The notes under the pieces were generated by a model. The model searched no databases. It saw only the letters and a list, made by a program, of their open reading frames with translations, and had not been told where the DNA came from. From assembly GCF_014066305.1 (NCBI RefSeq), contig NW_023501037.1, positions 1,364,501 to 1,428,500 of the forward strand: a DNA stretch of 64,000 nucleotides, in the 5' to 3' direction. How positions within the stretch are numbered: position 1 is the stretch's first letter; each line of letters starts with the position of its first letter. The position numbers and the translations under genes were made by a program. Positions 1 to 64,000 of this stretch are shown piece by piece. Source of the DNA: Letharia columbiana. Lineage: Eukaryota; Ascomycota; Lecanoromycetes; Lecanorales; Parmeliaceae.

Positions 1-646
1 TTTTTCTTCCCGGCTTTCATCAAATCACTCTTCCTCCCAACCGCTATATCATCCGATCTCCAAACTCCTCTTTACTCTACCATACTTTACATCTGATCAT
101 TGTCCTCTTTTTCAATTAGCCGACGATCACTCTTCCCATCACTCACGAGTACGAAACGCCCGCCCTCGGCAGTTTGGCGCAGGTCCAATCCGCAATTCCA
201 GATCGATCCCCGCGGTCCGCTGCCCTGACCATCGCAGGGTCTCTATATCGATATTGCCCGCCCCTCCCACCTCACACCAAACAAGTTCTTCAATTCTCTT
301 CCTTCCATCCCCCAACAGCAATCCTCCAATTATTCTTCGACTCTCCCTCAACTGCTGTCTCATCACTCGCCCGCGTCGACCCTTTGCCCTCTGCTCTGTG
401 CCCGTGCGACTCGATTGTCGCCAAAGCCCTGGACCCATAAAGTTCAAGCCTCCGAAACACGCGATATTATTCCAGACGCCTGGTCGCTGCCTGCAACACA
501 TAACCGCCGACAATCCTCTCTTCCCCCAGATTCTTCCTTCTCACCTTTCCTCTCGGACAGAGCCTGAGCTTCGGTTTCTACTTACAAGCTGTATTGTCGG
601 ATTCTGTTCTCTGCACAAGGCAAGGCGATCAACAAATCATATCAAC
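1..646 (+). promoter_or_regulatory. Upstream region and probable long leader of the first gene
   Basis: No convincing gene is seen here. The stretch is rich in C and T runs (for example around 1-120 and 280-380), as is common upstream of fungal start codons. Open frames on both strands are short and mutually overlapping. It most likely holds the promoter and 5' UTR of the gene starting at 647. Confidence 0.5.
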
Positions 647-1987
647 ATGCCTCCCCAGCGTACCATTCCGCCTGCAAAGGCTTTGAAGACTGAACGGACC
701 CATGAGGAAAATCAAGAGCGGTATGGCATGCTCTCTTACCTCATTCTATGAACCATTTTCTTATTGAATTACAGTGCCTACATTGCCGCCTCCAGGAGAA
801 GTGACCGCAGTCTTGAGGCTAGGGTCGAGTCGGCACGACGAGCCTCGGAGATTCACAAGAGACGCACCGGTCGTTCACTACGAGTCACCGAACAAGATGT
901 GGTCAACGAGGAGATGTATGAAGAGGAAGATGATGACCTACCCATGCAGTACCGACGACTTACCGCCCACCTGCAAACTGGATCAGCCGACTTTAATCGA
1001 CGCCTGTCGGCATATCTCACAAACCATGTCGCCATGAGGTCTGCTTTGGATCAGGCCATCACGAACTCATACGCCCAGCAATACCCCAACGCTCCACAAT
1101 TCGCGCATAATCAGAACATATATCCTTCTCCATTCATGGCCCACAAGATGCCTCAGCAGCAATCACCATCATTCGCTCAGCCATATCCCACACCAGGAAC
1201 ACCTGGTTACCGACCTAGCCATCAAGCACGCTCAGCCTCCGGTTCCCATGGTACCCCAACCTATTCCCCGAACATCCCTGCACCGAGTCCGATCCAGGCT
1301 GTACCCCAGATGGATCGTCGTCGTACATCAGCATCATCCAAGTCATCGTCGCACTCGCCAACGGGGCAACCAGTGACACCACAGTCCATGCATGCAATGC
1401 CTGCGCTTCCCCAAACATCATCCACGTCCAACGTGAAACAAGAAGGTCAGACCTCACAGCAGATGAGGGCGCCCCAACAGCCTTCCCCAGTGCAACGACA
1501 GCACTCATTCGGTGCGATGAATGGATTTTCCAATATGAGCCCTTTCACTACATCGCTTCCGACCGAAGCACAAATGCTCTTAGGACCGGCCTTGGATCCT
1601 AATGATTCATTTACATCCATGTTGATGGCTGGAAGCGAAACCCTGCCACAGTCGTACAATTACAACACGACTCCATCTACCTTTCAGAAGCCGCGAAGCT
1701 TCAATCAGTCATATGATGGCATGAGCGCCACGCTCGCACCGAGTGCTCTGGACATGTCACCTCGCCATCAAATCTACGCTCAGCCATCTACGACAATATC
1801 TGCATCGCCAGCACCGTCGCCAGCATTTCAGCTTCCCTACGATGCTTCACTCCATGACTTCTCAAAGTGTCAGATGTATGCCGGTGGGAACAGCGCATCT
1901 GGCAGCGGCACAGTCACCCCTGTCGGTATCGACGGAGGCTGGGATGCTTTCATCAACGACACATCGTGGACTGAGAATACCACCTAA
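647..1987 (+). CDS. Conserved filamentous-fungal protein of unknown function, low-complexity C-terminal part
   Basis: Two exons, 647-720 and 775-1987, give 428 residues. The 54 bp intron (GTATGG...ACAG) splits an Arg codon and yields the continuous N-terminus MPPQRTIPPAKALK... followed by EENQERAYIAASRRSDRSLE. Residues 1-110 are highly charged, with an Arg/Ser-rich helix-like stretch, an acidic block EEMYEEEDDD and a region that looks helical. After that the protein is rich in Gln, Ser, Pro and Thr, as in many fungal nuclear regulators. I recognise the charged N-terminal block as typical of a family conserved in Pezizomycotina but cannot assign a function. No zinc finger, signal peptide or membrane segment is visible. 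A nuclear regulatory role is only a guess from composition. The start is the first ATG in frame and has A at -3 (CAACATGC). Confidence 0.8.
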
Positions 1988-3551
1988 GCATCTCTCGGTC
2001 GCTTCCTTTCCTTGAAATATGATACCCTCCATTGGTCTTAGCTACCGTCATTCGTACATAGCTCCATGAGCATGGCGTTACTTTCTCGCTTTGCAGATCA
2101 TCTTGCGAAACGCTGCCAGGCCTCCCATCTGCCGAAAAGCCTGTGGCCGGTGAGGTCTGCTCCGTGTTTGCCAGCCTAATCAATCGATCATCGCTTCGAC
2201 CCAAAGTCCCCTGCTACCTTTTCGGTGCAAGCGTGCGATACCTCTCCTACCACAATGTTCCGAGATGTTGATTAAACAAGGAAACCCGTCTCCACTTCCA
2301 CACATTGTTGGGATGTCGTTGGTCGGTCAACCCACGACCGGGCCTAGCCCCAGATCTTGATGCACGTTTCGGCTACCTGAAGTTTGACATGCTGCATCGC
2401 ATCATGTTTCGGCCATTTTTGCGATTGGTTCGAGGCAGGGAAGGTGATCTGGGAACCTCGCGCGAGCTTGGGTGGTCAGATCTTACGATAGCAATACAGA
2501 TTAGCCTATCAAGCCATGCAAAAACCACATGCGCTGTCACAGTCCCATTTCGATCCTTCTGACGCCGCATCAATTGACATGATCTAATCCATGCAACTCC
2601 CATGCCTGAGCCCTACCCGTGTCATCAACATCATCCTTCAAGCATCATGCCTGCTTTGATTGACATTTCGCGTAAGCTACCTCGCTACCACTAAGTATTC
2701 TCCGTCTGAACAATCGCCGCGAACCTCACTGTAGCTCTTCCCAAAGCAGCCCGGATACCAATCCCTTCCCGCCCCTCCGTCCTTTGTGCTTTTCGATAGC
2801 AGAAACCTAGATTACCGTCTCATTAGCCAGCCGTCATTCATTCAGTCTGTCCGTACCGCCAAATTTGAACAAACTTCCCAACGATGCGAACTTCATCGGA
2901 GGCTTCCGTGCCGCTTTCCCAACTCGCGGAGTCGGGGACTACGGGACGAAAAGGACGACGATGGCCATCTTGCGCTGGGCTCGAGGATTCGTCCGGCCCA
3001 CTCGATCGATCGATCGGGTCCTTCCCCCCATTGGTTGGGGGGGGGGCGCGGTGTCCCTTCCGGCCCCGGTGTCGCTCACGTTTTCAATCGCTGGTCAGAG
3101 TACCGATACTGCCGATGACTGGGATGAGCTCTACTTTACAGTCGTCCACCCCGGAGTGCGAAGGCGGGTTTTCCACGGGCAGCTGGCGGGTTCGGGGGTC
3201 GAATGGGGGAGATGTCGGCCAGCTACTTGGGATGGGAGGGAAACGCAAGAGCGAGGGGATGAGAGGATTGGCATGCTCGTGGCATCGAGGTTATATGCTC
3301 AAAAACACACTTCCCGTCACCGCTCCTGTCCGGTCTCCTTTGGTTCGAAACCTCGGGTCCGCGTCATGCCGGGCAGCTGCAGATTTCATGGAGGACGTCT
3401 GATCTGTTGCAGAAAGCCGTGCAATGGAGCTGGCCGGTCTCGAAATCACCTACATAGCCCTCGGGTCACGTGCGCGTCTCCAACTCCCATGCCATCGAGC
3501 CCGAGTCGTCAACGCTGCGTCAAACGCCGCCTCATCGCTGCCGGAAGCTCG
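1988..3551. other. Intergenic region without a supported gene
   Basis: This lies between the 3' end of the first gene and the 3' end of the SURF6 gene, so it is a tail-to-tail interval. It has several overlapping open frames (for example 2865-3776), a GATC repeat near 3003-3016 and a G run at about 3037-3046. None of the frames shows a recognisable domain or a consistent codon pattern. Confidence 0.5.
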
Positions 3552-5358
3552 TCACCTTCTCCTCCCGCCGTCCGCTCCTCCACTCGGCGCCTTGGCTCTG
3601 AAACTTCCTTCAAATCCTGGCCTTCCTTTGGGTTTCCCTTTCCCTTTCTTCGCACCCGGTTTTCCACCTTTCTTCCCCTTCTCTTCTTTCCGCTTCTGCA
3701 AATTGGCCTCTCGCTTCTTCTGCTTCATGTCCTGGCTTTTCTTCACGCCATCGAGCCGTTCATTCCACTCCTTTGAGCTCCTTTTCTTTTGCTTTTCCTT
3801 GCGCTTCAGCGTTTTCTTGAGCAGAGAGGTATCATCGCGTATACGTTCACCGTGCGCTCGCTTACGAGCGTTGAGCCACGTGTCTTTCTCCGCCAGGTCG
3901 GCCCTTTGGCTCTCATCGAGGCCGTTGAGGCGGGATTGCTTCTTCTGGGCCGCTAGAAGTGCGGTCCGGGGATCTGATGGGCCTTTTGGCTTGGTCTTTG
4001 ACTCAATGATGGCATTCAGATTGGCGGAGGCATGTTGGCCGTCGGCGAAATCGACACGGCTGAAGGCGAGGTTGCTGGTTGGTGATGAGGGTGCGTTAAG
4101 AGGTGAATCTGGGGAGAGCAGAGGCGACCCTGAAAGGAGTGGAGAGCCGCGAGCTAGGGTCTCGTTGCGTTTCCGCCGCTCTTCTTCTTTGGCTTTTTGA
4201 CGCAACTCCTTCTTCTGGGCTCTCCGTTGCTCTTCTTTTTGGCGGCGAGCTTCCATTAGTTCTTGTCGATTGCGAGCGGGTGCACCGTTGAGACCGTCGG
4301 CGTTGCGGGCTCGTTTCATGGCTTCGATGCGGGCTGCGAAGCGAGCCTTGATATCTTCAGGGGTGGATTTTGGTTCCTGTGGTTCTTCTTGTGGTTCTTC
4401 ATGTAACGGCTTTGCGGGTTGAGGGTCTTCTCTTGCGGTGGGAAGTGCGATTGAGGAGATGGAGGAGGAGCCCGAGTGGTTTGCTGAAGCGTCGAAGGCA
4501 GGAGAGTGGCTTGTCGACGGTGTAGCTGTAGATGAAAGATCGATCTGTGGTTCGTCTGTGATGTTTTCCATCTCAATCCGATCAATCACCGCATTCTGAA
4601 CGGCCTCGTAATCCTCATCGCTAAAGTCTGCACCGGCTGCAGCATCTTTAGAGTCTTCCTCAAGCGCAGCCTCTTGTGCCTTTCTCTCCTTCTTCGCTTT
4701 CGCCTTTGCAGCCTTTCCATTCTCTTTAGCCTTCTTCTGTTCTCTCTTCTGCCTCTTCTTCTCTGCCGTAGCTTTTCTCAGGGTCTCGGGATCTGGTTCA
4801 TACTCATCCACTGCAGTGTCATTGACCGGCTTCCGTTCGGCGCGATCACTGGCTGTTTCCTTCTCCTCCCTCTTCTGCTTCTTCGTCTGATTACCTTTCT
4901 TGACTGAACTGGGTATCGGCTTCTCGACCTCCATATCATCCACTTCTGAAACCTCGCCCTCCTCTTCTCGCTTCCTTTTCCGAGCTTTTGTGGCTTGCTC
5001 ATCTAACACATCTTTTGCACTCTTTGCGTTGTCCGGATCAAGCTTTGCACGCTTAGCAGCTCGTGCCTCTTCTTTTGTTTGCTTTTTCCTCTGCCATTGG
5101 TCCTAGAGTTGGAGTATACGATCAGCTCGGAGCCGGTCAAAGACTCAAGTCGACAAAGCCTGAAGGTGCGGAACTTACACTGTTGTCTTCTCCGTAATAG
5201 TACTTGGCAGGAATCAAAGAGAGGAGGCCATCAAATGATCTAGCATGGCTCTTGAGTCTTTCCTGTCGATTTCGGTGAGTGTTAATCTAAACACCAGGAT
5301 ATTGTGGGGTTGAGCGTGCACAAACCTCCAGGCTATCAGATCTAGACTCTTGTGCCAT
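3552..5358 (-). CDS. rrp14: SURF6/Rrp14 family nucleolar ribosome-biogenesis protein
   Basis: Three exons on the minus strand (5326-5358, 5179-5262, 3552-5102) give 555 residues. The introns are 63 and 76 bp with GT...AG ends. The N-terminus MAQESRSDSLEERLKSHARS continues into FDGLLSLIPAKYYYGEDN and DQWQRKKQTKEE, the signature of the Rrp14 N-terminal domain, which is split across all three exons. The rest is very rich in Lys, Arg and Glu with long predicted helices. The C-terminal SURF6 domain has TALLAAQKKQSRLNGLDESQ and a series of KKRSSKEWNERLDGVKKSQ-type segments (roughly residues 430-530), ending in a basic Gly/Lys tail. The family acts in the nucleolus in 40S and 60S subunit assembly and binds nucleic acid. 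Frame and phases fit through all junctions. Confidence 0.93.
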
Positions 5359-6187
5359 TGTACTTGCTGAAATATTTTGAGAGATCAACTAGAAACATGA
5401 GTATTATCACATGCCAGGCCGCTTGTTGGAGAGGACACTGAAAAGCCAGAGAAATCTTTGATGTGGATGGCGGTGAACTCCAAAATTGTTCCAGTGGGTG
5501 AAATCTTGGCATTCTTTGGAGCTAGCTATATTGTCTTTAGTGTACTCGTATCTGATGTCCATCTACATGAAGGTATACCGTCTCTCTCTTCGATGCTCTG
5601 CCCTTGACTATACAGTCATTCCAGCATAAGTGTGCTGAAGAGATCAATTTCTACAATTGGCATCGGGGACAATTATCGAATTGGTACAGAAATCAACGAT
5701 TTGTATTGGTATCATTACGCACAACCACCCGTGCTATCTGACTCCCTGGAGTCCACTGGTCCAAGGCTCCGGTGCTATGCTGGGTAATTATGCTGACTTG
5801 CATAAAAAAGTCAGACCGACTGAGGTCTGGAAAGGCTGAAACGCTGATATTAATTCTTTACAGAGAAGTGGACTAACACCAGTGCCAAACCCCGCTCTGC
5901 ACTGCTGTTTGGTTTTCTTAGATCACAGATCGCTTCTTCGTGAAGATTTCTTGTAGAAGAGCCGTGGTAAAATGTACCGGATCCATGTGTCTCCGCAACC
6001 AATCGAAAAAGTTGCTGTACGTTGGTGATGTCGACATATGTTTGCCCACGTAGAGAAATTATCGAATGGACACCACAACGCCCGAGAATGCGGACTGGGA
6101 TTGGAGAACACCGGTGGACCGGTGGTAGACTATGATAGTCTGCACTCGATAAGCGTTGGGTCCTTGATCCTTTAGGACATGGATCCT
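5359..6187. other. Intergenic: promoter side of SURF6, 3' flank of UBP2
   Basis: No gene is supported. The minus-strand frame at 5850-6194 runs into the 3' flank of UBP2 and has no recognisable features. Confidence 0.5.
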
Positions 6188-9100
6188 TTACCAATTCGAA
6201 TACACCTGAGCTTCCTTCTGATTCCAGGGACTGCTATCTACCCAGCCTTCACCACGAGTCCAGCCTTGACTATTGTAGGATTCTACTGTGCCATAGTCCA
6301 TAGATGAATTGACCGGCCTGTAGGTGTTGCCATCTGTTTGGCTTTCTTGAGCTTGACTATAGTCTTCCATCACAGTATCCTGCTGCTCCTCTGCCGGCGG
6401 CTCGACGACGTCTCGGCATACAGAATCGACTAAGTCTTCTTTCGATTCGTCCTTGACGTAGACTAAGAAGTATGGCGTAGCAGGTCGATCCCCAGGTTCT
6501 TGCTCGAAGATCTCCTTGGTATCTTTGATCTCCGTTACATAACCATCGTTGTAATTTCGCCACAATTGCCTTGTGAAATCGTAGATGTATATCCAATAAT
6601 GACCAGAGTTATGGAAACCCCTGTGGATGAAAACTGATTGCAATCGATATGGGAGCTTTTGAAGATCGTTGAATTGGCTGGCAATGTGGGACTTCAGGTC
6701 CCTGATCTGCAAGTCAAGGGCTAGGAGTACGGGTCAGCATTTGAGCTTCGCTATCCCATGTTGTAAACTTACACTCTAGTTCCACTTTGGCCTCTGTTGC
6801 AGCGTTGTCGAGCACTTGCAGTAAACCGGGCGGAACCTCGATGGGATCTTTGTCGTCCAAGTCGGGAATTTGGCGCAAGAAGTCACTTGTGGCTTCTAGA
6901 ATTTCTGGCATGTCCATCCCCATCTATGGTCACATTTTAGTCATGAACTAATCTGAGATGCAAGGCTCACTTACATCTGAAGTGGCAAGCTCGACCCTCC
7001 TCGATTCCAATTTAGTGAGCTGCTTCTTCCATTCCCAGCATTCTCGACGTCTCTGCATTAAATCTGCATCAGAGGAATCCATGTACCTATCCATGTAGAT
7101 GGTCTCTTTCAATTCCAGATGATGATTCGACTTGAACACGGACTTCTTCACCATGTCGAATTGGACCCGTTGAACGTGTACTTGCAGGATAGGCGGGAGT
7201 TGACTGATTGATGTGTACTGTGGTTCGATGTCTCCACGTACTTCAACTTCCTGGACATCGTAGGCGCCGTCTAAAGCTGCGTAGATATCACGGGAACCGG
7301 TAGCTACATCGACCTTGATGTCGGACATATATTCTTCCTTGGTCCTGATTCTCCCTTGTCTGTTAGTCGTGTAAGATTTCTGTTTCCCAAAGAATAGGCG
7401 TTTGACTTGGTCAATCTGTTCCCCAGATTCGTCAACGGATTCGGCCTTGATAGCACATTGTAATTGAAACAGTACGTTTGTAATGACTTCAGTGACGTCC
7501 TGTTGAGCGCCATACTCGGCCTCTTGGACAGCATTCGTTTCTATTGGCTTTGGCCTTGGCGGGACTGGCGGAGGTCTGTTCGGCGGCGCTGCAGGAATCG
7601 ATTTTTTTTCATCTCCAGAATCACCTTGTCCAGTCTCGGATGACTTTGAGTTTTCGTTATTGAAATCTTGGGGCTCACTCTCCATCCCATTCGAAAGATT
7701 TAAAGAGCCTTGCTGCTCATTCACACGGGACGGGGAAGACTCGCCAAGCGGTCTCAAGTATGTCTCTGGCGAGGTCTCTCTGACTGATTCTTTGGTGGGC
7801 GGCATGTTCTCCTTATCCTCGAAGAACTTCTGTTGTACGCCTTTCTCACCATCGTCATCATCTAAGATCATAACATCATCTTCTGTCGCAGACGGACCAT
7901 CAACCAAAGTTATATCGCTCGCGTCATCGCCGCTGGGATCGTTGTTGACGGCATTCGAGTCTTTAGCTTCGAGTGGGGCCTCATCAGACATCTCTGTGTC
8001 TTTCTGAGATAGACTTGGAGGACCCAGGGGACCAAAGACAGGACTGCCATTGATCTGCCCCAGTGAAGGACGGGTAGGACTGAGCATCGACTGACGACGT
8101 ATGTGTTCCTCCTTGGAAGAACTTACAAGAGTGAGGCGGGCAAGTTCTGGTTCTGGCGTTACTGAAGCTTTGGAAGAAGCGATCATATCTTCGAAAAGTT
8201 TCTTCAGTTGATCGACGACTGTGCAAGTCAATGGCCGTTCATTCAAAGTCAACGATATTACTCACATTGCTGCGCACGATCGACTTCTTTTTTCGACACA
8301 TTCCTAGATCCTACTCGTTTTGATTTGAGACTCTCTCCATCTGTCGGCATCTTGAACTCCTTAATCTTCAAGACAAGGTCTCTTAGCGGCTTGATGGTGA
8401 AGTAAAATTGTAACAAGCTGTTGAGGTAGCATGTATTGCCAATATTCTCTAGTCCTACTGGCCATTCGGATATAGGATGCTCCGATGAGTTCATGTCAAG
8501 ATTCAGGAAGCCCTTGAGGCGTCGAGAATTCTTCGCTTTTGCAATTGCCGCGAGAGCATTCTTCAGGTCGCCAACCTGAGATGGGCTGTCTGCGATCAAG
8601 GACTCGTATTGAGCAAGAATAATTTCGTCGTCAAGTGTTCGGTCACTGATGTCCAGGCGAACGTATGCCTGACCCACATCCATCTCCACCTCGCCCAGTG
8701 CACCGGTCTCAAGCCAATGCTTGAGAGCGTTACTCTTGCGGTGATCGGCAATCAGGGCGACGGCGTGGCGTGCTATAGATTCCTCTGACGATGGTTGATC
8801 GATCTAGGTAGGGAAGAAGGATGCGATCAGCAAATGCATTGACGTCAATTTCAGAATTGAATCGAGGCGAAGGTGAGTGTGAATCATGTGTTAGGGGACA
8901 AAGTCAACCGGGTTTACCTTGACAGTGTACATCGAGACAATAAAGTCATCGGTAAAATCGGCGGACGCTTCGAGGTAGAGAAGCGCTTGTTCATAATTCG
9001 TGACAGCTATGATTCACTCAGTAACTCATTGGCCAGACATTTCATTGCAGATTTTAGCGTACCTTGGGAGGCTACAAATTCGATCTTTTCACTTCTGCGG

Positions 9101-10715
9101 CTTTGGCCAATTATCTTTAAAGCCCTTCGCATCTCTGTCTCTTGTTTAGGGGCATCAGAAACTCTTGACTGGAACGTGCCAATGATAGTGTCGTCCTCGT
9201 AGTCAGACCGAGAATCGAGACCAAGCTCCTTGAAGGCGGCCCTGACGTCCTTCAAGCTAATTCGGTTCTCGGAAGCCTCTATCGCAACTTTAGTGTGAAG
9301 GGTTTCGCTGTGACGCCCCCTTGCTATTCCCTGGAGACACTCCAAGTAATATGGAGTGTTATAAGGATCGATTTCTAGTTGTCGCTCATAAGAGAATTCT
9401 ATGAGCTCGTCATGGAAGTCGGCGGTAGCACCTAATCCGGCGTGCCATCTTGGAAATCATAAGCCTGCGAATGTACGGACTTTGGTTTTCAGACCTGGAC
9501 TTACGGGTGCTCTTCCTTGGCCTCGGTCAGATCAACGGTCCGAGAGCGTGTGCTTTGCCGGACTAAGATTGATGAGCTTTGGTCAATTACGAAAATTCAA
9601 TAGAGAATGCTTCACTTACAGTCCAGACAACCTAGTACGGCACTTAAATCTTTCTTCGCCCATTCGGGGATGTACTGATAGTTCATAGTAATCCTCTCAT
9701 CGTCCGGTCTCTCGAAGATAAGGACATACAGTTCCCTAAGTAGATCATCCAAGCGAACGTTGAGTGAATTTGACAAATAGTCTGGCGAAGGGACTTCAGG
9801 CTCTGGTGGTAGCCAATCCTCTCCCTACAGTCACCAAATCAACTCCGTCAATTTCATATACAACATGTAAACATTACCTCACGTGTGAATCCAATATACT
9901 CAAGCAAATCAGCACAAGACTCTCCTAAGCTCAATAGGAACTGTTTGTTGTGCCCTGGAATTTTCCTGCTCTTTTCTGGAGTTTGAACAGCGTTCCAGAT
10001 ATAAACCCGCAGATTGCTGAGGACGTTTATTGGCAGTGGAACAGCATGACCCTCAAACCGTTTCGGGTCCTCTGCCATTGCTTTCTCGGCTCGAGTCTTG
10101 ATCATAAATTTGTCGGTAAGCTGTTTCACCCAATCCGGGACAAGTCTGGGTGGCTTGAACCAAATAACTAGTTTTGCAGAACATTCGACCGCAGAGCATT
10201 GGAAATGTTGCTCATCGACCCATGGGAACCCGGTATCTGGATCTGGAGCAAGGAAGCCATGCTGTCGAGGCTTCGATAAACCTGGTCGGTGTATGAAATG
10301 ATGCAACGGCCTAGAGCTAGTCGGGCACGGTGAAGAAAAAGCGCTTCCTTCCTGAAAATCTATTAAGAGATCCAAATGAGACCGACATACTGAGCAATAT
10401 AGCGCGATTTTCCACACGGTCGACGAATCCGGCTTATAGCCATCGCCAGGGAGGTTGCTCTGATTTTTTTTCAGTGACCACTTATGCTTGCAGCTCTTCC
10501 CCGGAGGAAGCAAAGGGAGGTCCTCTGGCTCCTCCTCGTCAAAGTACGGAAGACTGGTGAGGATATTGTAGGCTGTCGGTGTCATATATCTAGGGTCATA
10601 ATCGTAGAGATCGCTGAGGAGCCTGGGCGCGGTCTTGCCTGAAAGAAGAGGATGATCAGTATACCACTCTCTCAGTGCTTTCGTGGTACTCGCCTCCGCT
10701 AAGAAGGATCCTCAT
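6188..10715 (-). CDS. ubp2: Ubiquitin carboxyl-terminal hydrolase, Ubp2 family
   Basis: Ten exons on the minus strand: 10694-10715, 9878-10638, 9620-9824, 9505-9562, 9063-9448, 8918-9006, 8266-8803, 6975-8218, 6773-6923, 6188-6720. They give 1328 residues, close to yeast Ubp2. All phases close. The N-terminal half opens with GGKTAPRLLSDLYDYDPRYM, typical of Ubp2. The USP core starts with WPVGLENIGNTCYLNSLLQF (nucleophile Cys632) and ends with GFHNSGHYWIYIYDF (His1192). The two are separated by a long acidic insert rich in Ser and Pro (exon 8), as in Ubp2. Ubp2 cleaves Lys63-linked ubiquitin chains and works with Rsp5. The first intron starts GCGAGT rather than GT, and the intron at 9449-9504 ends in AAG. 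The start is uncertain: I chose the ATG just before LLSGGKTAPR, but an open frame continues upstream to a possible acceptor near 10861. Confidence 0.9.
10639..10693 (-). other. GC-AG intron 1 of UBP2
   Basis: The only junction that keeps the conserved GGKTAPRLL frame uses donor G|GCGAGT (equal to GTGAGT with T changed to C), a CTGAT branch site and acceptor TTTCAG. The nearby GT (2 nt downstream) leaves the wrong phase. Confidence 0.75.
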
Positions 10716-11416
10716 GATGGCGTGTGTAAGGTCTTTGGGCAGGCTAGCATCCTCGATGACGGATGTTGGCTTTCCGCAATGGGGCAAGGCCGCAGTTGTA
10801 TGACAAAGTGGTGTTAGAAACTGCCCTAAAGCAGACTTCCTTTTCTCATCTATTCCATCTAGACATTATGTGTTTCATTCAAGCTGGAGCGGCTAAGGAG
10901 TTCCTCGCCGTCTTGTCCTTTCCTGGTCTCGGGCGCCAATAGTGAGACCTTCGTTCTCCACAAACAGAGGCAAGACAACGAAGGCTCCAATGCTGGCCGG
11001 GTAGCCGGAGGAGATGGCGCCCGCAAAAAGCGCTGCGAAGCTCTGTGGATTCTGTCCGGAAGATCTGATGCTGGGGGGTTTGAGAATGGGGTACCGTATA
11101 TGAGTAGAGTACAGGCGGTTAAAACAAAGAGGATATACGTGGCTAAAAACAGGCAACAGTAGCCGGCTTGCAAGAAAGGAATGGGAACTTGAATTTGAAG
11201 ATAGTTTTCAATCATCAACAGCTGCTAGCTGCCAGGCCGAACATGCATCGGAACCGGAATTTGATTTCGCCGAGGCTTGGCAAGCGCTTTTTGGGGACTC
11301 GTAGAGCTTACCTTCTTAGCTCATACCAATACTGTACTTCCTCCACATCAGGGTTCCTTATGACAGCATCAACGTAAGCTGCATGCGCAAGGGAAGCCCT
11401 TCTGCTTCACTGCACC
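10716..11416. promoter_or_regulatory. Divergent interval between UBP2 and the complex I subunit
   Basis: About 700 bp between two outward-facing genes. Minus-strand open frames at 10859-11218 and 10893-11156 overlap and resemble nothing I know. Part of this interval could hold an extra 5' exon of UBP2. Confidence 0.45.
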
Positions 11417-12145
11417 ATGGCTTCTGAGGATGAGGCAGCGTACATGCCGAAAGACGCCGTCGGTCTTGCAATTGAAGCCACATTGATCACTGGGGCAGCT
11501 GGACTTGCAGTCGCTGCGATTCAAAACACTCTTACCAAGCAAAACGTATCAGGCTGGGGAGTTCTTACGCGGGGTGGGGGAATAATTGCAATCTTTGGTA
11601 GGCTATTATTGGTGTTACTCCTATATTCATAGCACTAATATAAGATATAGCTGCATCGGGAGGAACCTATGGATTCGCAAAAGCCGCGGCTGCGAACCTT
11701 CGGGAGAAAGATGACAGCTGGAACCCTGCTATTGGTGGCTTTCTGTCAGGTAGTGTCTTAGGACTAAGATGTTAGGCGGCCCTTTTTGTCAATGGATAAA
11801 CGTCCTGATCAAGTCACAGTCCGAACATTTCCCGCTGTCTTGGGTTTCGGTGCTGGTCTGGCAATCGTGCAAGGTGCTTTTGACTATACTGGTGGAAAGT
11901 TTTCAGGCTACGACAAGGATCCAAACGTCGACGAGTATGAGCGAAAGGAGGCATTAAAGAAGAACAGGAGGAGACCCATACAAGAAACGCTAGAAGAATT
12001 GGGCGAGGGCAGAGGTGAGGCACCTGTTCAATTCCCACGGGGGTCAGTGTTACTAATGATCGCAGGCGTATATGGTCCCGGCTACCGAGAAAGACGAGCC
12101 GAGAGAATTAAGCAGAATTACGGTTTAGATGTACCTCGAACTTGA
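11417..12145 (+). CDS. NADH:ubiquinone oxidoreductase 21 kDa-type subunit (NDUFA11/B14.7-like, Tim17 superfamily)
   Basis: Four exons (11417-11597, 11651-11749, 11820-12014, 12066-12145) give 184 residues. The N-terminal region (AVGLAIEATLITGAAGLAVA, GWGVLTRGGGIIAIF, GGTYGFAKAAAAN and FPAVLGFGAGLAIVQGAFDY) has the four glycine-rich membrane spans of the Tim17/22-like complex I subunit. The C-terminal part has the fungal signature KKNRRRPIQETLEELGEGRG followed by VYGPGYRERRAERIKQNYG. The protein is an accessory subunit in the membrane arm of mitochondrial complex I; no cleavable presequence is evident. The last intron (12015-12065) is 51 bp with no stop, so retaining it would add 17 codons in frame. 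Its TACTAAT branch site argues that it is a true intron. Confidence 0.9.
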
Positions 12146-12446
12146 CTGATGCAGTATCAGGCGCCATTCGATTTGCTAGAGTTGTACATAGAAAATCATG
12201 GTTTTTCATCGGCTGTTTAAGGCCGGGTTACTCTGCACGTAAAAGTCTTTCAAATCATGAAAGTCTATGGTATGATTGATAGTACGTAGAGCCTGCCTTT
12301 CGATAGCAGAGACAGTAGTAGATGAGGAAAAGCAAACCCGCTGATAACTCAATTATCCCTTAGAGCGTGAAAATCCAAAAGTCTCTGCAATCACACCGCA
12401 ATAAAGTCTTCCCAGTAGACTCATTCGGTTTCGGCATATAAGAATC
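12146..12446 (+). promoter_or_regulatory. Interval before tubulin cofactor C
   Basis: About 300 bp between two genes of the same direction. It should hold the 3' UTR of the complex I subunit and the cofactor C promoter. I see no distinct motif. Confidence 0.4.
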
Positions 12447-13695
12447 ATGTCAATCAAGGCTGGAAAAGGATCATCGGATTCAAATGTCAAAGAGCACTTC
12501 TGCCGCCGATTCAAGCAAGAGGAAACCTGTAAGTATCAGTCGCATCTTCAAGAACGTCTTTGACATTCAAATCTAGCGCTCCAAGAGCAGATGAACCGCT
12601 TGAAGGAAACCGCCCTACAGCCAGTCGAGCGAGTGAACATAACGGATCAATGTCTAGCCAGCATATCCCAGCTTTCCAATGAGGTCAAGGATGCCTCAGC
12701 TTATCTCCCAGCCTACGACCAACGCACTTATTCTACGGTCTTTACAGTGTTTCTCTGTCAAGCCTCGAGCGATGCTAATAGAGCGGGCAGCTTAACAGGC
12801 GGTCAGGTCTCTTGATGAAGAATTACAGGGAATACGCAATGCTTCTGCTCCGAAGCGCAGGTTTGCATTTAAGAAAAACGTTGCGCAGAAAAATTCCGCC
12901 AACTCTAGCAATGAACCTTCGGAAGACTTCTCAGGCCAAAGCCGGGCAGCTACTGGCGACAGTGCTAAGATAGCTTTCTTGAACGAGCCTGATTACGATA
13001 GTAGCGACCAGAAAGGAAACCAGGACAGTCTCGATGCTGGGCCCGTTTCAGGGGCTGCAGGTGCTATCACGATCACATCACTTTCATCCACTCATCACAG
13101 ACTCGAATCTGCTTCTTCAGAACCGGGCTCATCGATATCAATCACAAAAATTGACCACAGCGCCGTCGACCTCTCCGACTCATTATCAAGACCCTTTGCA
13201 ACGCTAGCCATCAATTCTGTGACCGAAAGTCTCATAATCTGCGGCAGAACCAGTGGCGCCGCGCATATCACAGGCGTCGAGAACAGCACTCTGATCGTTT
13301 GGAGTCGTCAAATGCGTATGCATGAGTGCAAGAGCTGTCTTGTGTATTTGCGTTGCGGCAGTAGACCGATCATCGAAGACTGCAAGGGTATACGGTTCAC
13401 GCCGTTTCAGCCCGTCTATGTAAGTATTCCCTTCGTTAAACTTTAGCTGTTCTCGTTCATGATTTGACGTTAGAATACCACTGAATCATCACGGCCAAAG
13501 TCTCCAAATATGTGGGATCAAGTCGATGATTTTAAGTGGCTGAGAGCGGAGCATAGTCCGAATTGGAGTACGTTGCAGCCAGGTGATGAAGGTACAATAG
13601 GGAGCGGGCCATGGGAGGCCATCAAATCGTTCATTTCCACTGGGTGTACCCTCCCGGAGCTTGATGACTTGCTCAGAGCTGCGAAGGTGATATGA
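12447..13695 (+). CDS. tbcc: Tubulin-folding cofactor C
   Basis: Four exons (12447-12528, 12577-12737, 12799-13419, 13474-13695) give 361 residues. The N-terminal part (MSIKAGKGSSDSNVKEHFCR and following, to about residue 100) is a predicted helical spectrin-like tubulin-binding region containing YLPAYDQRTYSTAVRSL. A linker rich in Ser, Asn and Gln leads to the beta-helical C-CAP/cofactor C domain (about 180-330), with ESLIICGRTSGAAHITGVEN and VWSRQMRMHECKSC. In the latter, Arg254 of QMRMHE sits at the arginine finger that activates beta-tubulin GTP hydrolysis. The protein acts in the cytosolic tubulin heterodimer assembly pathway. The second intron has a weak donor (GTCTTT), but the join restores the expected YSTAVRSLDEEL sequence and has a CTAAT branch site. 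Confidence 0.92.
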
Positions 13696-14158
13696 GAAGG
13701 AATTTTCGACCGTTGACTGGGTATGATTGGCAGCTGCTAACCCTTATGGTTCATTCGAACGCCGAAGGCGCTGGGTTAGCAGCCATCATCAGAAGTGATC
13801 CAACCGTCTGGAACCAAGTATGCCCTGAAGACCTCCAGTGAAAAGAGCCCGCATTGTCAGAAAAGAGCAATTTACTTTCCCAGATACATATCCCGCTATG
13901 CCTGCTCACACTAAAGACTTCCAAGAAATATGGTACGACTCCTTCTTTATTCCTGGATTCCCACTCGTCCTAGAATTGGGTTGGGAGCCATATGTACAAG
14001 CAGCAAGTCAGGAAGATAGACATATGAATAGTGAACATGTGTACAAGAAGCCCGAAAGGCTAGGAACCTTGGACTCGGAAGCTGATAAGCTGATGGTTGT
14101 TTCCAAAGCAAATTCCCTTTGGCTTTTTAGCATTGCAGCCTACCCTCCATAGAGAGCA
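13696..14158. other. Tail-to-tail interval with an 11 bp inverted repeat
   Basis: This lies between the convergent cofactor C and LDB17 genes. An inverted repeat with arms GCTGCTAACCC (13733-13743) and GGGTTAGCAGC (13773-13783) could form a hairpin with a 29 nt loop. The plus-strand open frame 13838-14152 has no recognisable content. Confidence 0.5.
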
Positions 14159-15822
14159 TTACGCCTCTCCCTCAACCTCGAACGGGCTCTTCTCCACACC
14201 CATTGCCTTCCCGATCCCATCATTACCGGCCGTTACCGCACCATTATTGATCGTTCCTGAACTGTCCACAATATTCCCAGTGTTTTCATTCGCCCTGTCA
14301 TCGTCCATTCGACTAGGAGTCTTCACCCCCGGTTTCTCCCTATGAGTAGTCACCTCCACAACGCTGAGACTGCTCTTCATCGCGCTCGGCAGATCGACAC
14401 TCAGCAATCGCTGCTTCATCCAAGTCGGACTCGAGCCAGACGCTTCCTCATCCTTCAACCATCCTACTCTGCCGCAACGTTCCACAAGTCTCTTTGTCGT
14501 CTCGTCTACAGCCCCGAAATGTTGATTATCATCCTCTGCCATCATAGCTAATAGTCTGACCAGCTCATTTCGCTTGTAATGCGGTGGATGCTTCAGCTGT
14601 GTGTGGGCGAGGAGGGGGTATAAGACGCGGAGGTAGGTGTGGCGTAGAGCGGTAGAGGAAGGAGGAAGGTCGAGCAAATTCCGCAGTATGATGTCGAGGA
14701 GGACGTGGAGGTCGTTGGTGTAAAAGTACTCGTACGTAGGCGGTGTGGTGAAGAGGAGATAGAGAAGTTTGAGAATGAGCAGCTGGAGGGAAGTTTCGCT
14801 CTCTCGGTTCAGGAGGAGGATGATATTCTCACCGAAGGTCTTGTAAGCGGACCCCTGAGCGGAAAGGATCTTCATGACTTTGTTTGTCAGAGGTGTACTT
14901 GGCGAGGTGGTTTGATTTGGGCTTGGGTCGTGAGCCGAGCACATGTATTGCTCGTTCAATATAAGCTGAACATATCAGCAAGACGGTCGCTTCTGTCCTC
15001 AACAGGACCCACATACCACGACTCGTATGACTGGATAGTGATAGGGATCGTTCACATCGTCGGATAAGCCCTCGATGATCTGGAACATGTACGCAACGAA
15101 TTCGTCTTCGATTAGTACTATCGCTTCTCGTCAGAATTCTCAAGCCCGTGAGGAAAGCCGAGGACAACGCTGACTTAAGTCTTCTATTCGCAATCGCTGT
15201 ATTCGTGACATTTCGTAAAGCAGTTCAAGCAGCATTCGATGCAAGCCCGCATCATCGTCTCTTCCCTCCTGTATTAATTCAAGCAGCCTTGGGAACCCAC
15301 CCTCCTCTTTCATCATCTCGAACGTGATGTCGTTTTGCTGGCCATCGAAGAGAAGAAATGCTATGATTAGGTGTAACGTGTCTGGGGAATCTTCCTGTTG
15401 CACATGAGCAGCTGATTGTGGATTAAGAGTGAGCGCGCCATACCTGCAGCAGGCTGTAGACAATCTGTCTGCGGACATAGTCTTTATTCTCGATGAAGAG
15501 AGAGGACTCGAGGAGTCTGTATGAGCAGCGGGCGATGTCATATTCGGTTTGTACGTATTCTCCTGTGCCGATACTCAGTCTTTCGCCCATTTTCTCTGTG
15601 GACAGTGGACAGCGCAGACCCTTGTAATTGGTGACAAAGGTCAAGTATGACCGTAGAGCATTGTCTATGAGCTCGTGTGACTGGCATTGTACGGAGACTA
15701 TCTCTTCAAGTTCTGAAAAGCAGGGTCAATGCGTGCGTTAGTGGAATGGTGGAGGCGCTGGCTTACACACCATCCCAGAACTGCTGCTCATTGTCTAAGG
15801 TGTAAGACACCTCAAACTCCAT
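14159..15822 (-). CDS. ldb17: Ldb17/Dip1 (SPIN90-like) actin regulator
   Basis: Five exons on the minus strand (15771-15822, 15444-15712, 15175-15394, 15017-15117, 14159-14965) give 482 residues. The protein begins [20 protein letters not shown] and is a helical, leucine-rich, armadillo-like domain up to about residue 390. Family-typical segments are [60 protein letters not shown] and [15 protein letters not shown]. The tail is rich in Ser, Thr and Pro. In fission yeast Dip1 activates Arp2/3 complex to make the first linear actin filament at endocytic patches, and budding yeast Ldb17 acts at the same sites. Donors GTGTGT and GTCAGC are less usual, but phases close and the joins restore conserved sequence. 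Confidence 0.9.
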
Positions 15823-16201
15823 TGCTCAAGTGACGACTGTCATGATCAGAGGCTGAAGGAGCAATTGTCGTTCAGTCTCCGTGACTCAGGAAGATTACTT
15901 AGTGTCATGGTTCACAAGCGCGGCAGGCGAATGGTCACGACGAACTAAGTAACGTGGATGAAAGCTCTAGTAAATTCGGTCCACAGCTCTTTCGCCATTC
16001 AATTCTCGGTGAATTCTTTGGGTCCTAGAGTACAAATACGCATATCTACTTGGTATAGTGACTCATAAGAATGACAACCTCCAGGCTCCGAGACAGCCCA
16101 ATTTGCTCAGACCAAAACCATACGCCATCAAATGCATAGCTTGCTTATGCCAATATACTTTCAACGCATCCATGACATTACTCATATCACACAGTGACTT
16201 A
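15823..16201 (-). other. Interval between LDB17 start and mannosidase end
   Basis: About 380 bp upstream of LDB17 and downstream of the mannosidase stop. It should hold the LDB17 promoter. No gene is seen. Confidence 0.45.
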
Positions 16202-19200
16202 TCATGTCGGCCTCTTGAATGGATGTGCTTCTGTGTTCCTGCTCAAGAGATTAGGAAATAGGAGTTGGGAGGGAAAAGGGTCGGTACTCACAGCACATAA
16301 TCATCCAGACTGACCACATCAGGCTCACTGAATAAGAGATAGAAATATTTGAGCGTCTCCGCCAACCAGAAGCTCTCCATTTCATCCAAGGCCACTGGCT
16401 TCTTGCTCGTAACATCTGATATCGCGGAAGCGCCATAGGTCGCAATGGTATGTTTTTCGATGGCCTTGAACATCTCCCAACCCTTTTCGCGCCAGTACTC
16501 GTCGCCGGTGGTGCGGTACATGACGAAAACGGATTCAATCGCCTCTGGTCTAAGGTTTGGTGAGCATCTACACTTCGTCTTTACAGTGAGAAGGGTAGTT
16601 CACCTGAGGAGATATCTGCCGCCCGTAACCTTGGTCATCCCTGCTGGTAATCTCTCATCGCTGATCCTAGCCTTCACGAACTCCTCGCGTGTAGGAATTG
16701 GTGGTGGGGTGTAAACCGTAGGTTTGGTTGTGCCGTTGGAGTGTTTCAACCCTGTTGCTTTGTCCTTGAGACCTAGGGTAGGCGCCTTTGATTTGTCCAA
16801 GTGTTGTTCCGCGGAAGTCTCCTCAACCATGGACTCTTCATTTGTCTTGATAGTCGATTCTGTGACTGTGTCCTTCGGTTCTTTGGGAATCGCTGCCGCT
16901 GTTGGTACAGCCTTTCCTCCTGCAGAGGCAATTGGGTTCTCTTCATTGAAGTCTCCAAGTTGCCTTTTGTGAAGATACTTTGAAGAAGCGTCAGCTTCTC
17001 CGGCCTTGGTCATGAGCTCATCAATCTCTCCTTCCAAGAGAGCAGCTTTTGGCTTTATAGACTTGTCTACTTTCGATTCGGAGATGGCACTTTCAACGAA
17101 TTGTGCATCACCTTTCTTACCAATTGACCCTTTCGTTTGAGAGCTGATCAGTCCCGGAATGGACGAGGCCTTGGTGACTTTAGTCTGAGATGTCTTATCT
17201 CCCTTTCCTACAGGTTCGTCGAGGGGCGCTTTTTTCTTGGAGCTTAAGACAGCTTGCTGCCTCGAGATTCGGTTTTTCTCACGCAAGTCACCGAAAGGGT
17301 CGAGCGATTCATGCCACAGCGTTTCGTTCCATGGACAACTGTCCACATCTGGGCAAGGAATAGCTAAATAGCTTTCGGGCATAATACCTGTGTTCGTTGC
17401 TTCATAGGCCCACACACATCCGTCTGTAAGCTTCCAAGCGATGTCCATGTCATCCTCGCGATCGAAGACCTTGGCACCAATGGCGAACATAGCCCCGGCA
17501 AAGCAAGTGAGGTGTGTTCCCTCCGGCTTTAGGTCGACCTTATCGTCGGTAGGATTCTTTCTCTCGGCGACCTTGGCTAAACCTGCATGTAAAATATGTC
17601 TTTTCTCGTTGGGTATCATGGGGCGAAACAAGAGATTCTTGATGGTGCTGTCTGCCGCCATCTCGTACATAGCTCGATACTTCTCTTCCAAGCCTCCAAG
17701 AAGCATGTATTCTTTTGGCAGGTATTCGTACATAGAATCCGCCTGGCCACCAATTCCGAATTCTTCGCTCGATGTGTACGGCGGTGATGCGAGGCCTTGC
17801 GGCTCACACTCTGCGGGTTTTGAAACAGGGTCCGTGGAGACCTCTCTCTTTACCAAAGCACTGGCGGCAGAAGACTTCTGAGCGGAATCATGCGATTCGT
17901 GGTTGACATGCGTGGCTGCTTCGACGCTACTATCAGGAGCTTCAGGCAAAAATGCGCTTTTTGATTCTGCTGGACTCTTTGCTCCCGCTTTCCTCACCTC
18001 ATCCACTGCGTCCACAAGACCACCCTCACTTTTTGACTGGAGATCCTCCTCAGCCTTGATTCTCCTCGCCGGGCCTTCATCTAAGAGACTCGGACTATCT
18101 GCCGCTGCAGCTTTATCCTCGGCAATTAGCAGCGGTTTCAAATTTGTGGGTCCTTTCCTTGTCGGATGGTCATATTTCGTTTGTGGAGCCTGCTCTGGTT
18201 TCTTGCATCCCGAGGCATCGACTTTCAGGGGCCATAGGCCAGGCATTCTGGTGTCATTCTGCCAGATCTCAAACTCATTGGTAATTCGAGCAACTGCATC
18301 ATAATACCTTGCCTCTTTCGTGATCTGTGCAAGCCTCGTGAATTCAACTGATAGAGACCCCAACTCCGCAAGAACGACTCTCGTTTTTGCTCGGTGAGGC
18401 TGAGAGGCGAAGGTGCTGCGAAAATGTAAGTGGATGTACATTGCAATAGCTCATTTGCAGACTCACGGCTTCCACATATAGAAGGTCATAGGCATGCGGT
18501 TTGGTGTGTCAAAGGCACCCATGAGGATATCCGCCAACTCCACGGCTTTATCCAAAAGTACTTTATATGTGCCACCACTTATGTCATACGCAGCAACAAG
18601 GCCTCCAAGATATCGAATAACGGTCTCGAACAGCGGTATGTCGTTCCTCGCACTTGTAGTGAAGTCTATCTCCTTGACAGCGTCTACAGCTTCCTCAAAT
18701 TCGTCCTTCAAGTCCATCATCCACAATGTATCCAAAGTATCTACCAGTGTTGCGCCCCATCCGCAAAATGGGTTGCGATGCTTGCCAGATATTGGGGACA
18801 ACTCGTCTTGCCTCCACGCCTTCGATCTGTATCCATCCCAAGAGAATGAGAAGGCCTTTTTGATGATTTCTCTTTTGTCTTCTCGAGCTGCCTTATCGCT
18901 TGCAGATTCGGCTGTGAATTTGTGCTGAATCTGTGGAATTGCTTTCGGCTTCCCTGTAGGTAGTTGTATAATGTCCTCGGTCGGGATAGGGAAGTGCTCT
19001 GGCTGCTGGCTCCAGTGAATCTTGGGGATGCCTGTCTCCGCAATTATCTCCATTCTGCCTTTCCCACTCTCGGGTTCAATGATGGGGTCTGCTGGGCCAG
19101 TCTCGACTTTTGTTGTCTTGTTGGCGGGTGTAGACGTAGCAGTTGGGGCAACCTTGCCTGCTGATAGAGGCTTGTCCCCAGCGACCGAATCGCCATATCT

Positions 19201-19536
19201 AGAAGCTGACTTCACGAGAGATGTTGGTTTGGCTCGGGACTCCGGCTCCTGTGCTGCGGCAATAGATGGCCTTGCAGTCCCCGAGTCTGCGAGACTATGC
19301 ACAGCTATGGGCGCATTGATATCTTTGGCATTCGATCTTTCTTCACTATCTGAATCTTGCTCTGATTTCGAAGCTGGTGGAGAGGAAGATTCAATCTTTT
19401 GGCCAAAGTTCTTAAGCCCCTCGACGCTCGCCGCACCCGCGCTCTCGAGACCGCCTAAGGTTGTGAAATGGTATAATGCACCGACTGCAATGACAGCAAA
19501 GACCAGGAAAACCCGGTATCGGCGCATTCTAAACAT
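16202..19536 (-). CDS. Class I alpha-1,2-mannosidase (GH47) with long disordered inserts
   Basis: Four exons on the minus strand (18467-19536, 16604-18415, 16292-16549, 16202-16238) give 1058 residues. [20 protein letters not shown] is a type II signal anchor, followed by a low-complexity stem to about residue 190. GH47 landmarks run in order: [79 protein letters not shown] (about 579-598), [20 protein letters not shown], and the C-terminal NTEAHP whose Thr binds calcium. The enzyme trims alpha-1,2-linked mannose from N-glycans in the ER or Golgi. It is about twice the usual length because two charged, Ser/Lys-rich inserts (about residues 427-570 and 742-928) interrupt the catalytic barrel. 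Whether it is a processing mannosidase or an EDEM/Htm1-like degradation factor cannot be settled from this. Confidence 0.9.
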
Positions 19537-20235
19537 GTTGAAGGCCGGAGGTGGTCCCGTGTCCCCTGAGCTCTGGCGGGCTCAAAAGTCGCCCACGCGG
19601 AGCGTTATTCCTTCAGGTAGGGACAGGAAAGTTCCATTGACAACACCTAGGCCTACTTAAAGATGGAAGTACGATAGTGGGATCAACTTTGCTCAAGACC
19701 TTGGTGGGTAAAGATGAGAATGATCTAAATTGATTGGCTAGATATCTCCTCTCCTTTTCGAGTTTCAACGTCTTTTACTTTTCACGCAGCGCCGCAGAAG
19801 GACTAGAGTTGCGGGAAGTTATTTAAGGTAGGGCTTGGCTACCTTACCACTCACCTTTCCCCAGGCCCACACCACCCATGCCAGATTTTCACCAGGCACT
19901 CCATGATCCATCAGAGCGATTTCTTTGCATTTTCGTCTTCAACGGACGATTCTGGTCATGGCGGGTGGTATTGCGGAGCAAAGCTATGGAACAGAATACA
20001 GTCCGTTGGAGGTAAGGTCTCTGTATATGGATACTCCATGCAAAAAAGGATGTTGTAGCAGTCGAGGCTTCATGTGGGGTATCTTCATTGACAGTTGCTA
20101 TCTATTGTTCGCTTCCGCGTAGGTGCATTGCGAACATGTCTAGAATACAAACGCTGATGCTTTCTGTCATCCCAAGTAGCTGCATAGATGGAAGACATGC
20201 AAGTACTCCCACCCGAAAGCTCTCTGTAATAGTTA
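19537..20235 (-). promoter_or_regulatory. Mannosidase promoter region
   Basis: About 700 bp upstream of the mannosidase start and downstream of the CCT6 stop. No gene is supported. It has scattered AAGGTA/TACCTT motifs near 19828-19854. Confidence 0.4.
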
Positions 20236-22336
20236 CTAGCCCTCGCCTTCTCCGGGCCCAGGACCTTGTTGACGCCCCTGTGTGCGATTAGCCTTTGTTT
20301 TCAACGGTGTCACCTCTTTACCCACCATCTGCCTTGCTTTCAGTAGCTCATCACACAGTAGGAGGTTGGAAGCTATGCCGGAACTCGATGCAATACAGTT
20401 CCTCAAAACACGGAACGAATCGTATACCCCTTCTTGAATTGGATCCATTGGCTCGCCCGTCACTAAGTTCAGGCCAACGATGTTGCCCTCCACTTGCTCG
20501 TCCTGCAGTGCAGCCACTATTGGATAGGATCAGCACTGACAGGTAGGGGACGTGGGGTTCCTGAGCTTACGACAATCTTGGATGTCATGACCGGAATTTG
20601 CGGCAAGAGTCTTTGGTATTACCAAAAGAGCGTCTGCGAATGCTGAGACTCCATACTTCGCCTTTCCTCTTACCTGCCTCCTGAAAGCTTCGCTTGAGAG
20701 GTGTGCAGCGCACGCTATTTGAAAGGCTCCTGCACCTGGCACAACGCTCTTGTCGACAATCATGTTGTAAACGCTTCGCAGTCCGTCTCGGACTGCATCT
20801 GTAATTTGCATAATGGTATGTGTGTTGGGACCTTTGATGAGGAGCGTAACCGATTTTGGGTCTTTTACATCCTCCTGTTAATTGGTTGGTAAGAAACCTT
20901 CTCGTGCGCGCAAGCAAAGCATTGGCCACTTACGACAAATGTGTACTTCTCTTCCCCAAGCTGATGTTCATACACAAGTCCAGCCCATCCAAGGACGTCC
21001 GGGGTCAGGTCATCTACACTGTTTTGAGCTGTACCGCCACAAACAAGCTGCAACCTCTCCATATTCCTCCTCTTCGCTCTCCGAAGTGCGAAGATGCCGT
21101 TCTTAACCAGGACATCGAGACTTAATGGATCAATCCCCTTCTGGTTGATGATAACAAATCCCTTTTTTGGGTCATTGCCACAAACTTCCTTCTTGAGTTC
21201 AACGATTTTTCTAAGTTTATCGTCTACGAATCTCCTTTCGCTCTCCACGAGCTTCTCGCGTTGGTCTGCGCTCGAATAGTAGAAGCCTGAATTTACTTCT
21301 GACTTCTCGTACTCTAAGCTGACGTTCAGTGTCAGGATAAACGCATTTTCCACGCGCTTGGGCATGTCTGGGTGTCGTGCTCCGTGGTCTAGTGCAAGCC
21401 CACGGATGAGGGATGTATCTGAAGCTGTCCGATGCTGCATCTTCATTATCTCAATCATGAACAGATCTGGTTTTGCAGGAGGATGGTATATAGACAAAAC
21501 TGCGTCTACAATGGCCGGAGTAAGCTTTTCGGCCAGTGTACCATTCAGCTTGGTGGCGAGTGAGGTGCGGGCAACGGAGAGAAGAAGCTCTCGATCAACC
21601 TCTTTCTGCAATTTGAAGGTGTCGAGGAACTGCAACGAGTCGAGACTTAGCCCCTTCCTCTCCAGCAGACGCCACAGAACCCACCTTCAAAGTCTCTGTT
21701 TTCGCAATCTCGTAGCCGTCTGTGATAATCCGGGGATGCAGACCTTCAGATATATGCCTGTCTGCCTGCTTGAGTAGCTCTCCTACCATCAGAACCACCG
21801 AGGTTGTGCCGTCTCCTGTAATGTCATCCTGAGCAGTAGCCGCTCTTGCTATCATAACCTTTTCGAATAAGCGTTTCAATCGCAGACCGAAACGGGCATA
21901 CGTACTGCGGTAGGATTTTGTATTTGCTGAAAATTTCTTAGCCGTACCCTGTAAAAGGTGATCAACAATGCAATACCATTTCTCTTAGCAGTACGTTTCC
22001 ATCCTTTGTCAATTTGATCTATGAACACATGAGCTAATATGCTCCAAAGGCCCTATAGCCAGATGGTCAACACATACTGCTCCAGCTCCGTCAACCAGCC
22101 TGAGATGTGTCAGTATTCTTTTTCCAGAGGTTGTAAGGAGACACGTGCATTTTTATGGTCCCCGTCGGACCGAGGTTGGATTTGAGGACATCTTGCAGGC
22201 CTTCTCCAGCAGAAATGTTGACTTTCAAAGCTTCACCTCGTCTCTAAATACACGTTAGCAAGCATGCTGATTCAGTAATGCGGAGATGGCTAACCCGTGA
22301 CTCCGCCTTTGGATTCAGGAGCTGCGCTGCAGACAT
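20236..22336 (-). CDS. cct6: T-complex protein 1 zeta subunit (CCT6)
   Basis: Nine exons on the minus strand: 22295-22336, 22149-22243, 22078-22099, 21977-22018, 21906-21926, 21685-21858, 20934-21629, 20571-20874, 20236-20516. They give 558 residues. The start [20 protein letters not shown], then [20 protein letters not shown], then [20 protein letters not shown] (GDGTT at 89-93, the nucleotide-binding loop) identify a group II chaperonin. The zeta-type sequence [10 protein letters not shown] and [20 protein letters not shown] agree. CCT6 is one of eight paralogous subunits of the cytosolic ring that folds actin and tubulin using ATP. Exon 5 is only 21 bp (QIQNPTA). Intron 2 (22100-22148) is best read as GC-AG. 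It shares a 358 bp divergent promoter with NOP56. Confidence 0.93.
21906..21926 (-). other. 21 bp micro-exon of CCT6
   Basis: This exon encodes exactly seven conserved residues (QIQNPTA) between a TTTCAG acceptor and a GTACGT donor. The frame is phase 0 on both sides. Confidence 0.85.
22100..22148 (-). other. GC-AG intron 2 of CCT6
   Basis: Joining AAAAAT|GCACGT to CTCAG|G restores the invariant chaperonin sequence TIKMLVDGAG. A GT donor 5 nt further downstream would add His-Val and has a poor consensus (GTCTCC). GCACGT equals the fungal donor GTACGT with T changed to C. Confidence 0.65.
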
Positions 22337-22694
22337 TGTGATGGAAAGAAAAAAATACACAGAGAAAAACCCTTGAGAAATTTATTTTCGTTAAGATGGA
22401 TTGCACAAATAAGTATCAACGCGCCGCTAATATTCAAGAACGCGGGCACCTGTTTCGGCAAACGCGGTTAAATTAGGCGAGAGATTAAAGTACTGACAGA
22501 GGAACGAGCTTTTGTAAAAATATGAAGATTGAACAGTGACCTCGATTCTCTTAAGAAGCTCATGCGCACACTCTCTCATAGGCATTGGACTCCGCATACC
22601 GTTTGTATAACTCTGAACAGGATTTCTCATCCTCTCAGGAGTTCCAGCGCACACTTTCTCCAAGTTTTGGGAGTCCGAATACCGTCTATGCAAC
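22337..22694. promoter_or_regulatory. Divergent CCT6/NOP56 promoter with an imperfect 46 bp direct repeat
   Basis: The 358 bp interval serves two outward-facing growth-related genes. Two 46 bp segments (22566-22611 and 22649-22694) match at roughly two thirds of positions, both starting GCACACT and containing ATACCGT. The second ends directly at the NOP56 ATG. Confidence 0.55.
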
Positions 22695-24901
22695 ATGTCT
22701 GTCGATTATCTTCTGCATGAAAGCTCTGTTGGCTATGCTATATTTCGTACAATGCTACAACCGGACACTGTCGGCGCTCGATTGAAAGAGGTTCAGGACT
22801 CAGTCCAGGTACTCCCTTGTTGCTTTGCTCTTGTAAGAAACATACTGACCTCTCAGTTTCTTGAGAAGTTCGGCAAGATGGTCAAGCTGGTCTCTTTCGC
22901 GCCCTTCCAGTAAGCGGCCGAGCGACGACCTGATTTGAAAATCCAGAAGTTAATTACATTATTCAGAGGTGCAGCTCAGGCTCTGCAAAATGCGAACGAA
23001 GTCAGCGAGGGCATAGCTTCTGAATTCCTACTTTCACTGCTTGAAGTCAATCTACCGAAGTCGGGGAAGAAGAGCAAGATTACGCTCGGGGTAGCGGACA
23101 AGAACCTCGCTGGTGCCATAAAGGGTGCATTTCCTGGACTCGAATGCGAAACAGGCGAGACTTCGGAGATTGTACAGGAAATGCTTCGCGGCATTCGTCA
23201 GCACGCACACAAGCTCTTGAAGCAACTGCAGGAAGGAGATGTCGAGCGCGCAAATTTGGGACTGGGCGTGAGGCTACCTATATGTGATCCAAGACAGTTG
23301 AAGACATGGACTGATGGAGTGTGATGGTGTTACAGCACGCCTATTCGAGGGCGAGGGTTAAGTTCAGTGTACAGAAAAACGACAATCATATCATACGTCA
23401 GTAAACGCACCTTCGCCGTCACTGCGTCGCTAATCTTATTCGCAGAGGCTATTGCTACGTTAGACAATCTGGACAAGGCAGTAAATTTGTTCTCGTGAGT
23501 GCACATTTCAGAGAAAACCCTTTGTAATCGAATCCTTGGTTCGAGCCGCGCTTCGTGTCTCGCGAGCAGTAGGCGGGTCTCAACCCTCACAACTGTTCTA
23601 TAACCTAGGTGTTTCGCCTTAAAGAAGCCATGCTGACTCCGAAAATTGCAGGATGAGAGTCAGAGAGTGGTATAGTTGGGTAAGTATTTCATGAGTGGTT
23701 CTCCCATCTGCAATACCGCACTTCGAGTCGCACCAGCTTTTTTGGGAACATTGTAGCATTCTGGCTGCCATTTTTACTTACTAGACTCGTCTCACCTGAC
23801 ATTGATCAACGGAAGAGCTGATTCGGCAAAATTTTCTAGCATTTCCCAGAGCTTATTAGGATCGTAAGCGATAACCATACTTACGCAAAGCTGGCTCTCT
23901 TCATCGGACCCAAAGAGAGGTTATCGGACGCAGATTTGAATGAGCTAGCCGCCCAAGTGAACGACGATTCTGAGATAGCCCAAAGCATTATTGACGTGGC
24001 TAAAGTCAGCATGGGTCAGGCAGTAAGTTTCCCACGAGTTTCTGTAAGCTCAAATATGCTGATTCACTTGTCTAGATTTCGGATGCTGACATGGACAATG
24101 TCACCACCTTTGCATCAAAAGTGGTCAGTCTAGCGAACTACCGGAAGACACTTCACAGCTACCTGGTCTCAAAGATGGGCATAGTAGCACCTAACCTGGG
24201 AGTACTGATTGGTGAGATGGTTGGAGCACGATTGATATCACACGCCGGTAGCCTTACAAATTTATCCAAATACCCAGCATCCACGGTTCAGATTCTTGGT
24301 GCAGAAAAAGCCTTATTTCGAGCATTAAAGACCAAAAGCAATACACCAAAATATGGCTTGATTTACCACGCGTCTGCCATCGGCAGAGCCTCGCAGAAGA
24401 ACAAGGGTAGGATATCTCGGTTTCTGGCGAACAAGTGTTCCATCGCATCTAGAATCGACAACTTTAGTGAAGCGCCGACCACAAGGTTTGGTGAGGCGCT
24501 GAAGAGCCAAGTTGAGGAGAGATTGAAATTCTACGACTCAGGAGCTGCGCCTACGAAGAACGAACTGGCCATGGTGCGTATCGCCTTGCTCAATCGTAAG
24601 AAAGCTGCTTTGAGGTCGTGCTAATCATAAGCTTCAGCGTAATGCAATGGACAGCGTGCTTGCGGATATCGACCTGGCGGATCCAACTGCAGATGTGGAC
24701 AGTGACGAGGAAATGGCTGATGTGGCACCGAGGGCAGTGCAGAAGCAGGAGAAACAGAAGAAAGACAAGAAGGAGAAGAGGAAAGAGAAAAGAGGAGATA
24801 AGGGGGAAGAGAGCGTAGAAGGCGAGAAGAAAAAGAAGCGGAAGCACGGTGAAGTCAACGGAGACAAGGAACGGAAGAAGGAAAAGAAAGCAAAGCGTTA
24901 A
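22695..24901 (+). CDS. nop56: Nucleolar protein Nop56 (box C/D snoRNP core)
   Basis: Nine exons (22695-22808, 22857-22909, 22967-23267, 23336-23396, 23446-23494, 23652-23679, 23840-24022, 24076-24573, 24638-24901) give 516 residues. The N-terminal domain starts [21 protein letters not shown] coiled-coil region with [18 protein letters not shown] follows, then the Nop domain with [40 protein letters not shown] and [20 protein letters not shown]. The tail (from about residue 430) is a Lys/Glu-rich KKX-type repeat, as in yeast Nop56. The protein pairs with Nop58 and fibrillarin to guide rRNA 2'-O-methylation. Two of its introns (23495-23651 and 23680-23839) are much longer than the rest, and at least the first has the 3' signature of the introner-like family. 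Confidence 0.94.
23495..23651 (+). mobile_element. Probable introner-like element in NOP56 (157 bp intron)
   Basis: Starts GTGAGTGCACATTTC and ends with ATGCTGACTCCGAAA then ATTGCAG. The 15 nt block around the branch site is identical to that of the GH17 intron at 62756-62904. The middle is diverged. Insertion is in phase 2. Confidence 0.7.
23680..23839 (+). mobile_element. Possible diverged introner-like element in NOP56 (160 bp intron)
   Basis: Its length matches the family, and its 3' end reads GAGCTGATTCGGCAAAA before TTTTCTAG, a degenerate form of the family 3' block. The internal block is not clearly recognisable. Phase 0. Confidence 0.45.
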
Positions 24902-25094
24902 CTCAAGTCTTGCCTAATGCAATGAGTCTGTTTAATTGTGCTATGAGACGATGCACCGTCGCTGTCAGGCTAAGTGTATCTTGCAGACTATCGATAGGCG
25001 GCTTTTGACAAATGCCGGACGAGGCCATTCTTTCAAAAAGCTATGCTTCAGACCATGGTTCCATTCGCTCCATAACGCATAATTTGGCTATGCG

Positions 25095-26339
25095 TCACGC
25101 AGCCTCCCCAAAGTCGTAATGTCCAGTTTCACTTGCATGCTCGGTCGCGCCTTTCTCACCAACGCTCACTTTTCCGCAGATATTACACCTGACAGTAAAC
25201 GCTGCCGTGTCGGTGTAATAATGCCTTTCCTGCAACACCCTGCACAATTCTAGTGCGCCCTCCAGGACAACCAAATCTTGAGCGTCAAAGATTTTGGTAT
25301 CAAGTTCGGGTGGCGCGTATGCAGTTTTGTGTGGCGCATCTGAGGGTGACAATGCGATAGCGTCATAATGAATGCCGGAATAGACTAATATACACCGTTC
25401 CGGCCTTCCTTCATTGAAGCGGTCGGTCCGTAAGGTCTGCACATCTACGCAGATTTTGGGGTCAGCGTTGCGTATTCGAGGCAGATATTGGAGTTGCGAG
25501 ATAAGTTTCTGGAGCGCAAAGGTTTCTTTTGCTCCCGAAAGATGTCGTATTACTCAATCCAAATACCAAATAGGAAGGATCAGCTCGGAAATGTACGCAC
25601 CGATGGACGAAATTTCGACATCAAAGTGCTTGCTCAGGATGTCTAGCTCAATGGCCCCACCCCATGCATCCTCAGTCTGGATCCACCTGCAATAGTCATC
25701 TGGCTGTTGATCCAGCACAACGGCGCTATACGTCTCTGGATTCACTTGAATACTCTGAGCGATTATAGAGCGCAATTCAGTCATGTTATCCATGGCGCCG
25801 AAGAAAGCGGTGTTGAAGGCACGAAAGAGGCAGGAATTATCATCGGGCATGATCCGAAGGACTAAAGTGGAAGCGTGCGAAGGGAGAGGCAGCTCTGGGG
25901 CGTCAAGGGAGGCGGAGGTGGGTTTGCGGGTGAGAGACAAGGGCTTGCTGGTTTTTTGAGTTGACGACGGAGGAGCAGTGCCTACATCTGCGAAGGAGAA
26001 TGAGGACGGTGTGTCTGCGGAGGACGGGTTCAAAGCCTTGTCTGCGAATACTTGACTGGGGCTTGGATCCAAGGGTTTTGGTAGTCCATTGACAGAGGGA
26101 GCTTGTGTAGTCTCGCTGACAATCAGCTGTTCCCCATCCAGGTTTATTCCAATATCTGACAGCTTCGCCGTCGTTGCGAATTCGCCGAGCGACAACGGCG
26201 TTGGTGGATAGCCATGTTTCAAATCAAACTTGGAGATTGATGTCCTTTCTGTAATTTGAGTCCTTAGATCTTCAACGGTCGCAGTTTCGGACAGTGATAT
26301 CGCAGCTTGGCCCGCCGGTCCACGTATCCTGACCCTCAT
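25095..26339 (-). CDS. otu1: Ubiquitin thioesterase OTU1 (Yod1 family)
   Basis: Two exons on the minus strand (25601-26339, 25095-25444) give 362 residues. An N-terminal UBX-like ubiquitin fold (MRVRIRGPAGQAAISLSETA and following, about 1-80) is followed by a Ser/Pro-rich linker. The OTU cysteine protease domain has LRIMPDDNSCLFRAFNTAFF (Asp167, Cys170) and CILVYSGIHYDAIAL (His272). A C-terminal C2H2 zinc finger has Cys333, Cys336, His349 and His355. Otu1 binds Cdc48/p97 through the UBX-like fold and trims ubiquitin chains in ER-associated degradation. The single intron is 156 bp and belongs to the introner-like family, inserted in phase 1 between the Cys box and the His box. Confidence 0.94.
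25445..25600 (-). mobile_element. Introner-like element in OTU1 (156 bp intron)
   Basis: Read on the minus strand it starts GTGCGTACATTTCCGAG, contains CTTCCTATTT and TTTCGGGAGCAA, and ends ACGCTGACCCCAAAATC then TGCGTAG. The two internal blocks also occur, in the same order, in the GH17 intron at 62756-62904. Confidence 0.85.
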
Positions 26340-26826
26340 CCGTCTGGCAAAGTAGTATAAAAAGTGTTGGGAAGAGTTGGGGAATTCGTACGGAGATCTA
26401 TCTGTATGGTCAACTCGCGCTTCCAGACGTACAATACTTTAATTCCGAGGGATCCGAGAATCGAAGCTCCAGCGCAGCGGCCCGCCAGGCCGCTTCAGCG
26501 TCTGTTCCGAAAGAGTTTAGGGCAAAACTCCAAAAGTGAGCCTCCCGTGGGAGTGAAGCAGACCTGCAAGCAAAGAGACGTTCAGGACAGTCAACTTCGA
26601 AGTTGGCATCTATCGAGCGAATCTCTTTTTTGCAAAGCTGACAACAGACTGTAAGAAGTGCTTTTGCTTGCGAGAAACACAGTATCCGAGTCCAAGCAAC
26701 CAAGTCAACCCATACCAAGTGTGGATATCAGGCCAAAGATATCCAAGCCTACAGAGTGCCTGCGACACCGAGACTCAATCGCAAAGACGCTCTGGCAGTC
26801 ACGGCCTATAGCCGATCGCGACGACC
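26340..26826. promoter_or_regulatory. Divergent OTU1/RSC1 promoter
   Basis: The 487 bp interval lies between two outward-facing start codons. A TATAAAA-like string (26353-26359) is close to the OTU1 ATG. The short frames inside overlap and have no recognised content. Confidence 0.45.
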
Positions 26827-29716
26827 ATGGCAGGGTCCAATGATTCTCTTAGTAGCCAGACGCCCATAGAGACGACCGAGACCCCGGCGCATAGCAATCC
26901 AGAAGGCCGTGCTCTCACGACCGAGCAAGTACGGGCGATGAAGAACATCACTGAAAGAATCTATGCATATAGGGAACCAGAGTAAGGATTCTCACCTCGT
27001 ATCCGTGACAGTCTTGACACCTCGCAGTGGCTACGACCCTTCGAAGCTGTTTCACCGCAAAGTTAATAAACGATCAATGCCAGACTACTACGATGTGATC
27101 AAGGAGCCTGTAGCCCTGAGTACGCTGAAGGCTAAACTTTTGACGAAAGAGTACAAAAGCTTCTCCGAATACGTTCGTGACTGCGCCCTAATTTCACACA
27201 ACGCCCAGACGTACAACAGAGCTGAGTCGGGAGCATACCAGGATGCCGTGGTCCTCAGACGGGAGTTTGAAAAAGAATTTAAAATTCTTGCTGACCAGGG
27301 TGTTATCTCACAAGAGGTGGCAACTTATCCTGACTTAGGGGAGCTGCCTCCTGTTGAGTCTCCTTTACCAGTCGAGGAGGAGGAAGATGACGATGTGGAC
27401 GACGAGGAAGACGATGAGGAAGACGAAGAAGACTCTGACGAGGATGGTCCAAAGCGAAAGCGAAAGCGTGGTCCTCGCTCTACGGCCGCCATCACGAAGC
27501 GCGAAGGGGGTAAGGACGATGGGGGACTGAAGGGCAACGATGCCGAGTCTAGGAAGAGGCGAGGTCGACCACCTCGTGTGGATACTCCGATGGAGTCTAG
27601 AATCAAGGCGGTCTTGAAAGCCATTCGCAAGTACAAGAACGAGCATGGAAACATCATCATCCATCAATTCGAGAAATTGCCGGACAAGGTCGCCATGCCG
27701 GAATACTACATAGAAATCAAAGAACCAATTGCAGTTGAGCAGATTAAGGTACGTAGGAAGGATATTGCCAAGATGCTGCCCAGGTAGCCCAACAGGGTGA
27801 CAACTTCTAACATTGCACAGAAGAAACAAAAGCGGAAGAAGTACCAATCCGTTGATCATTTCATGCGCGATATCGATGTCATGTTCAACAACGCGAAGAG
27901 CTATAATCAAGACGAGAGCCAGATCTACAAAGACGCTGTGTATCTCCAGGTGTGTCTCTGTAACGCTAGTCAAGCACCATATATGCTGACAATTTGGTTA
28001 GACCGAAACACACAAGCTTGCAGATGCAGAGAAAGAAAAACCAGACACAGAGTTCCAAATGGAAGAAGGTCGTTTGCCCTTACCAGGCGGCATCTTGCAC
28101 AATGGCCAGCTATGGAAAGTTGGCGACTGGATTCACATACAGAATCCGAACGACGTGACAAAGCCGATCGTCGCCCAGATCTATCGTACTTGGCAAGATA
28201 CTGACGGAGAAAAGTGGGTGAATGCATGCTGGTATTACCGGCCAGAACAAACTGTCCATCAGTATGAAAAGCACTTCTACCCCAACGAGGTGGTCAAGAC
28301 AGGGCAGTACCGAGATCATCGTGTTGACGAGATTATCGATCGATGCTTTGTCATGTTCATCACGCGTTACAGCAAGGGTAGGCCACGAGGATCTTCAGCC
28401 GACAAAGATGTTTATGTGTGCGACTCAAGATACAATGAGGAGAAACACAAGTTGAACAAAATCAAGACCTGGGCTAGCTGCTTACCTGATGAGGTTCGAG
28501 ACCAGGACTATCCTATGGATATGTTCGATGGGGGCGTCAAAAAAATCAAGAAAGTACCAAGTCCAATCTTGCATCTACTCAAGGAGGATGCAAAGGAGAC
28601 GGACGAGTTACCCAAGCCAAGATGGGGAGCTGACAATGCTCCTCCTGCTGTAGGTGCGGTGTACAAAGGGCCGCGCGACGAAAACGTGAGTTTTAATAAT
28701 ACATTGACTTGAATCACTGCGGCCACTGACACGATTTGAAGCAATCTCCACCTCCAGAACCCACCCCATCACCTCCCCCACAACCAGCACCATCGGTAGC
28801 AAAACCTGTCAATAATTCAACGGCCTACGATACACCCAGCTATCCAAGAGATGGTCAGGGTGATGCTATCATGGGTGGCTATAACCAACCACCCGCAACA
28901 TCTTTCAACCAACCTCAAGGCAACCTCGCCCAAGCCTACGGCTCATCTGTACCACTGTACCATCAACACTCGGCCTCCCCAGCTCCGGTCCATCATCCAC
29001 ATCAGTACACCCAGCAAGCCTCCAATTCCTATACGCAGCCTCATCCTGCGGCCGCGACCTCATCTCATCTTGACCATTATGCCACGCCAAATCGCTACGT
29101 CAACCAGCGCGTCGCTGGGCCCAGCATCCCTGCCCAGCGTCTCCCGGAGGTCGGCCACTTACCAGAAAACGCAAATCTAGCCATTCCCGAAGATACGCGC
29201 GATCAATTTCAACAAGATGACAATGGTCATGTGCTCTGGTTCACCTCGCCACCAGTGGATACGCTACCGCCCACAAAACCCCACTCGGCTATCGGGCACA
29301 CCGCCAAATACCTGGCGGAAAAAATCCGTCTGAAAAAGGCCCTGAAGGAAAAGCGGAAGGCGGAAGGTCTCCCAGTAGAAGAGGAAGAGCAGCCGCAGCT
29401 CCTAGTGAAGAAGGCCAAACATGGCGTTGCTGGGGATTTGCAACAGCAGGTCAATGACTTGACCGTGAAGGCACTGTGGAAATGGAACGAACAGATGCAG
29501 GAAGGCACCGACAAGATCTATCAGACTCTCTACGGCCAGCATTGGGGTGAAGGCAAGAAGTATGAAATGGAAAAGCTAGCTAAAGTGCAAGCGGATGAGA
29601 AGAGGCGTCAGGCAGAGATTGCGAAGACTAAGCACAAGAGTAACTGCTGGGACGCAGCGAGAGCCTCATGCAGTGACACCGGGATCTACAAAGACGACTG
29701 GGATCCGAGGTTTTGA
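26827..29716 (+). CDS. rsc1: RSC chromatin-remodelling complex subunit with two bromodomains and a BAH domain (Rsc1/Rsc2)
   Basis: Five exons (26827-26981, 27028-27748, 27821-27949, 28002-28685, 28742-29716) give 887 residues. Bromodomain 1 (about 40-145) has LFHRKVNKRSMPDYYDVIKE and ISHNAQTYNRAESGAYQDAV. An acidic stretch and a basic GRPP AT-hook-like motif follow. Bromodomain 2 (about 240-335) has FEKLPDKVAMPEYYIEIKEP and MFNNAKSYNQDESQIYKDAV. The BAH domain (about 360-480) has GQLWKVGDWIHIQNP and WYYRPEQTVHQYEKHFYPNE. The long C-terminal part is rich in Pro, Gln and Ser. In yeast this subunit ties the ATP-dependent RSC remodeller to acetylated nucleosomes. The last intron ends in GAAG, a weak acceptor; the frame is continuous either side. 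Confidence 0.93.
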
Positions 29717-30184
29717 GGAGAGTGTTCTTGAAGCCACTAGTTTGAGCTTCTTTGGCCATATCTACTTCTTTTCTGGTGACAGCATCACCCGCCTTTCTGC
29801 CCAGAATGAGGATATTATTAGCAATGTTCCTTTTCTCATACCCTATCCATCTGGGGTCTGGCCAAAGGTGTTGGCCTGACTCCGAGGCATCTTGCAGACT
29901 TTCTGTCCAGAGCTACACTGCTGAACAGCGTTGATACCCAAAGTTGAAGGCGAATGGAGATCTTTGGCCCTCGGTCATTATGGATAGAATTATATACCTT
30001 GATAAAAGTGGTGACGGACACAGCAATGAGGAAAGCGCTGTAACAACATAACGTCCCGTGCTTCAATTACTGGCCTATGTACTCATCGAGTCCACTGACC
30101 AGTGTCGAAAAGTACCGTAACACTAAGGTAGCCTTTGATCCCGCAGCCTCTAGCGCCAATTGCCCTTCTCTTACATCATATGCG
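29717..30184. other. Tail-to-tail interval
   Basis: This lies between RSC1 and the small minus-strand gene that follows. No gene is supported. It should hold both 3' UTRs. Confidence 0.45.
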
Positions 30185-30787
30185 CTACGCTTTGCCTCTT
30201 CCGGCCTTCCCTTTCTCTTCAACTTGTCCCAAGCCCGCAAACAGTCCCTCTCTCCTTCTCGCCAATCCTTCCAGCTCCCTCCTCAGTCTCTCTACCTCTA
30301 GCAATGCCATCTCTCTGTCTGGCGGTAGCCCTTCGAATCCTCTCACGCGGCCTTCTAGACCCCGAACCCTCTTCTCCAAATCTCGCACCTCGCGCTCATC
30401 AACGTGTGTAGGCAGAGGAGGCAGAATCGGTAACCCCAACCTCGCTTTTCTATACTCCTCTGCCATTTTCTTCTCCTTCTCAGTGAGTGACTTAGACTGG
30501 TGGTGTTGACAGCAACACATGCTTTCCTGCCCAGAGTGAGCCCCATTCACTGCTGCTGGCTTCGGTCTCTGCTGGCCGCCTGTTGCTTGGGTTTGCACAG
30601 ACTGCGGTGGTGCCTGTGAGTGTAGCGCTTGTGCTTGTATCTCTTCTCCGCGTCTTAGCTTAGCGAGAAATTCTTGAGCACGTGCATGTTCGGTCTTCAA
30701 TTGCTGGTGCAAGATCTCAACCCGCTGGAGCTGGGCAGTGAATTCGGGGGCGGATGAGGGAGTGAGAGGGAAAGCCATAGGGCTCAT
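30185..30787 (-). CDS. Small coiled-coil protein of unknown function
   Basis: A single exon of 200 residues. The N-terminal third (TAQLQRVEILHQQLKTEHAR and AQEFLAKLRRGEEIQ) and the C-terminal third (DEREVRDLEKRVRGLEGRVR and LLEVERLRRELEGLARRREG) are predicted coiled coils. They flank a linker rich in Gln, Pro and Ala with a CCCQHH cluster. No signal peptide or membrane span is seen. I do not recognise the family. It diverges from the ER co-chaperone gene at 31407 across about 620 bp. Codon use is regular and the start (CCAATGAG) has C at -3 (not a purine). Called as a gene on coiled-coil periodicity and intact length, not homology. Confidence 0.55.
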   Translation of the reverse strand: MSPMAFPLTPSSAPEFTAQLQRVEILHQQLKTEHARAQEFLAKLRRGEEIQAQALHSQAPPQSVQTQATGGQQRPKPAAVNGAHSGQESMCCCQHHQSKSLTEKEKKMAEEYRKARLGLPILPPLPTHVDEREVRDLEKRVRGLEGRVRGFEGLPPDREMALLEVERLRRELEGLARRREGLFAGLGQVEEKGKAGRGKA

Positions 30788-31406
30788 TGGATTGGCTAAG
30801 GCCGTTAGGCGATGAGAGATGTGGGGTTCTTATGGGGGTATGACGTTCAACGAGGCTCTAACGGGCTTCAGAAGAGGATGAATAAAGATGCCAACTGGTT
30901 GAGGCGGTGCCTATGGAGAGGAGTGTCGCCGGTGCAACAAGGCAATCGTCACGTCGCACGAAGCTTTGATAGCACGCAGAAGGCAATGTCAACGGCAAGT
31001 GGAGCACGTCCAACAATGTACGTGAGCAATCTCAAGACGAGATGAAGGAGGACGCTTGTGAGTGGATGATAATTTGAGTGGTCGTGGTGTAGTATAGTAG
31101 AGATAATGAATGGCAAAGGATGTCAGCTTGTAGAGTACTCGTATCCTGAGCTCCGCAGCCTTGCGGATGATTGCTTGGGAAAAACGAGGAATGTGGAGAA
31201 GGGGAAAATTGGCCGAGCGGGATGAAAGGCTTGGCGCAGGCGGCAGGCGGCAGGCGCTTGTATCTTCCGAGTAAAGTAAAGTAATGAGTAAGGTGAGTAT
31301 GGGAATAATGCCACTTGGCTTTCCAATTCTTCCATTGTTCAAATAAGTATCGTCTTCTTTTTCTGAGCACCCTCTTCGATGACACGATGCTCCTTAACTT
31401 TTCACA
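30788..31406. promoter_or_regulatory. Divergent promoter region before the ER co-chaperone gene
   Basis: Two outward-facing genes flank this 619 bp interval. The overlapping minus-strand frames (30989-31385) show no family features. A tandem GGCGGCAGGC repeat sits at about 31240-31256. Confidence 0.4.
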
Positions 31407-33048
31407 ATGATTACACGATTATCATTCTTGGCTCTGGGAGCTGTTCTCTTGTCCTCGCCCCTTATTGATTGCACATCCCCTTCAGAGATACCCTCGGATA
31501 CCCCCATCGCCTCCCTCGTCTCCTCCGCTAAATCCCACCTCGCCCAAGGCAATGCAAATGACGCGCTTACATACTTCGACGTTGCTATCTCGCGAGATCC
31601 TCGGAATTACCTCACAATCTTCCAGCGTGGTGCCACGTACCTTTCATTAGGAAAGAACGATAAAGCAAGTCAGGACTTTGACAAGGTACTGAGCATCAAA
31701 CCTGACTTTGAAGGAGCGCTATTACAGAGGGCCAAGATCAAAAGTCGGAACGCGGACTGGGTGGCAGCAAAGGAGGACTATGTGAGGGCAGAGAAAACAG
31801 GAAGCGCAGACTTCATACGGCTCGAGGAAGCATGGGGAGCCGCATCACTAGCGTCGGATGCGGAAAAGGCTGGTGACTGGGAGAGTTGTGTTGGCCACGC
31901 CGGTACAGCAATAATGGTCGCAAGCACCGCTTTGAATTTAAGGCAATTGAGGGCACGGTGTCGGTTTGAGAGGGGCGAAGCGCTGGAAGGGGTCAGCGAT
32001 CTGGCACATGCACTGCAGATATCGCCTTCGGCCATCGAGCCTCATATGCAGATATCGACGATGATGTTCTACTCAGTGGCGGACACAGACAAAGGCATTG
32101 AGCAGATGAGGAAGTGTTTGAGATCGGATCCGGATTCGAAGGCTTGCAGTAAGCTCTTTAGGCGGGAGAAGCAGCTCGACAAGGTGTTGAAGCAAGCCTC
32201 CGCATTGAAGGAGAAGCGCCAATTCAACAGCGCTGTGAAGCTTCTGGTGGGGACAGGTGAGGATCCAGGGCTGATGCAAGATGTGAAAGAGGACGTCAAG
32301 GGTTTTAAGGAGGCTGGCTACATTAACAAGAACTCTCCGAATGAGCTCTACAGCAGTCTGGTTGAGATGGCCTGTGAATGCTACACAGAAGTACGGATCT
32401 TTATTCCAAAAGTTGTTCGACATCTGTACTAACACATCCCAGATCAACAAGAAGAAAGCTGCTCCCTACTGTACCGAAGCTCTGACGTTGAACGTCCACT
32501 CGCTCCCCGGTCTCATCGCTCAAGCACAAAGCCAAGTTGATGCCGAAGACTTCGAAGCCGCCATTGGCACCCTCAATCTCGCAAAAGAACACCACCCTGC
32601 TGCCCAAGATATACAGCCTCTCCTGCAAAAGGCCCACACTCTGCTCAAACGCAGCAAGACAAAAGACTACTACAAAGTCCTAAGCGTCTCTACGGACGCT
32701 GACGACCGCACAATCAAAAAGGCCTATCGGACAATGACGAAGAAGTACCACCCCGACAAGGCAAGCTCCCTGGGCGTAACGGAAGAGCAGGCGGCGAAGA
32801 AGATGGCGAATATCAATGAGGCTTACGAAGTGCTTAGCGATCCGGAGTTGAGGGCGAGGTTTGACAGGGGTGACGATCCTAATAATCCGGAACAGCAAGG
32901 GCAACCATTTCATGGAAGTCCGTTCGGGCAAGGGCCCGGGGGTCAACAATTCTTTTTCAAGCAGGGTGGTGGAGGAGGTGGAGGGTTCAAGTTTCAGGGT
33001 GGAGGAGGCGGAGGAGGATTCCAATTTCCTGATGGATTTGGCTTTTGA
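31407..33048 (+). CDS. ER-lumen TPR and J-domain co-chaperone (DNAJC3/P58IPK-like)
   Basis: Two exons (31407-32390, 32443-33048) give 529 residues. MITRLSFLALGAVLLSSPLI is a signal peptide. Residues 30-390 form TPR repeats, for example AKSHLAQGNANDALTYFDVA, YLTIFQRGATYLSLGKNDKA and HSLPGLIAQAQSQVDAEDFE. The J domain (about 404-470) has DYYKVLSVSTDADDRTIKKA and the HPD motif in KKYHPDKASSL, needed to stimulate Hsp70 ATPase. The tail is Gly/Phe-rich (QFFFKQGGGGGGG) and has no HDEL-type retention signal. By family it delivers unfolded proteins to BiP in the ER. The 52 bp intron is in phase 0 and has a CTAAC branch site. Confidence 0.92.
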
Positions 33049-33348
33049 ACGGAAAGCATTGAGTGCATACATTGCTTGGAGTCTCAAGCGCTCGAATAGA
33101 GCTGAGAAGAATCATAGTCGCTTTTGTAGCATGAAATCATAGGGAGTACTCGTGTTGTCTCTATTGTTGATTTTCCACCATGCCAAGTAATGCTTTCCAA
33201 TGGTTGTTGTCTCGAAAGCACTATAATATTCCCCACCCAAGAGTTCCATCACCTTTTTTTCTTTTGTTTAAAAAGATCAAATACTTACTTAGTTCACCAA
33301 CAATCAATGTCCATAAAGAAAAGCAAAAAAAAATACAACTAATTGCTA
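33049..33348. other. A/T-rich interval before the tRNA gene
   Basis: Downstream flank of the co-chaperone gene. A-rich runs (33319-33340) lie just 3' of the tRNA on its own strand, where their complement gives T runs that would serve as an RNA polymerase III terminator. Confidence 0.5.
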
Positions 33349-33457
33349 CGACACCTGCAGGGTTCGAACCTGCGCTCACGAATGAAACAGATGTCGAAAA
33401 TCATATCTGAGGAGATAAAATTCAAGTCTGTCGCCTTAACCACTCGGCCAAAGTGTC
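33349..33457 (-). tRNA. tRNA-Ser (anticodon TGA) with intron
   Basis: On the minus strand the acceptor stem GACACTT pairs with AGGTGTC. The D arm is GGCCGAGTGGTTAAGGCG. The anticodon stem-loop ACAGA-CTTGAAA-TCTGT carries TGA, the variable arm is long (class II), and the T arm is GCAGG-TTCGAAC-CCTGC. A 28 nt intron (33393-33420) follows position 37, the canonical site. The discriminator base is G. The A and B box promoters are internal. T-rich sequence follows the 3' end. Confidence 0.95.
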
Positions 33458-33700
33458 CTGGAGAATAATTTGTCAACTATTTGCACCTATTTTGGCAATG
33501 GATCAAGATCGAAAGCCAGCTGTGATTCATCCGTTCGCTAGACACATGGACATTTAATGCTACCAGAGAACAATACAGAAGACGTGCGGCTCCATGACTC
33601 ATTTTTGCCTCTTGCCTGAGACTCCACACGCTATGCCAACATTATCCCCAGACCCAAACCCTCATGCTTTACCAGAACAACATGCGAAACGCTGAAGCAA

Positions 33701-36078
33701 TTATCCTGTGAAAGCGAAACGTCCGAGGTCAAGTCTTGGCTTCGCCCGCTCTTCTACCTCGGTTGCGGTCCCGCCTTCGTCTTCTGAATCCGGGATGATG
33801 GCGTCCTCACTACCTTTCGTGATGGAAGCGTCAGGTCCGATGCTGTAAGCTAACGGCAACCCGATAATAGGTTTTGTCACAGGTGTGCTATCTTGGATCG
33901 ACGCGCTTTCCTCAGCCCTTCCTGGGCAATTTACAGTACTGTTGAAGAGGCTGCTGCAGGATCTTGATCGATTCATGGCACTCAAGCCAAGCCGTTCTAG
34001 AGGTGTCGTATTCCGCTGTCTAAACATTGGAGGCTTCGATATCGCTTGGCTTGCACTGACCGCCGCCGGATGTTCCTTTGGGTTCTCCATCTGACTTCTT
34101 TGTAATGCCATCCGTTCTGTCTCCGGCCGATAGGTATACTCCTGAGTCAAGGCCTTCAATTCGGCGCTGACATGTTTGTCCAAAGTTGCAGCAACAGATG
34201 GCGCGGAGCTTTTGAAGCTTGTCGCGGATGTACTGGAAGGCATCCCTGACTCTACTGTTCCTCTGGAGGACGTTGAACGTTGCGAATCCTCTCTCGATAT
34301 CTCTTCATCCCGCGTTCCCGGGCGGCGAGGGTCCTCTGCCGTCTCCTGACTATCATTTTTGAATATTTCCATCCTTCCTTGTCTCGATGGCTGTGGACAT
34401 TCTGACACATCTGGCAAATCGGCCATTACATCCTCGATGGAGTCGTCTGACCAAATGGTTATATCTGCGCTCTTTCCTTTTCGATTCTTCTTGCTTTTCT
34501 TTATTGATGGGCTAGGATCTGTGATATTGGGTGCGAAGAATCGGCTTCGTCCGGACTCTGATGCGACTACATTCCCCGGATCCAGGCTATCACTCGGGTC
34601 AATGCAAAGCCTTCGTCGCTTTGAGGGAGTGAGCCCAGTAGGAGAAGCTCCTACGTTGGTCACAGTCTCTGTAACTCTGTTTGCCAAAGCAGATCGAGGT
34701 CCAGAAGGCACTGAAGCACTCGGCCTGAGAGATGGCAGCCCGGCCGGTGCTGAAATCGACTCCCACGTCAATCCATTGGCTTGCCGCAGAAGTCTTTCCT
34801 GTGTTGGCGAGGGCGTAAAGCTGTTGGGGTCCAATTCTGCCAGTGGTGTTCTTTTTGGCTTGAAAAATGAATCTATCGATTTGACGGCTTTCGTATCTGG
34901 ACCTTTGTCGACCGTACTCCTACGTGGATTACCCCATTGGTTTTTGGGGGTGGTCTTGACTGTTTCCTTGACACGAATGGGTTGTTTGGTCATCGGGTCA
35001 AGGTCCCCCTTCGCGACTCCAATGGCAATTTCTTGCTCTACCTCGCCACCAATGAACGAGAAGTCTCTAGGCTGTGCGTCGGCCTGAAGATCGTTCATCA
35101 TCACAACGTCTCTTTTCAATGGGCAAAAGACACGTTGGTGGAGGAATGTCAGCTCGGCCTTGTAGAAAGCTTCGAGGTACCCTGGGGGTACATGATATTG
35201 TCCGTCGAATGACAACATTCGGAGAATCTTCTCTATGGTCTTGTGCTTTCGCACAAGCCGGTAAGCAGACTTCAAGCCCATTCTGTTTATCCTAGCCAGA
35301 TAATCACATCCACTGAGAATGGCCATGCGTCTGAACTCAGCGTCTGACCACCCAACCAGGCTAATTTCTCGACAAGCCGTAAAGTCGGCCCGATTGATCT
35401 CGATACAGTCACCATACTGGTCAAGTTTTGTCAAAAGCCGTTTGGCGCCAAATACCAGTAGATCCGAATCCTCAGACAGCATGCCCTGTATGATTCCTTG
35501 CCGCTCGAGGTAAGCCAGCTGAGCATCTGCTTCGTAAGGCGCAACGACATATTGAACGCCAGCTTTCTTGAGCTCTTCTATCAACTGTATTGCCATTACC
35601 GGGGTAACATCGACTGCCTTTTGGAGCTCAAGGTGCGCTTGGGAGGGTTTGTTGAGCCGGTATAACTCGAGTCCCTTTCTCTTACTCTCTTCACGCTTCT
35701 TTGCCCTTTCAATTTCTGTGGCTGCTTTACTGGGCAGGTAGTCACCATCGAAAACTATGTACGGAATCACACCGAAGTGGATCAGCATTCGTACTCGGTG
35801 CATGGAAAAGTCGATATGCCTAGACCAGGGTCAGCTACGGAAGGATATCTCAGGATGGTCGAGTATACTTGGTTGTCGGCTTGCCCAGGGCGAGATCAAT
35901 GGCGCAGGCCACCGTCCCTCGATGTAGCCAGCCATATGCATCAACTCCAATGGTCTGGCCGGCAAATTTCTTCAGATTGCAAGGCTTTTGGATGGATTTC
36001 AGGAGTGGGAGCAAGCCTTAGAAAGGTCAGAACTGTACGGTATATCATTGAGCTCCCAAACATACCAGAGATCCCCAT
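33701..36078 (-). CDS. exo1: Exonuclease 1 (Rad2/XPG family)
   Basis: Three exons on the minus strand (36066-36078, 35869-36016, 33701-35819) give 759 residues. The first exon is only 13 bp (ATG GGG ATC TCT G). Joining gives MGISGLLPLLKSIQKPC and FAGQTIGVDAYGWLHRG, with the metal ligand Asp30. VPYEADAQLAYLERQG-type and MLSEDSDLLVFGAKRLLTKL segments follow, then the H3TH region with ILSGCDYL. The unique C-terminal half is rich in Ser and Pro and contains KSIDSFFKPKRTPLAELDPN, close to a PCNA-interacting (PIP-like) motif. The enzyme degrades DNA 5' to 3' in mismatch repair and double-strand break resection. The first intron ends in TAAG. It diverges from TMA16. Confidence 0.94.
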
Positions 36079-36420
36079 TTTCATAGCAAAAGTACGAGCA
36101 ATAAAGTTAGCAACGTCCCCACCTCCTCGTGTTTACCTGATCCATGAAGGGGACCAGATATGTATGCTTCCTGGGAACTGTAGCCAACTCGAGAGCCACG
36201 ATCCTTAAAATAGCATTTTGTAAAGGAAAAAAGTCTATCAAACACGGATTAGTGCTTTCGTGGTCAACACTGATTTTCCTCGAGGTTCGAGAGCGCTAAG
36301 AGCGCGTCGCGCTTCTAGCGTTCTGTGAGCGGAGATACCTTTCGCCGAAGGCCCTGCGAATAATTTTCCATTGTTCAAGAAGCACACCAGAATTAAAGGA
36401 AGAGACTTGTCAGGGTCAAG
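36079..36420. promoter_or_regulatory. Divergent EXO1/TMA16 promoter
   Basis: A 342 bp interval between outward-facing genes. No distinct element is recognised. Confidence 0.45.
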
Positions 36421-37343
36421 ATGCCGAAAAGTTTGGCCAAGGTACAGAAGAAAGTCGCCAAGAAGAAGGGGAACTCTACCAGTTTGCACGAAAATAGCAG
36501 AGATGCTCAAAAACTAAGGAGGGCAGGCGCCAGATCTGAGAAGCTGTACGCTATACTTTCTGAAGCAATCCTTCCCCATTCATGCTGTCTTATGGGTCGT
36601 CAGACATGTCTCAAATAGTTCTCTGCTTCTAAGATGTGTCACGCGACTCAGAATTCCAACGCTGACTCCAAAATCCTCCAGGGATAAGCTCGCAGCAGCG
36701 AGAGCGAAGGCAAACCAACCTCATTGTCCAGGAACCCTTTCCAGATGAATATGCGATGCGAGATGCTGATTCCGCCAAGTGAAAAGAGTGGCCTACTTCC
36801 AGGGAGCAGCAAGAGCAGCTACTGCACCCCTAGAGGCGGAGAAACTCCATGGTCTCGTTAAGGGGTTTTTCTACATATCTCTAGCTTGGGGTTTCTCGCT
36901 GATGAATACCAGATTTCTTGGTCGTCACGACGAAGAGCTTGCAGAAATTAAGAGCCAGCGAAGACCCGGCCGACCTTCCAGTACTCGAGAAGACCTACTG
37001 TGCGTATCTTAGGAGTCCGTGTTTCCTCTTTTGAACCAAATGCTGAGTCTTGAGACATGTCTTGCGAGTGTTCACTCTCTCGACGTGTTCCAAGGCTCAC
37101 TATACCCCCCTCAAGCAAGCGGTACTGACCCTGAGATCATAATCCAGACAGCAGTTCATGATGACGGAGGACCAAGAATATAATGGAGGATTTTGGATTC
37201 CAGACATGCAAGATGAGGGGAATCTTAGGATACTGCGCGAATGGAACGGACAGTATACTGCACTAAATACGTTCAAGTATGTTAGGCTGTCGAGAAACGG
37301 CACAATGCGGAAATCAAGCTTCCCTCCGAAGGGCCTTTCCTGA
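36421..37343 (+). CDS. tma16: Translation-machinery-associated protein 16
   Basis: Four exons (36421-36545, 36682-36725, 36780-36999, 37148-37343) give 194 residues. It starts MPKSLAKVQKKVAKKKGNST, then LHENSRD and KLRRAGARSEKLDKLAAARA, typical of Tma16. The central part has HLKRVAYFQGAARAATAPLE and EKLHGLVKGFF. The C-terminal region has RRPGRPSSTREDLL, then YNGGFWIPDMQDEGNLRILR, and ends FPPKGLS. Yeast Tma16 joins late pre-60S particles. Introns 1 (136 bp) and 3 (148 bp) are introner-like elements, each sharing a 20-22 nt identical block with an intron of the GH17 gene 26 kb away. Intron 2 is ordinary in length (54 bp) and ends in AAG. Confidence 0.92.
36546..36681 (+). mobile_element. Introner-like element in TMA16 intron 1 (136 bp)
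   Basis: Starts GTACGCTATACTTTC, contains CTTCCCCATTCATGCTGTCT, and ends ACGCTGACTCCAAAATC before CTCCAG. The 20 nt internal block is identical in the GH17 intron at 63330-63475. Phase 2 insertion. Confidence 0.9.
37000..37147 (+). mobile_element. Introner-like element in TMA16 intron 3 (148 bp)
   Basis: Starts GTGCGTATCTTAGGAGTCC, contains GAGTCTTGAGACATGTCTTG, and ends GCGGTACTGACCCTGAGATC before ATAATCCAG. The internal block is identical in the GH17 intron at 62562-62707. Phase 2 insertion. Confidence 0.9.
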
Positions 37344-37514
37344 CACAATATGATCATCTGGTCCAACAATAGTGGCCCAATTGTGTCCTCACTCAACGTT
37401 CATTCGATTGATGGTAATGGGGGATCATCGGAAGCATAGATCTTGTTCTTATCTCGCATGAGTTCAACATACACAAGCTGTACTGAAACCTCAATGCTAT
37501 GACATGGCGTCCTA

Positions 37515-38850
<1,336 letters not shown>

Positions 38851-41310
38851 ATGCTGTCTCATCAGACTTCGAATCTTCTCCCAGGACGACACCAACGACA
38901 AAATTCGACGCCCACGATATTCAACACTCCAAAGACCCTTCTTCCTGCAACACAACGACAACATGAGCCACATCGACGAGGTCTAAGCATAGATCAGTCA
39001 ATGTCTAGCACCCAAATACACGACGAACTTTTCCAGCAGGATGAATTATTGACCGAGGATGAATATCATAACCGACAGCAACTAATCCAAGCACTAATGC
39101 GAGAAGTGCAGCAGCAGCACTCAACGGCTCGACCGGGCCATGAACAATCGAAAACACTAACGCGATCAATCCATCGACATCAGTCTCTAACGAACATCCA
39201 GCAGGCGCCATGTCAGGAACATGGTACTGGATTCTTTATGGATGACCAACCAAATACCCCAATGACAGCTTGGGAGAACAGCAGCGGTCAACCACACTCG
39301 CTACAGGACGCATACAACAGTAATACTATGGACATTTTTCAATCTTTCGACTCGACCACCTCCGCTGGATACCTCGACGGCTTCGGAACAGGACACGACG
39401 AATATACAGAAAACATCCTACCTAATGAAACAACAAAAACAAAAGCTATGCCACACGGCCTGCCATCCCAAGAAGACTCGCAGAGACCTACCGCTAGAGA
39501 TGGAACTCAGCGACCGTGCACACCTCTAAGTCAAATGAGAACGGGTCAGTGACAATTCTGACCATGGGTCGCGACAGCGAATGTTAACATTCATGCAGAT
39601 TACTTTCCAATAACTCCGGCCACAACTCCGTTCTCACAGAATGCGCACACTAACAAGGCTCTGCAGAGTCGTACTGCAGAATCTTCCCCTACTCGAAGAG
39701 ACCCAAATTTGACCATCAAAGCCTCTCATGCGATGCAACGCGGAACTTCTTGTCAAGACAACTTCGCTGCGATGAGGCAACATGCTATGAGCCCGGATGT
39801 TCCATCTCCTCCCAACACGGCACCGCCGCAAGGACGGCAGCGAGGCTCGGTCGACCTGGCAGCTTTCCCTCAGCCGAACTTCATGAACATGTCGAATTTG
39901 AAAATGGACATCCCTGGCAGCATTGGTGGGTACAATGCTTCGAACTATTCACCCATGTCCAACGCTGTTTCATCCGCCGTTACATCATTCCAATCTTCAC
40001 CAGAGATGGCGCACATGACATTGTTCGAAGACCTCAATGTTGGTGTCAATGGCCCACTCGTTGCGACCAAGCTATCAGGGCTGCCTAGTTCACAAAGTGC
40101 GGATGACCTTGCGGTCTATCCTTCTCCCATGAAAGAGGATCCATATCCAAGGTCCCATTCGATGTCAGAGAATGACACAGAAGATTGGATTGACACGGGT
40201 GTAACCTGTAATGATATCGCCTCGTTCATTGGATTACCAGAGGACGACAACAGATGGAAATGCTTGTACCCGCATTGCGACAAGAAGTTTGGCAGGAAGG
40301 AGAACATCAAGTCTCACGTGCAAACCCATCTTGGCGACCGCCAATTTCAATGCAAGGATTGCCTCAAGTGCTTTGTTCGCCAGCACGACCTAAAGCGGCA
40401 CGCCAACATCCACAGCGGTGTTAAGTCATATTCGTGTCCTTGTGGCAAGGGGTTCGCACGACACGATGCCCTTACTCGACACCGACAACGTGGCATGTGT
40501 ATCGGTGCATTTGATGGTACGCCGAAGAAAGTCATCAAGCGTGGGAGGCCTAAGAAGCCGAGACCCGATACTGAGGAGAGACTCGAGAAGTCGGCAAAGA
40601 CTCGTCAGAGAGTGCTTGAAAAGAGATGCCTTGGAGAGTATGCTTCCTCGGCGTCTGGCTCATCAGCCTCCTCATACCCTAGCCCAGAGCAACTCTTCGA
40701 CGACATGGACTTTACCACATCGAGTCCTTCTCATGGTCATGAGTCTTTGCAACAGATCTCGGGCGACATTTCGGGAGACTTCTGTGGAGACCTCTTTTCA
40801 TACACTCCACCCACTTCGCCAAGCTACAGCACTGGAAACTGCTTTTCGTCGCAGCATTCCCAGCATTCGCACACCCCAAAGGCCGTCAGCATGAGCCCTT
40901 CGCCAAAGCTTGCTGGAACTTCCGAAGAGCAACATGAGTTTCCGAAGAGCAACTCCGGATCCCGGAAGAGTTCCACAAGCTATTTCGGCACTCCTCCGGA
41001 GCTGGACCTCTCTTCATCATCACCAGCAGCGTCCAAATTCTTCGACTTTGAAGGCAGCTCTGACGCCAACTCTTCCCAGTCAATACCTGTGCTTTTTGAC
41101 GACAACCTAGATTTTTTCAAGAAAGACTTCGACTTGTCATCTACATTGAACAAAGCAGAACATACGAAGGAGGCGAACACAGAATTTCACGATTTCTTCA
41201 ACGCAGAGCTCGAGATGACAGGCTTTGGTGGTGGGTCGGTGCCAGATAGCGGATACGAGGATGCCTGCAACTCCAATGACCCCTTTTCCACCGACTTCTT
41301 CGGCAGCTAG
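38851..41310 (+). CDS. C2H2 zinc-finger transcription factor, Swi5/Ace2 type
   Basis: Two exons (38851-39544, 39599-41310) give 801 residues. The N-terminal half is rich in Gln, Ser, Thr and Asn. Three zinc fingers (about 450-530) read CLYPHCDKKFGRKENIKSHV, then CKDCLKCFVRQHDLKRHANI, then CPCGKGFARHDALTRHRQRG, followed by GRPKKPRP. The CPCGK form of the third finger and the spacing match the Swi5/Ace2 group. In yeasts these factors drive genes of cell separation and G1; in filamentous fungi the equivalent is less well defined. The C-terminal 250 residues are Ser-rich and acidic (FDDNLDFFKKDFDL), a likely activation region. The intron (39545-39598) has GTCAGT and ATGCAG ends. Confidence 0.9.
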
Positions 41311-42722
41311 AATTTGAGATCAACTACATCATTTCGCCGATGAACAACGTTCCAAACCCGCATGATCTTAGCGTTGGCGTTGGACGGCGAGATACAGTGA
41401 GGGACGTGTTGAAATGTAGAATGAGAAGGCGCTTGGGGGGACTGCCTCTGCGGGAGGTCCCTGCAGTGAGGATGACAGTTGATCACTTTCAACTGATTTC
41501 TTCCATGTTTGAGATACAGCAGACACTCCTTAGGCCCAATTTTTCGCAATTGTTGCAGGCTTCAAAGTCACAGACAGACAATTCAATGTACCATTAGCGG
41601 TAGATAGGAAGCAGATAAGCAGAATGCACATTGCGTTACATGATTTTGCCTACGGTGGTTATGGACCTGGGGTGCAACTCGACCAGGACGTTGTTGTAGA
41701 TTGGTCTGCCATTATGGTACCTGGTTGTGTATGCACATTGCATGTATCGTACAAGTTGCGAAAAGTAGTGATAGGTGAAATGTCTGCTGTTCGATAGGTC
41801 GCGTGATTGCTTACATCTAGGTATCTAAGAAGGAGGGGGTGAAGGGGGTATTTTCGGAAATTCACATGTTGCCAAGAGATGCACAACATAAGGCTGAAGT
41901 TGCGCGTTTCATTCATCATTTCGGTGAGGCTCAGATAGACATGACGATCGCTTTCTCGCTCGCTTCGTTCGTGCCACAATAATGCTGATTTTTCGTACAA
42001 AGGACGTCACAATAGGGGAGACCGCTTCCAGATACAAGTAGGATGATGAGGGAAGAGATATGCGAAGTCAAGTGTTTGTGTTGAAGGATCGAGGGAATTT
42101 GGCGCTGACCGCTGACTAAAGTACTGACTAGATGACATGGATATACTGATTGTGAAGCTTTGAAGCCGACCGTGCCGCTGAAATTACTTTGCAGCTGGCT
42201 TTCAATAAAATACCTAATTAATTATTGATTTATTAAATCACGCATCCCCGAAGGATTTCCTCTGACTCTGACTCTGACTCTGACTCTGACTTCTGCTCTT
42301 TCTTTTCAAAGTCAAAACACAATCCACATTCTACTTTCTCTTCTTTTACAAGAAAAAGAAAAGAATAAACAAATGAACAAATGAACAACCGGAACATTCC
42401 CCGCAAAGTCTTGGCCGTCAAGACGTTTTCGGCTTTTTGCGAACCGAATGTCCGCGATTTAACTTAGTTACTTGTAGATCATCCGACTCCAAAACTCCAA
42501 ATCTTTTGCTCCTACCAAAAGCACAACTCCATCCCTCCCTTCTGTCCACCCACTCACTCCAATCTCTTCACCTCTTCTCCATCTTCTCACACCCTACATT
42601 TCACTGATTAATTCTTCCTCCGCGAAAAAAAGAGAAGAAGAAAAGTTCAGAGGCCGTCGCGCTGTAGCAAAAGGAAGGGGCCCAACCGCCTCTCCGGCTG
42701 TGCTTCGGCAGGCCTCCGGAAC
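41311..42722 (+). promoter_or_regulatory. Long upstream region of AUR1
   Basis: About 1.4 kb between two plus-strand genes. It includes a (TCTGAC)5 tract at 42261-42290 and a pyrimidine-rich leader at 42510-42620. Open frames (for example 41659-42000 minus) have no recognised content. Confidence 0.5.
42261..42290 (+). repeat. Hexanucleotide microsatellite (TCTGAC)5
   Basis: Five perfect copies of a 6 bp unit lie about 430 bp upstream of the AUR1 start, in non-coding DNA. Confidence 0.9.
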
Positions 42723-44190
42723 ATGAGGAAGTCCACTTTTCCTTCGCGGAATGACTTCAAAAAGACCTACTCGAAGATCCTGCTACCCTTCTCCTGGGCA
42801 CCTTCGATACCCACCATAATACCCCATCGCATACGAAGGAAATTGCGGTCAAAAGTGCGAAGCCGACAATCGCCTTCAACATCCCTCGGCAACCTGGAGA
42901 CCTCTTACTCGCCTGCCGACACTATAGAATCGCTACGCGTACATCGGTGGTCATTTTATGATGGCCAATACCTTATACTCATCGTACTCGGAATATTCTC
43001 CCTATGCATCATACCATCGCCCGGTCCATTGATCAAGACTGCGCTTGCGACCCTAATAATCGCTGCCCTCATACTGCCCGTCACTCGCCAATTTCTCCTC
43101 CCTTCTCTGGCTATATGGTCATGGCTGGTTTTCTTCTATGCTTGCGGGTAAGAACTTTTCTTCTTGTGTTTGCGCCTTTCCATCTCCACCGACCGGGTGC
43201 CTCCCCGCATTGTTGCGGAGCGCAAAGCACGGGCTTATCTTTTGAACCACAGGCTAACTTACACTCCCCAAGGTTCATACCGAGCACTTGGCGGCCTCCA
43301 ATTTGGGTCCGGGTCCTCCCAGCGCTCGAGAATATATTCTACGGGGCCAACTTGAGCAATATCCTCTCGGCACACACGAGCACCTTCCTCAGCATCATGG
43401 CATGGCTACCTTATGGCATAATACATTTTGGAGCGCCAGCTGTATGCTCAATTATCATGTTCGTGTTTGCAGCCCCAGGCACGGTGCCCATGTTTGCAAA
43501 AAGCTTTGGCTGGATGAACCTCATTGGGGTGGCGATACAACTAACATTCCCATGCTCTCCGCCGTGGTATGAGAACATGTATGGACTCGCGCCCGCCAAC
43601 TATTCAATACATGGCTCACCAGCAGGATTGGCGGCTATCGATAAGCTGTTTGGGATCGCACTGTACACTCCTGGCTTTACCGGATCGCCCATGGTCTTTG
43701 GCGCTTTCCCTTCTTTACATGCTGGAAGCGCTGTGATGGAAGCACTGTTCATGAGTCATGTTTTCCCCCGACTTACTCCACTCTTCGCGTTGTATACGCT
43801 CTGGTTGTGGTGGGCGACCATGTACCTTTCACATCATTACGCAGTAGATCTGGTGGGAGGCAGTCTACGTGAGTTGGCTTGCCCATTGTTTCATACTCTT
43901 GCTTACGGACTTTAGTCTCTGGAGTCATCTTCCATGTTGTCAAGTCCAAGTTTCTGCCACGTCAACAGCCAAACAAATTCCTTCGCTGGGATTACGATTT
44001 CGTAGAGGTTGGGGACGACCCAGCAGAGAAAGGCTATATAAGTCTTGATTCGGGGACAGAGGACGCTGACGACTGGACCGTTGGTTCATCGTCGTCGGTG
44101 TCGTCTGATTCGAGGAGCCCGATCGACGAGAGCGATTCCTGGGAAGGCGCGACTCTGGCTTCTCACTCAGATTCTGAAGCTCAGCGATGA
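42723..44190 (+). CDS. aur1: Inositol phosphorylceramide synthase catalytic subunit
   Basis: Three exons (42723-43147, 43273-43868, 43916-44190) give 431 residues. At least six hydrophobic spans are visible, for example QYLILIVLGIFSLCIIPSPG, TALATLIIAALILPVTRQFL and LFALYTLWLWWATMYLS. The PAP2-type active site has FGAFPSLHAGSAVMEALF (His at about 289) and YLSHHYAVDLVGG (His at about 329-333 with its Asp). The conserved fungal stretch WRPPIWVRVLPALENIFYG is present. The enzyme transfers phosphoinositol from phosphatidylinositol to ceramide in the Golgi, an essential fungus-specific step and the aureobasidin A target. The C-terminal tail is acidic and Ser-rich. The first intron (125 bp) ends in CAAG and is not of the introner family. 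Confidence 0.94.
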
Positions 44191-45360
44191 AATTCTTCCG
44201 TCATACAACAAGATATCTCTCGGCGCCGTCATACCGCCGAGTTTACGGCTAACGATCACGCATCATTGAACGGGCGAGCGAGCGGATGTATCTTTGTAGA
44301 CAAACGACAAAGGCTTCCCAACACGTACATACACTGGCCCACTTCTTGGATACGACCGGGCTTCTCTTTATATAATTTTTAATCCGTTGCACTAACTGGG
44401 CCGCGCCCATAACGCTGCAACCCAGCCTCGCATAGAACAATCCGTTCGTCAGCTAGACATCCGCCTCCATATTCAGAGAACATTCGCTTCTACATACTTC
44501 CTGTTCGCTTCAGTAAATAAGGTTCGGGTCATTTCACATAGAGGCCACCGCATTCGCTTGGCAATTGTGCATACGGGATTACATTGGAGCAGTCGTGATA
44601 GAGCTGCTCCGGTCTGGGCATTTCGAGACTCGTGGCGAATATACAGGCGATTTCCGATGCTTTCCAAGCATGATGTCATGAAAGGGTGTAAAGAAAGAGA
44701 AGAGGCTTCGAACGTGAAGCTCTGGCATGCAACAGAGATGTCTGATTTGATGTGTACATAGCCTAATAGGTAGTCATAATCAAGGCATCGAACTCCTGAC
44801 TATTCACCGCTGCGATAAGTCAGACTTTCATAATAAGCAGCAATGTGGCGGTCTTGAGCCCCAGTAGTATATGATTGAACAAGCTCAAGTAGAATGTTTC
44901 TGGTCTGCAAACAAGGGTCAAGTTATCTGACGTGCAAACCCCTGTGCTTTTTGCATGAGCCAAGCAGACCAAGTCCTGAGTCTGCCAGTTTCAGCGTAGT
45001 AAGCGAACCAACTTTTGTCGCTCAATCAAGGAAATTCACCTTCTTTCAATATAATGTTTATATTTTAGTTTAAGTCCAGATTATTCATGGAGGGGAACGC
45101 GGTAACGAATTCACTCCTTGCCTTTTACCAGAAGTGACCGTGCCGATGTCCCAATTCTCCGATAATCAATCTTTGGAAAACACACTGCTTTATGCAGAAA
45201 AATTTGTTTTGGTTTTTTAGCTTTATTTTTATTTTTGTTTCTTTGTTGCAATTTACACGGCTCCATTTCAAAGTCGATATGTAGACTTGGACAATAGGTA
45301 CTCAGTGGTTGACTTTGGAAAAAAGCTCTCGCTTAACATGAAAGAAACGCCACTCCGCTT
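44191..45360. other. Intergenic A/T-rich interval
   Basis: About 1.2 kb between the convergent AUR1 and RSA3 genes. A/T-rich runs are at 45050-45070 and 45200-45260. No gene is supported on either strand. Confidence 0.5.
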
Positions 45361-45888
45361 CTACCTCCCTCTCATTACTTTCTCCTTGTCCTCATCACTA
45401 AACCCTTTCGAACCCTGTTTCAGCGCCTGGATCAACACCGGCACAGATTCCTCGCTAAAATCGGGGGCATTCCGCAGTTTGTCGATGTCGTCTGCGAATT
45501 CCGCCGTGACCCGTTTGATGTAGTACGATTCGAAATCCTCTTTGGGCGGTGGTGAGGCCTGCGATTCGGTCAGAAATCTTTATTCTCGCTTGACGGAGGG
45601 GACTTTCTAGAGGATATACCTCCGCTGTGGGGTCTTCTGCTGGACTAACAGGCTCCTCTGACTCCGTGATTGCCCGTGAGGATGTTGCTGGACTCGGGCT
45701 CTTGGGCTCTGGCTTCGGTTTCTTCGATTTTCCCTTGGGGAGTATGGTGAGCTAACATTGCAAATTTCTTAAACACTTGTGTGTCTCTCACCATGGCTGG
45801 AATATTTTCTCTACGGGTTTTGGAACTCTGGCACAAGAGTGATAGTACTCTAAAGGCAAGGTGTAAAATTATTTACCAAGCTCTCCAT
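45361..45888 (-). CDS. rsa3: Ribosome assembly protein 3-like
   Basis: Four exons on the minus strand (45877-45888, 45792-45827, 45620-45751, 45361-45558) give 125 residues. All phases are 0 and no single open frame covers it. The C-terminal domain VTAEFADDIDKLRNAPDFSE followed by ESVPVLIQALKQGSKGFSDE matches the Rsa3 signature (a DDIDKLR...APDF...LIQAL pattern). The N-terminal half is rich in Lys, Pro, Glu and Ser (PKGKSKKPKPEPKSPSPATS). Yeast Rsa3 works in early 60S assembly in the nucleolus with Dbp6. The first two exons are the least certain: exon 1 is 12 bp (MESL) and intron 2 only 40 bp. The protein is shorter than most relatives. Confidence 0.65.
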
Positions 45889-46167
45889 AGGGCTGAACAA
45901 GATGCTTTACAACCTGCCTTCAAAAACTCCCGGCATCAATGATGTGTTCGATCGATGATTTCAGGAAGAAGACGTTTCAGCCGTTGTGATGCTGCAAATC
46001 ATAAAGTACATTGCCATGACTAGATCTCCTGAGCTAGCTATTCCTTCATTCATTCTTCCACTCTTGTTCGTACAGAGGTGTCAGCTTGTCCATGCCAAGG
46101 CTACCACCTCAGTGAACCCCAACCCATTTCACCTCATAGGCCGCCAATAGACCCATCTCGATTGCCT
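45889..46167. other. Short interval upstream of RSA3
   Basis: Under 300 bp. It should hold the RSA3 promoter and the 3' flank of the following minus-strand gene. Confidence 0.4.
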
Positions 46168-46929
46168 CTAGCGGATGACTCCGTCATCGTACGGAAGAGC
46201 AGGTCCGTCGACTTCTAGGTTACTGGGGTGAGTGATTCCCGCCTTCAAGCTTGCCACTGGAGCCGTCCCTGCCTCTCCCTTCAATTTATGCTGTCGTCGC
46301 TTCTCCCTCTCGACCAAAGTGACTGTCATGCACACAACCTGGTCCAGTACTGTTTGGTTGCTGGCATACTGCTCATCGACCTGGAGCTCCCCTAGCACGG
46401 TGCCAAACTTGATAACCTTATCGGAGAAGTTATGATCGTTCGAGTAGACGAAGCGAGCGATGAGCTCGTTCGATGGAGCCACTATTTCTACCAGCAAGTT
46501 GTCCACTTGCGATGGCTGCCACCAGCCCCATGGCATCCCATCAATGATTCCGATAGTGCGTTGGGTTTGGTGGTCCTCTAGCCGAAGCTCTTCTACCTTC
46601 TTCAAGTCGCGATACTTAATCTTGGAGACGGGATTGTGTTTCTCAAAGTTTCCTTCTGCGACCTTCTGAGAGACGTTGTTGTGCTCGCGGGAGATGGCAA
46701 GATCAGGCTTGTGTCCTAGGAAAGAGGTGCTGGTTGTTTCGATACTGTAGGTTGGATGGGCTGGGTGCGGCTGGTCGAAGGTAAGAATTTGGGCTTTTGA
46801 GGATATTTGTTTCAGATGGAGGGATTGGTAGGTCTTCATAGGCGGATAAGAAGCCTGAGGCGGGTTGGAGCTCGCTTCAGGAGAGCCTCCGTGGAGAGGG
46901 TAATTCACGGATGGGAAACTGCCTTCCAT
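46168..46929 (-). CDS. Fungal protein of unknown function
   Basis: A single exon of 253 residues starting MEGSFPSVNYPLHGG. The N-terminal third is rich in Pro and Ser. The rest looks like a folded beta-rich domain, with AQILTFDQPHPAHPTYSIET, TIGIIDGMPWGWWQPSQVDN, LLVEIVAPSNELIARFVYSN and QTVLDQVVCMTVTLVEREKR. The pattern of short strands and the closing hydrophobic helix resembles a tubby C-terminal-like or scramblase-like fold, but this is an impression only. No signal peptide is seen. I chose the ATG at 46929; an upstream GTG in frame is not a plausible start in a fungus. Confidence 0.65.
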   Translation of the reverse strand: MEGSFPSVNYPLHGGSPEASSNPPQASYPPMKTYQSLHLKQISSKAQILTFDQPHPAHPTYSIETTSTSFLGHKPDLAISREHNNVSQKVAEGNFEKHNPVSKIKYRDLKKVEELRLEDHQTQRTIGIIDGMPWGWWQPSQVDNLLVEIVAPSNELIARFVYSNDHNFSDKVIKFGTVLGELQVDEQYASNQTVLDQVVCMTVTLVEREKRRQHKLKGEAGTAPVASLKAGITHPSNLEVDGPALPYDDGVIR

Positions 46930-47604
46930 AATGACCACTGGGAGGAGATGTGCTTGAGCTTGTTTGTCTGCTTGGTCTTGCTTGCACGGTCATGTAGCTA
47001 GTTATGAAATGTTTTATGTCTTTTGGTAGGAGATGATTATGAGAAGAGAGAAATCAGAACGCTCTTATATATGCCACTCTCCTGGTACCGTCTTGACTCG
47101 TACAGAGCTTGCTGAGGCATTTTCCTCGCTGTCGAAGCCAATAATAGCATCCACGCTCGATCTGCTAGCCCCATAGTGCGGACAAAGCACAGTTGGAGGC
47201 GGAGTCACTTGGGTTGTAGGCGATCGACCACGAGGTGGGCTCGTTGGACCCTGCATGCGGGGCAGCCCTGCACTTATTATTCTAGAGTACTCGTCGCTAT
47301 TTTCGTCTCGGTAAGCATCGACACCAATAATGTAATCTTACATTATGTACCTTCTTCCCTATCCAAAATCTCAGAAATTCCTCAGCCATGTATCAAAGGC
47401 TTACTCACTTGGCATCTTGCAGCTTTGTTGACCAGCGAGGACTGCTCCGCAACTCTAGATGGCGCAGCATTAGCCCTAATCATGTTCAGGCATCTATATC
47501 GTGTCATCGGAGAAAAATCGCAGCTCCTTGACATCTGGAGCTTCTCATCGCTCGCATATGTCTAATCACCCAATGCGATTCGGCGTATACCTCGTCAATC
47601 TTCA
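46930..47604. promoter_or_regulatory. Divergent interval between two unknown genes
   Basis: About 675 bp between outward-facing genes. No gene inside is supported. Confidence 0.4.
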
Positions 47605-49491
47605 ATGGCCAAACCAATTCAGGCAGGATCGCTAGCATCAGTCATAGAACTTGCAGATAATCCACCAGACCAGCCCCTACACAGCTTGACGGGCGACTTG
47701 CAACAGCCGCTTGTGCTCTACATCGCACGAGTGCCTGGATCGCACGGTATTTGCTTCTCGGTACCCGATGCTAGAAACATGGAGCTAATGGAGACGCCAG
47801 ATGTTTTCCTTACTACCATGAAGCCTCAACAAAAGGTCGTTACCGCCCAAGACGTGCAGAGCTCGCTTTACTACATGCATGTGGACAAGCTAGAAGACTA
47901 TGAGCTTCTCACCTCCTCTGAGGACTCCGAACATCATTCTGACGAGGAGGATGGTCCTGGAAAGCCTGTAAACCCCACCAGTACAGGTGGTGTCCGGAGG
48001 AAACCGCTGCCACCAAGCTCGAGGCTTGGCTTAGGTGATCGTCTTGAACCTCCGCCAGAAGCCAATTCCTATTTCCAAACTTATTCCAATAGCGCAACAG
48101 GCAGTCCGCAAGCTGAACAAAAACCTTCGAGCCAGGACAACGTGGCCGAGCATCGACGCTTGGATGTAAGCCCACCGCTGCCAGATCGAAAGCTTCTTGG
48201 GCCGCGTCCCATGCATCAACACTTTCTTTCCGTTGACAATCCACCTCTCCAGGATGTTCCCGAGAAGCAAAATATTGATCTGAGGAGGTGGTCAGAGCAG
48301 CCTGCCGGGACACCTCCGAAGTTGCCTCCTCGGCCATTCTCTGGAGGCAACAACAGCGTCCCAATGGCTCCTCCTCGACCTCTTGCAGCGAGCTTGAAAG
48401 ACTCCCTCGTTGCAAACAGTGTTCGCTCTAGATTTTTACACCGCAAACCAATAGCACACTCTGTTTCGCAGGGCTCGAAGAGGGTAACGAAGGATGGGTC
48501 AAATGCTAAGGATTTACAGGACGCCACGCTGTCATTGATCAGACGCTATAACAACGAGCAATGGACTGTTGGCAAAATATCGAGCAAGGACACAAAGCCT
48601 ACAGTCAGTGGATTTGGCGAATCCAGCCATGGAATATCTATTCACATTATGACGCACGGATACTTGAGATTCGTTGATCACATCAATTCATTCGCCAAAC
48701 ACGCACGTCCTGATACGGAGAAGTCAAAGGGGACTCGTGACAATCGCACGACCATCACGGCTGCAGAAGAGCAACTTTGTTTTCAACGCCATCTGCAAGT
48801 ACCCGGACATGCAATGAGTTGGAACCAAAGGCGCAGACCCGAGTCCATTGACTCCACGTTCTTATATCAGGGAACACGACCAAGCGTCGACCTTCCGAGA
48901 CACAGCCACCAGAGCTTGGATTCTATAGCATCAGATCGTTCTTTTACAAATGGTTTGCCGGAGTTAAAGTCGGAATCTACAAAGGGTTACATATTAAGAA
49001 GCCCTTGGGATGGTATCTGTGAGTTCACGACAGGTGTGGCAGGTCGATCTTTCAAATGCAAGCATTCGTATGCCTCTTCGAGTCCAAGATTTGGACCAGG
49101 GATGCGTTCAGCGCAGGTCAGTGAATTGCGCTTCAATCTGCCAAGCTCAAAGACACTCGGATCTCCGGCTTCGAAAAGCCTCGTGCCTGGAACCCGAAGA
49201 GAGGCCAAACGCTCGTCCTCTTTGTTCCCGCATCAACATCGACAGCGCTCATCCTCTTCCTTTGAAGCCAAGGATAGGCATGAAGCCGGGTATTTTGCGC
49301 CCAAGGTCGAGTTTGAAGAGCGTCTAGATTTGTCGCTTGGGCAAGAGCACGCCGGTGGAGGGTTCGGAGGAAAGCAAGCGAAGTTGGGCAAATTGATAAT
49401 CGAGAAGGAAGGTTTGCAGATGCTAGATCTAATAGTTGCTGCTAATATGGCTTTGTGGTGGCGAGTGTATGAAAGATTTACATTTACGTGA
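47605..49491 (+). CDS. Large Ser/Pro-rich protein of unknown function with conserved C-terminal hydrophobic helix
   Basis: A single exon of 628 residues. The N-terminal 100 residues look folded (GDLQQPLVLYIARVPGSHGI, CFSVPDARNMELMETPDVFL, SLYYMHVDKLEDYELL). The middle is disordered with acidic and Pro-rich stretches, including several PPLP/PPKLPPRP motifs that could bind SH3 domains. Near residue 470 is ILRSPWDGICEFTTGVAGRS. The C-terminus AKLGKLIIEKEGLQMLDLIV followed by AANMALWWRVYERF is a conserved-looking amphipathic to hydrophobic helix. I recognise this architecture only as a recurrent fungal hypothetical protein. No catalytic motif is visible. A role at a membrane or cortex is a guess. 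Confidence 0.75.
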   Translation: MAKPIQAGSLASVIELADNPPDQPLHSLTGDLQQPLVLYIARVPGSHGICFSVPDARNMELMETPDVFLTTMKPQQKVVTAQDVQSSLYYMHVDKLEDYELLTSSEDSEHHSDEEDGPGKPVNPTSTGGVRRKPLPPSSRLGLGDRLEPPPEANSYFQTYSNSATGSPQAEQKPSSQDNVAEHRRLDVSPPLPDRKLLGPRPMHQHFLSVDNPPLQDVPEKQNIDLRRWSEQPAGTPPKLPPRPFSGGNNSVPMAPPRPLAASLKDSLVANSVRSRFLHRKPIAHSVSQGSKRVTKDGSNAKDLQDATLSLIRRYNNEQWTVGKISSKDTKPTVSGFGESSHGISIHIMTHGYLRFVDHINSFAKHARPDTEKSKGTRDNRTTITAAEEQLCFQRHLQVPGHAMSWNQRRRPESIDSTFLYQGTRPSVDLPRHSHQSLDSIASDRSFTNGLPELKSESTKGYILRSPWDGICEFTTGVAGRSFKCKHSYASSSPRFGPGMRSAQVSELRFNLPSSKTLGSPASKSLVPGTRREAKRSSSLFPHQHRQRSSSSFEAKDRHEAGYFAPKVEFEERLDLSLGQEHAGGGFGGKQAKLGKLIIEKEGLQMLDLIVAANMALWWRVYERFTFT

Positions 49492-49953
49492 TTGTATCTT
49501 GTCATAGAAAGATTACTTACTAAGGTACATATCCTACTCCTTGTTGGTTGCTTCACCCGCTTCACCCTATCACTATTATTTTATGCGTTGTCGGTTGAGC
49601 TGTGCGCTCCACCCTTTGACCACTCTGGTGATTGGGCACCAGCGCCGAAGAGGCTTGGCATTCGAGTTCCTATTCAAGAAAGCTGCATCAATAGCATTCA
49701 GGAACCTGCATGAACAGTGTGGCAATCCCATGTCTCAAATTCAATAGCATGAATGCGCTCCACGCTTCACTTTCGGCACATGGTTATGCAAGTTCTCATT
49801 GGGCTGGCTTTTCCACAAGCCCACACCGCCTCAACGCATCGACTCTCCCATATCTCTGGAGACCATCACCCTCCTTCCTCCCACCTCGCTCCGAGCATGC
49901 CCTCCAAGCAAACGCTTTCACCTCAAAACCACCATTGCCCTTGCCAATCCACA
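49492..49953 (+). other. Interval without a clear gene
   Basis: Open frames continue through it in more than one frame, but codon use is poor. It may be the leader of the small gene at 49954. Confidence 0.35.
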
Positions 49954-50412
49954 ATGCTCTCCCTACACTTCAACACGATGATCTTCCTCTTTACCAACAC
50001 CCTCACCCTCCCTCTCCTCACAACCTCAATACCAGCACCCAACACAAACCAAACGTCAAAAATCCATCCCCCAGCACTAGCCCATCTCCCAACGTCAATC
50101 CTCCCGCACGCCCTGGAAGCCGACACATGTCCCACACCACCCACGGAATTCTTACCCTATGCGCCTCCGCCCGGTTACACACCCGCGCCTGGCTGCCCGC
50201 TGGCGAGCGAGGGGACGCAGCCGAGTGAGAACGATCCGCCGGCGGGGGTTTACGGGGGAAGTGGGAGTGGGAGTGGGTCTTCTGGGAGCACGGCGTCTGC
50301 GGAGACGAGTCAGGCGGGGAGGTTGAAGGCGATGGGTGCGGCGGGGAGGGTTGTACTGGCGGTTCTGGGGTGGAGGGGGTTGAAGTGGTGTGTGGGTTGG
50401 GGTGCTCCGTGA
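49954..50412 (+). CDS. Possible small secreted or membrane-anchored protein
   Basis: 152 residues from the ATG at 49954. MLSLHFNTMIFLFTNTLTLP looks like a signal peptide. A Pro/Thr-rich region (CPTPPTEFLPYAPPPGYTPA, CPLASEGTQPSE) follows, then a Gly/Ser repeat (GGSGSGSGSSGSTASAE) and a hydrophobic end (AAGRVVLAVLGWRGLKW), which resembles a C-terminal anchor signal. The frame is open for 200 bp upstream with an earlier ATG at 49753. GC skew changes abruptly at about 50170. I recognise no family. It could be a chance open frame in low-complexity DNA. Confidence 0.35.
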   Translation: MLSLHFNTMIFLFTNTLTLPLLTTSIPAPNTNQTSKIHPPALAHLPTSILPHALEADTCPTPPTEFLPYAPPPGYTPAPGCPLASEGTQPSENDPPAGVYGGSGSGSGSSGSTASAETSQAGRLKAMGAAGRVVLAVLGWRGLKWCVGWGAP

Positions 50413-51253
50413 GGTGGAAGCTTGGAGCGAGAGAAAACCGTCGTGGAGCAGCTGCCTTGGTTGCTCGTGCTGGAGAGATGGACGTAGAAGGTTAAGGGTT
50501 CGTAGATGAGTTGGCGAAATGACAGGTGTCTTGGATCTCAAGCTACTTTTGGTGAGAAAGCAGTTTTGTAGATGCAGTGGTGTAATGGCAGAGTACAAAA
50601 AAGCGGATTTGGTGTATAGAGCGAAGGTCGCCACTACAATAAAAGACAAATCGGAACGGCACACATGAGACCAAGTATACAGAGAACCAAATCTGGTCCC
50701 AAGTGCTGCATGGGCGACTAAGCACTGCACAATCACGGTCGGGGAATTTCCTACTTTTCTGTCAAGCTATCTATGCAAGCGTCTATCATTACATACATGC
50801 ATGTCATGCTCGCTCATGAGAAGAAAGGCAATGTTAGAAGGAACGAGGGGAAACATAGTACACTTCGTAGGCTATGGAACCTGTCGTCGACCAAATGACT
50901 GGTCGTAGGGCCATAGGAACTGTCATAGGCTCAATCACCTCGAGCTCGTATCGTACAATCCTCCCCCTAACTCAGTAAAGCCTTACCTATTCAGGTATCT
51001 AGCTACTCGTGGCGAGAAAAGGATATCCCGTCGACGTAATTATACAGTGGATCGATGCTCCGAGGCAAACGGACGATTGATTCAATAGCGGCTGGGGGTG
51101 ACCATAAACGAAGACCACCAGTCTCGAGCTGAGAAGGCCATGCAGCTGAAAGTCAAATCTCAATGGTGATACAGTATGTCAAAGCTCGATGGCAGGGCCG
51201 ACACTGATAGTGGGCGTCTATGTTGAAAAGGGTCTGGCACAGTTTGAAGTCGT
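50413..51253. other. Interval with no supported gene
   Basis: About 840 bp downstream of the previous gene and the HPC2 3' end. The long minus-strand frame 50152-50736 is Arg/Pro-rich and is a shadow of GC-skewed DNA. Confidence 0.45.
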
Positions 51254-52907
51254 TCAAGCCGGAGCAAGTGTAAGCGCAGGCTTCGATGCAAGGACAGCCA
51301 GGCTGCTCTCTCTCTGAGCCTTCTCCCTCTCCATTTGCTCTTTGGCCGCTTTGGTAACACGTGGCTTTCGCCCTGGCGCTTTCGCTCCGTCTTTGGGGTT
51401 CGCAGCTGCTCTCGTAGCGCCTCTTGCAGCTCCTCCTCGCCCACGTCCAGTACCGCGACCACGTTTTGGTGGGCCATCGGCCCTGCAAAAGGTCAGTACA
51501 TGGTCCATGGACTGGAAAACGGTGGCACGTACCTCTCAACCTGAGGCTCTTGTCCCGGAGGAACCAAAGGACCACTATACACGAAGAATCCGTCCTTACT
51601 AGCAGCAGCTTGCTCCTCCCAAATCATCTCCGTGTCGTCGATGAAGTCATCTTCCTTGTCGTACATGTCTTCCTTCATCGTCCTCTTCCTCGGCTTCTTC
51701 ACCACACCGCCTTCACCAGTCTCCTCCCCAGATTTCTGGATCCTCTCGCCATCATTCACTCCTCCCATTTCGACATTGCTATTGTCAGCTTCCCCGTCGG
51801 AGAGATCGACAGACATTTCGTCGCCCGAGCCGGAGTTACCACCACTCTTATTGGCGTTCTCGAGAGCAGCGCCCGCTGCAGCAACTCGAGCAAGTCGTTC
51901 GCGCTGCGCTGCCAGGCGGGGATGCAGCGCGTTGAAGCCGTATCGTTCTTCGGCCAAGCGAGTGAAATTGACGTATTGATTTTCGCCAGTGAGAGGCACA
52001 TTAAGAACGACTGTTGGCGCAGTCTTCTCTGGTCCGGTACTGTCAATGCCACCGCCGAAGATTGAGCCAGATAGAAGACCGCTGCCTGAGGAGATAGCAA
52101 CCTGGGTCTCTTTGGGACGAGCCGGTTTGGGTGAATGGGATGAAGATGAGACAGCGGTGTTTGCATTCGGGCTTGGCTTCTTGATGTTGGTGCTGGTCTT
52201 GTTGACAGGTGCGCTAGGCTCATCTGTGTCGATGTCCATTACGATGATTGTGTTAGAAGTTGATGTATTCGATATTGCAGGGACAGTATCTCTTGGTGAA
52301 GGGCCGGCGGGCTGTTGGGTGGTGACAGGCAAAGGTGGAGATAAGCGCGGTCGCTTTGGCTCAGGCGGCGATGATGCTCTGGTGTCATTTTCGCGTTTTG
52401 GTGGCTGAGGGTACGAGTACAAAGGCGGTGTACTTGTTTGCTCGATCATACTATGTATGGAGGGCGAGGCACTCGCGCTGGGAAATTTGTAAGGCCTCTG
52501 GGGCGTAGGTGTTGTTACCAATGGAGAGCTTGGGCGAGGCGCTACAGTAGAAGATCTGATTGGATCGTAATTTTGGCCACTCGCTGGTCGTGTAGTGGGC
52601 AGGATATTTTGGTGAGAATGAATCTGGGTTGTGGGAATAGCTTCACTATTTCCGTTTTGGTGTGCGGGGTGGATAGCAGGAACACCAATATTTGTTGGCG
52701 GGAGCGGGGATCTGGGGGGAAGAGACTCAGTGATTTTGAGTTGGCGGGAGACTTGCAGCGCCTCAGCTTCTCTTGCGCTCTGGTTTTGCTCAAGCTGCTT
52801 CTGTTGCCTTCTTTTGAAGTGTTCCGAAGTACCTCTGGCAGCACGAGTTTTTTTGGGTATTTGTTCTTGACCATCAGTGGCAGTGGATGCATTTTCATTG
52901 TTGTTGT

Positions 52908-52941
<34 letters not shown>

Positions 52942-53220
52942 ATTGTTGTTGCCGCTTGCCGGTTTGCTCTCAGGGTCTCTCTTTTTGCGAGGTTTCCTTA
53001 GAGGGGCAACTGCAGTTTTAGCGCCGATGGATTTTGCCGATTTCAATCCTCCTCCATCATTTCCTTCAATCTGAACATTTGGGGGCAACGAGGCAGCATT
53101 AATATGAGAGTGTGTTGGTGTTGCCGTTTGCCGTGTTGGCGAATTGGGCGAGGGTGGAGATGACAGACCGGGCGAGGTGCTCTCCCCGCGATTTGCATGA
53201 ATTTCTCTTGCTGCCGACAT
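51254..53220 (-). CDS. hpc2: HIR histone-chaperone complex subunit Hpc2 (ubinuclein family)
   Basis: Two exons on the minus strand (51533-53220, 51254-51482) give 638 residues from MSAAREIHANRGES. The diagnostic part is RKRTMKEDMYDKEDDFIDDT then EMIWEEQAAASKDGFFVYSG (about residues 505-550), the HUN/HRD domain that contacts Hira/Hir and histone H3. It is preceded by LNVPLTGENQYVNFTRLAEE and YGFNALHPRLAAQRERLARV. The N-terminal half is disordered, rich in Ser, Pro and Gln, with an Asn/Ser repeat near residue 100 encoded by a trinucleotide tract. The C-terminal tail, on exon 2, is Arg/Gly-rich (RGRGTGRGRGGAARG). The complex deposits histones independently of replication. Confidence 0.9.
52898..52952 (-). 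repeat. In-frame trinucleotide tract encoding Asn/Ser in HPC2
   Basis: AAC and AGC codons alternate (minus strand) to give NNNNSNSNSNSNSNSNNNNN-type sequence near residue 100. Length changes would keep the frame. Confidence 0.85.
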
Positions 53221-55343
53221 CTTGCTCCACAACCACCACAATCACCGAATTTTCTGACGCAAGAAGAGTGAAAAGAAAAGAAAAAGGTCACAGGAGGAAA
53301 GTGAGGTGAAGAGTGTAAGCCTGATAATATATCCGAGACGGCTTTGTTATGGTTGGGCCGGTCACGGTGATGACACGTTGTGCACTGTGAACGTCGCAAT
53401 AGCTTCCAAAAGTGCGATGACAGGCCTTCGGTGGGTTTGAAGGGGAGTGGGCGACGGATCTAAGGCTTGAGTGCAATCTTGAACTCTGTCTACCGAAGCT
53501 CTGGATAGATTAGCCGAGCATACACCTCAAAATTGGGGGTTCCGAAGTATGAAGAAGGCGTGTTAAGGGAAGAATCAGGAAGATGGGCGGCGGATGAAGG
53601 AGTAAAAAGAAGAGTGAGAAGAGAAAGGATGAGAATGGTAGAAAAATTGGGGGATATGGGGCTTGGTTCAAATTCTTTGGGCGGAAGGAGGCAAGCACTA
53701 CTAGGTAGGTTTGACACAGCACAGACGACTTAAAAGCATCGGTAGACTGGGGGGAACACATCATCTGAATTTCTGGATTCTGGACTCTGGATTCACCGTG
53801 GAGCTAATTAGATGATTTACTGCCCGTGTGGAATTGGCACAGGCTGGCTATCTGCCGGCGGCCTAGGAAGGAAAGGAAGGAAAGGAACAGTGTGTGAAAT
53901 ACGTGAGCACCTCAGTTGGCCGAAGACTAGAAGGGCAAAGCTCTATCCTCATACACCATCAGACCTCTAATAAGACGCAACCTCGTAACCAAGAACCTAG
54001 GGACCCAAGGGAGGGGGGGGGGGAGATGGGGGCAAGCCTTTCTTTTGCTGACTCCTTCCAATTTCCAACCAATTACATGGATTTAATCTGTTCGCCAAAG
54101 ATAGTCCCGGGGTCGTGGAATTTCCTGCAGATCATCATAAGCAGAGCCTCTATCGTCCTTGACGCAAGCATTTCTTGCACCCTTCCAGTTCATCGATCGA
54201 GATATCTATCTATATATAGATATCGGTTAATCAATATCAAAGATTCTGATAGTCAAGTCTCTGATTGATGCTGCCTTGGATGAGATATCTTGGGTCGTCG
54301 TGAAGTGCTTCCCTTCCCGCCAATATGCAGCGCAGGGATTTACCTTAGAGTACTTAAGTACTTTAAGAGCTTTGTGGTAGCGTGGCGTCGCGTAAAGCGG
54401 CTTAATTCTTTAAAAAAAGAAGAATAACGACTTTTAGCTAGCCTTCCCGACAAACTTTATTTTCCGTCTTACAAAACTAAGGTACACCAGTACCTTACTT
54501 ACTTGTACCTAAGGTACCTTCAGAGTACCTTATTCTTGGAGCTATTCCCTTACCTTTCAATAAGTATATCTACCTTTACTCCTACCAACTCCTGCCACTT
54601 CATCAGAAGCTTAGGTTGTGATTATACTACATTAACCAGAAATGCTCATCTCATCCCTCCTTGTATCTAAACCTCCTCATCCATCATAGATCGGCGCACG
54701 AGATGACACGACTTTGAATGGGAAGACGCATAAGGTATCCTTATAGTTGCCAACGCAAAAATTTCCTCCAACGGAATCAAGCATAATTAGGAGATGCTCG
54801 GGATTGCCTACTACTCCTATTACCATGTCGATAGATAGATACTCTTTCAAATGTCGTAATTGATACTCTGACGATTGTCCTCGGTTTGAATCCTATTGAA
54901 TGGTTCGCTCCACATCTGTCCGCTGCAGTAGATTGGGATCAAGTCTGGACTGACAAATTTCGCTCCTCTTTGAACGATGAAGCACTCTCTCAATTTTTGT
55001 GCAGAGGTCTAACAATCCGTGAAATCATTCTTGCTGCTGCATCACATAGACGCTGAGGCCTCTAAATTCAGAACTTTCCCGCTCATATAAATCACTCTCG
55101 TGCCATACGGGTGCGACAGATCGGCGTCATTTGATCATCTGCCTTGCACACAACTGGAGCGTCACTGACAGCTAAATAAAGCTACCTTAGTGAGATTCCC
55201 TGTGTGAAGCCAGCACGGCGAGTCACGAAACCTTCACTATATGTTACATGTCAACAATACTTGTATATGTACGCCACCAGGCATCTCCTTCTCCATTCAA
55301 CTGTCTATAGCATCTGGTACAAACCCGTGGTTGCGCAAACGCA
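53221..55343. other. Gene-poor interval with short repeat motifs
   Basis: HPC2 upstream region followed by about 1.9 kb without a supported gene. It includes AAGG-type repeats (53866-53886), a G run (54013-54023), ATATCTAT repeats (54201-54225) and a cluster of GGTAC/GTACC motifs (54480-54540). The 12-mer TAAAGCGGCTTA (54393-54404) and palindrome AAGGTACCTT (54511-54520) recur in reverse order at 59.72-59.77 kb. Confidence 0.5.
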
Positions 55344-55975
55344 TGAGAACAGCCATGTCTCAAACCCCAGAGAGGATGTACGAGGACAACATGCTTTCAG
55401 ATCGAAGATCCTTAGATAATGCATATCGACCGCATGGCCCAAGATGACGAGCATAGGCAATCATTCTCTTTTGTCCCAAGACGACACATGTGGACAGGAG
55501 TCTCTCCAGCTCCAAGTTCGCAAACTATGCACATGGACAGCCGACACTCTTCTCCTGGAGATGGTTACAGCCATGTCATTTAAAGGAGTCGTCGATATGG
55601 ACAGCTCACCACTCCGGGGGTAGTACGCATGAACAGCCTGCAATGTCGAACACCACCATCTGAGTTCCATTCAGGTCATCATACGGACAACATCTCGCTT
55701 CAACTCCCGCTGCCTAAACCTCTGAAGATACTGTTCACGGACAGGCTCAGCTTTCGAAACCGCCGATTGGCTCTATAGAGGTCATCATATGGATGGCACC
55801 TCATTTCGACTCCCGCCGTCTGCGCTTCTGGAAGGAACACAGATGGACAGCTTACCTATTCTGTTGACTCATTTTGGTTGTGGGAGAATGACAGAAGTGA
55901 ACATCTTACCCCTGCGAACATCGCTATTGTCAATTGTTAGCACATTGAAGATGGACAGCTTCGCTCACTGCTAAT
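55344..55975 (+). repeat. Decayed tandem repeat with 54 bp (18-codon) period
   Basis: The core motif ATGGACAGC or a variant recurs at 55629, 55683, 55737, 55789, 55843, 55897 and 55951. Intervals are 54, 54, 52, 54, 54 and 54 bp. Read in phase, the units give 18-residue blocks such as MDGTSFRLPPSALLEGTQ and MDSLPILLTHFGCGRMTE, so the array was probably coding. Stops (for example in the unit at 55737) and the 2 bp loss break it. Further degenerate copies with irregular spacing extend to about 55344. Confidence 0.7.
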
Positions 55976-56055
55976 ATTCCAGCGTGCGTTGCTCATAGGA
56001 GTGTCTCAATCCGCACAGTAACATCAAGAACCCGAATAGGCTTGGGACCACCGGA

Positions 56056-56325
56056 ATGCCAAAGGAAAAGCGTTTTCGTCAGAATGAGAAGCGGCTCGCT
56101 AAAGCCTACGGCAAAAGATTGCAAAATTGCAATCCTCGGAGAGAAGTCAAGCAGCTCAGTATCACCAACGTCATGAGAGACAGAGTTTGCGCTGTTATTA
56201 GGTCCGCCCGCCACGAGCATGAGGAGTACCATGAAGCGGAGGCTCGAGCGTACCACCCATCCATCAAGCACCACCCGAAAAAGTATCCTCGTAGAGCCAG
56301 TGGCGGCACAACTAGGTATATATGA
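56056..56325 (+). CDS. Doubtful small basic open frame
   Basis: 89 residues starting MPKEKRFRQNEKRLAKAYGK, very rich in Arg, Lys, His and Glu. I recognise no family. It lies between the decayed tandem repeat and the Lys/Glu-rich pseudogene, and a second frame (56322-56561) overlaps its end. It may be a fragment of a broken gene. Confidence 0.2.
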   Translation: MPKEKRFRQNEKRLAKAYGKRLQNCNPRREVKQLSITNVMRDRVCAVIRSARHEHEEYHEAEARAYHPSIKHHPKKYPRRASGGTTRYI

Positions 56326-56591
56326 ACTATGCGTCACGCGAGGATGTTAAGCAAGTCGTCAGAGCGGCGGTCGGGCGTGACCGACGAGCAGCATCTACGT
56401 CTCTTCAGCGAAACCCCTTGTATCTCAATCCGAGCCACGAGGAGAGGAAGCCAGTCGAGTGCAACCCGCTGATCATATCCAACAATAGACTACGAGAGAC
56501 GCCTGGGACAAGCACCCAACTAATGGCGATGGTTGTCACTGTGCTGTCATGGATCTCATGAGGAGCCCCTGCATCAAAGGGTGGGACGAGG

Positions 56592-57016
56592 TGGGATAAT
56601 CATAGCCCTCATCCAAAGAAGACAAGAAGGAAGGCTGGGTCGACCATTCAGAAGATGAGGAGAGAGGCTCAAGGGGTGAATCGTAATCGGCGGCCGATTC
56701 CAAGGTTATGGGCAAGAACCAGACCAAGGTCAAGAAACCCAGGATCAAAAAAACAAAAGAGGATGACTTAGACTCCACACCCAAGAAGGACGTCACCAAG
56801 TAGAGGAAAGTCAAATTCATGCCGGGAGGGCGCTTTGCTTTCAAGGATCTCATGATCGACGGTGAGAACAACGAGTCGGACGCCAATGCCAAAGAGGAGG
56901 CATTTGGAGACGAAGGGGCTTTTAATGTTCTAGATGACACGGATTGTCGTCATGCTAATGAAGCAAACGGATTTACCGTGATTCAGGCGAAGACAAGATG
57001 CGATACCAAAAGCTGA
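56592..57016 (+). pseudogene. Stop-broken Lys/Glu-rich protein remnant
   Basis: One reading frame from 56592 to 57016 stays protein-like across in-frame stops at about 56682 and 56802. Its segments are KEGWVDHSEDEERGSRGES, then SAADSKVMGKNQTKVKKPRI, then MPGGRFAFKDLMIDGENNES and EEAFGDEGAFNVLDDTD. Such uniform charged composition on both sides of two stops is what a recently inactivated gene would leave. I cannot name the parent family and see no splice sites that would remove the stops. Confidence 0.45.
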
Positions 57017-57500
57017 CGTGACATACCTGCAGTATTCGATGTTCATACGACACGACTTGCTTACCAGTTTTACGAGGAGATTGCTTTTGACTTTTTGCGG
57101 AGACAGAACCTGTCAACGCAGTCTATTTCGTCGTACCTAGCAAATCTGCGGAGGCACCACCTGTTGGCAAGAACTACTCCAACACAACTGGCATTTCTAC
57201 AGAAACGTGACGTGCAGCTTTGCTACCACTTGGCTTGAAATCTAACGCAACGGAGCAAGGACTTGAAAGACGTTTCTGCGTCCTCGGATATAGTTCTTAT
57301 TCCAGTAAATAGTATCATTTCAAAAGCATCTATAATTCTCAGCCGACGAGTGCCCTCCTGATGACACCCTACACGATGATGCCTTTCCAACTGGTAATAC
57401 CCATGACTCTCACTTCGTCATCGACGCATACCTCGTACGTCCCCCCCGACACGTTGCCTCGACGTTGTTGATGACCGCTGAAACTATGGCAGCTGTCCAT
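57017..57500. other. Interval with no supported gene
   Basis: About 480 bp between the pseudogene and the 3' end of the Cys-rich gene. Nothing is recognised. Confidence 0.45.
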
Positions 57501-58733
57501 TCAGACGTTTGCACAAATGTCGTCATTGGTGACAGAAACAGGGGACAGGCCACGAGCCAACGGAGGCGAGCTAGCAAGAGAAGACACCGCAGATAGTCGG
57601 GAGGGCGAGTGAGGCCTGAATGCGAGTCCATATGGCTGCGGGGTTTGGGATAGGCTAGAGGCAGAGTATGGCCTGAAGCCAGGTCTACCTGGCTGCAAAG
57701 CCTTCGGATGGACGGGCTCTTGATTAGCAAGGTCAGATGACGGAAGCTCGTGGCACGACTGGGGTAGGTCCGAACTTGCGAGTTCGGGGAGCGCGGGGTG
57801 GTTTGGAGGAAGCTCTTGCGGTGCCTTGTCCTCTTCGTGATCTTCTTGAGCGCCACTTGTTGCAGAACAGCTCTCCAGTGGTATTTTATTCTCTATGCAA
57901 GGAGCGAAATTTGTTGATCGAGGGGCCCGGATTGGCACTCTGGCCTCTTCACGAGGATTGGCTATTGTTGGGAATTCATGGGATGCTTCGTTCTCTTGGC
58001 GAGAAGCTTTTGATACCGTCGGGCTTCCAGGTACTAGTACAGTGGCTGTGAGATGTAAATTACCGGAACTAGCCGCAATTGTCAGGCTGTTCAGTAAAAT
58101 ACCTTTGATGCTTCCCTTCCCATTTGTTCCAGTTGAATCTGACCCTTTGTACGCTTGAGACTTTAGGCGGCGATATAAAAGTAGCACTCCGATGAAGATG
58201 ACCCCCACAGCTAAGACGGCGCCGACGACGTCTCCAACTACTCTTCTTGTCGAATCCTTCTGAATGGGCGATGGATTGGTAATGGCAGAATGAGCGGCTC
58301 CTGTAGTCCGGACTGGAGTCGACGATGCAGCCGTCGAAGTAGAAGATGATGTCGTCGAAGAAGCCGCAGCAGGAGCGTGGGGGATTGCTGAATACAGCGG
58401 GTTGTCCGTTTGGTTTAGGGAGAAAATCGCATCCGTCAGGTCACTAGGTGGACAGCCACCAAGGCAAGGGTTGGACAAGCAACAGCCTAGGAATGGCGGT
58501 GATACATTGGCACAAGACCACCAATCACCCCTCGTACATGCTGCCCTAGTAACGTAGTCGTAGTACACCTTTTCGAAACTTGCTGGTAGGAGATCCTCTT
58601 GAGGGCACCCGTTGGTGCAGGTACTGGCAGGGCTGCCATTTTCGCAACAGCCAAGGAATCTCTCCCCGAAATCACACGCATAAAACGTGACATTGAAAGG
58701 ACATGAAGCGGCGATGCGTGACTTTGCATTCAT
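57501..58733 (-). CDS. Cysteine-rich single-pass membrane protein of unknown function
   Basis: A single exon of 410 residues. The N-terminal ectodomain (about 10-115) has two related modules: CPFNVTFYACDFGERFLGCC with CTNGCPQEDLLPASF, and CTRGDWWSCANVSPPFLGCC with PCLGGCPPSDLTDAIF. A Ser/Thr-rich stalk follows (SSTTSSSTSTAASSTPVRTT), then a membrane span near 170-190 (VVGAVLAVGVIFIGVLLLYR) and a disordered Pro/Ser/Glu-rich cytoplasmic tail. There is no cleavable signal peptide before the first Cys module. An upstream exon supplying one cannot be excluded. The architecture recalls fungal cell-surface sensors with a Ser/Thr stalk, but the Cys module is not WSC as I know it. Confidence 0.75.
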   Translation of the reverse strand: MNAKSRIAASCPFNVTFYACDFGERFLGCCENGSPASTCTNGCPQEDLLPASFEKVYYDYVTRAACTRGDWWSCANVSPPFLGCCLSNPCLGGCPPSDLTDAIFSLNQTDNPLYSAIPHAPAAASSTTSSSTSTAASSTPVRTTGAAHSAITNPSPIQKDSTRRVVGDVVGAVLAVGVIFIGVLLLYRRLKSQAYKGSDSTGTNGKGSIKGILLNSLTIAASSGNLHLTATVLVPGSPTVSKASRQENEASHEFPTIANPREEARVPIRAPRSTNFAPCIENKIPLESCSATSGAQEDHEEDKAPQELPPNHPALPELASSDLPQSCHELPSSDLANQEPVHPKALQPGRPGFRPYSASSLSQTPQPYGLAFRPHSPSRLSAVSSLASSPPLARGLSPVSVTNDDICANV

Positions 58734-59896
58734 GATGCAGGGTCGAAGGTTGCAGCTGAACGGTGCAGAAAAGGTAATGACAGCTTGCAGAATCTAAAGT
58801 CAATCCCAATGCTGCAGTTGCACTGCGCTATTGACTGTCGGACAGCTGTAAAAGCCAAATGGCGGAAAAAGAAAAAATGGAGTGGTTGACGAGAAGAGAC
58901 ATGCTGTACTCTGCCTGATAAAGTCAGCATGAGACATGGACTATCTGTTCTTTGTGCCTTTTTCCGCGGCTTAGACATTGATCTTGATTTGCAATTATGG
59001 ACGGGCCTGAGGTTGACCGACAAGAGCTCATCTCCCTGACACCCTCACACAAGCCAGCACTGGAGGGAAGTTGTGCGGATGGCTGCATTGATAGTCGGTT
59101 TGTGCAGAAACGCAACTCGATAAGGAAACAACAAGTATGGAGTTCAAGGATAAAGCCCCGAAAAGCCATAGTCTTGAGGATGAGCATCAAATCTGCTGAG
59201 CTCGCCGTTGTCGTCATTGGTCTGCGTCACGCTTGTGTGTGTGTCCACAATCACAAGCGGGCAAGCAAGAACAGGATGGAGCAAAAGAGGAGAGAAAACG
59301 AGTAAGAGATATCAATGACCGAAGCGCCAATCCGCAGCTTGCGTTCCCTAGCTACTGCATACTCCGCGCTACAATTCGACCTAGCAAGACGGGGATTCGA
59401 AGACGCCACCGACAGAGTGATTAGCGATATAGGAGAAAGGTGATGAGGACCAGAAGCTCTTTGTATGTCGGTTCTTTGCTCTATTCTCTTGATCTGGTAA
59501 AAGTTAATGGTCCATGATGACTGCTTGCTTGCAAGACCACTGCCCCTAAAGCGAGACTGTTTAGTAATAGCCAGCAAATAACCGAGGGACGGTTTGGTAA
59601 GAACAAGGTGAAGCTATATGTCAATTGGTCGTATATGGTGAATAGTACCTTTGATAGCAGATAATTAGGGCATGGCGAAAGGATTAGGAGAGTTTGATTT
59701 TAAAGGGCTCAAGGGTAAGGTAAGGTACCTTAGGCCTGCAGCGCTAACGTTACGCTAAGCCGCTTTAGGCCGCCAAGCTAGAATCCTGAACAGCATTGAC
59801 GTCTGACTTATAACGCACTCGAACATTCGCGATATACAGTACTATCAAGGACGCTGGTGCGGTATAACCACTCTGATCCTCTATACCGAGTCTACC
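58734..59896. promoter_or_regulatory. Divergent interval with a repeat remnant
   Basis: About 1.2 kb between outward-facing genes. It includes AAGGTACCTT (59722-59731) and TAAGCCGCTTTA (59756-59767), the reverse complement of the motif at 54393. No gene is supported. Confidence 0.5.
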
Positions 59897-61261
59897 ATGG
59901 CGGTGCGCGGTCAACGCTTCCATATTACTTTGGACTCAGACGAGGAGTCTGATGGAGTCAACTCCTCCGCACCAGCGCAGGTACCTGGCTTCAATTTTGG
60001 CCTTGTAGGAGATATCAAAGAGCGAACGGCCTCGTCAAATGCCAAACCCCCAGCACCACCCAGAAACAAGGGTTCCGAGGCCGGTTTCCCAGCACACAAG
60101 ATCAGGACTGCTCCCTCGAAGTTCAGGCAGAGGAGAGAGAACCAGGCCAAAGAGGTCAGCCAGCCAAAAAGACATGCCGGCCCCACCATCACATCACCAT
60201 ACCTCGCACAGCTAGGGAGCAGTAATGGGAATGGATCTACAGCGAGTCGGCAACAAATAGATGTGACGGACAGATCGAAGGATCCTTCAATTGACCAAGA
60301 GAATAAGCAGCGGCTCGCGCAGATGTCCGACGAGGAGATCGAAGAAACCAGAAAAGAACTCATGGAAGGACTGAGCTCATCACTCATTGAGAGACTGCTC
60401 AAAAAGGCGAATACTGACGAGGGACGAAATGATTCAAAGGGTGAAATGAACCCAAATCAGAACGAGGCACCTTTACCGTCGAAAATGTCATCGAAGGAAG
60501 TTACATTTGAAGAGACAGAAGTAGAAGATGACCCAATCCCTACAATCCAACCAGCGAGACCATATCCCCCACTGTCCTCAGATCCAGACGCTCCACCCCT
60601 GCATCCACCTCCAGACCTACAGCCTGCCTCCCAAACTCATCTACCACCAGCAGCAGCACCAGAAATGCATTTCCCCCAACCACCCAAGCCGCCAGATCTC
60701 GACCCTTCAGATCCCAACTTCCTCTCCGCCCTCCACTCAAATTATTTCCCCTCTCTGCCATCCGACCCCTCCACCATGGCCTGGATGACTCCCATCGACC
60801 CTAAAGTAGAGAGGGGATCTGTGTACTCTGCAACCCAGGAATCTTTTACACCGTCCTCTCTCCGCTTCGATTTTCGCGGCCACCTGCTCCCACCCCGCCT
60901 CTCCGCCCAGATCCCTCCAACAAAAGGTCTCCACCATCACGCCCATGCTCCGTCCTCCGCTGGCTATACAATTCCTGAGCTCGCACATCTTGCGCGCAGT
61001 GCTTACCCCGCTCAGCGGTGTATTGCGTACCAGACGCTCGGCCGGGTACTGTATAGACTCGGCAGAGGCGATTTTGGGCGGGAAGGGGAGGATTTGTGTG
61101 AGGGGCTTTGGGAGCTGATGGATCAGGGGAGGGTCGTTGAGGGGATGGTGGCGGCGGCTGCAAAGGGCGAGGAGGGAGGAAATAGGAGCGTTTGGGTCAC
61201 GGCTACGGAGGCCAGTTGGTTGTGGCGGAAGGGGGGTGGAAGGAAGTGGAAGGGCAGGTGA
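59897..61261 (+). CDS. rba50: RNA polymerase II-associated protein 1 homologue (Rba50)
   Basis: A single exon of 454 residues. The N-terminal part is disordered and basic. The RPAP1 N-terminal motif NKQRLAQMSDEEIEETRKEL followed by MEGLSSSLIERLLKKA lies at about 136-172. A Pro-rich linker with PPDLDPSDPNFLSALHSNYF and MAWMTPIDP follows. The RPAP1 C-terminal domain (about 320-400) has LRFDFRGHLLPPRLSAQIPP, GLHHHAHAPSSAGYTIPELA and RSAYPAQRCIAYQTLGRVLY. The family helps assemble RNA polymerase II and move it to the nucleus. The protein ends in a Gly/Lys-rich tail, as in other short fungal members. It is much shorter than animal RPAP1. Confidence 0.88.
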   Translation: MAVRGQRFHITLDSDEESDGVNSSAPAQVPGFNFGLVGDIKERTASSNAKPPAPPRNKGSEAGFPAHKIRTAPSKFRQRRENQAKEVSQPKRHAGPTITSPYLAQLGSSNGNGSTASRQQIDVTDRSKDPSIDQENKQRLAQMSDEEIEETRKELMEGLSSSLIERLLKKANTDEGRNDSKGEMNPNQNEAPLPSKMSSKEVTFEETEVEDDPIPTIQPARPYPPLSSDPDAPPLHPPPDLQPASQTHLPPAAAPEMHFPQPPKPPDLDPSDPNFLSALHSNYFPSLPSDPSTMAWMTPIDPKVERGSVYSATQESFTPSSLRFDFRGHLLPPRLSAQIPPTKGLHHHAHAPSSAGYTIPELAHLARSAYPAQRCIAYQTLGRVLYRLGRGDFGREGEDLCEGLWELMDQGRVVEGMVAAAAKGEEGGNRSVWVTATEASWLWRKGGGRKWKGR

Positions 61262-61907
61262 CGACGCGAGAGGACCACGAATTACGAAGCAATGATTACG
61301 ACTTCATGAAAGAGAATAATATCAGAAAGTCTTGTGTGTTAGGGCATCCTAGCGATGGCTTTGTAGAATTACCATGGTGGGTCATCACCCATAGCTTTGC
61401 TGATAACCCTGACTTGTCTCCTGCCCGAGTGGCATGATTGTCCGACTTATTGATAATATGAAAAAACAGCCCTGCTTTACCCCATGGGTGGGGAGCATCC
61501 GTCCATACACGAGCTCACCAGGGATGGGAACGACGAACTGAGGCTGGGGCTCATCTTCTTGGGCAAAAGTTTTCCGCGACATAGAGATAGAGAGTCAGCC
61601 ACACCGTACAAGTGCGAAAACTGATGAATCGGCGTCAATTAGCTGCGAATAGTAGTCACAAGATGCCTTCCGCGCCGACGTATATACGACTTCGGAGAGC
61701 CTCCTTTGCCCAAGCGAACCAGTGTTAGAGATCATCAAGCTTGCAAAGGACACCGTAGAAAAGCAACGCCGACCGCTTCGGTGCGCCGCCGCCGCAAGAA
61801 CCTCTCCCTCGACGTAATTATTCAATCTCCGTACGCTCGTGTACAGAAAGAACAATCCGATGCAAATTTTGGGTTCTCAGCGTGCCAGAGCCCTCACGCT
61901 GAGCAAA
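61262..61907. other. Tail-to-tail interval
   Basis: About 650 bp between RPAP1 and the GH17 stop. No gene is supported. Confidence 0.45.
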
Positions 61908-64000
61908 TTAGCCCGGGCTGTCTCCCAAGATCCCCCAATACTTCTCCGCTCTGGTCAGAAGTCAGTACGCGAAGCGGCTCATGACATTGCCAAGAACACT
62001 GACCCAAAAGTATCCGCCGAATCGGACTTCCATAGATCATTGTACGAATTGTACATGACCAGATTTGAGCCGCCACCAAAAGCCGCTTTCAAGCTGGCAA
62101 TGGCCGCAGCTTGATTTTCCGGACTCGGTATAGCTTTGTTGTTTGGGTCTCCTTGATGAGGCCACCCTGACTCTGTAACGATGGTCGTCTTCCCTCCTGC
62201 AGCTTCTGAAATTTGCTTGACCCAATTTTGTACAAATTGTCCCGCGTCCTCGGGCAAGGTATTGCCGTCGAAGAATGCGTGACAATTGATGGCACAGAAG
62301 TCAGAAGCGGTGCAAAGTTCAATGTTGTTTTTCATGGCCACTAGACGATTTCAAGTCAGTATTTCGTCCTCGATATGAAATTCGGACTAGAAAGACTTGA
62401 TTCTAGACTTTGATAAGAACGTTCTCCTGCGATATCTCGGACGAATCGAAGTGCGGTCCCAAATGAGACGGAGAGCCTCGAAAAGCATGCTTACTCATAG
62501 TATCAACTGTAGCAATTGGCCCGTTATAGCCAGCAGCCTTGAGGGCAGCCTTAGCAGTGCCCTGGAATGTGATTTTGGAGTCAGTATTGCTTGTTTGATC
62601 GGTGATATCGAGCTTTGAAACATCTTTTGAGAGTAAAACCTCCCAAGACATGTCTCAAGACTCAGGATTTGGTCCAAAAAGAGGACATGGACTCCGAGAA
62701 CACGTACAAGGGCGGCAACGACTTGCGATGCAGATGCCTGACCCGTGTTCACCAGCTGTGCAGATTTCGGAGTCAGCATTGCTTATACGAGGTAGGGAAT
62801 GAAAGACAGATCTTGGGAGTAGAAGGTTCTCTTGCTCCCGAAACATGTCTTGCCACTCAACTTCAATACAAAAATAGGAAGAATCGGCTCCGAAATACAC
62901 GTACCTCGTTGCCAACACTAACGCTGTTCACGAGCGACCAGTCCCCGTTGACGGCCTGTCGGTCATGCCGGAGTCAGCATTTCTCCACAAAACACATATT
63001 GAATTACGAGACAGGTCTTGTAAGCAGTATCGAAGACGAAGCACATGTCTTCAACTCGAAGTATGTCCTGCGACTAAGAAAATTATACATATTAGTCCAA
63101 AACAATACGGAAATAACCTATACCGAGGATATAATTTGAACTTCGCTTTGTAAGGAATTGATATCGAAGATGCCGAGAAGAAGTTTGACGCTACTGTGCG
63201 TAGCAGCGATTACATTGCTAATTTGATTGCAGTCTGTTCCATACAACCGTACTACCTCATAGCCGCTGATTTTTTGAAAGTCAGCCGCCACTTGGGAAGC
63301 GCTTTTGCAGGATTGATCGGCGTTGTATGCTTGATGATTCCGGAGTCAGCATCACTCTTTCGGGAGGAATCTGAGTCGCGAGAGATGTCTTAGGAGCGAA
63401 GAACTCTTTAGACATGCCTGACAACTCATGAGACAGCATGAATGGGGAAGAATTGCCTCGGAAATTATAACGTACGCGTGTAAGCAACGGCGGAGCTGAA
63501 CCCTGGACCACTTGAACCAGATTCTTCGGGGCTTGGGTTTTGGCTTGGATTAGGTGAAGGCGCTGGGGCCATTGCTTCCGTGGGTTGAGACACCGGCGAT
63601 GGGGCTGGAGCTGGAGTCGACGGCTTCGGCTTGGGAGCTACCAAGGGCGAAGAGGGCGATTTCGAAGGAGGTGCTGGAGGGGTCGAAGGCGATTCTGGGG
63701 GAGGAGCTGGAGTGTTAGAAGGCGACTCGGCGGGAGGCGCTGGAGGGTTAGAAGGTGTTGGCGCCGGGGTGTGCGGCACAAGTCCCTTGTACACTGTGGT
63801 TGTAGACACGGGTTGATTTGCGTCGTTAACGTACACGATTACGTCTTCAGAATCATAGGTGACATATTTTATGTCAGTGACAACGTCGGTGACAACATCT
63901 GAACAGACATCCTGTCGTTTTGCGTGGTGATGTTTTAGATGGTCTGATCATGGCAAGTCAGCACCTTGTCCCGGATGCGGAATTGGCCAATTCCATACCA
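61908..64000 (-). CDS. GH17 endo-beta-1,3-glucanase, partial (5' end outside the window)
   Basis: Eight exons are visible on the minus strand: beyond 64000 to 63965, then 63476-63911, 63124-63329, 62905-62955, 62708-62755, 62495-62561, 62004-62340 and 61908-61950. After a CSDVVTDVVTDIKYVTYDSE region comes a long Pro/Ser linker (about 100 residues). The GH17 barrel starts AYTPYNADQSCKSASQVAAD, with VVRLYGTDCNQISN, then SVSVGNE (acid/base Glu), LVNTGQASASQVVAAL, CAINCHAFFDGN and TIVTESGWP (nucleophile Glu), and ends GAEKYWGILGDSPG. It resembles the BtgE/Scw group of secreted cell-wall glucanases. Five of its introns are 146-168 bp introner-like elements; the other two are ordinary (53 bp each). 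The elements split the barrel into exons of 48-206 bp. Confidence 0.93.
62341..62494 (-). mobile_element. Introner-like element in GH17 (154 bp)
   Basis: On the minus strand it starts GTAAGCATGCTTTTCGAGG and ends AAATACTGACTTGAAATC before GTCTAG. It is the most diverged of the five in this gene. Phase 1. Confidence 0.75.
62562..62707 (-). mobile_element. Introner-like element in GH17 (146 bp)
   Basis: Starts GTACGTGTTCTCGGAGTCC, contains GAGTCTTGAGACATGTCTTG (identical in TMA16 intron 3), and ends GCAATACTGACTCCAAAATC before ACATTCCAG. Phase 0. Confidence 0.9.
62756..62904 (-). mobile_element. Introner-like element in GH17 directly after the catalytic Glu codon (149 bp)
   Basis: Starts GTACGTGTATTTCGGAG, contains TTTCGGGAGCAA (shared with OTU1), and ends GCAATGCTGACTCCGAAATC before TGCACAG. 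Phase 0, between GNE and LVN. Confidence 0.9.
62956..63123 (-). mobile_element. Introner-like element in GH17 (168 bp)
   Basis: Starts GTATAGGTTATTTCC and ends GAAATGCTGACTCCGGCATG before ACCGACAG. Contains AAGACATGTGCTTCG near the middle. Longest member. Phase 0. Confidence 0.82.
63330..63475 (-). mobile_element. Introner-like element in GH17 (146 bp)
   Basis: Starts GTACGTTATAATTTCCGAGG, contains CTTCCCCATTCATGCTGTCT (identical in TMA16 intron 1), and ends GTGATGCTGACTCCGGAATC before ATCAAG. Phase 1. Confidence 0.9.

What the first reader, a model, noticed from the sequence alone, without database searches (positions are those of the whole stretch)
62341..63475. One GH17 gene carries five related introner-like elements
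Five of seven visible introns are 146-168 bp, while ordinary introns here are 40-125 bp. They share a GTACGT-type start, an internal ACATGTCTT-like block in most, and a 3' block around GCTGACTCCRAAATC with the branch site. Spliced out, they leave a perfect GH17 frame with both catalytic Glu residues, so they are functional introns and not decay. Such density in about 1.1 kb suggests repeated insertion, the proposed way introner-like elements create new introns.
Basis: partly seen in the sequence, partly recalled or inferred. Interest (0 to 1): 0.9.

Follow-up and report, generated by a model that had tools for sequence, protein, structure and literature searches.

The report
Spreading introns in a wolf lichen
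A gene in the wolf-lichen fungus Letharia columbiana carries five introns that belong to related families of hairpin-forming introns which have copied themselves, in ready-to-splice form, into several hundred places in the genome, a good example of how new introns arise.

Summary
Confirmed and extended. The genome matches Letharia columbiana Lecol_v1.0 by contig count, largest contig and N50. The GH17 gene has seven introns: two ordinary (55 and 53 bp) and five of 146-168 bp. Models built only from copies outside the window recover all five (E 1e-45 to 5e-5) and neither ordinary one. I1, I3 and I4 belong to three related families (A 147 bp, B 155, C 147); I2 and I5 are older, weaker relatives. 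A fourth family, D, is about 218 bp. The shared 16-base 3' motif occurs 400 times, reversed control 26. Bounded copies end at their splice sites, lie mostly in the sense of open frames (68 of 76) and show no convincing target-site duplication. The B consensus folds end to end into one hairpin, leaving both terminal Gs and the branch A unpaired. Insertions are about 16-fold denser within 1.5 kb of other copies, and two pairs abut exactly. Best reading: fungal introner-like elements spreading by seamless, probably RNA-mediated insertion. No report from lichens was found in the library searched. Splicing and species-level gain are untested.

The parts
63330..63475 (-). I1: family A introner, 146 bp, GTACGT...ATCATCAAG
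   Evidence: A model E 1.2e-45; up to 90% identical copies elsewhere
62956..63123 (-). I2: decayed introner relative, 168 bp, matches A and B models over its 3' two thirds
   Evidence: A model E 2e-6; one other copy, 77% over 121 bp
62756..62904 (-). I3: family B introner, 149 bp
   Evidence: B model E 3e-35
62562..62707 (-). I4: family C introner, 146 bp
   Evidence: C model E 2.4e-37
62341..62494 (-). I5: decayed introner relative, 154 bp (weakest case)
   Evidence: B model E 4.7e-5, A model 8.4e-5; not listed at E < 0.001 with the rebuilt models
61908..64000 (-). host gene: GH17-type glucanase with proline-rich N-terminal part; exons between the introns; start codon beyond the window near 64065
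   Evidence: Pfam PF00332 scores below its cut-off and the 385-residue product gave no Pfam match; homologue names and the precomputed PF00332 of relatives support GH17
63944..63998 (-). ordinary intron of the same gene (55 bp), not matched by the introner models
61951..62003 (-). ordinary intron of the same gene (53 bp), not matched by the introner models
23501..23649 (+). diverged B-type introner; its strand is not settled by the frame test
   Evidence: B model E 1.9e-11; one of the 8 undecided copies
25445..25600 (-). B introner inside an OTU1-like gene; spliced frame at least 140 + 116 residues
   Evidence: B model E 4.7e-30; frame; the gene name is my reading of the protein
36546..36681 (+). 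A introner, 136 bp
   Evidence: A model E 3.5e-31
37001..37147 (+). C introner
   Evidence: C model E 4.7e-33

Best explanation
The five long introns are members of related families of fungal introner-like elements that multiplied in the Letharia lineage. Shown: many copies, each bounded by its own GT donor and AG acceptor, in genes of different kinds, mostly in the sense of open frames, leaving an intact frame when removed, without convincing target-site duplication; the consensus (ancestral) sequences fold into long hairpins, in B and D with the donor end paired to the acceptor end. Inferred: the mobile form is the excised intron RNA; its end-to-end stem holds the two splice sites together, and it is put back at new places by reverse splicing (into transcribed DNA, or into RNA followed by reverse transcription). 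Each arrival is a working intron at once. The hairpin matters for spreading and not for splicing, so copies lose it as they age and come to look like ordinary introns. The GH17 gene was hit repeatedly, by families A, B and C and probably twice more by older relatives.
For: Genome-wide copies; 117 non-overlapping model hits in 77 fetched pieces, 0 in the reversed control (some D copies count as two halves and four copies appear twice). Ends: each family keeps its own acceptor (A ATCATCAAG, B ATCTGCGTAG, C ATCATAATCCAG) while the flanks differ. Sense: in 68 of 76 testable copies the junction-spanning frame is longer in sense; with one rule for both strands, 69 and 1 tie. Domains: in 9 of 10 chosen spliced products a Pfam domain covers the junction, two of them by only 3 and 7 residues (junctions). 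Seamless: no gap at the five GH17 junctions in 8 homologues. No TSD: identity of k bases on either side is near shuffles for k = 2-8 and 10-12, with no perfect match at k of 4 or more. Hairpins: consensus z -6.0 (A), -6.9 (B), -4.6 (C); self-complementarity z 10.9 (B), 6.8 (C), 5.6 (A), 4.7 (D); 27 of 51 B pairs hold in A, B and C and 9 show changes on both sides. Ageing: pairs kept fall with divergence, r = 0.56 (A, 36 copies) and 0.68 (B, 25).
Against: The inverted repeats would also fit a DNA transposon. At k = 9 the flanks are more alike than in shuffles (0.305 against 0.257, z 3.06, highest of 11 lengths; no perfect or 8-of-9 match); in an earlier set of 56 copies 2 had at least 7 of 9 against 0.06 expected. 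In family A, k = 3, 6 and 9 are all raised (0.315, 0.302, 0.339; k = 8 is 0.209), so I take it as codon periodicity, but cannot fully dismiss it. 8 of 76 copies were not longer in sense (named). Of the GH17 introns, I3 and I4 fold better than shuffles (z -3.3, -3.6), I1 weakly (-1.6), I2 and I5 not (-0.8, +0.3). RNAalifold on the copies gave few consensus pairs for A and B. Within copies, double changes that keep a pair are few (7 in A, 16 in B, against 191 and 196 broken). No RNA data, and no empty orthologous site seen.
Confidence: 0.75

Rival explanations
1. Non-autonomous DNA transposons (MITE-like) with terminal inverted repeats that carry splice sites, as proposed for algal introners.
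For: B and D have inverted repeats reaching the splice sites (14 and 13 of the 17 end bases, counted by eye on the consensus ends), A and C near-terminal ones. The weak k = 9 signal.
Against: No convincing target-site duplication in 91 copies, where an 8-bp duplication in family A at about 92% identity to consensus should be plain; coding sequence restored exactly; sense bias. No autonomous element was seen, but none was searched for.
Confidence: 0.15
2. Insertion as intron RNA or its cDNA during repair of double-strand breaks by end joining, as suggested for symmetrical introns of Hypoxylaceae.
For: Seamless insertion and hairpin symmetry fit equally well; the proposal is in PMC8469720 (passages read).
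Against: Does not by itself explain the strand bias or the crowding near other copies and exact abutment at AG|GT.
Confidence: 0.2
3. The likeness reflects only shared splice signals (donor, branch site CTGAC, acceptor) or duplication inside one gene.
For: The strongest shared block contains the branch site.
Against: For I1, identity runs along the whole 146 bp at up to 90% with copies at other places; the models do not hit the gene's two ordinary introns or the reversed window; I1, I3 and I4 each fit a different family best.
Confidence: 0.02

Closest known systems
Fungal introner-like elements (ILEs) of Dothideomycetes (van der Burgt et al. 2012, recalled and as described; Collemare et al. 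2015, PMC4457414, abstract, introduction and part of the methods read)
   Same: Many related canonical introns in unrelated genes, several families per species, decay towards ordinary introns, seamless and transcript-strand insertion, predicted stable folds or inverted repeats.
   Different: Another class of fungi (a lichen former). No sequence comparison with the published ILE families was possible here. ILEs in two of those species reach 98 and 99% identity; the closest pair among my fetched copies is 97%. The AG/GY site preference attributed to van der Burgt et al. is not seen: G is 31% at -1 and 32% at +1.
Internally symmetrical stwintrons and type-2 cropped sister introns of Hypoxylaceae and Xylariaceae (PMC8469720, passages read; PMC12403724, abstract, introduction and start of methods read)
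   Same: Terminal inverted repeats, no flanking duplication, functional on the coding strand only, symmetry lost in older copies, donor G, branch A and acceptor G often left unpaired.
   Different: There many are nested [D1,2] twin introns, with tens of similar copies in a genome; here they read as single canonical introns with several hundred copies. They report no phase bias; here phase 1 is over-represented, 32 of 56.
Introners of algae and other eukaryotes as DNA transposons (Gozashti et al. 2022, PMC9860276, one section and passages read)
   Same: Repeat families that are introns on arrival.
   Different: Many of those carry TSDs or TIRs. That paper says ascomycete families have neither; the Letharia families have inverted repeats but no convincing TSDs. 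Inverted repeats in fungal introners had been described by others before.

Membership tests
Fungal introner-like elements | Many sequence-related spliceosomal introns in unrelated genes of one genome | tested here: met
   spliced products of different Pfam families
Fungal introner-like elements | Canonical GT-AG introns with branch site; frame restored on removal | tested here: met
   by sequence only, actual splicing not tested for want of RNA data
Fungal introner-like elements | Seamless insertion, no target-site duplication | tested here: met
   one weak signal at k = 9 reported
Fungal introner-like elements | Only in the transcribed sense of genes | tested here: inconclusive
   68 of 76 longer in sense, 8 undecided; no genome-wide tally of intergenic or antisense copies
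Fungal introner-like elements | Stable secondary structure / internal symmetry | tested here: met
   family consensuses; of the five GH17 copies clearly only I3 and I4
Fungal introner-like elements | Recent gain shown by absence in related species | not testable with these tools
   no sister genome held; one GH17 paralogue at 32% identity matches without a break across the five sites; one site (L031) is shared with an unnamed close relative
DNA-transposon introners | Target-site duplication | tested here: not met
   weak k = 9 signal noted
DNA-transposon introners | Terminal inverted repeats | tested here: met
   (to the ends in B and D, near the ends in A and C)
DNA-transposon introners | Autonomous partner element or nucleosome-linker bias | not tested
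   not searched for
[D1,2] stwintrons | Internal intron splitting the donor between G1 and U2 | not tested
   copies were read as single introns; no systematic search made

The most novel reading that the evidence does not exclude
Letharia introners insert preferentially where splicing is already going on: successive families pile into the same genes and sometimes land exactly at the edge of an existing introner (AG|GT with nothing between), as if a spliceosome still holding a hairpin-closed intron reverses its reaction at or near a live splice junction. Introner spread would then feed on itself, gene by gene.
Probability: 0.25. Interest if true: 0.8.

Novelty: new member of a known kind. Interest (0 to 1): 0.55.

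Why it matters
Where new introns come from is an old question, and clear cases of mass intron gain are few. This adds a lichen-forming fungus with at least four related introner families in one genome, with an end-to-end hairpin in B and D and no convincing duplications, which separates hairpin symmetry from DNA transposition. The 16-fold crowding near existing copies is a testable clue to how insertion is targeted. A second Letharia species is sequenced (L. lupina, listed), so gains could be dated directly.

Tried and rejected
Selection through nonsense-mediated decay as the cause of the phase-1 excess: family A is mostly stop-free in phases 0 and 2, but copies that would read through if retained are not clearly depleted (11 observed, 14.0 expected, sd 2.7, 56 copies). 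Rejected.

A clean target motif: one weak preference survives correction (A: C at +2, 22 of 37, p 2.3e-4 among 120 tests); B has C|AA at 7 of 32 sites against 2.4% background, a pattern picked after seeing the data. Not enough for a rule.

Conservation of the fold after insertion: paired positions are not better conserved than unpaired in A (0.894 against 0.919), somewhat in B (0.849 against 0.777) (C not examined).

Copies outside the genus: exact 22-mer in viral contigs, 0; exact 16-mer in bacterial and archaeal genomes, 97 stretches in 257 billion bases, about the chance level (my estimate is roughly 120). The stop-free translation of A found 2 proteins: one is identical to a Letharia columbiana locus, the other is the orthologue of L031 in a close relative, with the introner at the same site. 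This search sees only short proteins, so absence elsewhere is not shown.

C22:72670 looked like another abutting pair by pattern, but the models find no introner there. L057 and L070 look like further tandem cases, but I could not fix their borders.

Ribosomal RNA genes as a target: the search did not complete.

Full report
What was checked. The window lies in contig 2 of a 52,243,142-base genome in 161 contigs. A published table gives Letharia columbiana (Lecol_v1.0) 161 contigs, a largest contig of 2,188,364 and an N50 of 666,803 (PMC9146135, passages read); C1 and C32 here have exactly these two lengths. The GH17 protein is 94% identical to one from Cornicularia and 90% to one from Imshaugia, both lichen fungi (recalled). 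So the organism is the wolf lichen's fungus.

The gene. On the minus strand, seven introns: 55 bp (63998-63944), five of 146, 168, 149, 146 and 154 bp, and 53 bp (62003-61951). Splicing gives one frame to the stop codon, gap-free at the five long-intron junctions against 8 homologues; two Glu, by recall the GH17 active-site pair, are invariant. Pfam's GH17 model scores the catalytic part at 20.8 bits, below its cut-off of 28.2, and the 385-residue product gave no Pfam match at all; the name rests on relatives.

A family or chance? I built three profile models from copies outside the window (A 34, B 11, C 4) and scanned the window and its reversed control. All five introns match, I1 best with A, I3 with B, I4 with C, I2 with A (2e-6), I5 with B (4.7e-5); the reversed control and the two ordinary introns show nothing at E < 0.05. 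Rebuilt models keep I2 (3.2e-5) but no longer list I5 at E < 0.001. Four more members lie in the window at 23501, 25600-25445, 36546 and 37001. In 77 fetched pieces (314,616 bases, most chosen because they hold a copy) there are 117 non-overlapping hits and none in the reversed sequence; some D copies count as two halves there and four copies appear twice. Genome-wide, the 16-base 3' motif has 400 matches at up to 2 mismatches (reversed control 26), the B end 154 (control 1), the C end 23 (control 0); these sets overlap. Two elements in 140 kb away from bait copies would scale to some 750 in the genome, and the window alone holds nine, so I think of several hundred to a thousand; this is a thin basis.

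Families. Consensus lengths are A 147 (36 copies, median 91.6% identity to consensus), B 155 (25 copies, 85.5%), C 147 (21 copies, 85%), and D about 218 (5 copies, one without its 5' end). The closest fetched pair is 97.3% identical (A). A looks youngest, but most A copies were fetched as best matches to I1, which favours high identity. A, B and C match one another weakly, so they probably share an ancestor. The GH17 introns I1, I3 and I4 are thus separate arrivals from different families and not duplications inside the gene.

Insertion. The repeat unit ends at the donor GT and acceptor AG, with a family-specific acceptor, and the flanks differ. For 91 copies, k bases on the two sides are about as alike as in shuffles for k = 2-8 and 10-12; perfect matches are 7 at k = 2 (5.1 expected), 2 at k = 3 (1.3 expected) and none beyond; at k = 9 identity is 0.305 against 0.257 (z 3.06, highest of 11 lengths, none with 8 or 9 of 9). 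In the earlier set of 56, two copies had at least 7 of 9 against 0.06 expected. In family A, k = 3, 6 and 9 are all raised, which points to codon periodicity; I report it as a weak unexplained signal. In 68 of 76 testable copies the junction-spanning frame is longer in sense than antisense (69 with one rule for both strands; the 8 others are named). In 9 of 10 spliced products chosen for Pfam a domain covers the junction: aconitase, phosphomannose isomerase, PNGase A (by 3 residues), cyclin (by 7), MFS transporter, permease, hydrolase, monooxygenase and MRJP-type proteins; the IMS polymerase fragment is the miss (junctions). These ten were picked among copies with long open frames. Phase 1 is over-represented, 32 of 56 against 11 and 13 (p 7e-4).

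Structure. Consensus RNAs fold far better than shuffles: z -6.0 (A), -6.9 (B), -4.6 (C); single copies average -2.2, -2.7 and -2.5; of the GH17 introns I3 and I4 reach -3.3 and -3.6, I1 -1.6, I2 -0.8 and I5 +0.3. With more copies the B consensus becomes one hairpin of 51 pairs and -62 kcal/mol running from base 2 to base 154 of 155, leaving G1, G155 and the A of the CTGAC branch site unpaired; D pairs the same two ends around a different interior. Of B's 51 pairs, 27 hold in A, B and C, and 9 show a change on both sides between at least two families. In single copies the pairs erode with divergence (r 0.56 and 0.68). RNAalifold on the copies gives few pairs for A and B. This is what a structure needed for spreading but not for splicing would look like.

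Where they land. Around 20 bait copies of family A, the 250-1500 bp on either side (50 kb) hold 12 further elements and the remaining 140 kb hold 2; per kb of open frame this is about 16-fold (21-fold with the strictest frame cut-off; p 9e-6 to 8e-7). Of the 12, 11 are of another family than the bait and 9 are on the same strand. Distance stands in for gene membership here; gene models were not available. Two exactly abutting pairs are clear: D then B in L041, where only removal of both leaves a 167 + 140 codon frame, and B then B in L189.

Relation to the literature. Fungal introner-like elements and the symmetrical introns of Hypoxylaceae have the same anatomy: seamless, coding strand only, inverted repeats or symmetry that fades with age. 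A wide survey states that ascomycete introners have neither TIRs nor TSDs; the Letharia families agree on TSDs and differ on inverted repeats. In the open-licence library, 'introner' with 'lichen' gave 2 papers, which by title and the start of the abstract are on other subjects and which I did not open, and with 'Lecanoromycetes' none. Supplementary tables were not available, so an unlisted earlier detection is possible.

Verdict. The finding is right in observation and in kind. The mechanism (RNA-mediated, by reverse splicing) is the best fit and is inferred, not shown.

Noticed in passing
window 45087-45197 (+): A U5 spliceosomal RNA gene lies in the same window (Rfam RF00020, 52.6 bits).
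   Followed up: no
window 33349-33457 (-): A tRNA gene whose match spans 109 bases, longer than a plain tRNA, probably with an intron.
   Followed up: no
L041 504-880; L189 249-547: Introners abutting exactly with no exon between (D then B; B then B); in L041 only removal of both restores a frame. L057 and L070 look similar but their borders are unclear.
   Followed up: partly
L034 and L037 (C145 and C9); L066 and L067 (C77 and C109): The same introner with identical near flanks on a short and a long contig: likely duplicated or alternative-haplotype contigs, worth checking for presence/absence differences.
   Followed up: no
L045 (1.9 kb): A PNGase A-type gene carries four introners of families A, B and C, a second gene like GH17.
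   Followed up: partly
P0121, orthologous to L031: A metagenomic protein of 83 residues reads straight through an A introner at the same site as in L. columbiana, 93-95% identical: the insertion is shared with a close relative.
   Followed up: yes
families A and B, insertion sites: Phase-1 excess (32 of 56) and slight site preferences (A: C at +2; B: C|AA) without an explanation.
   Followed up: partly
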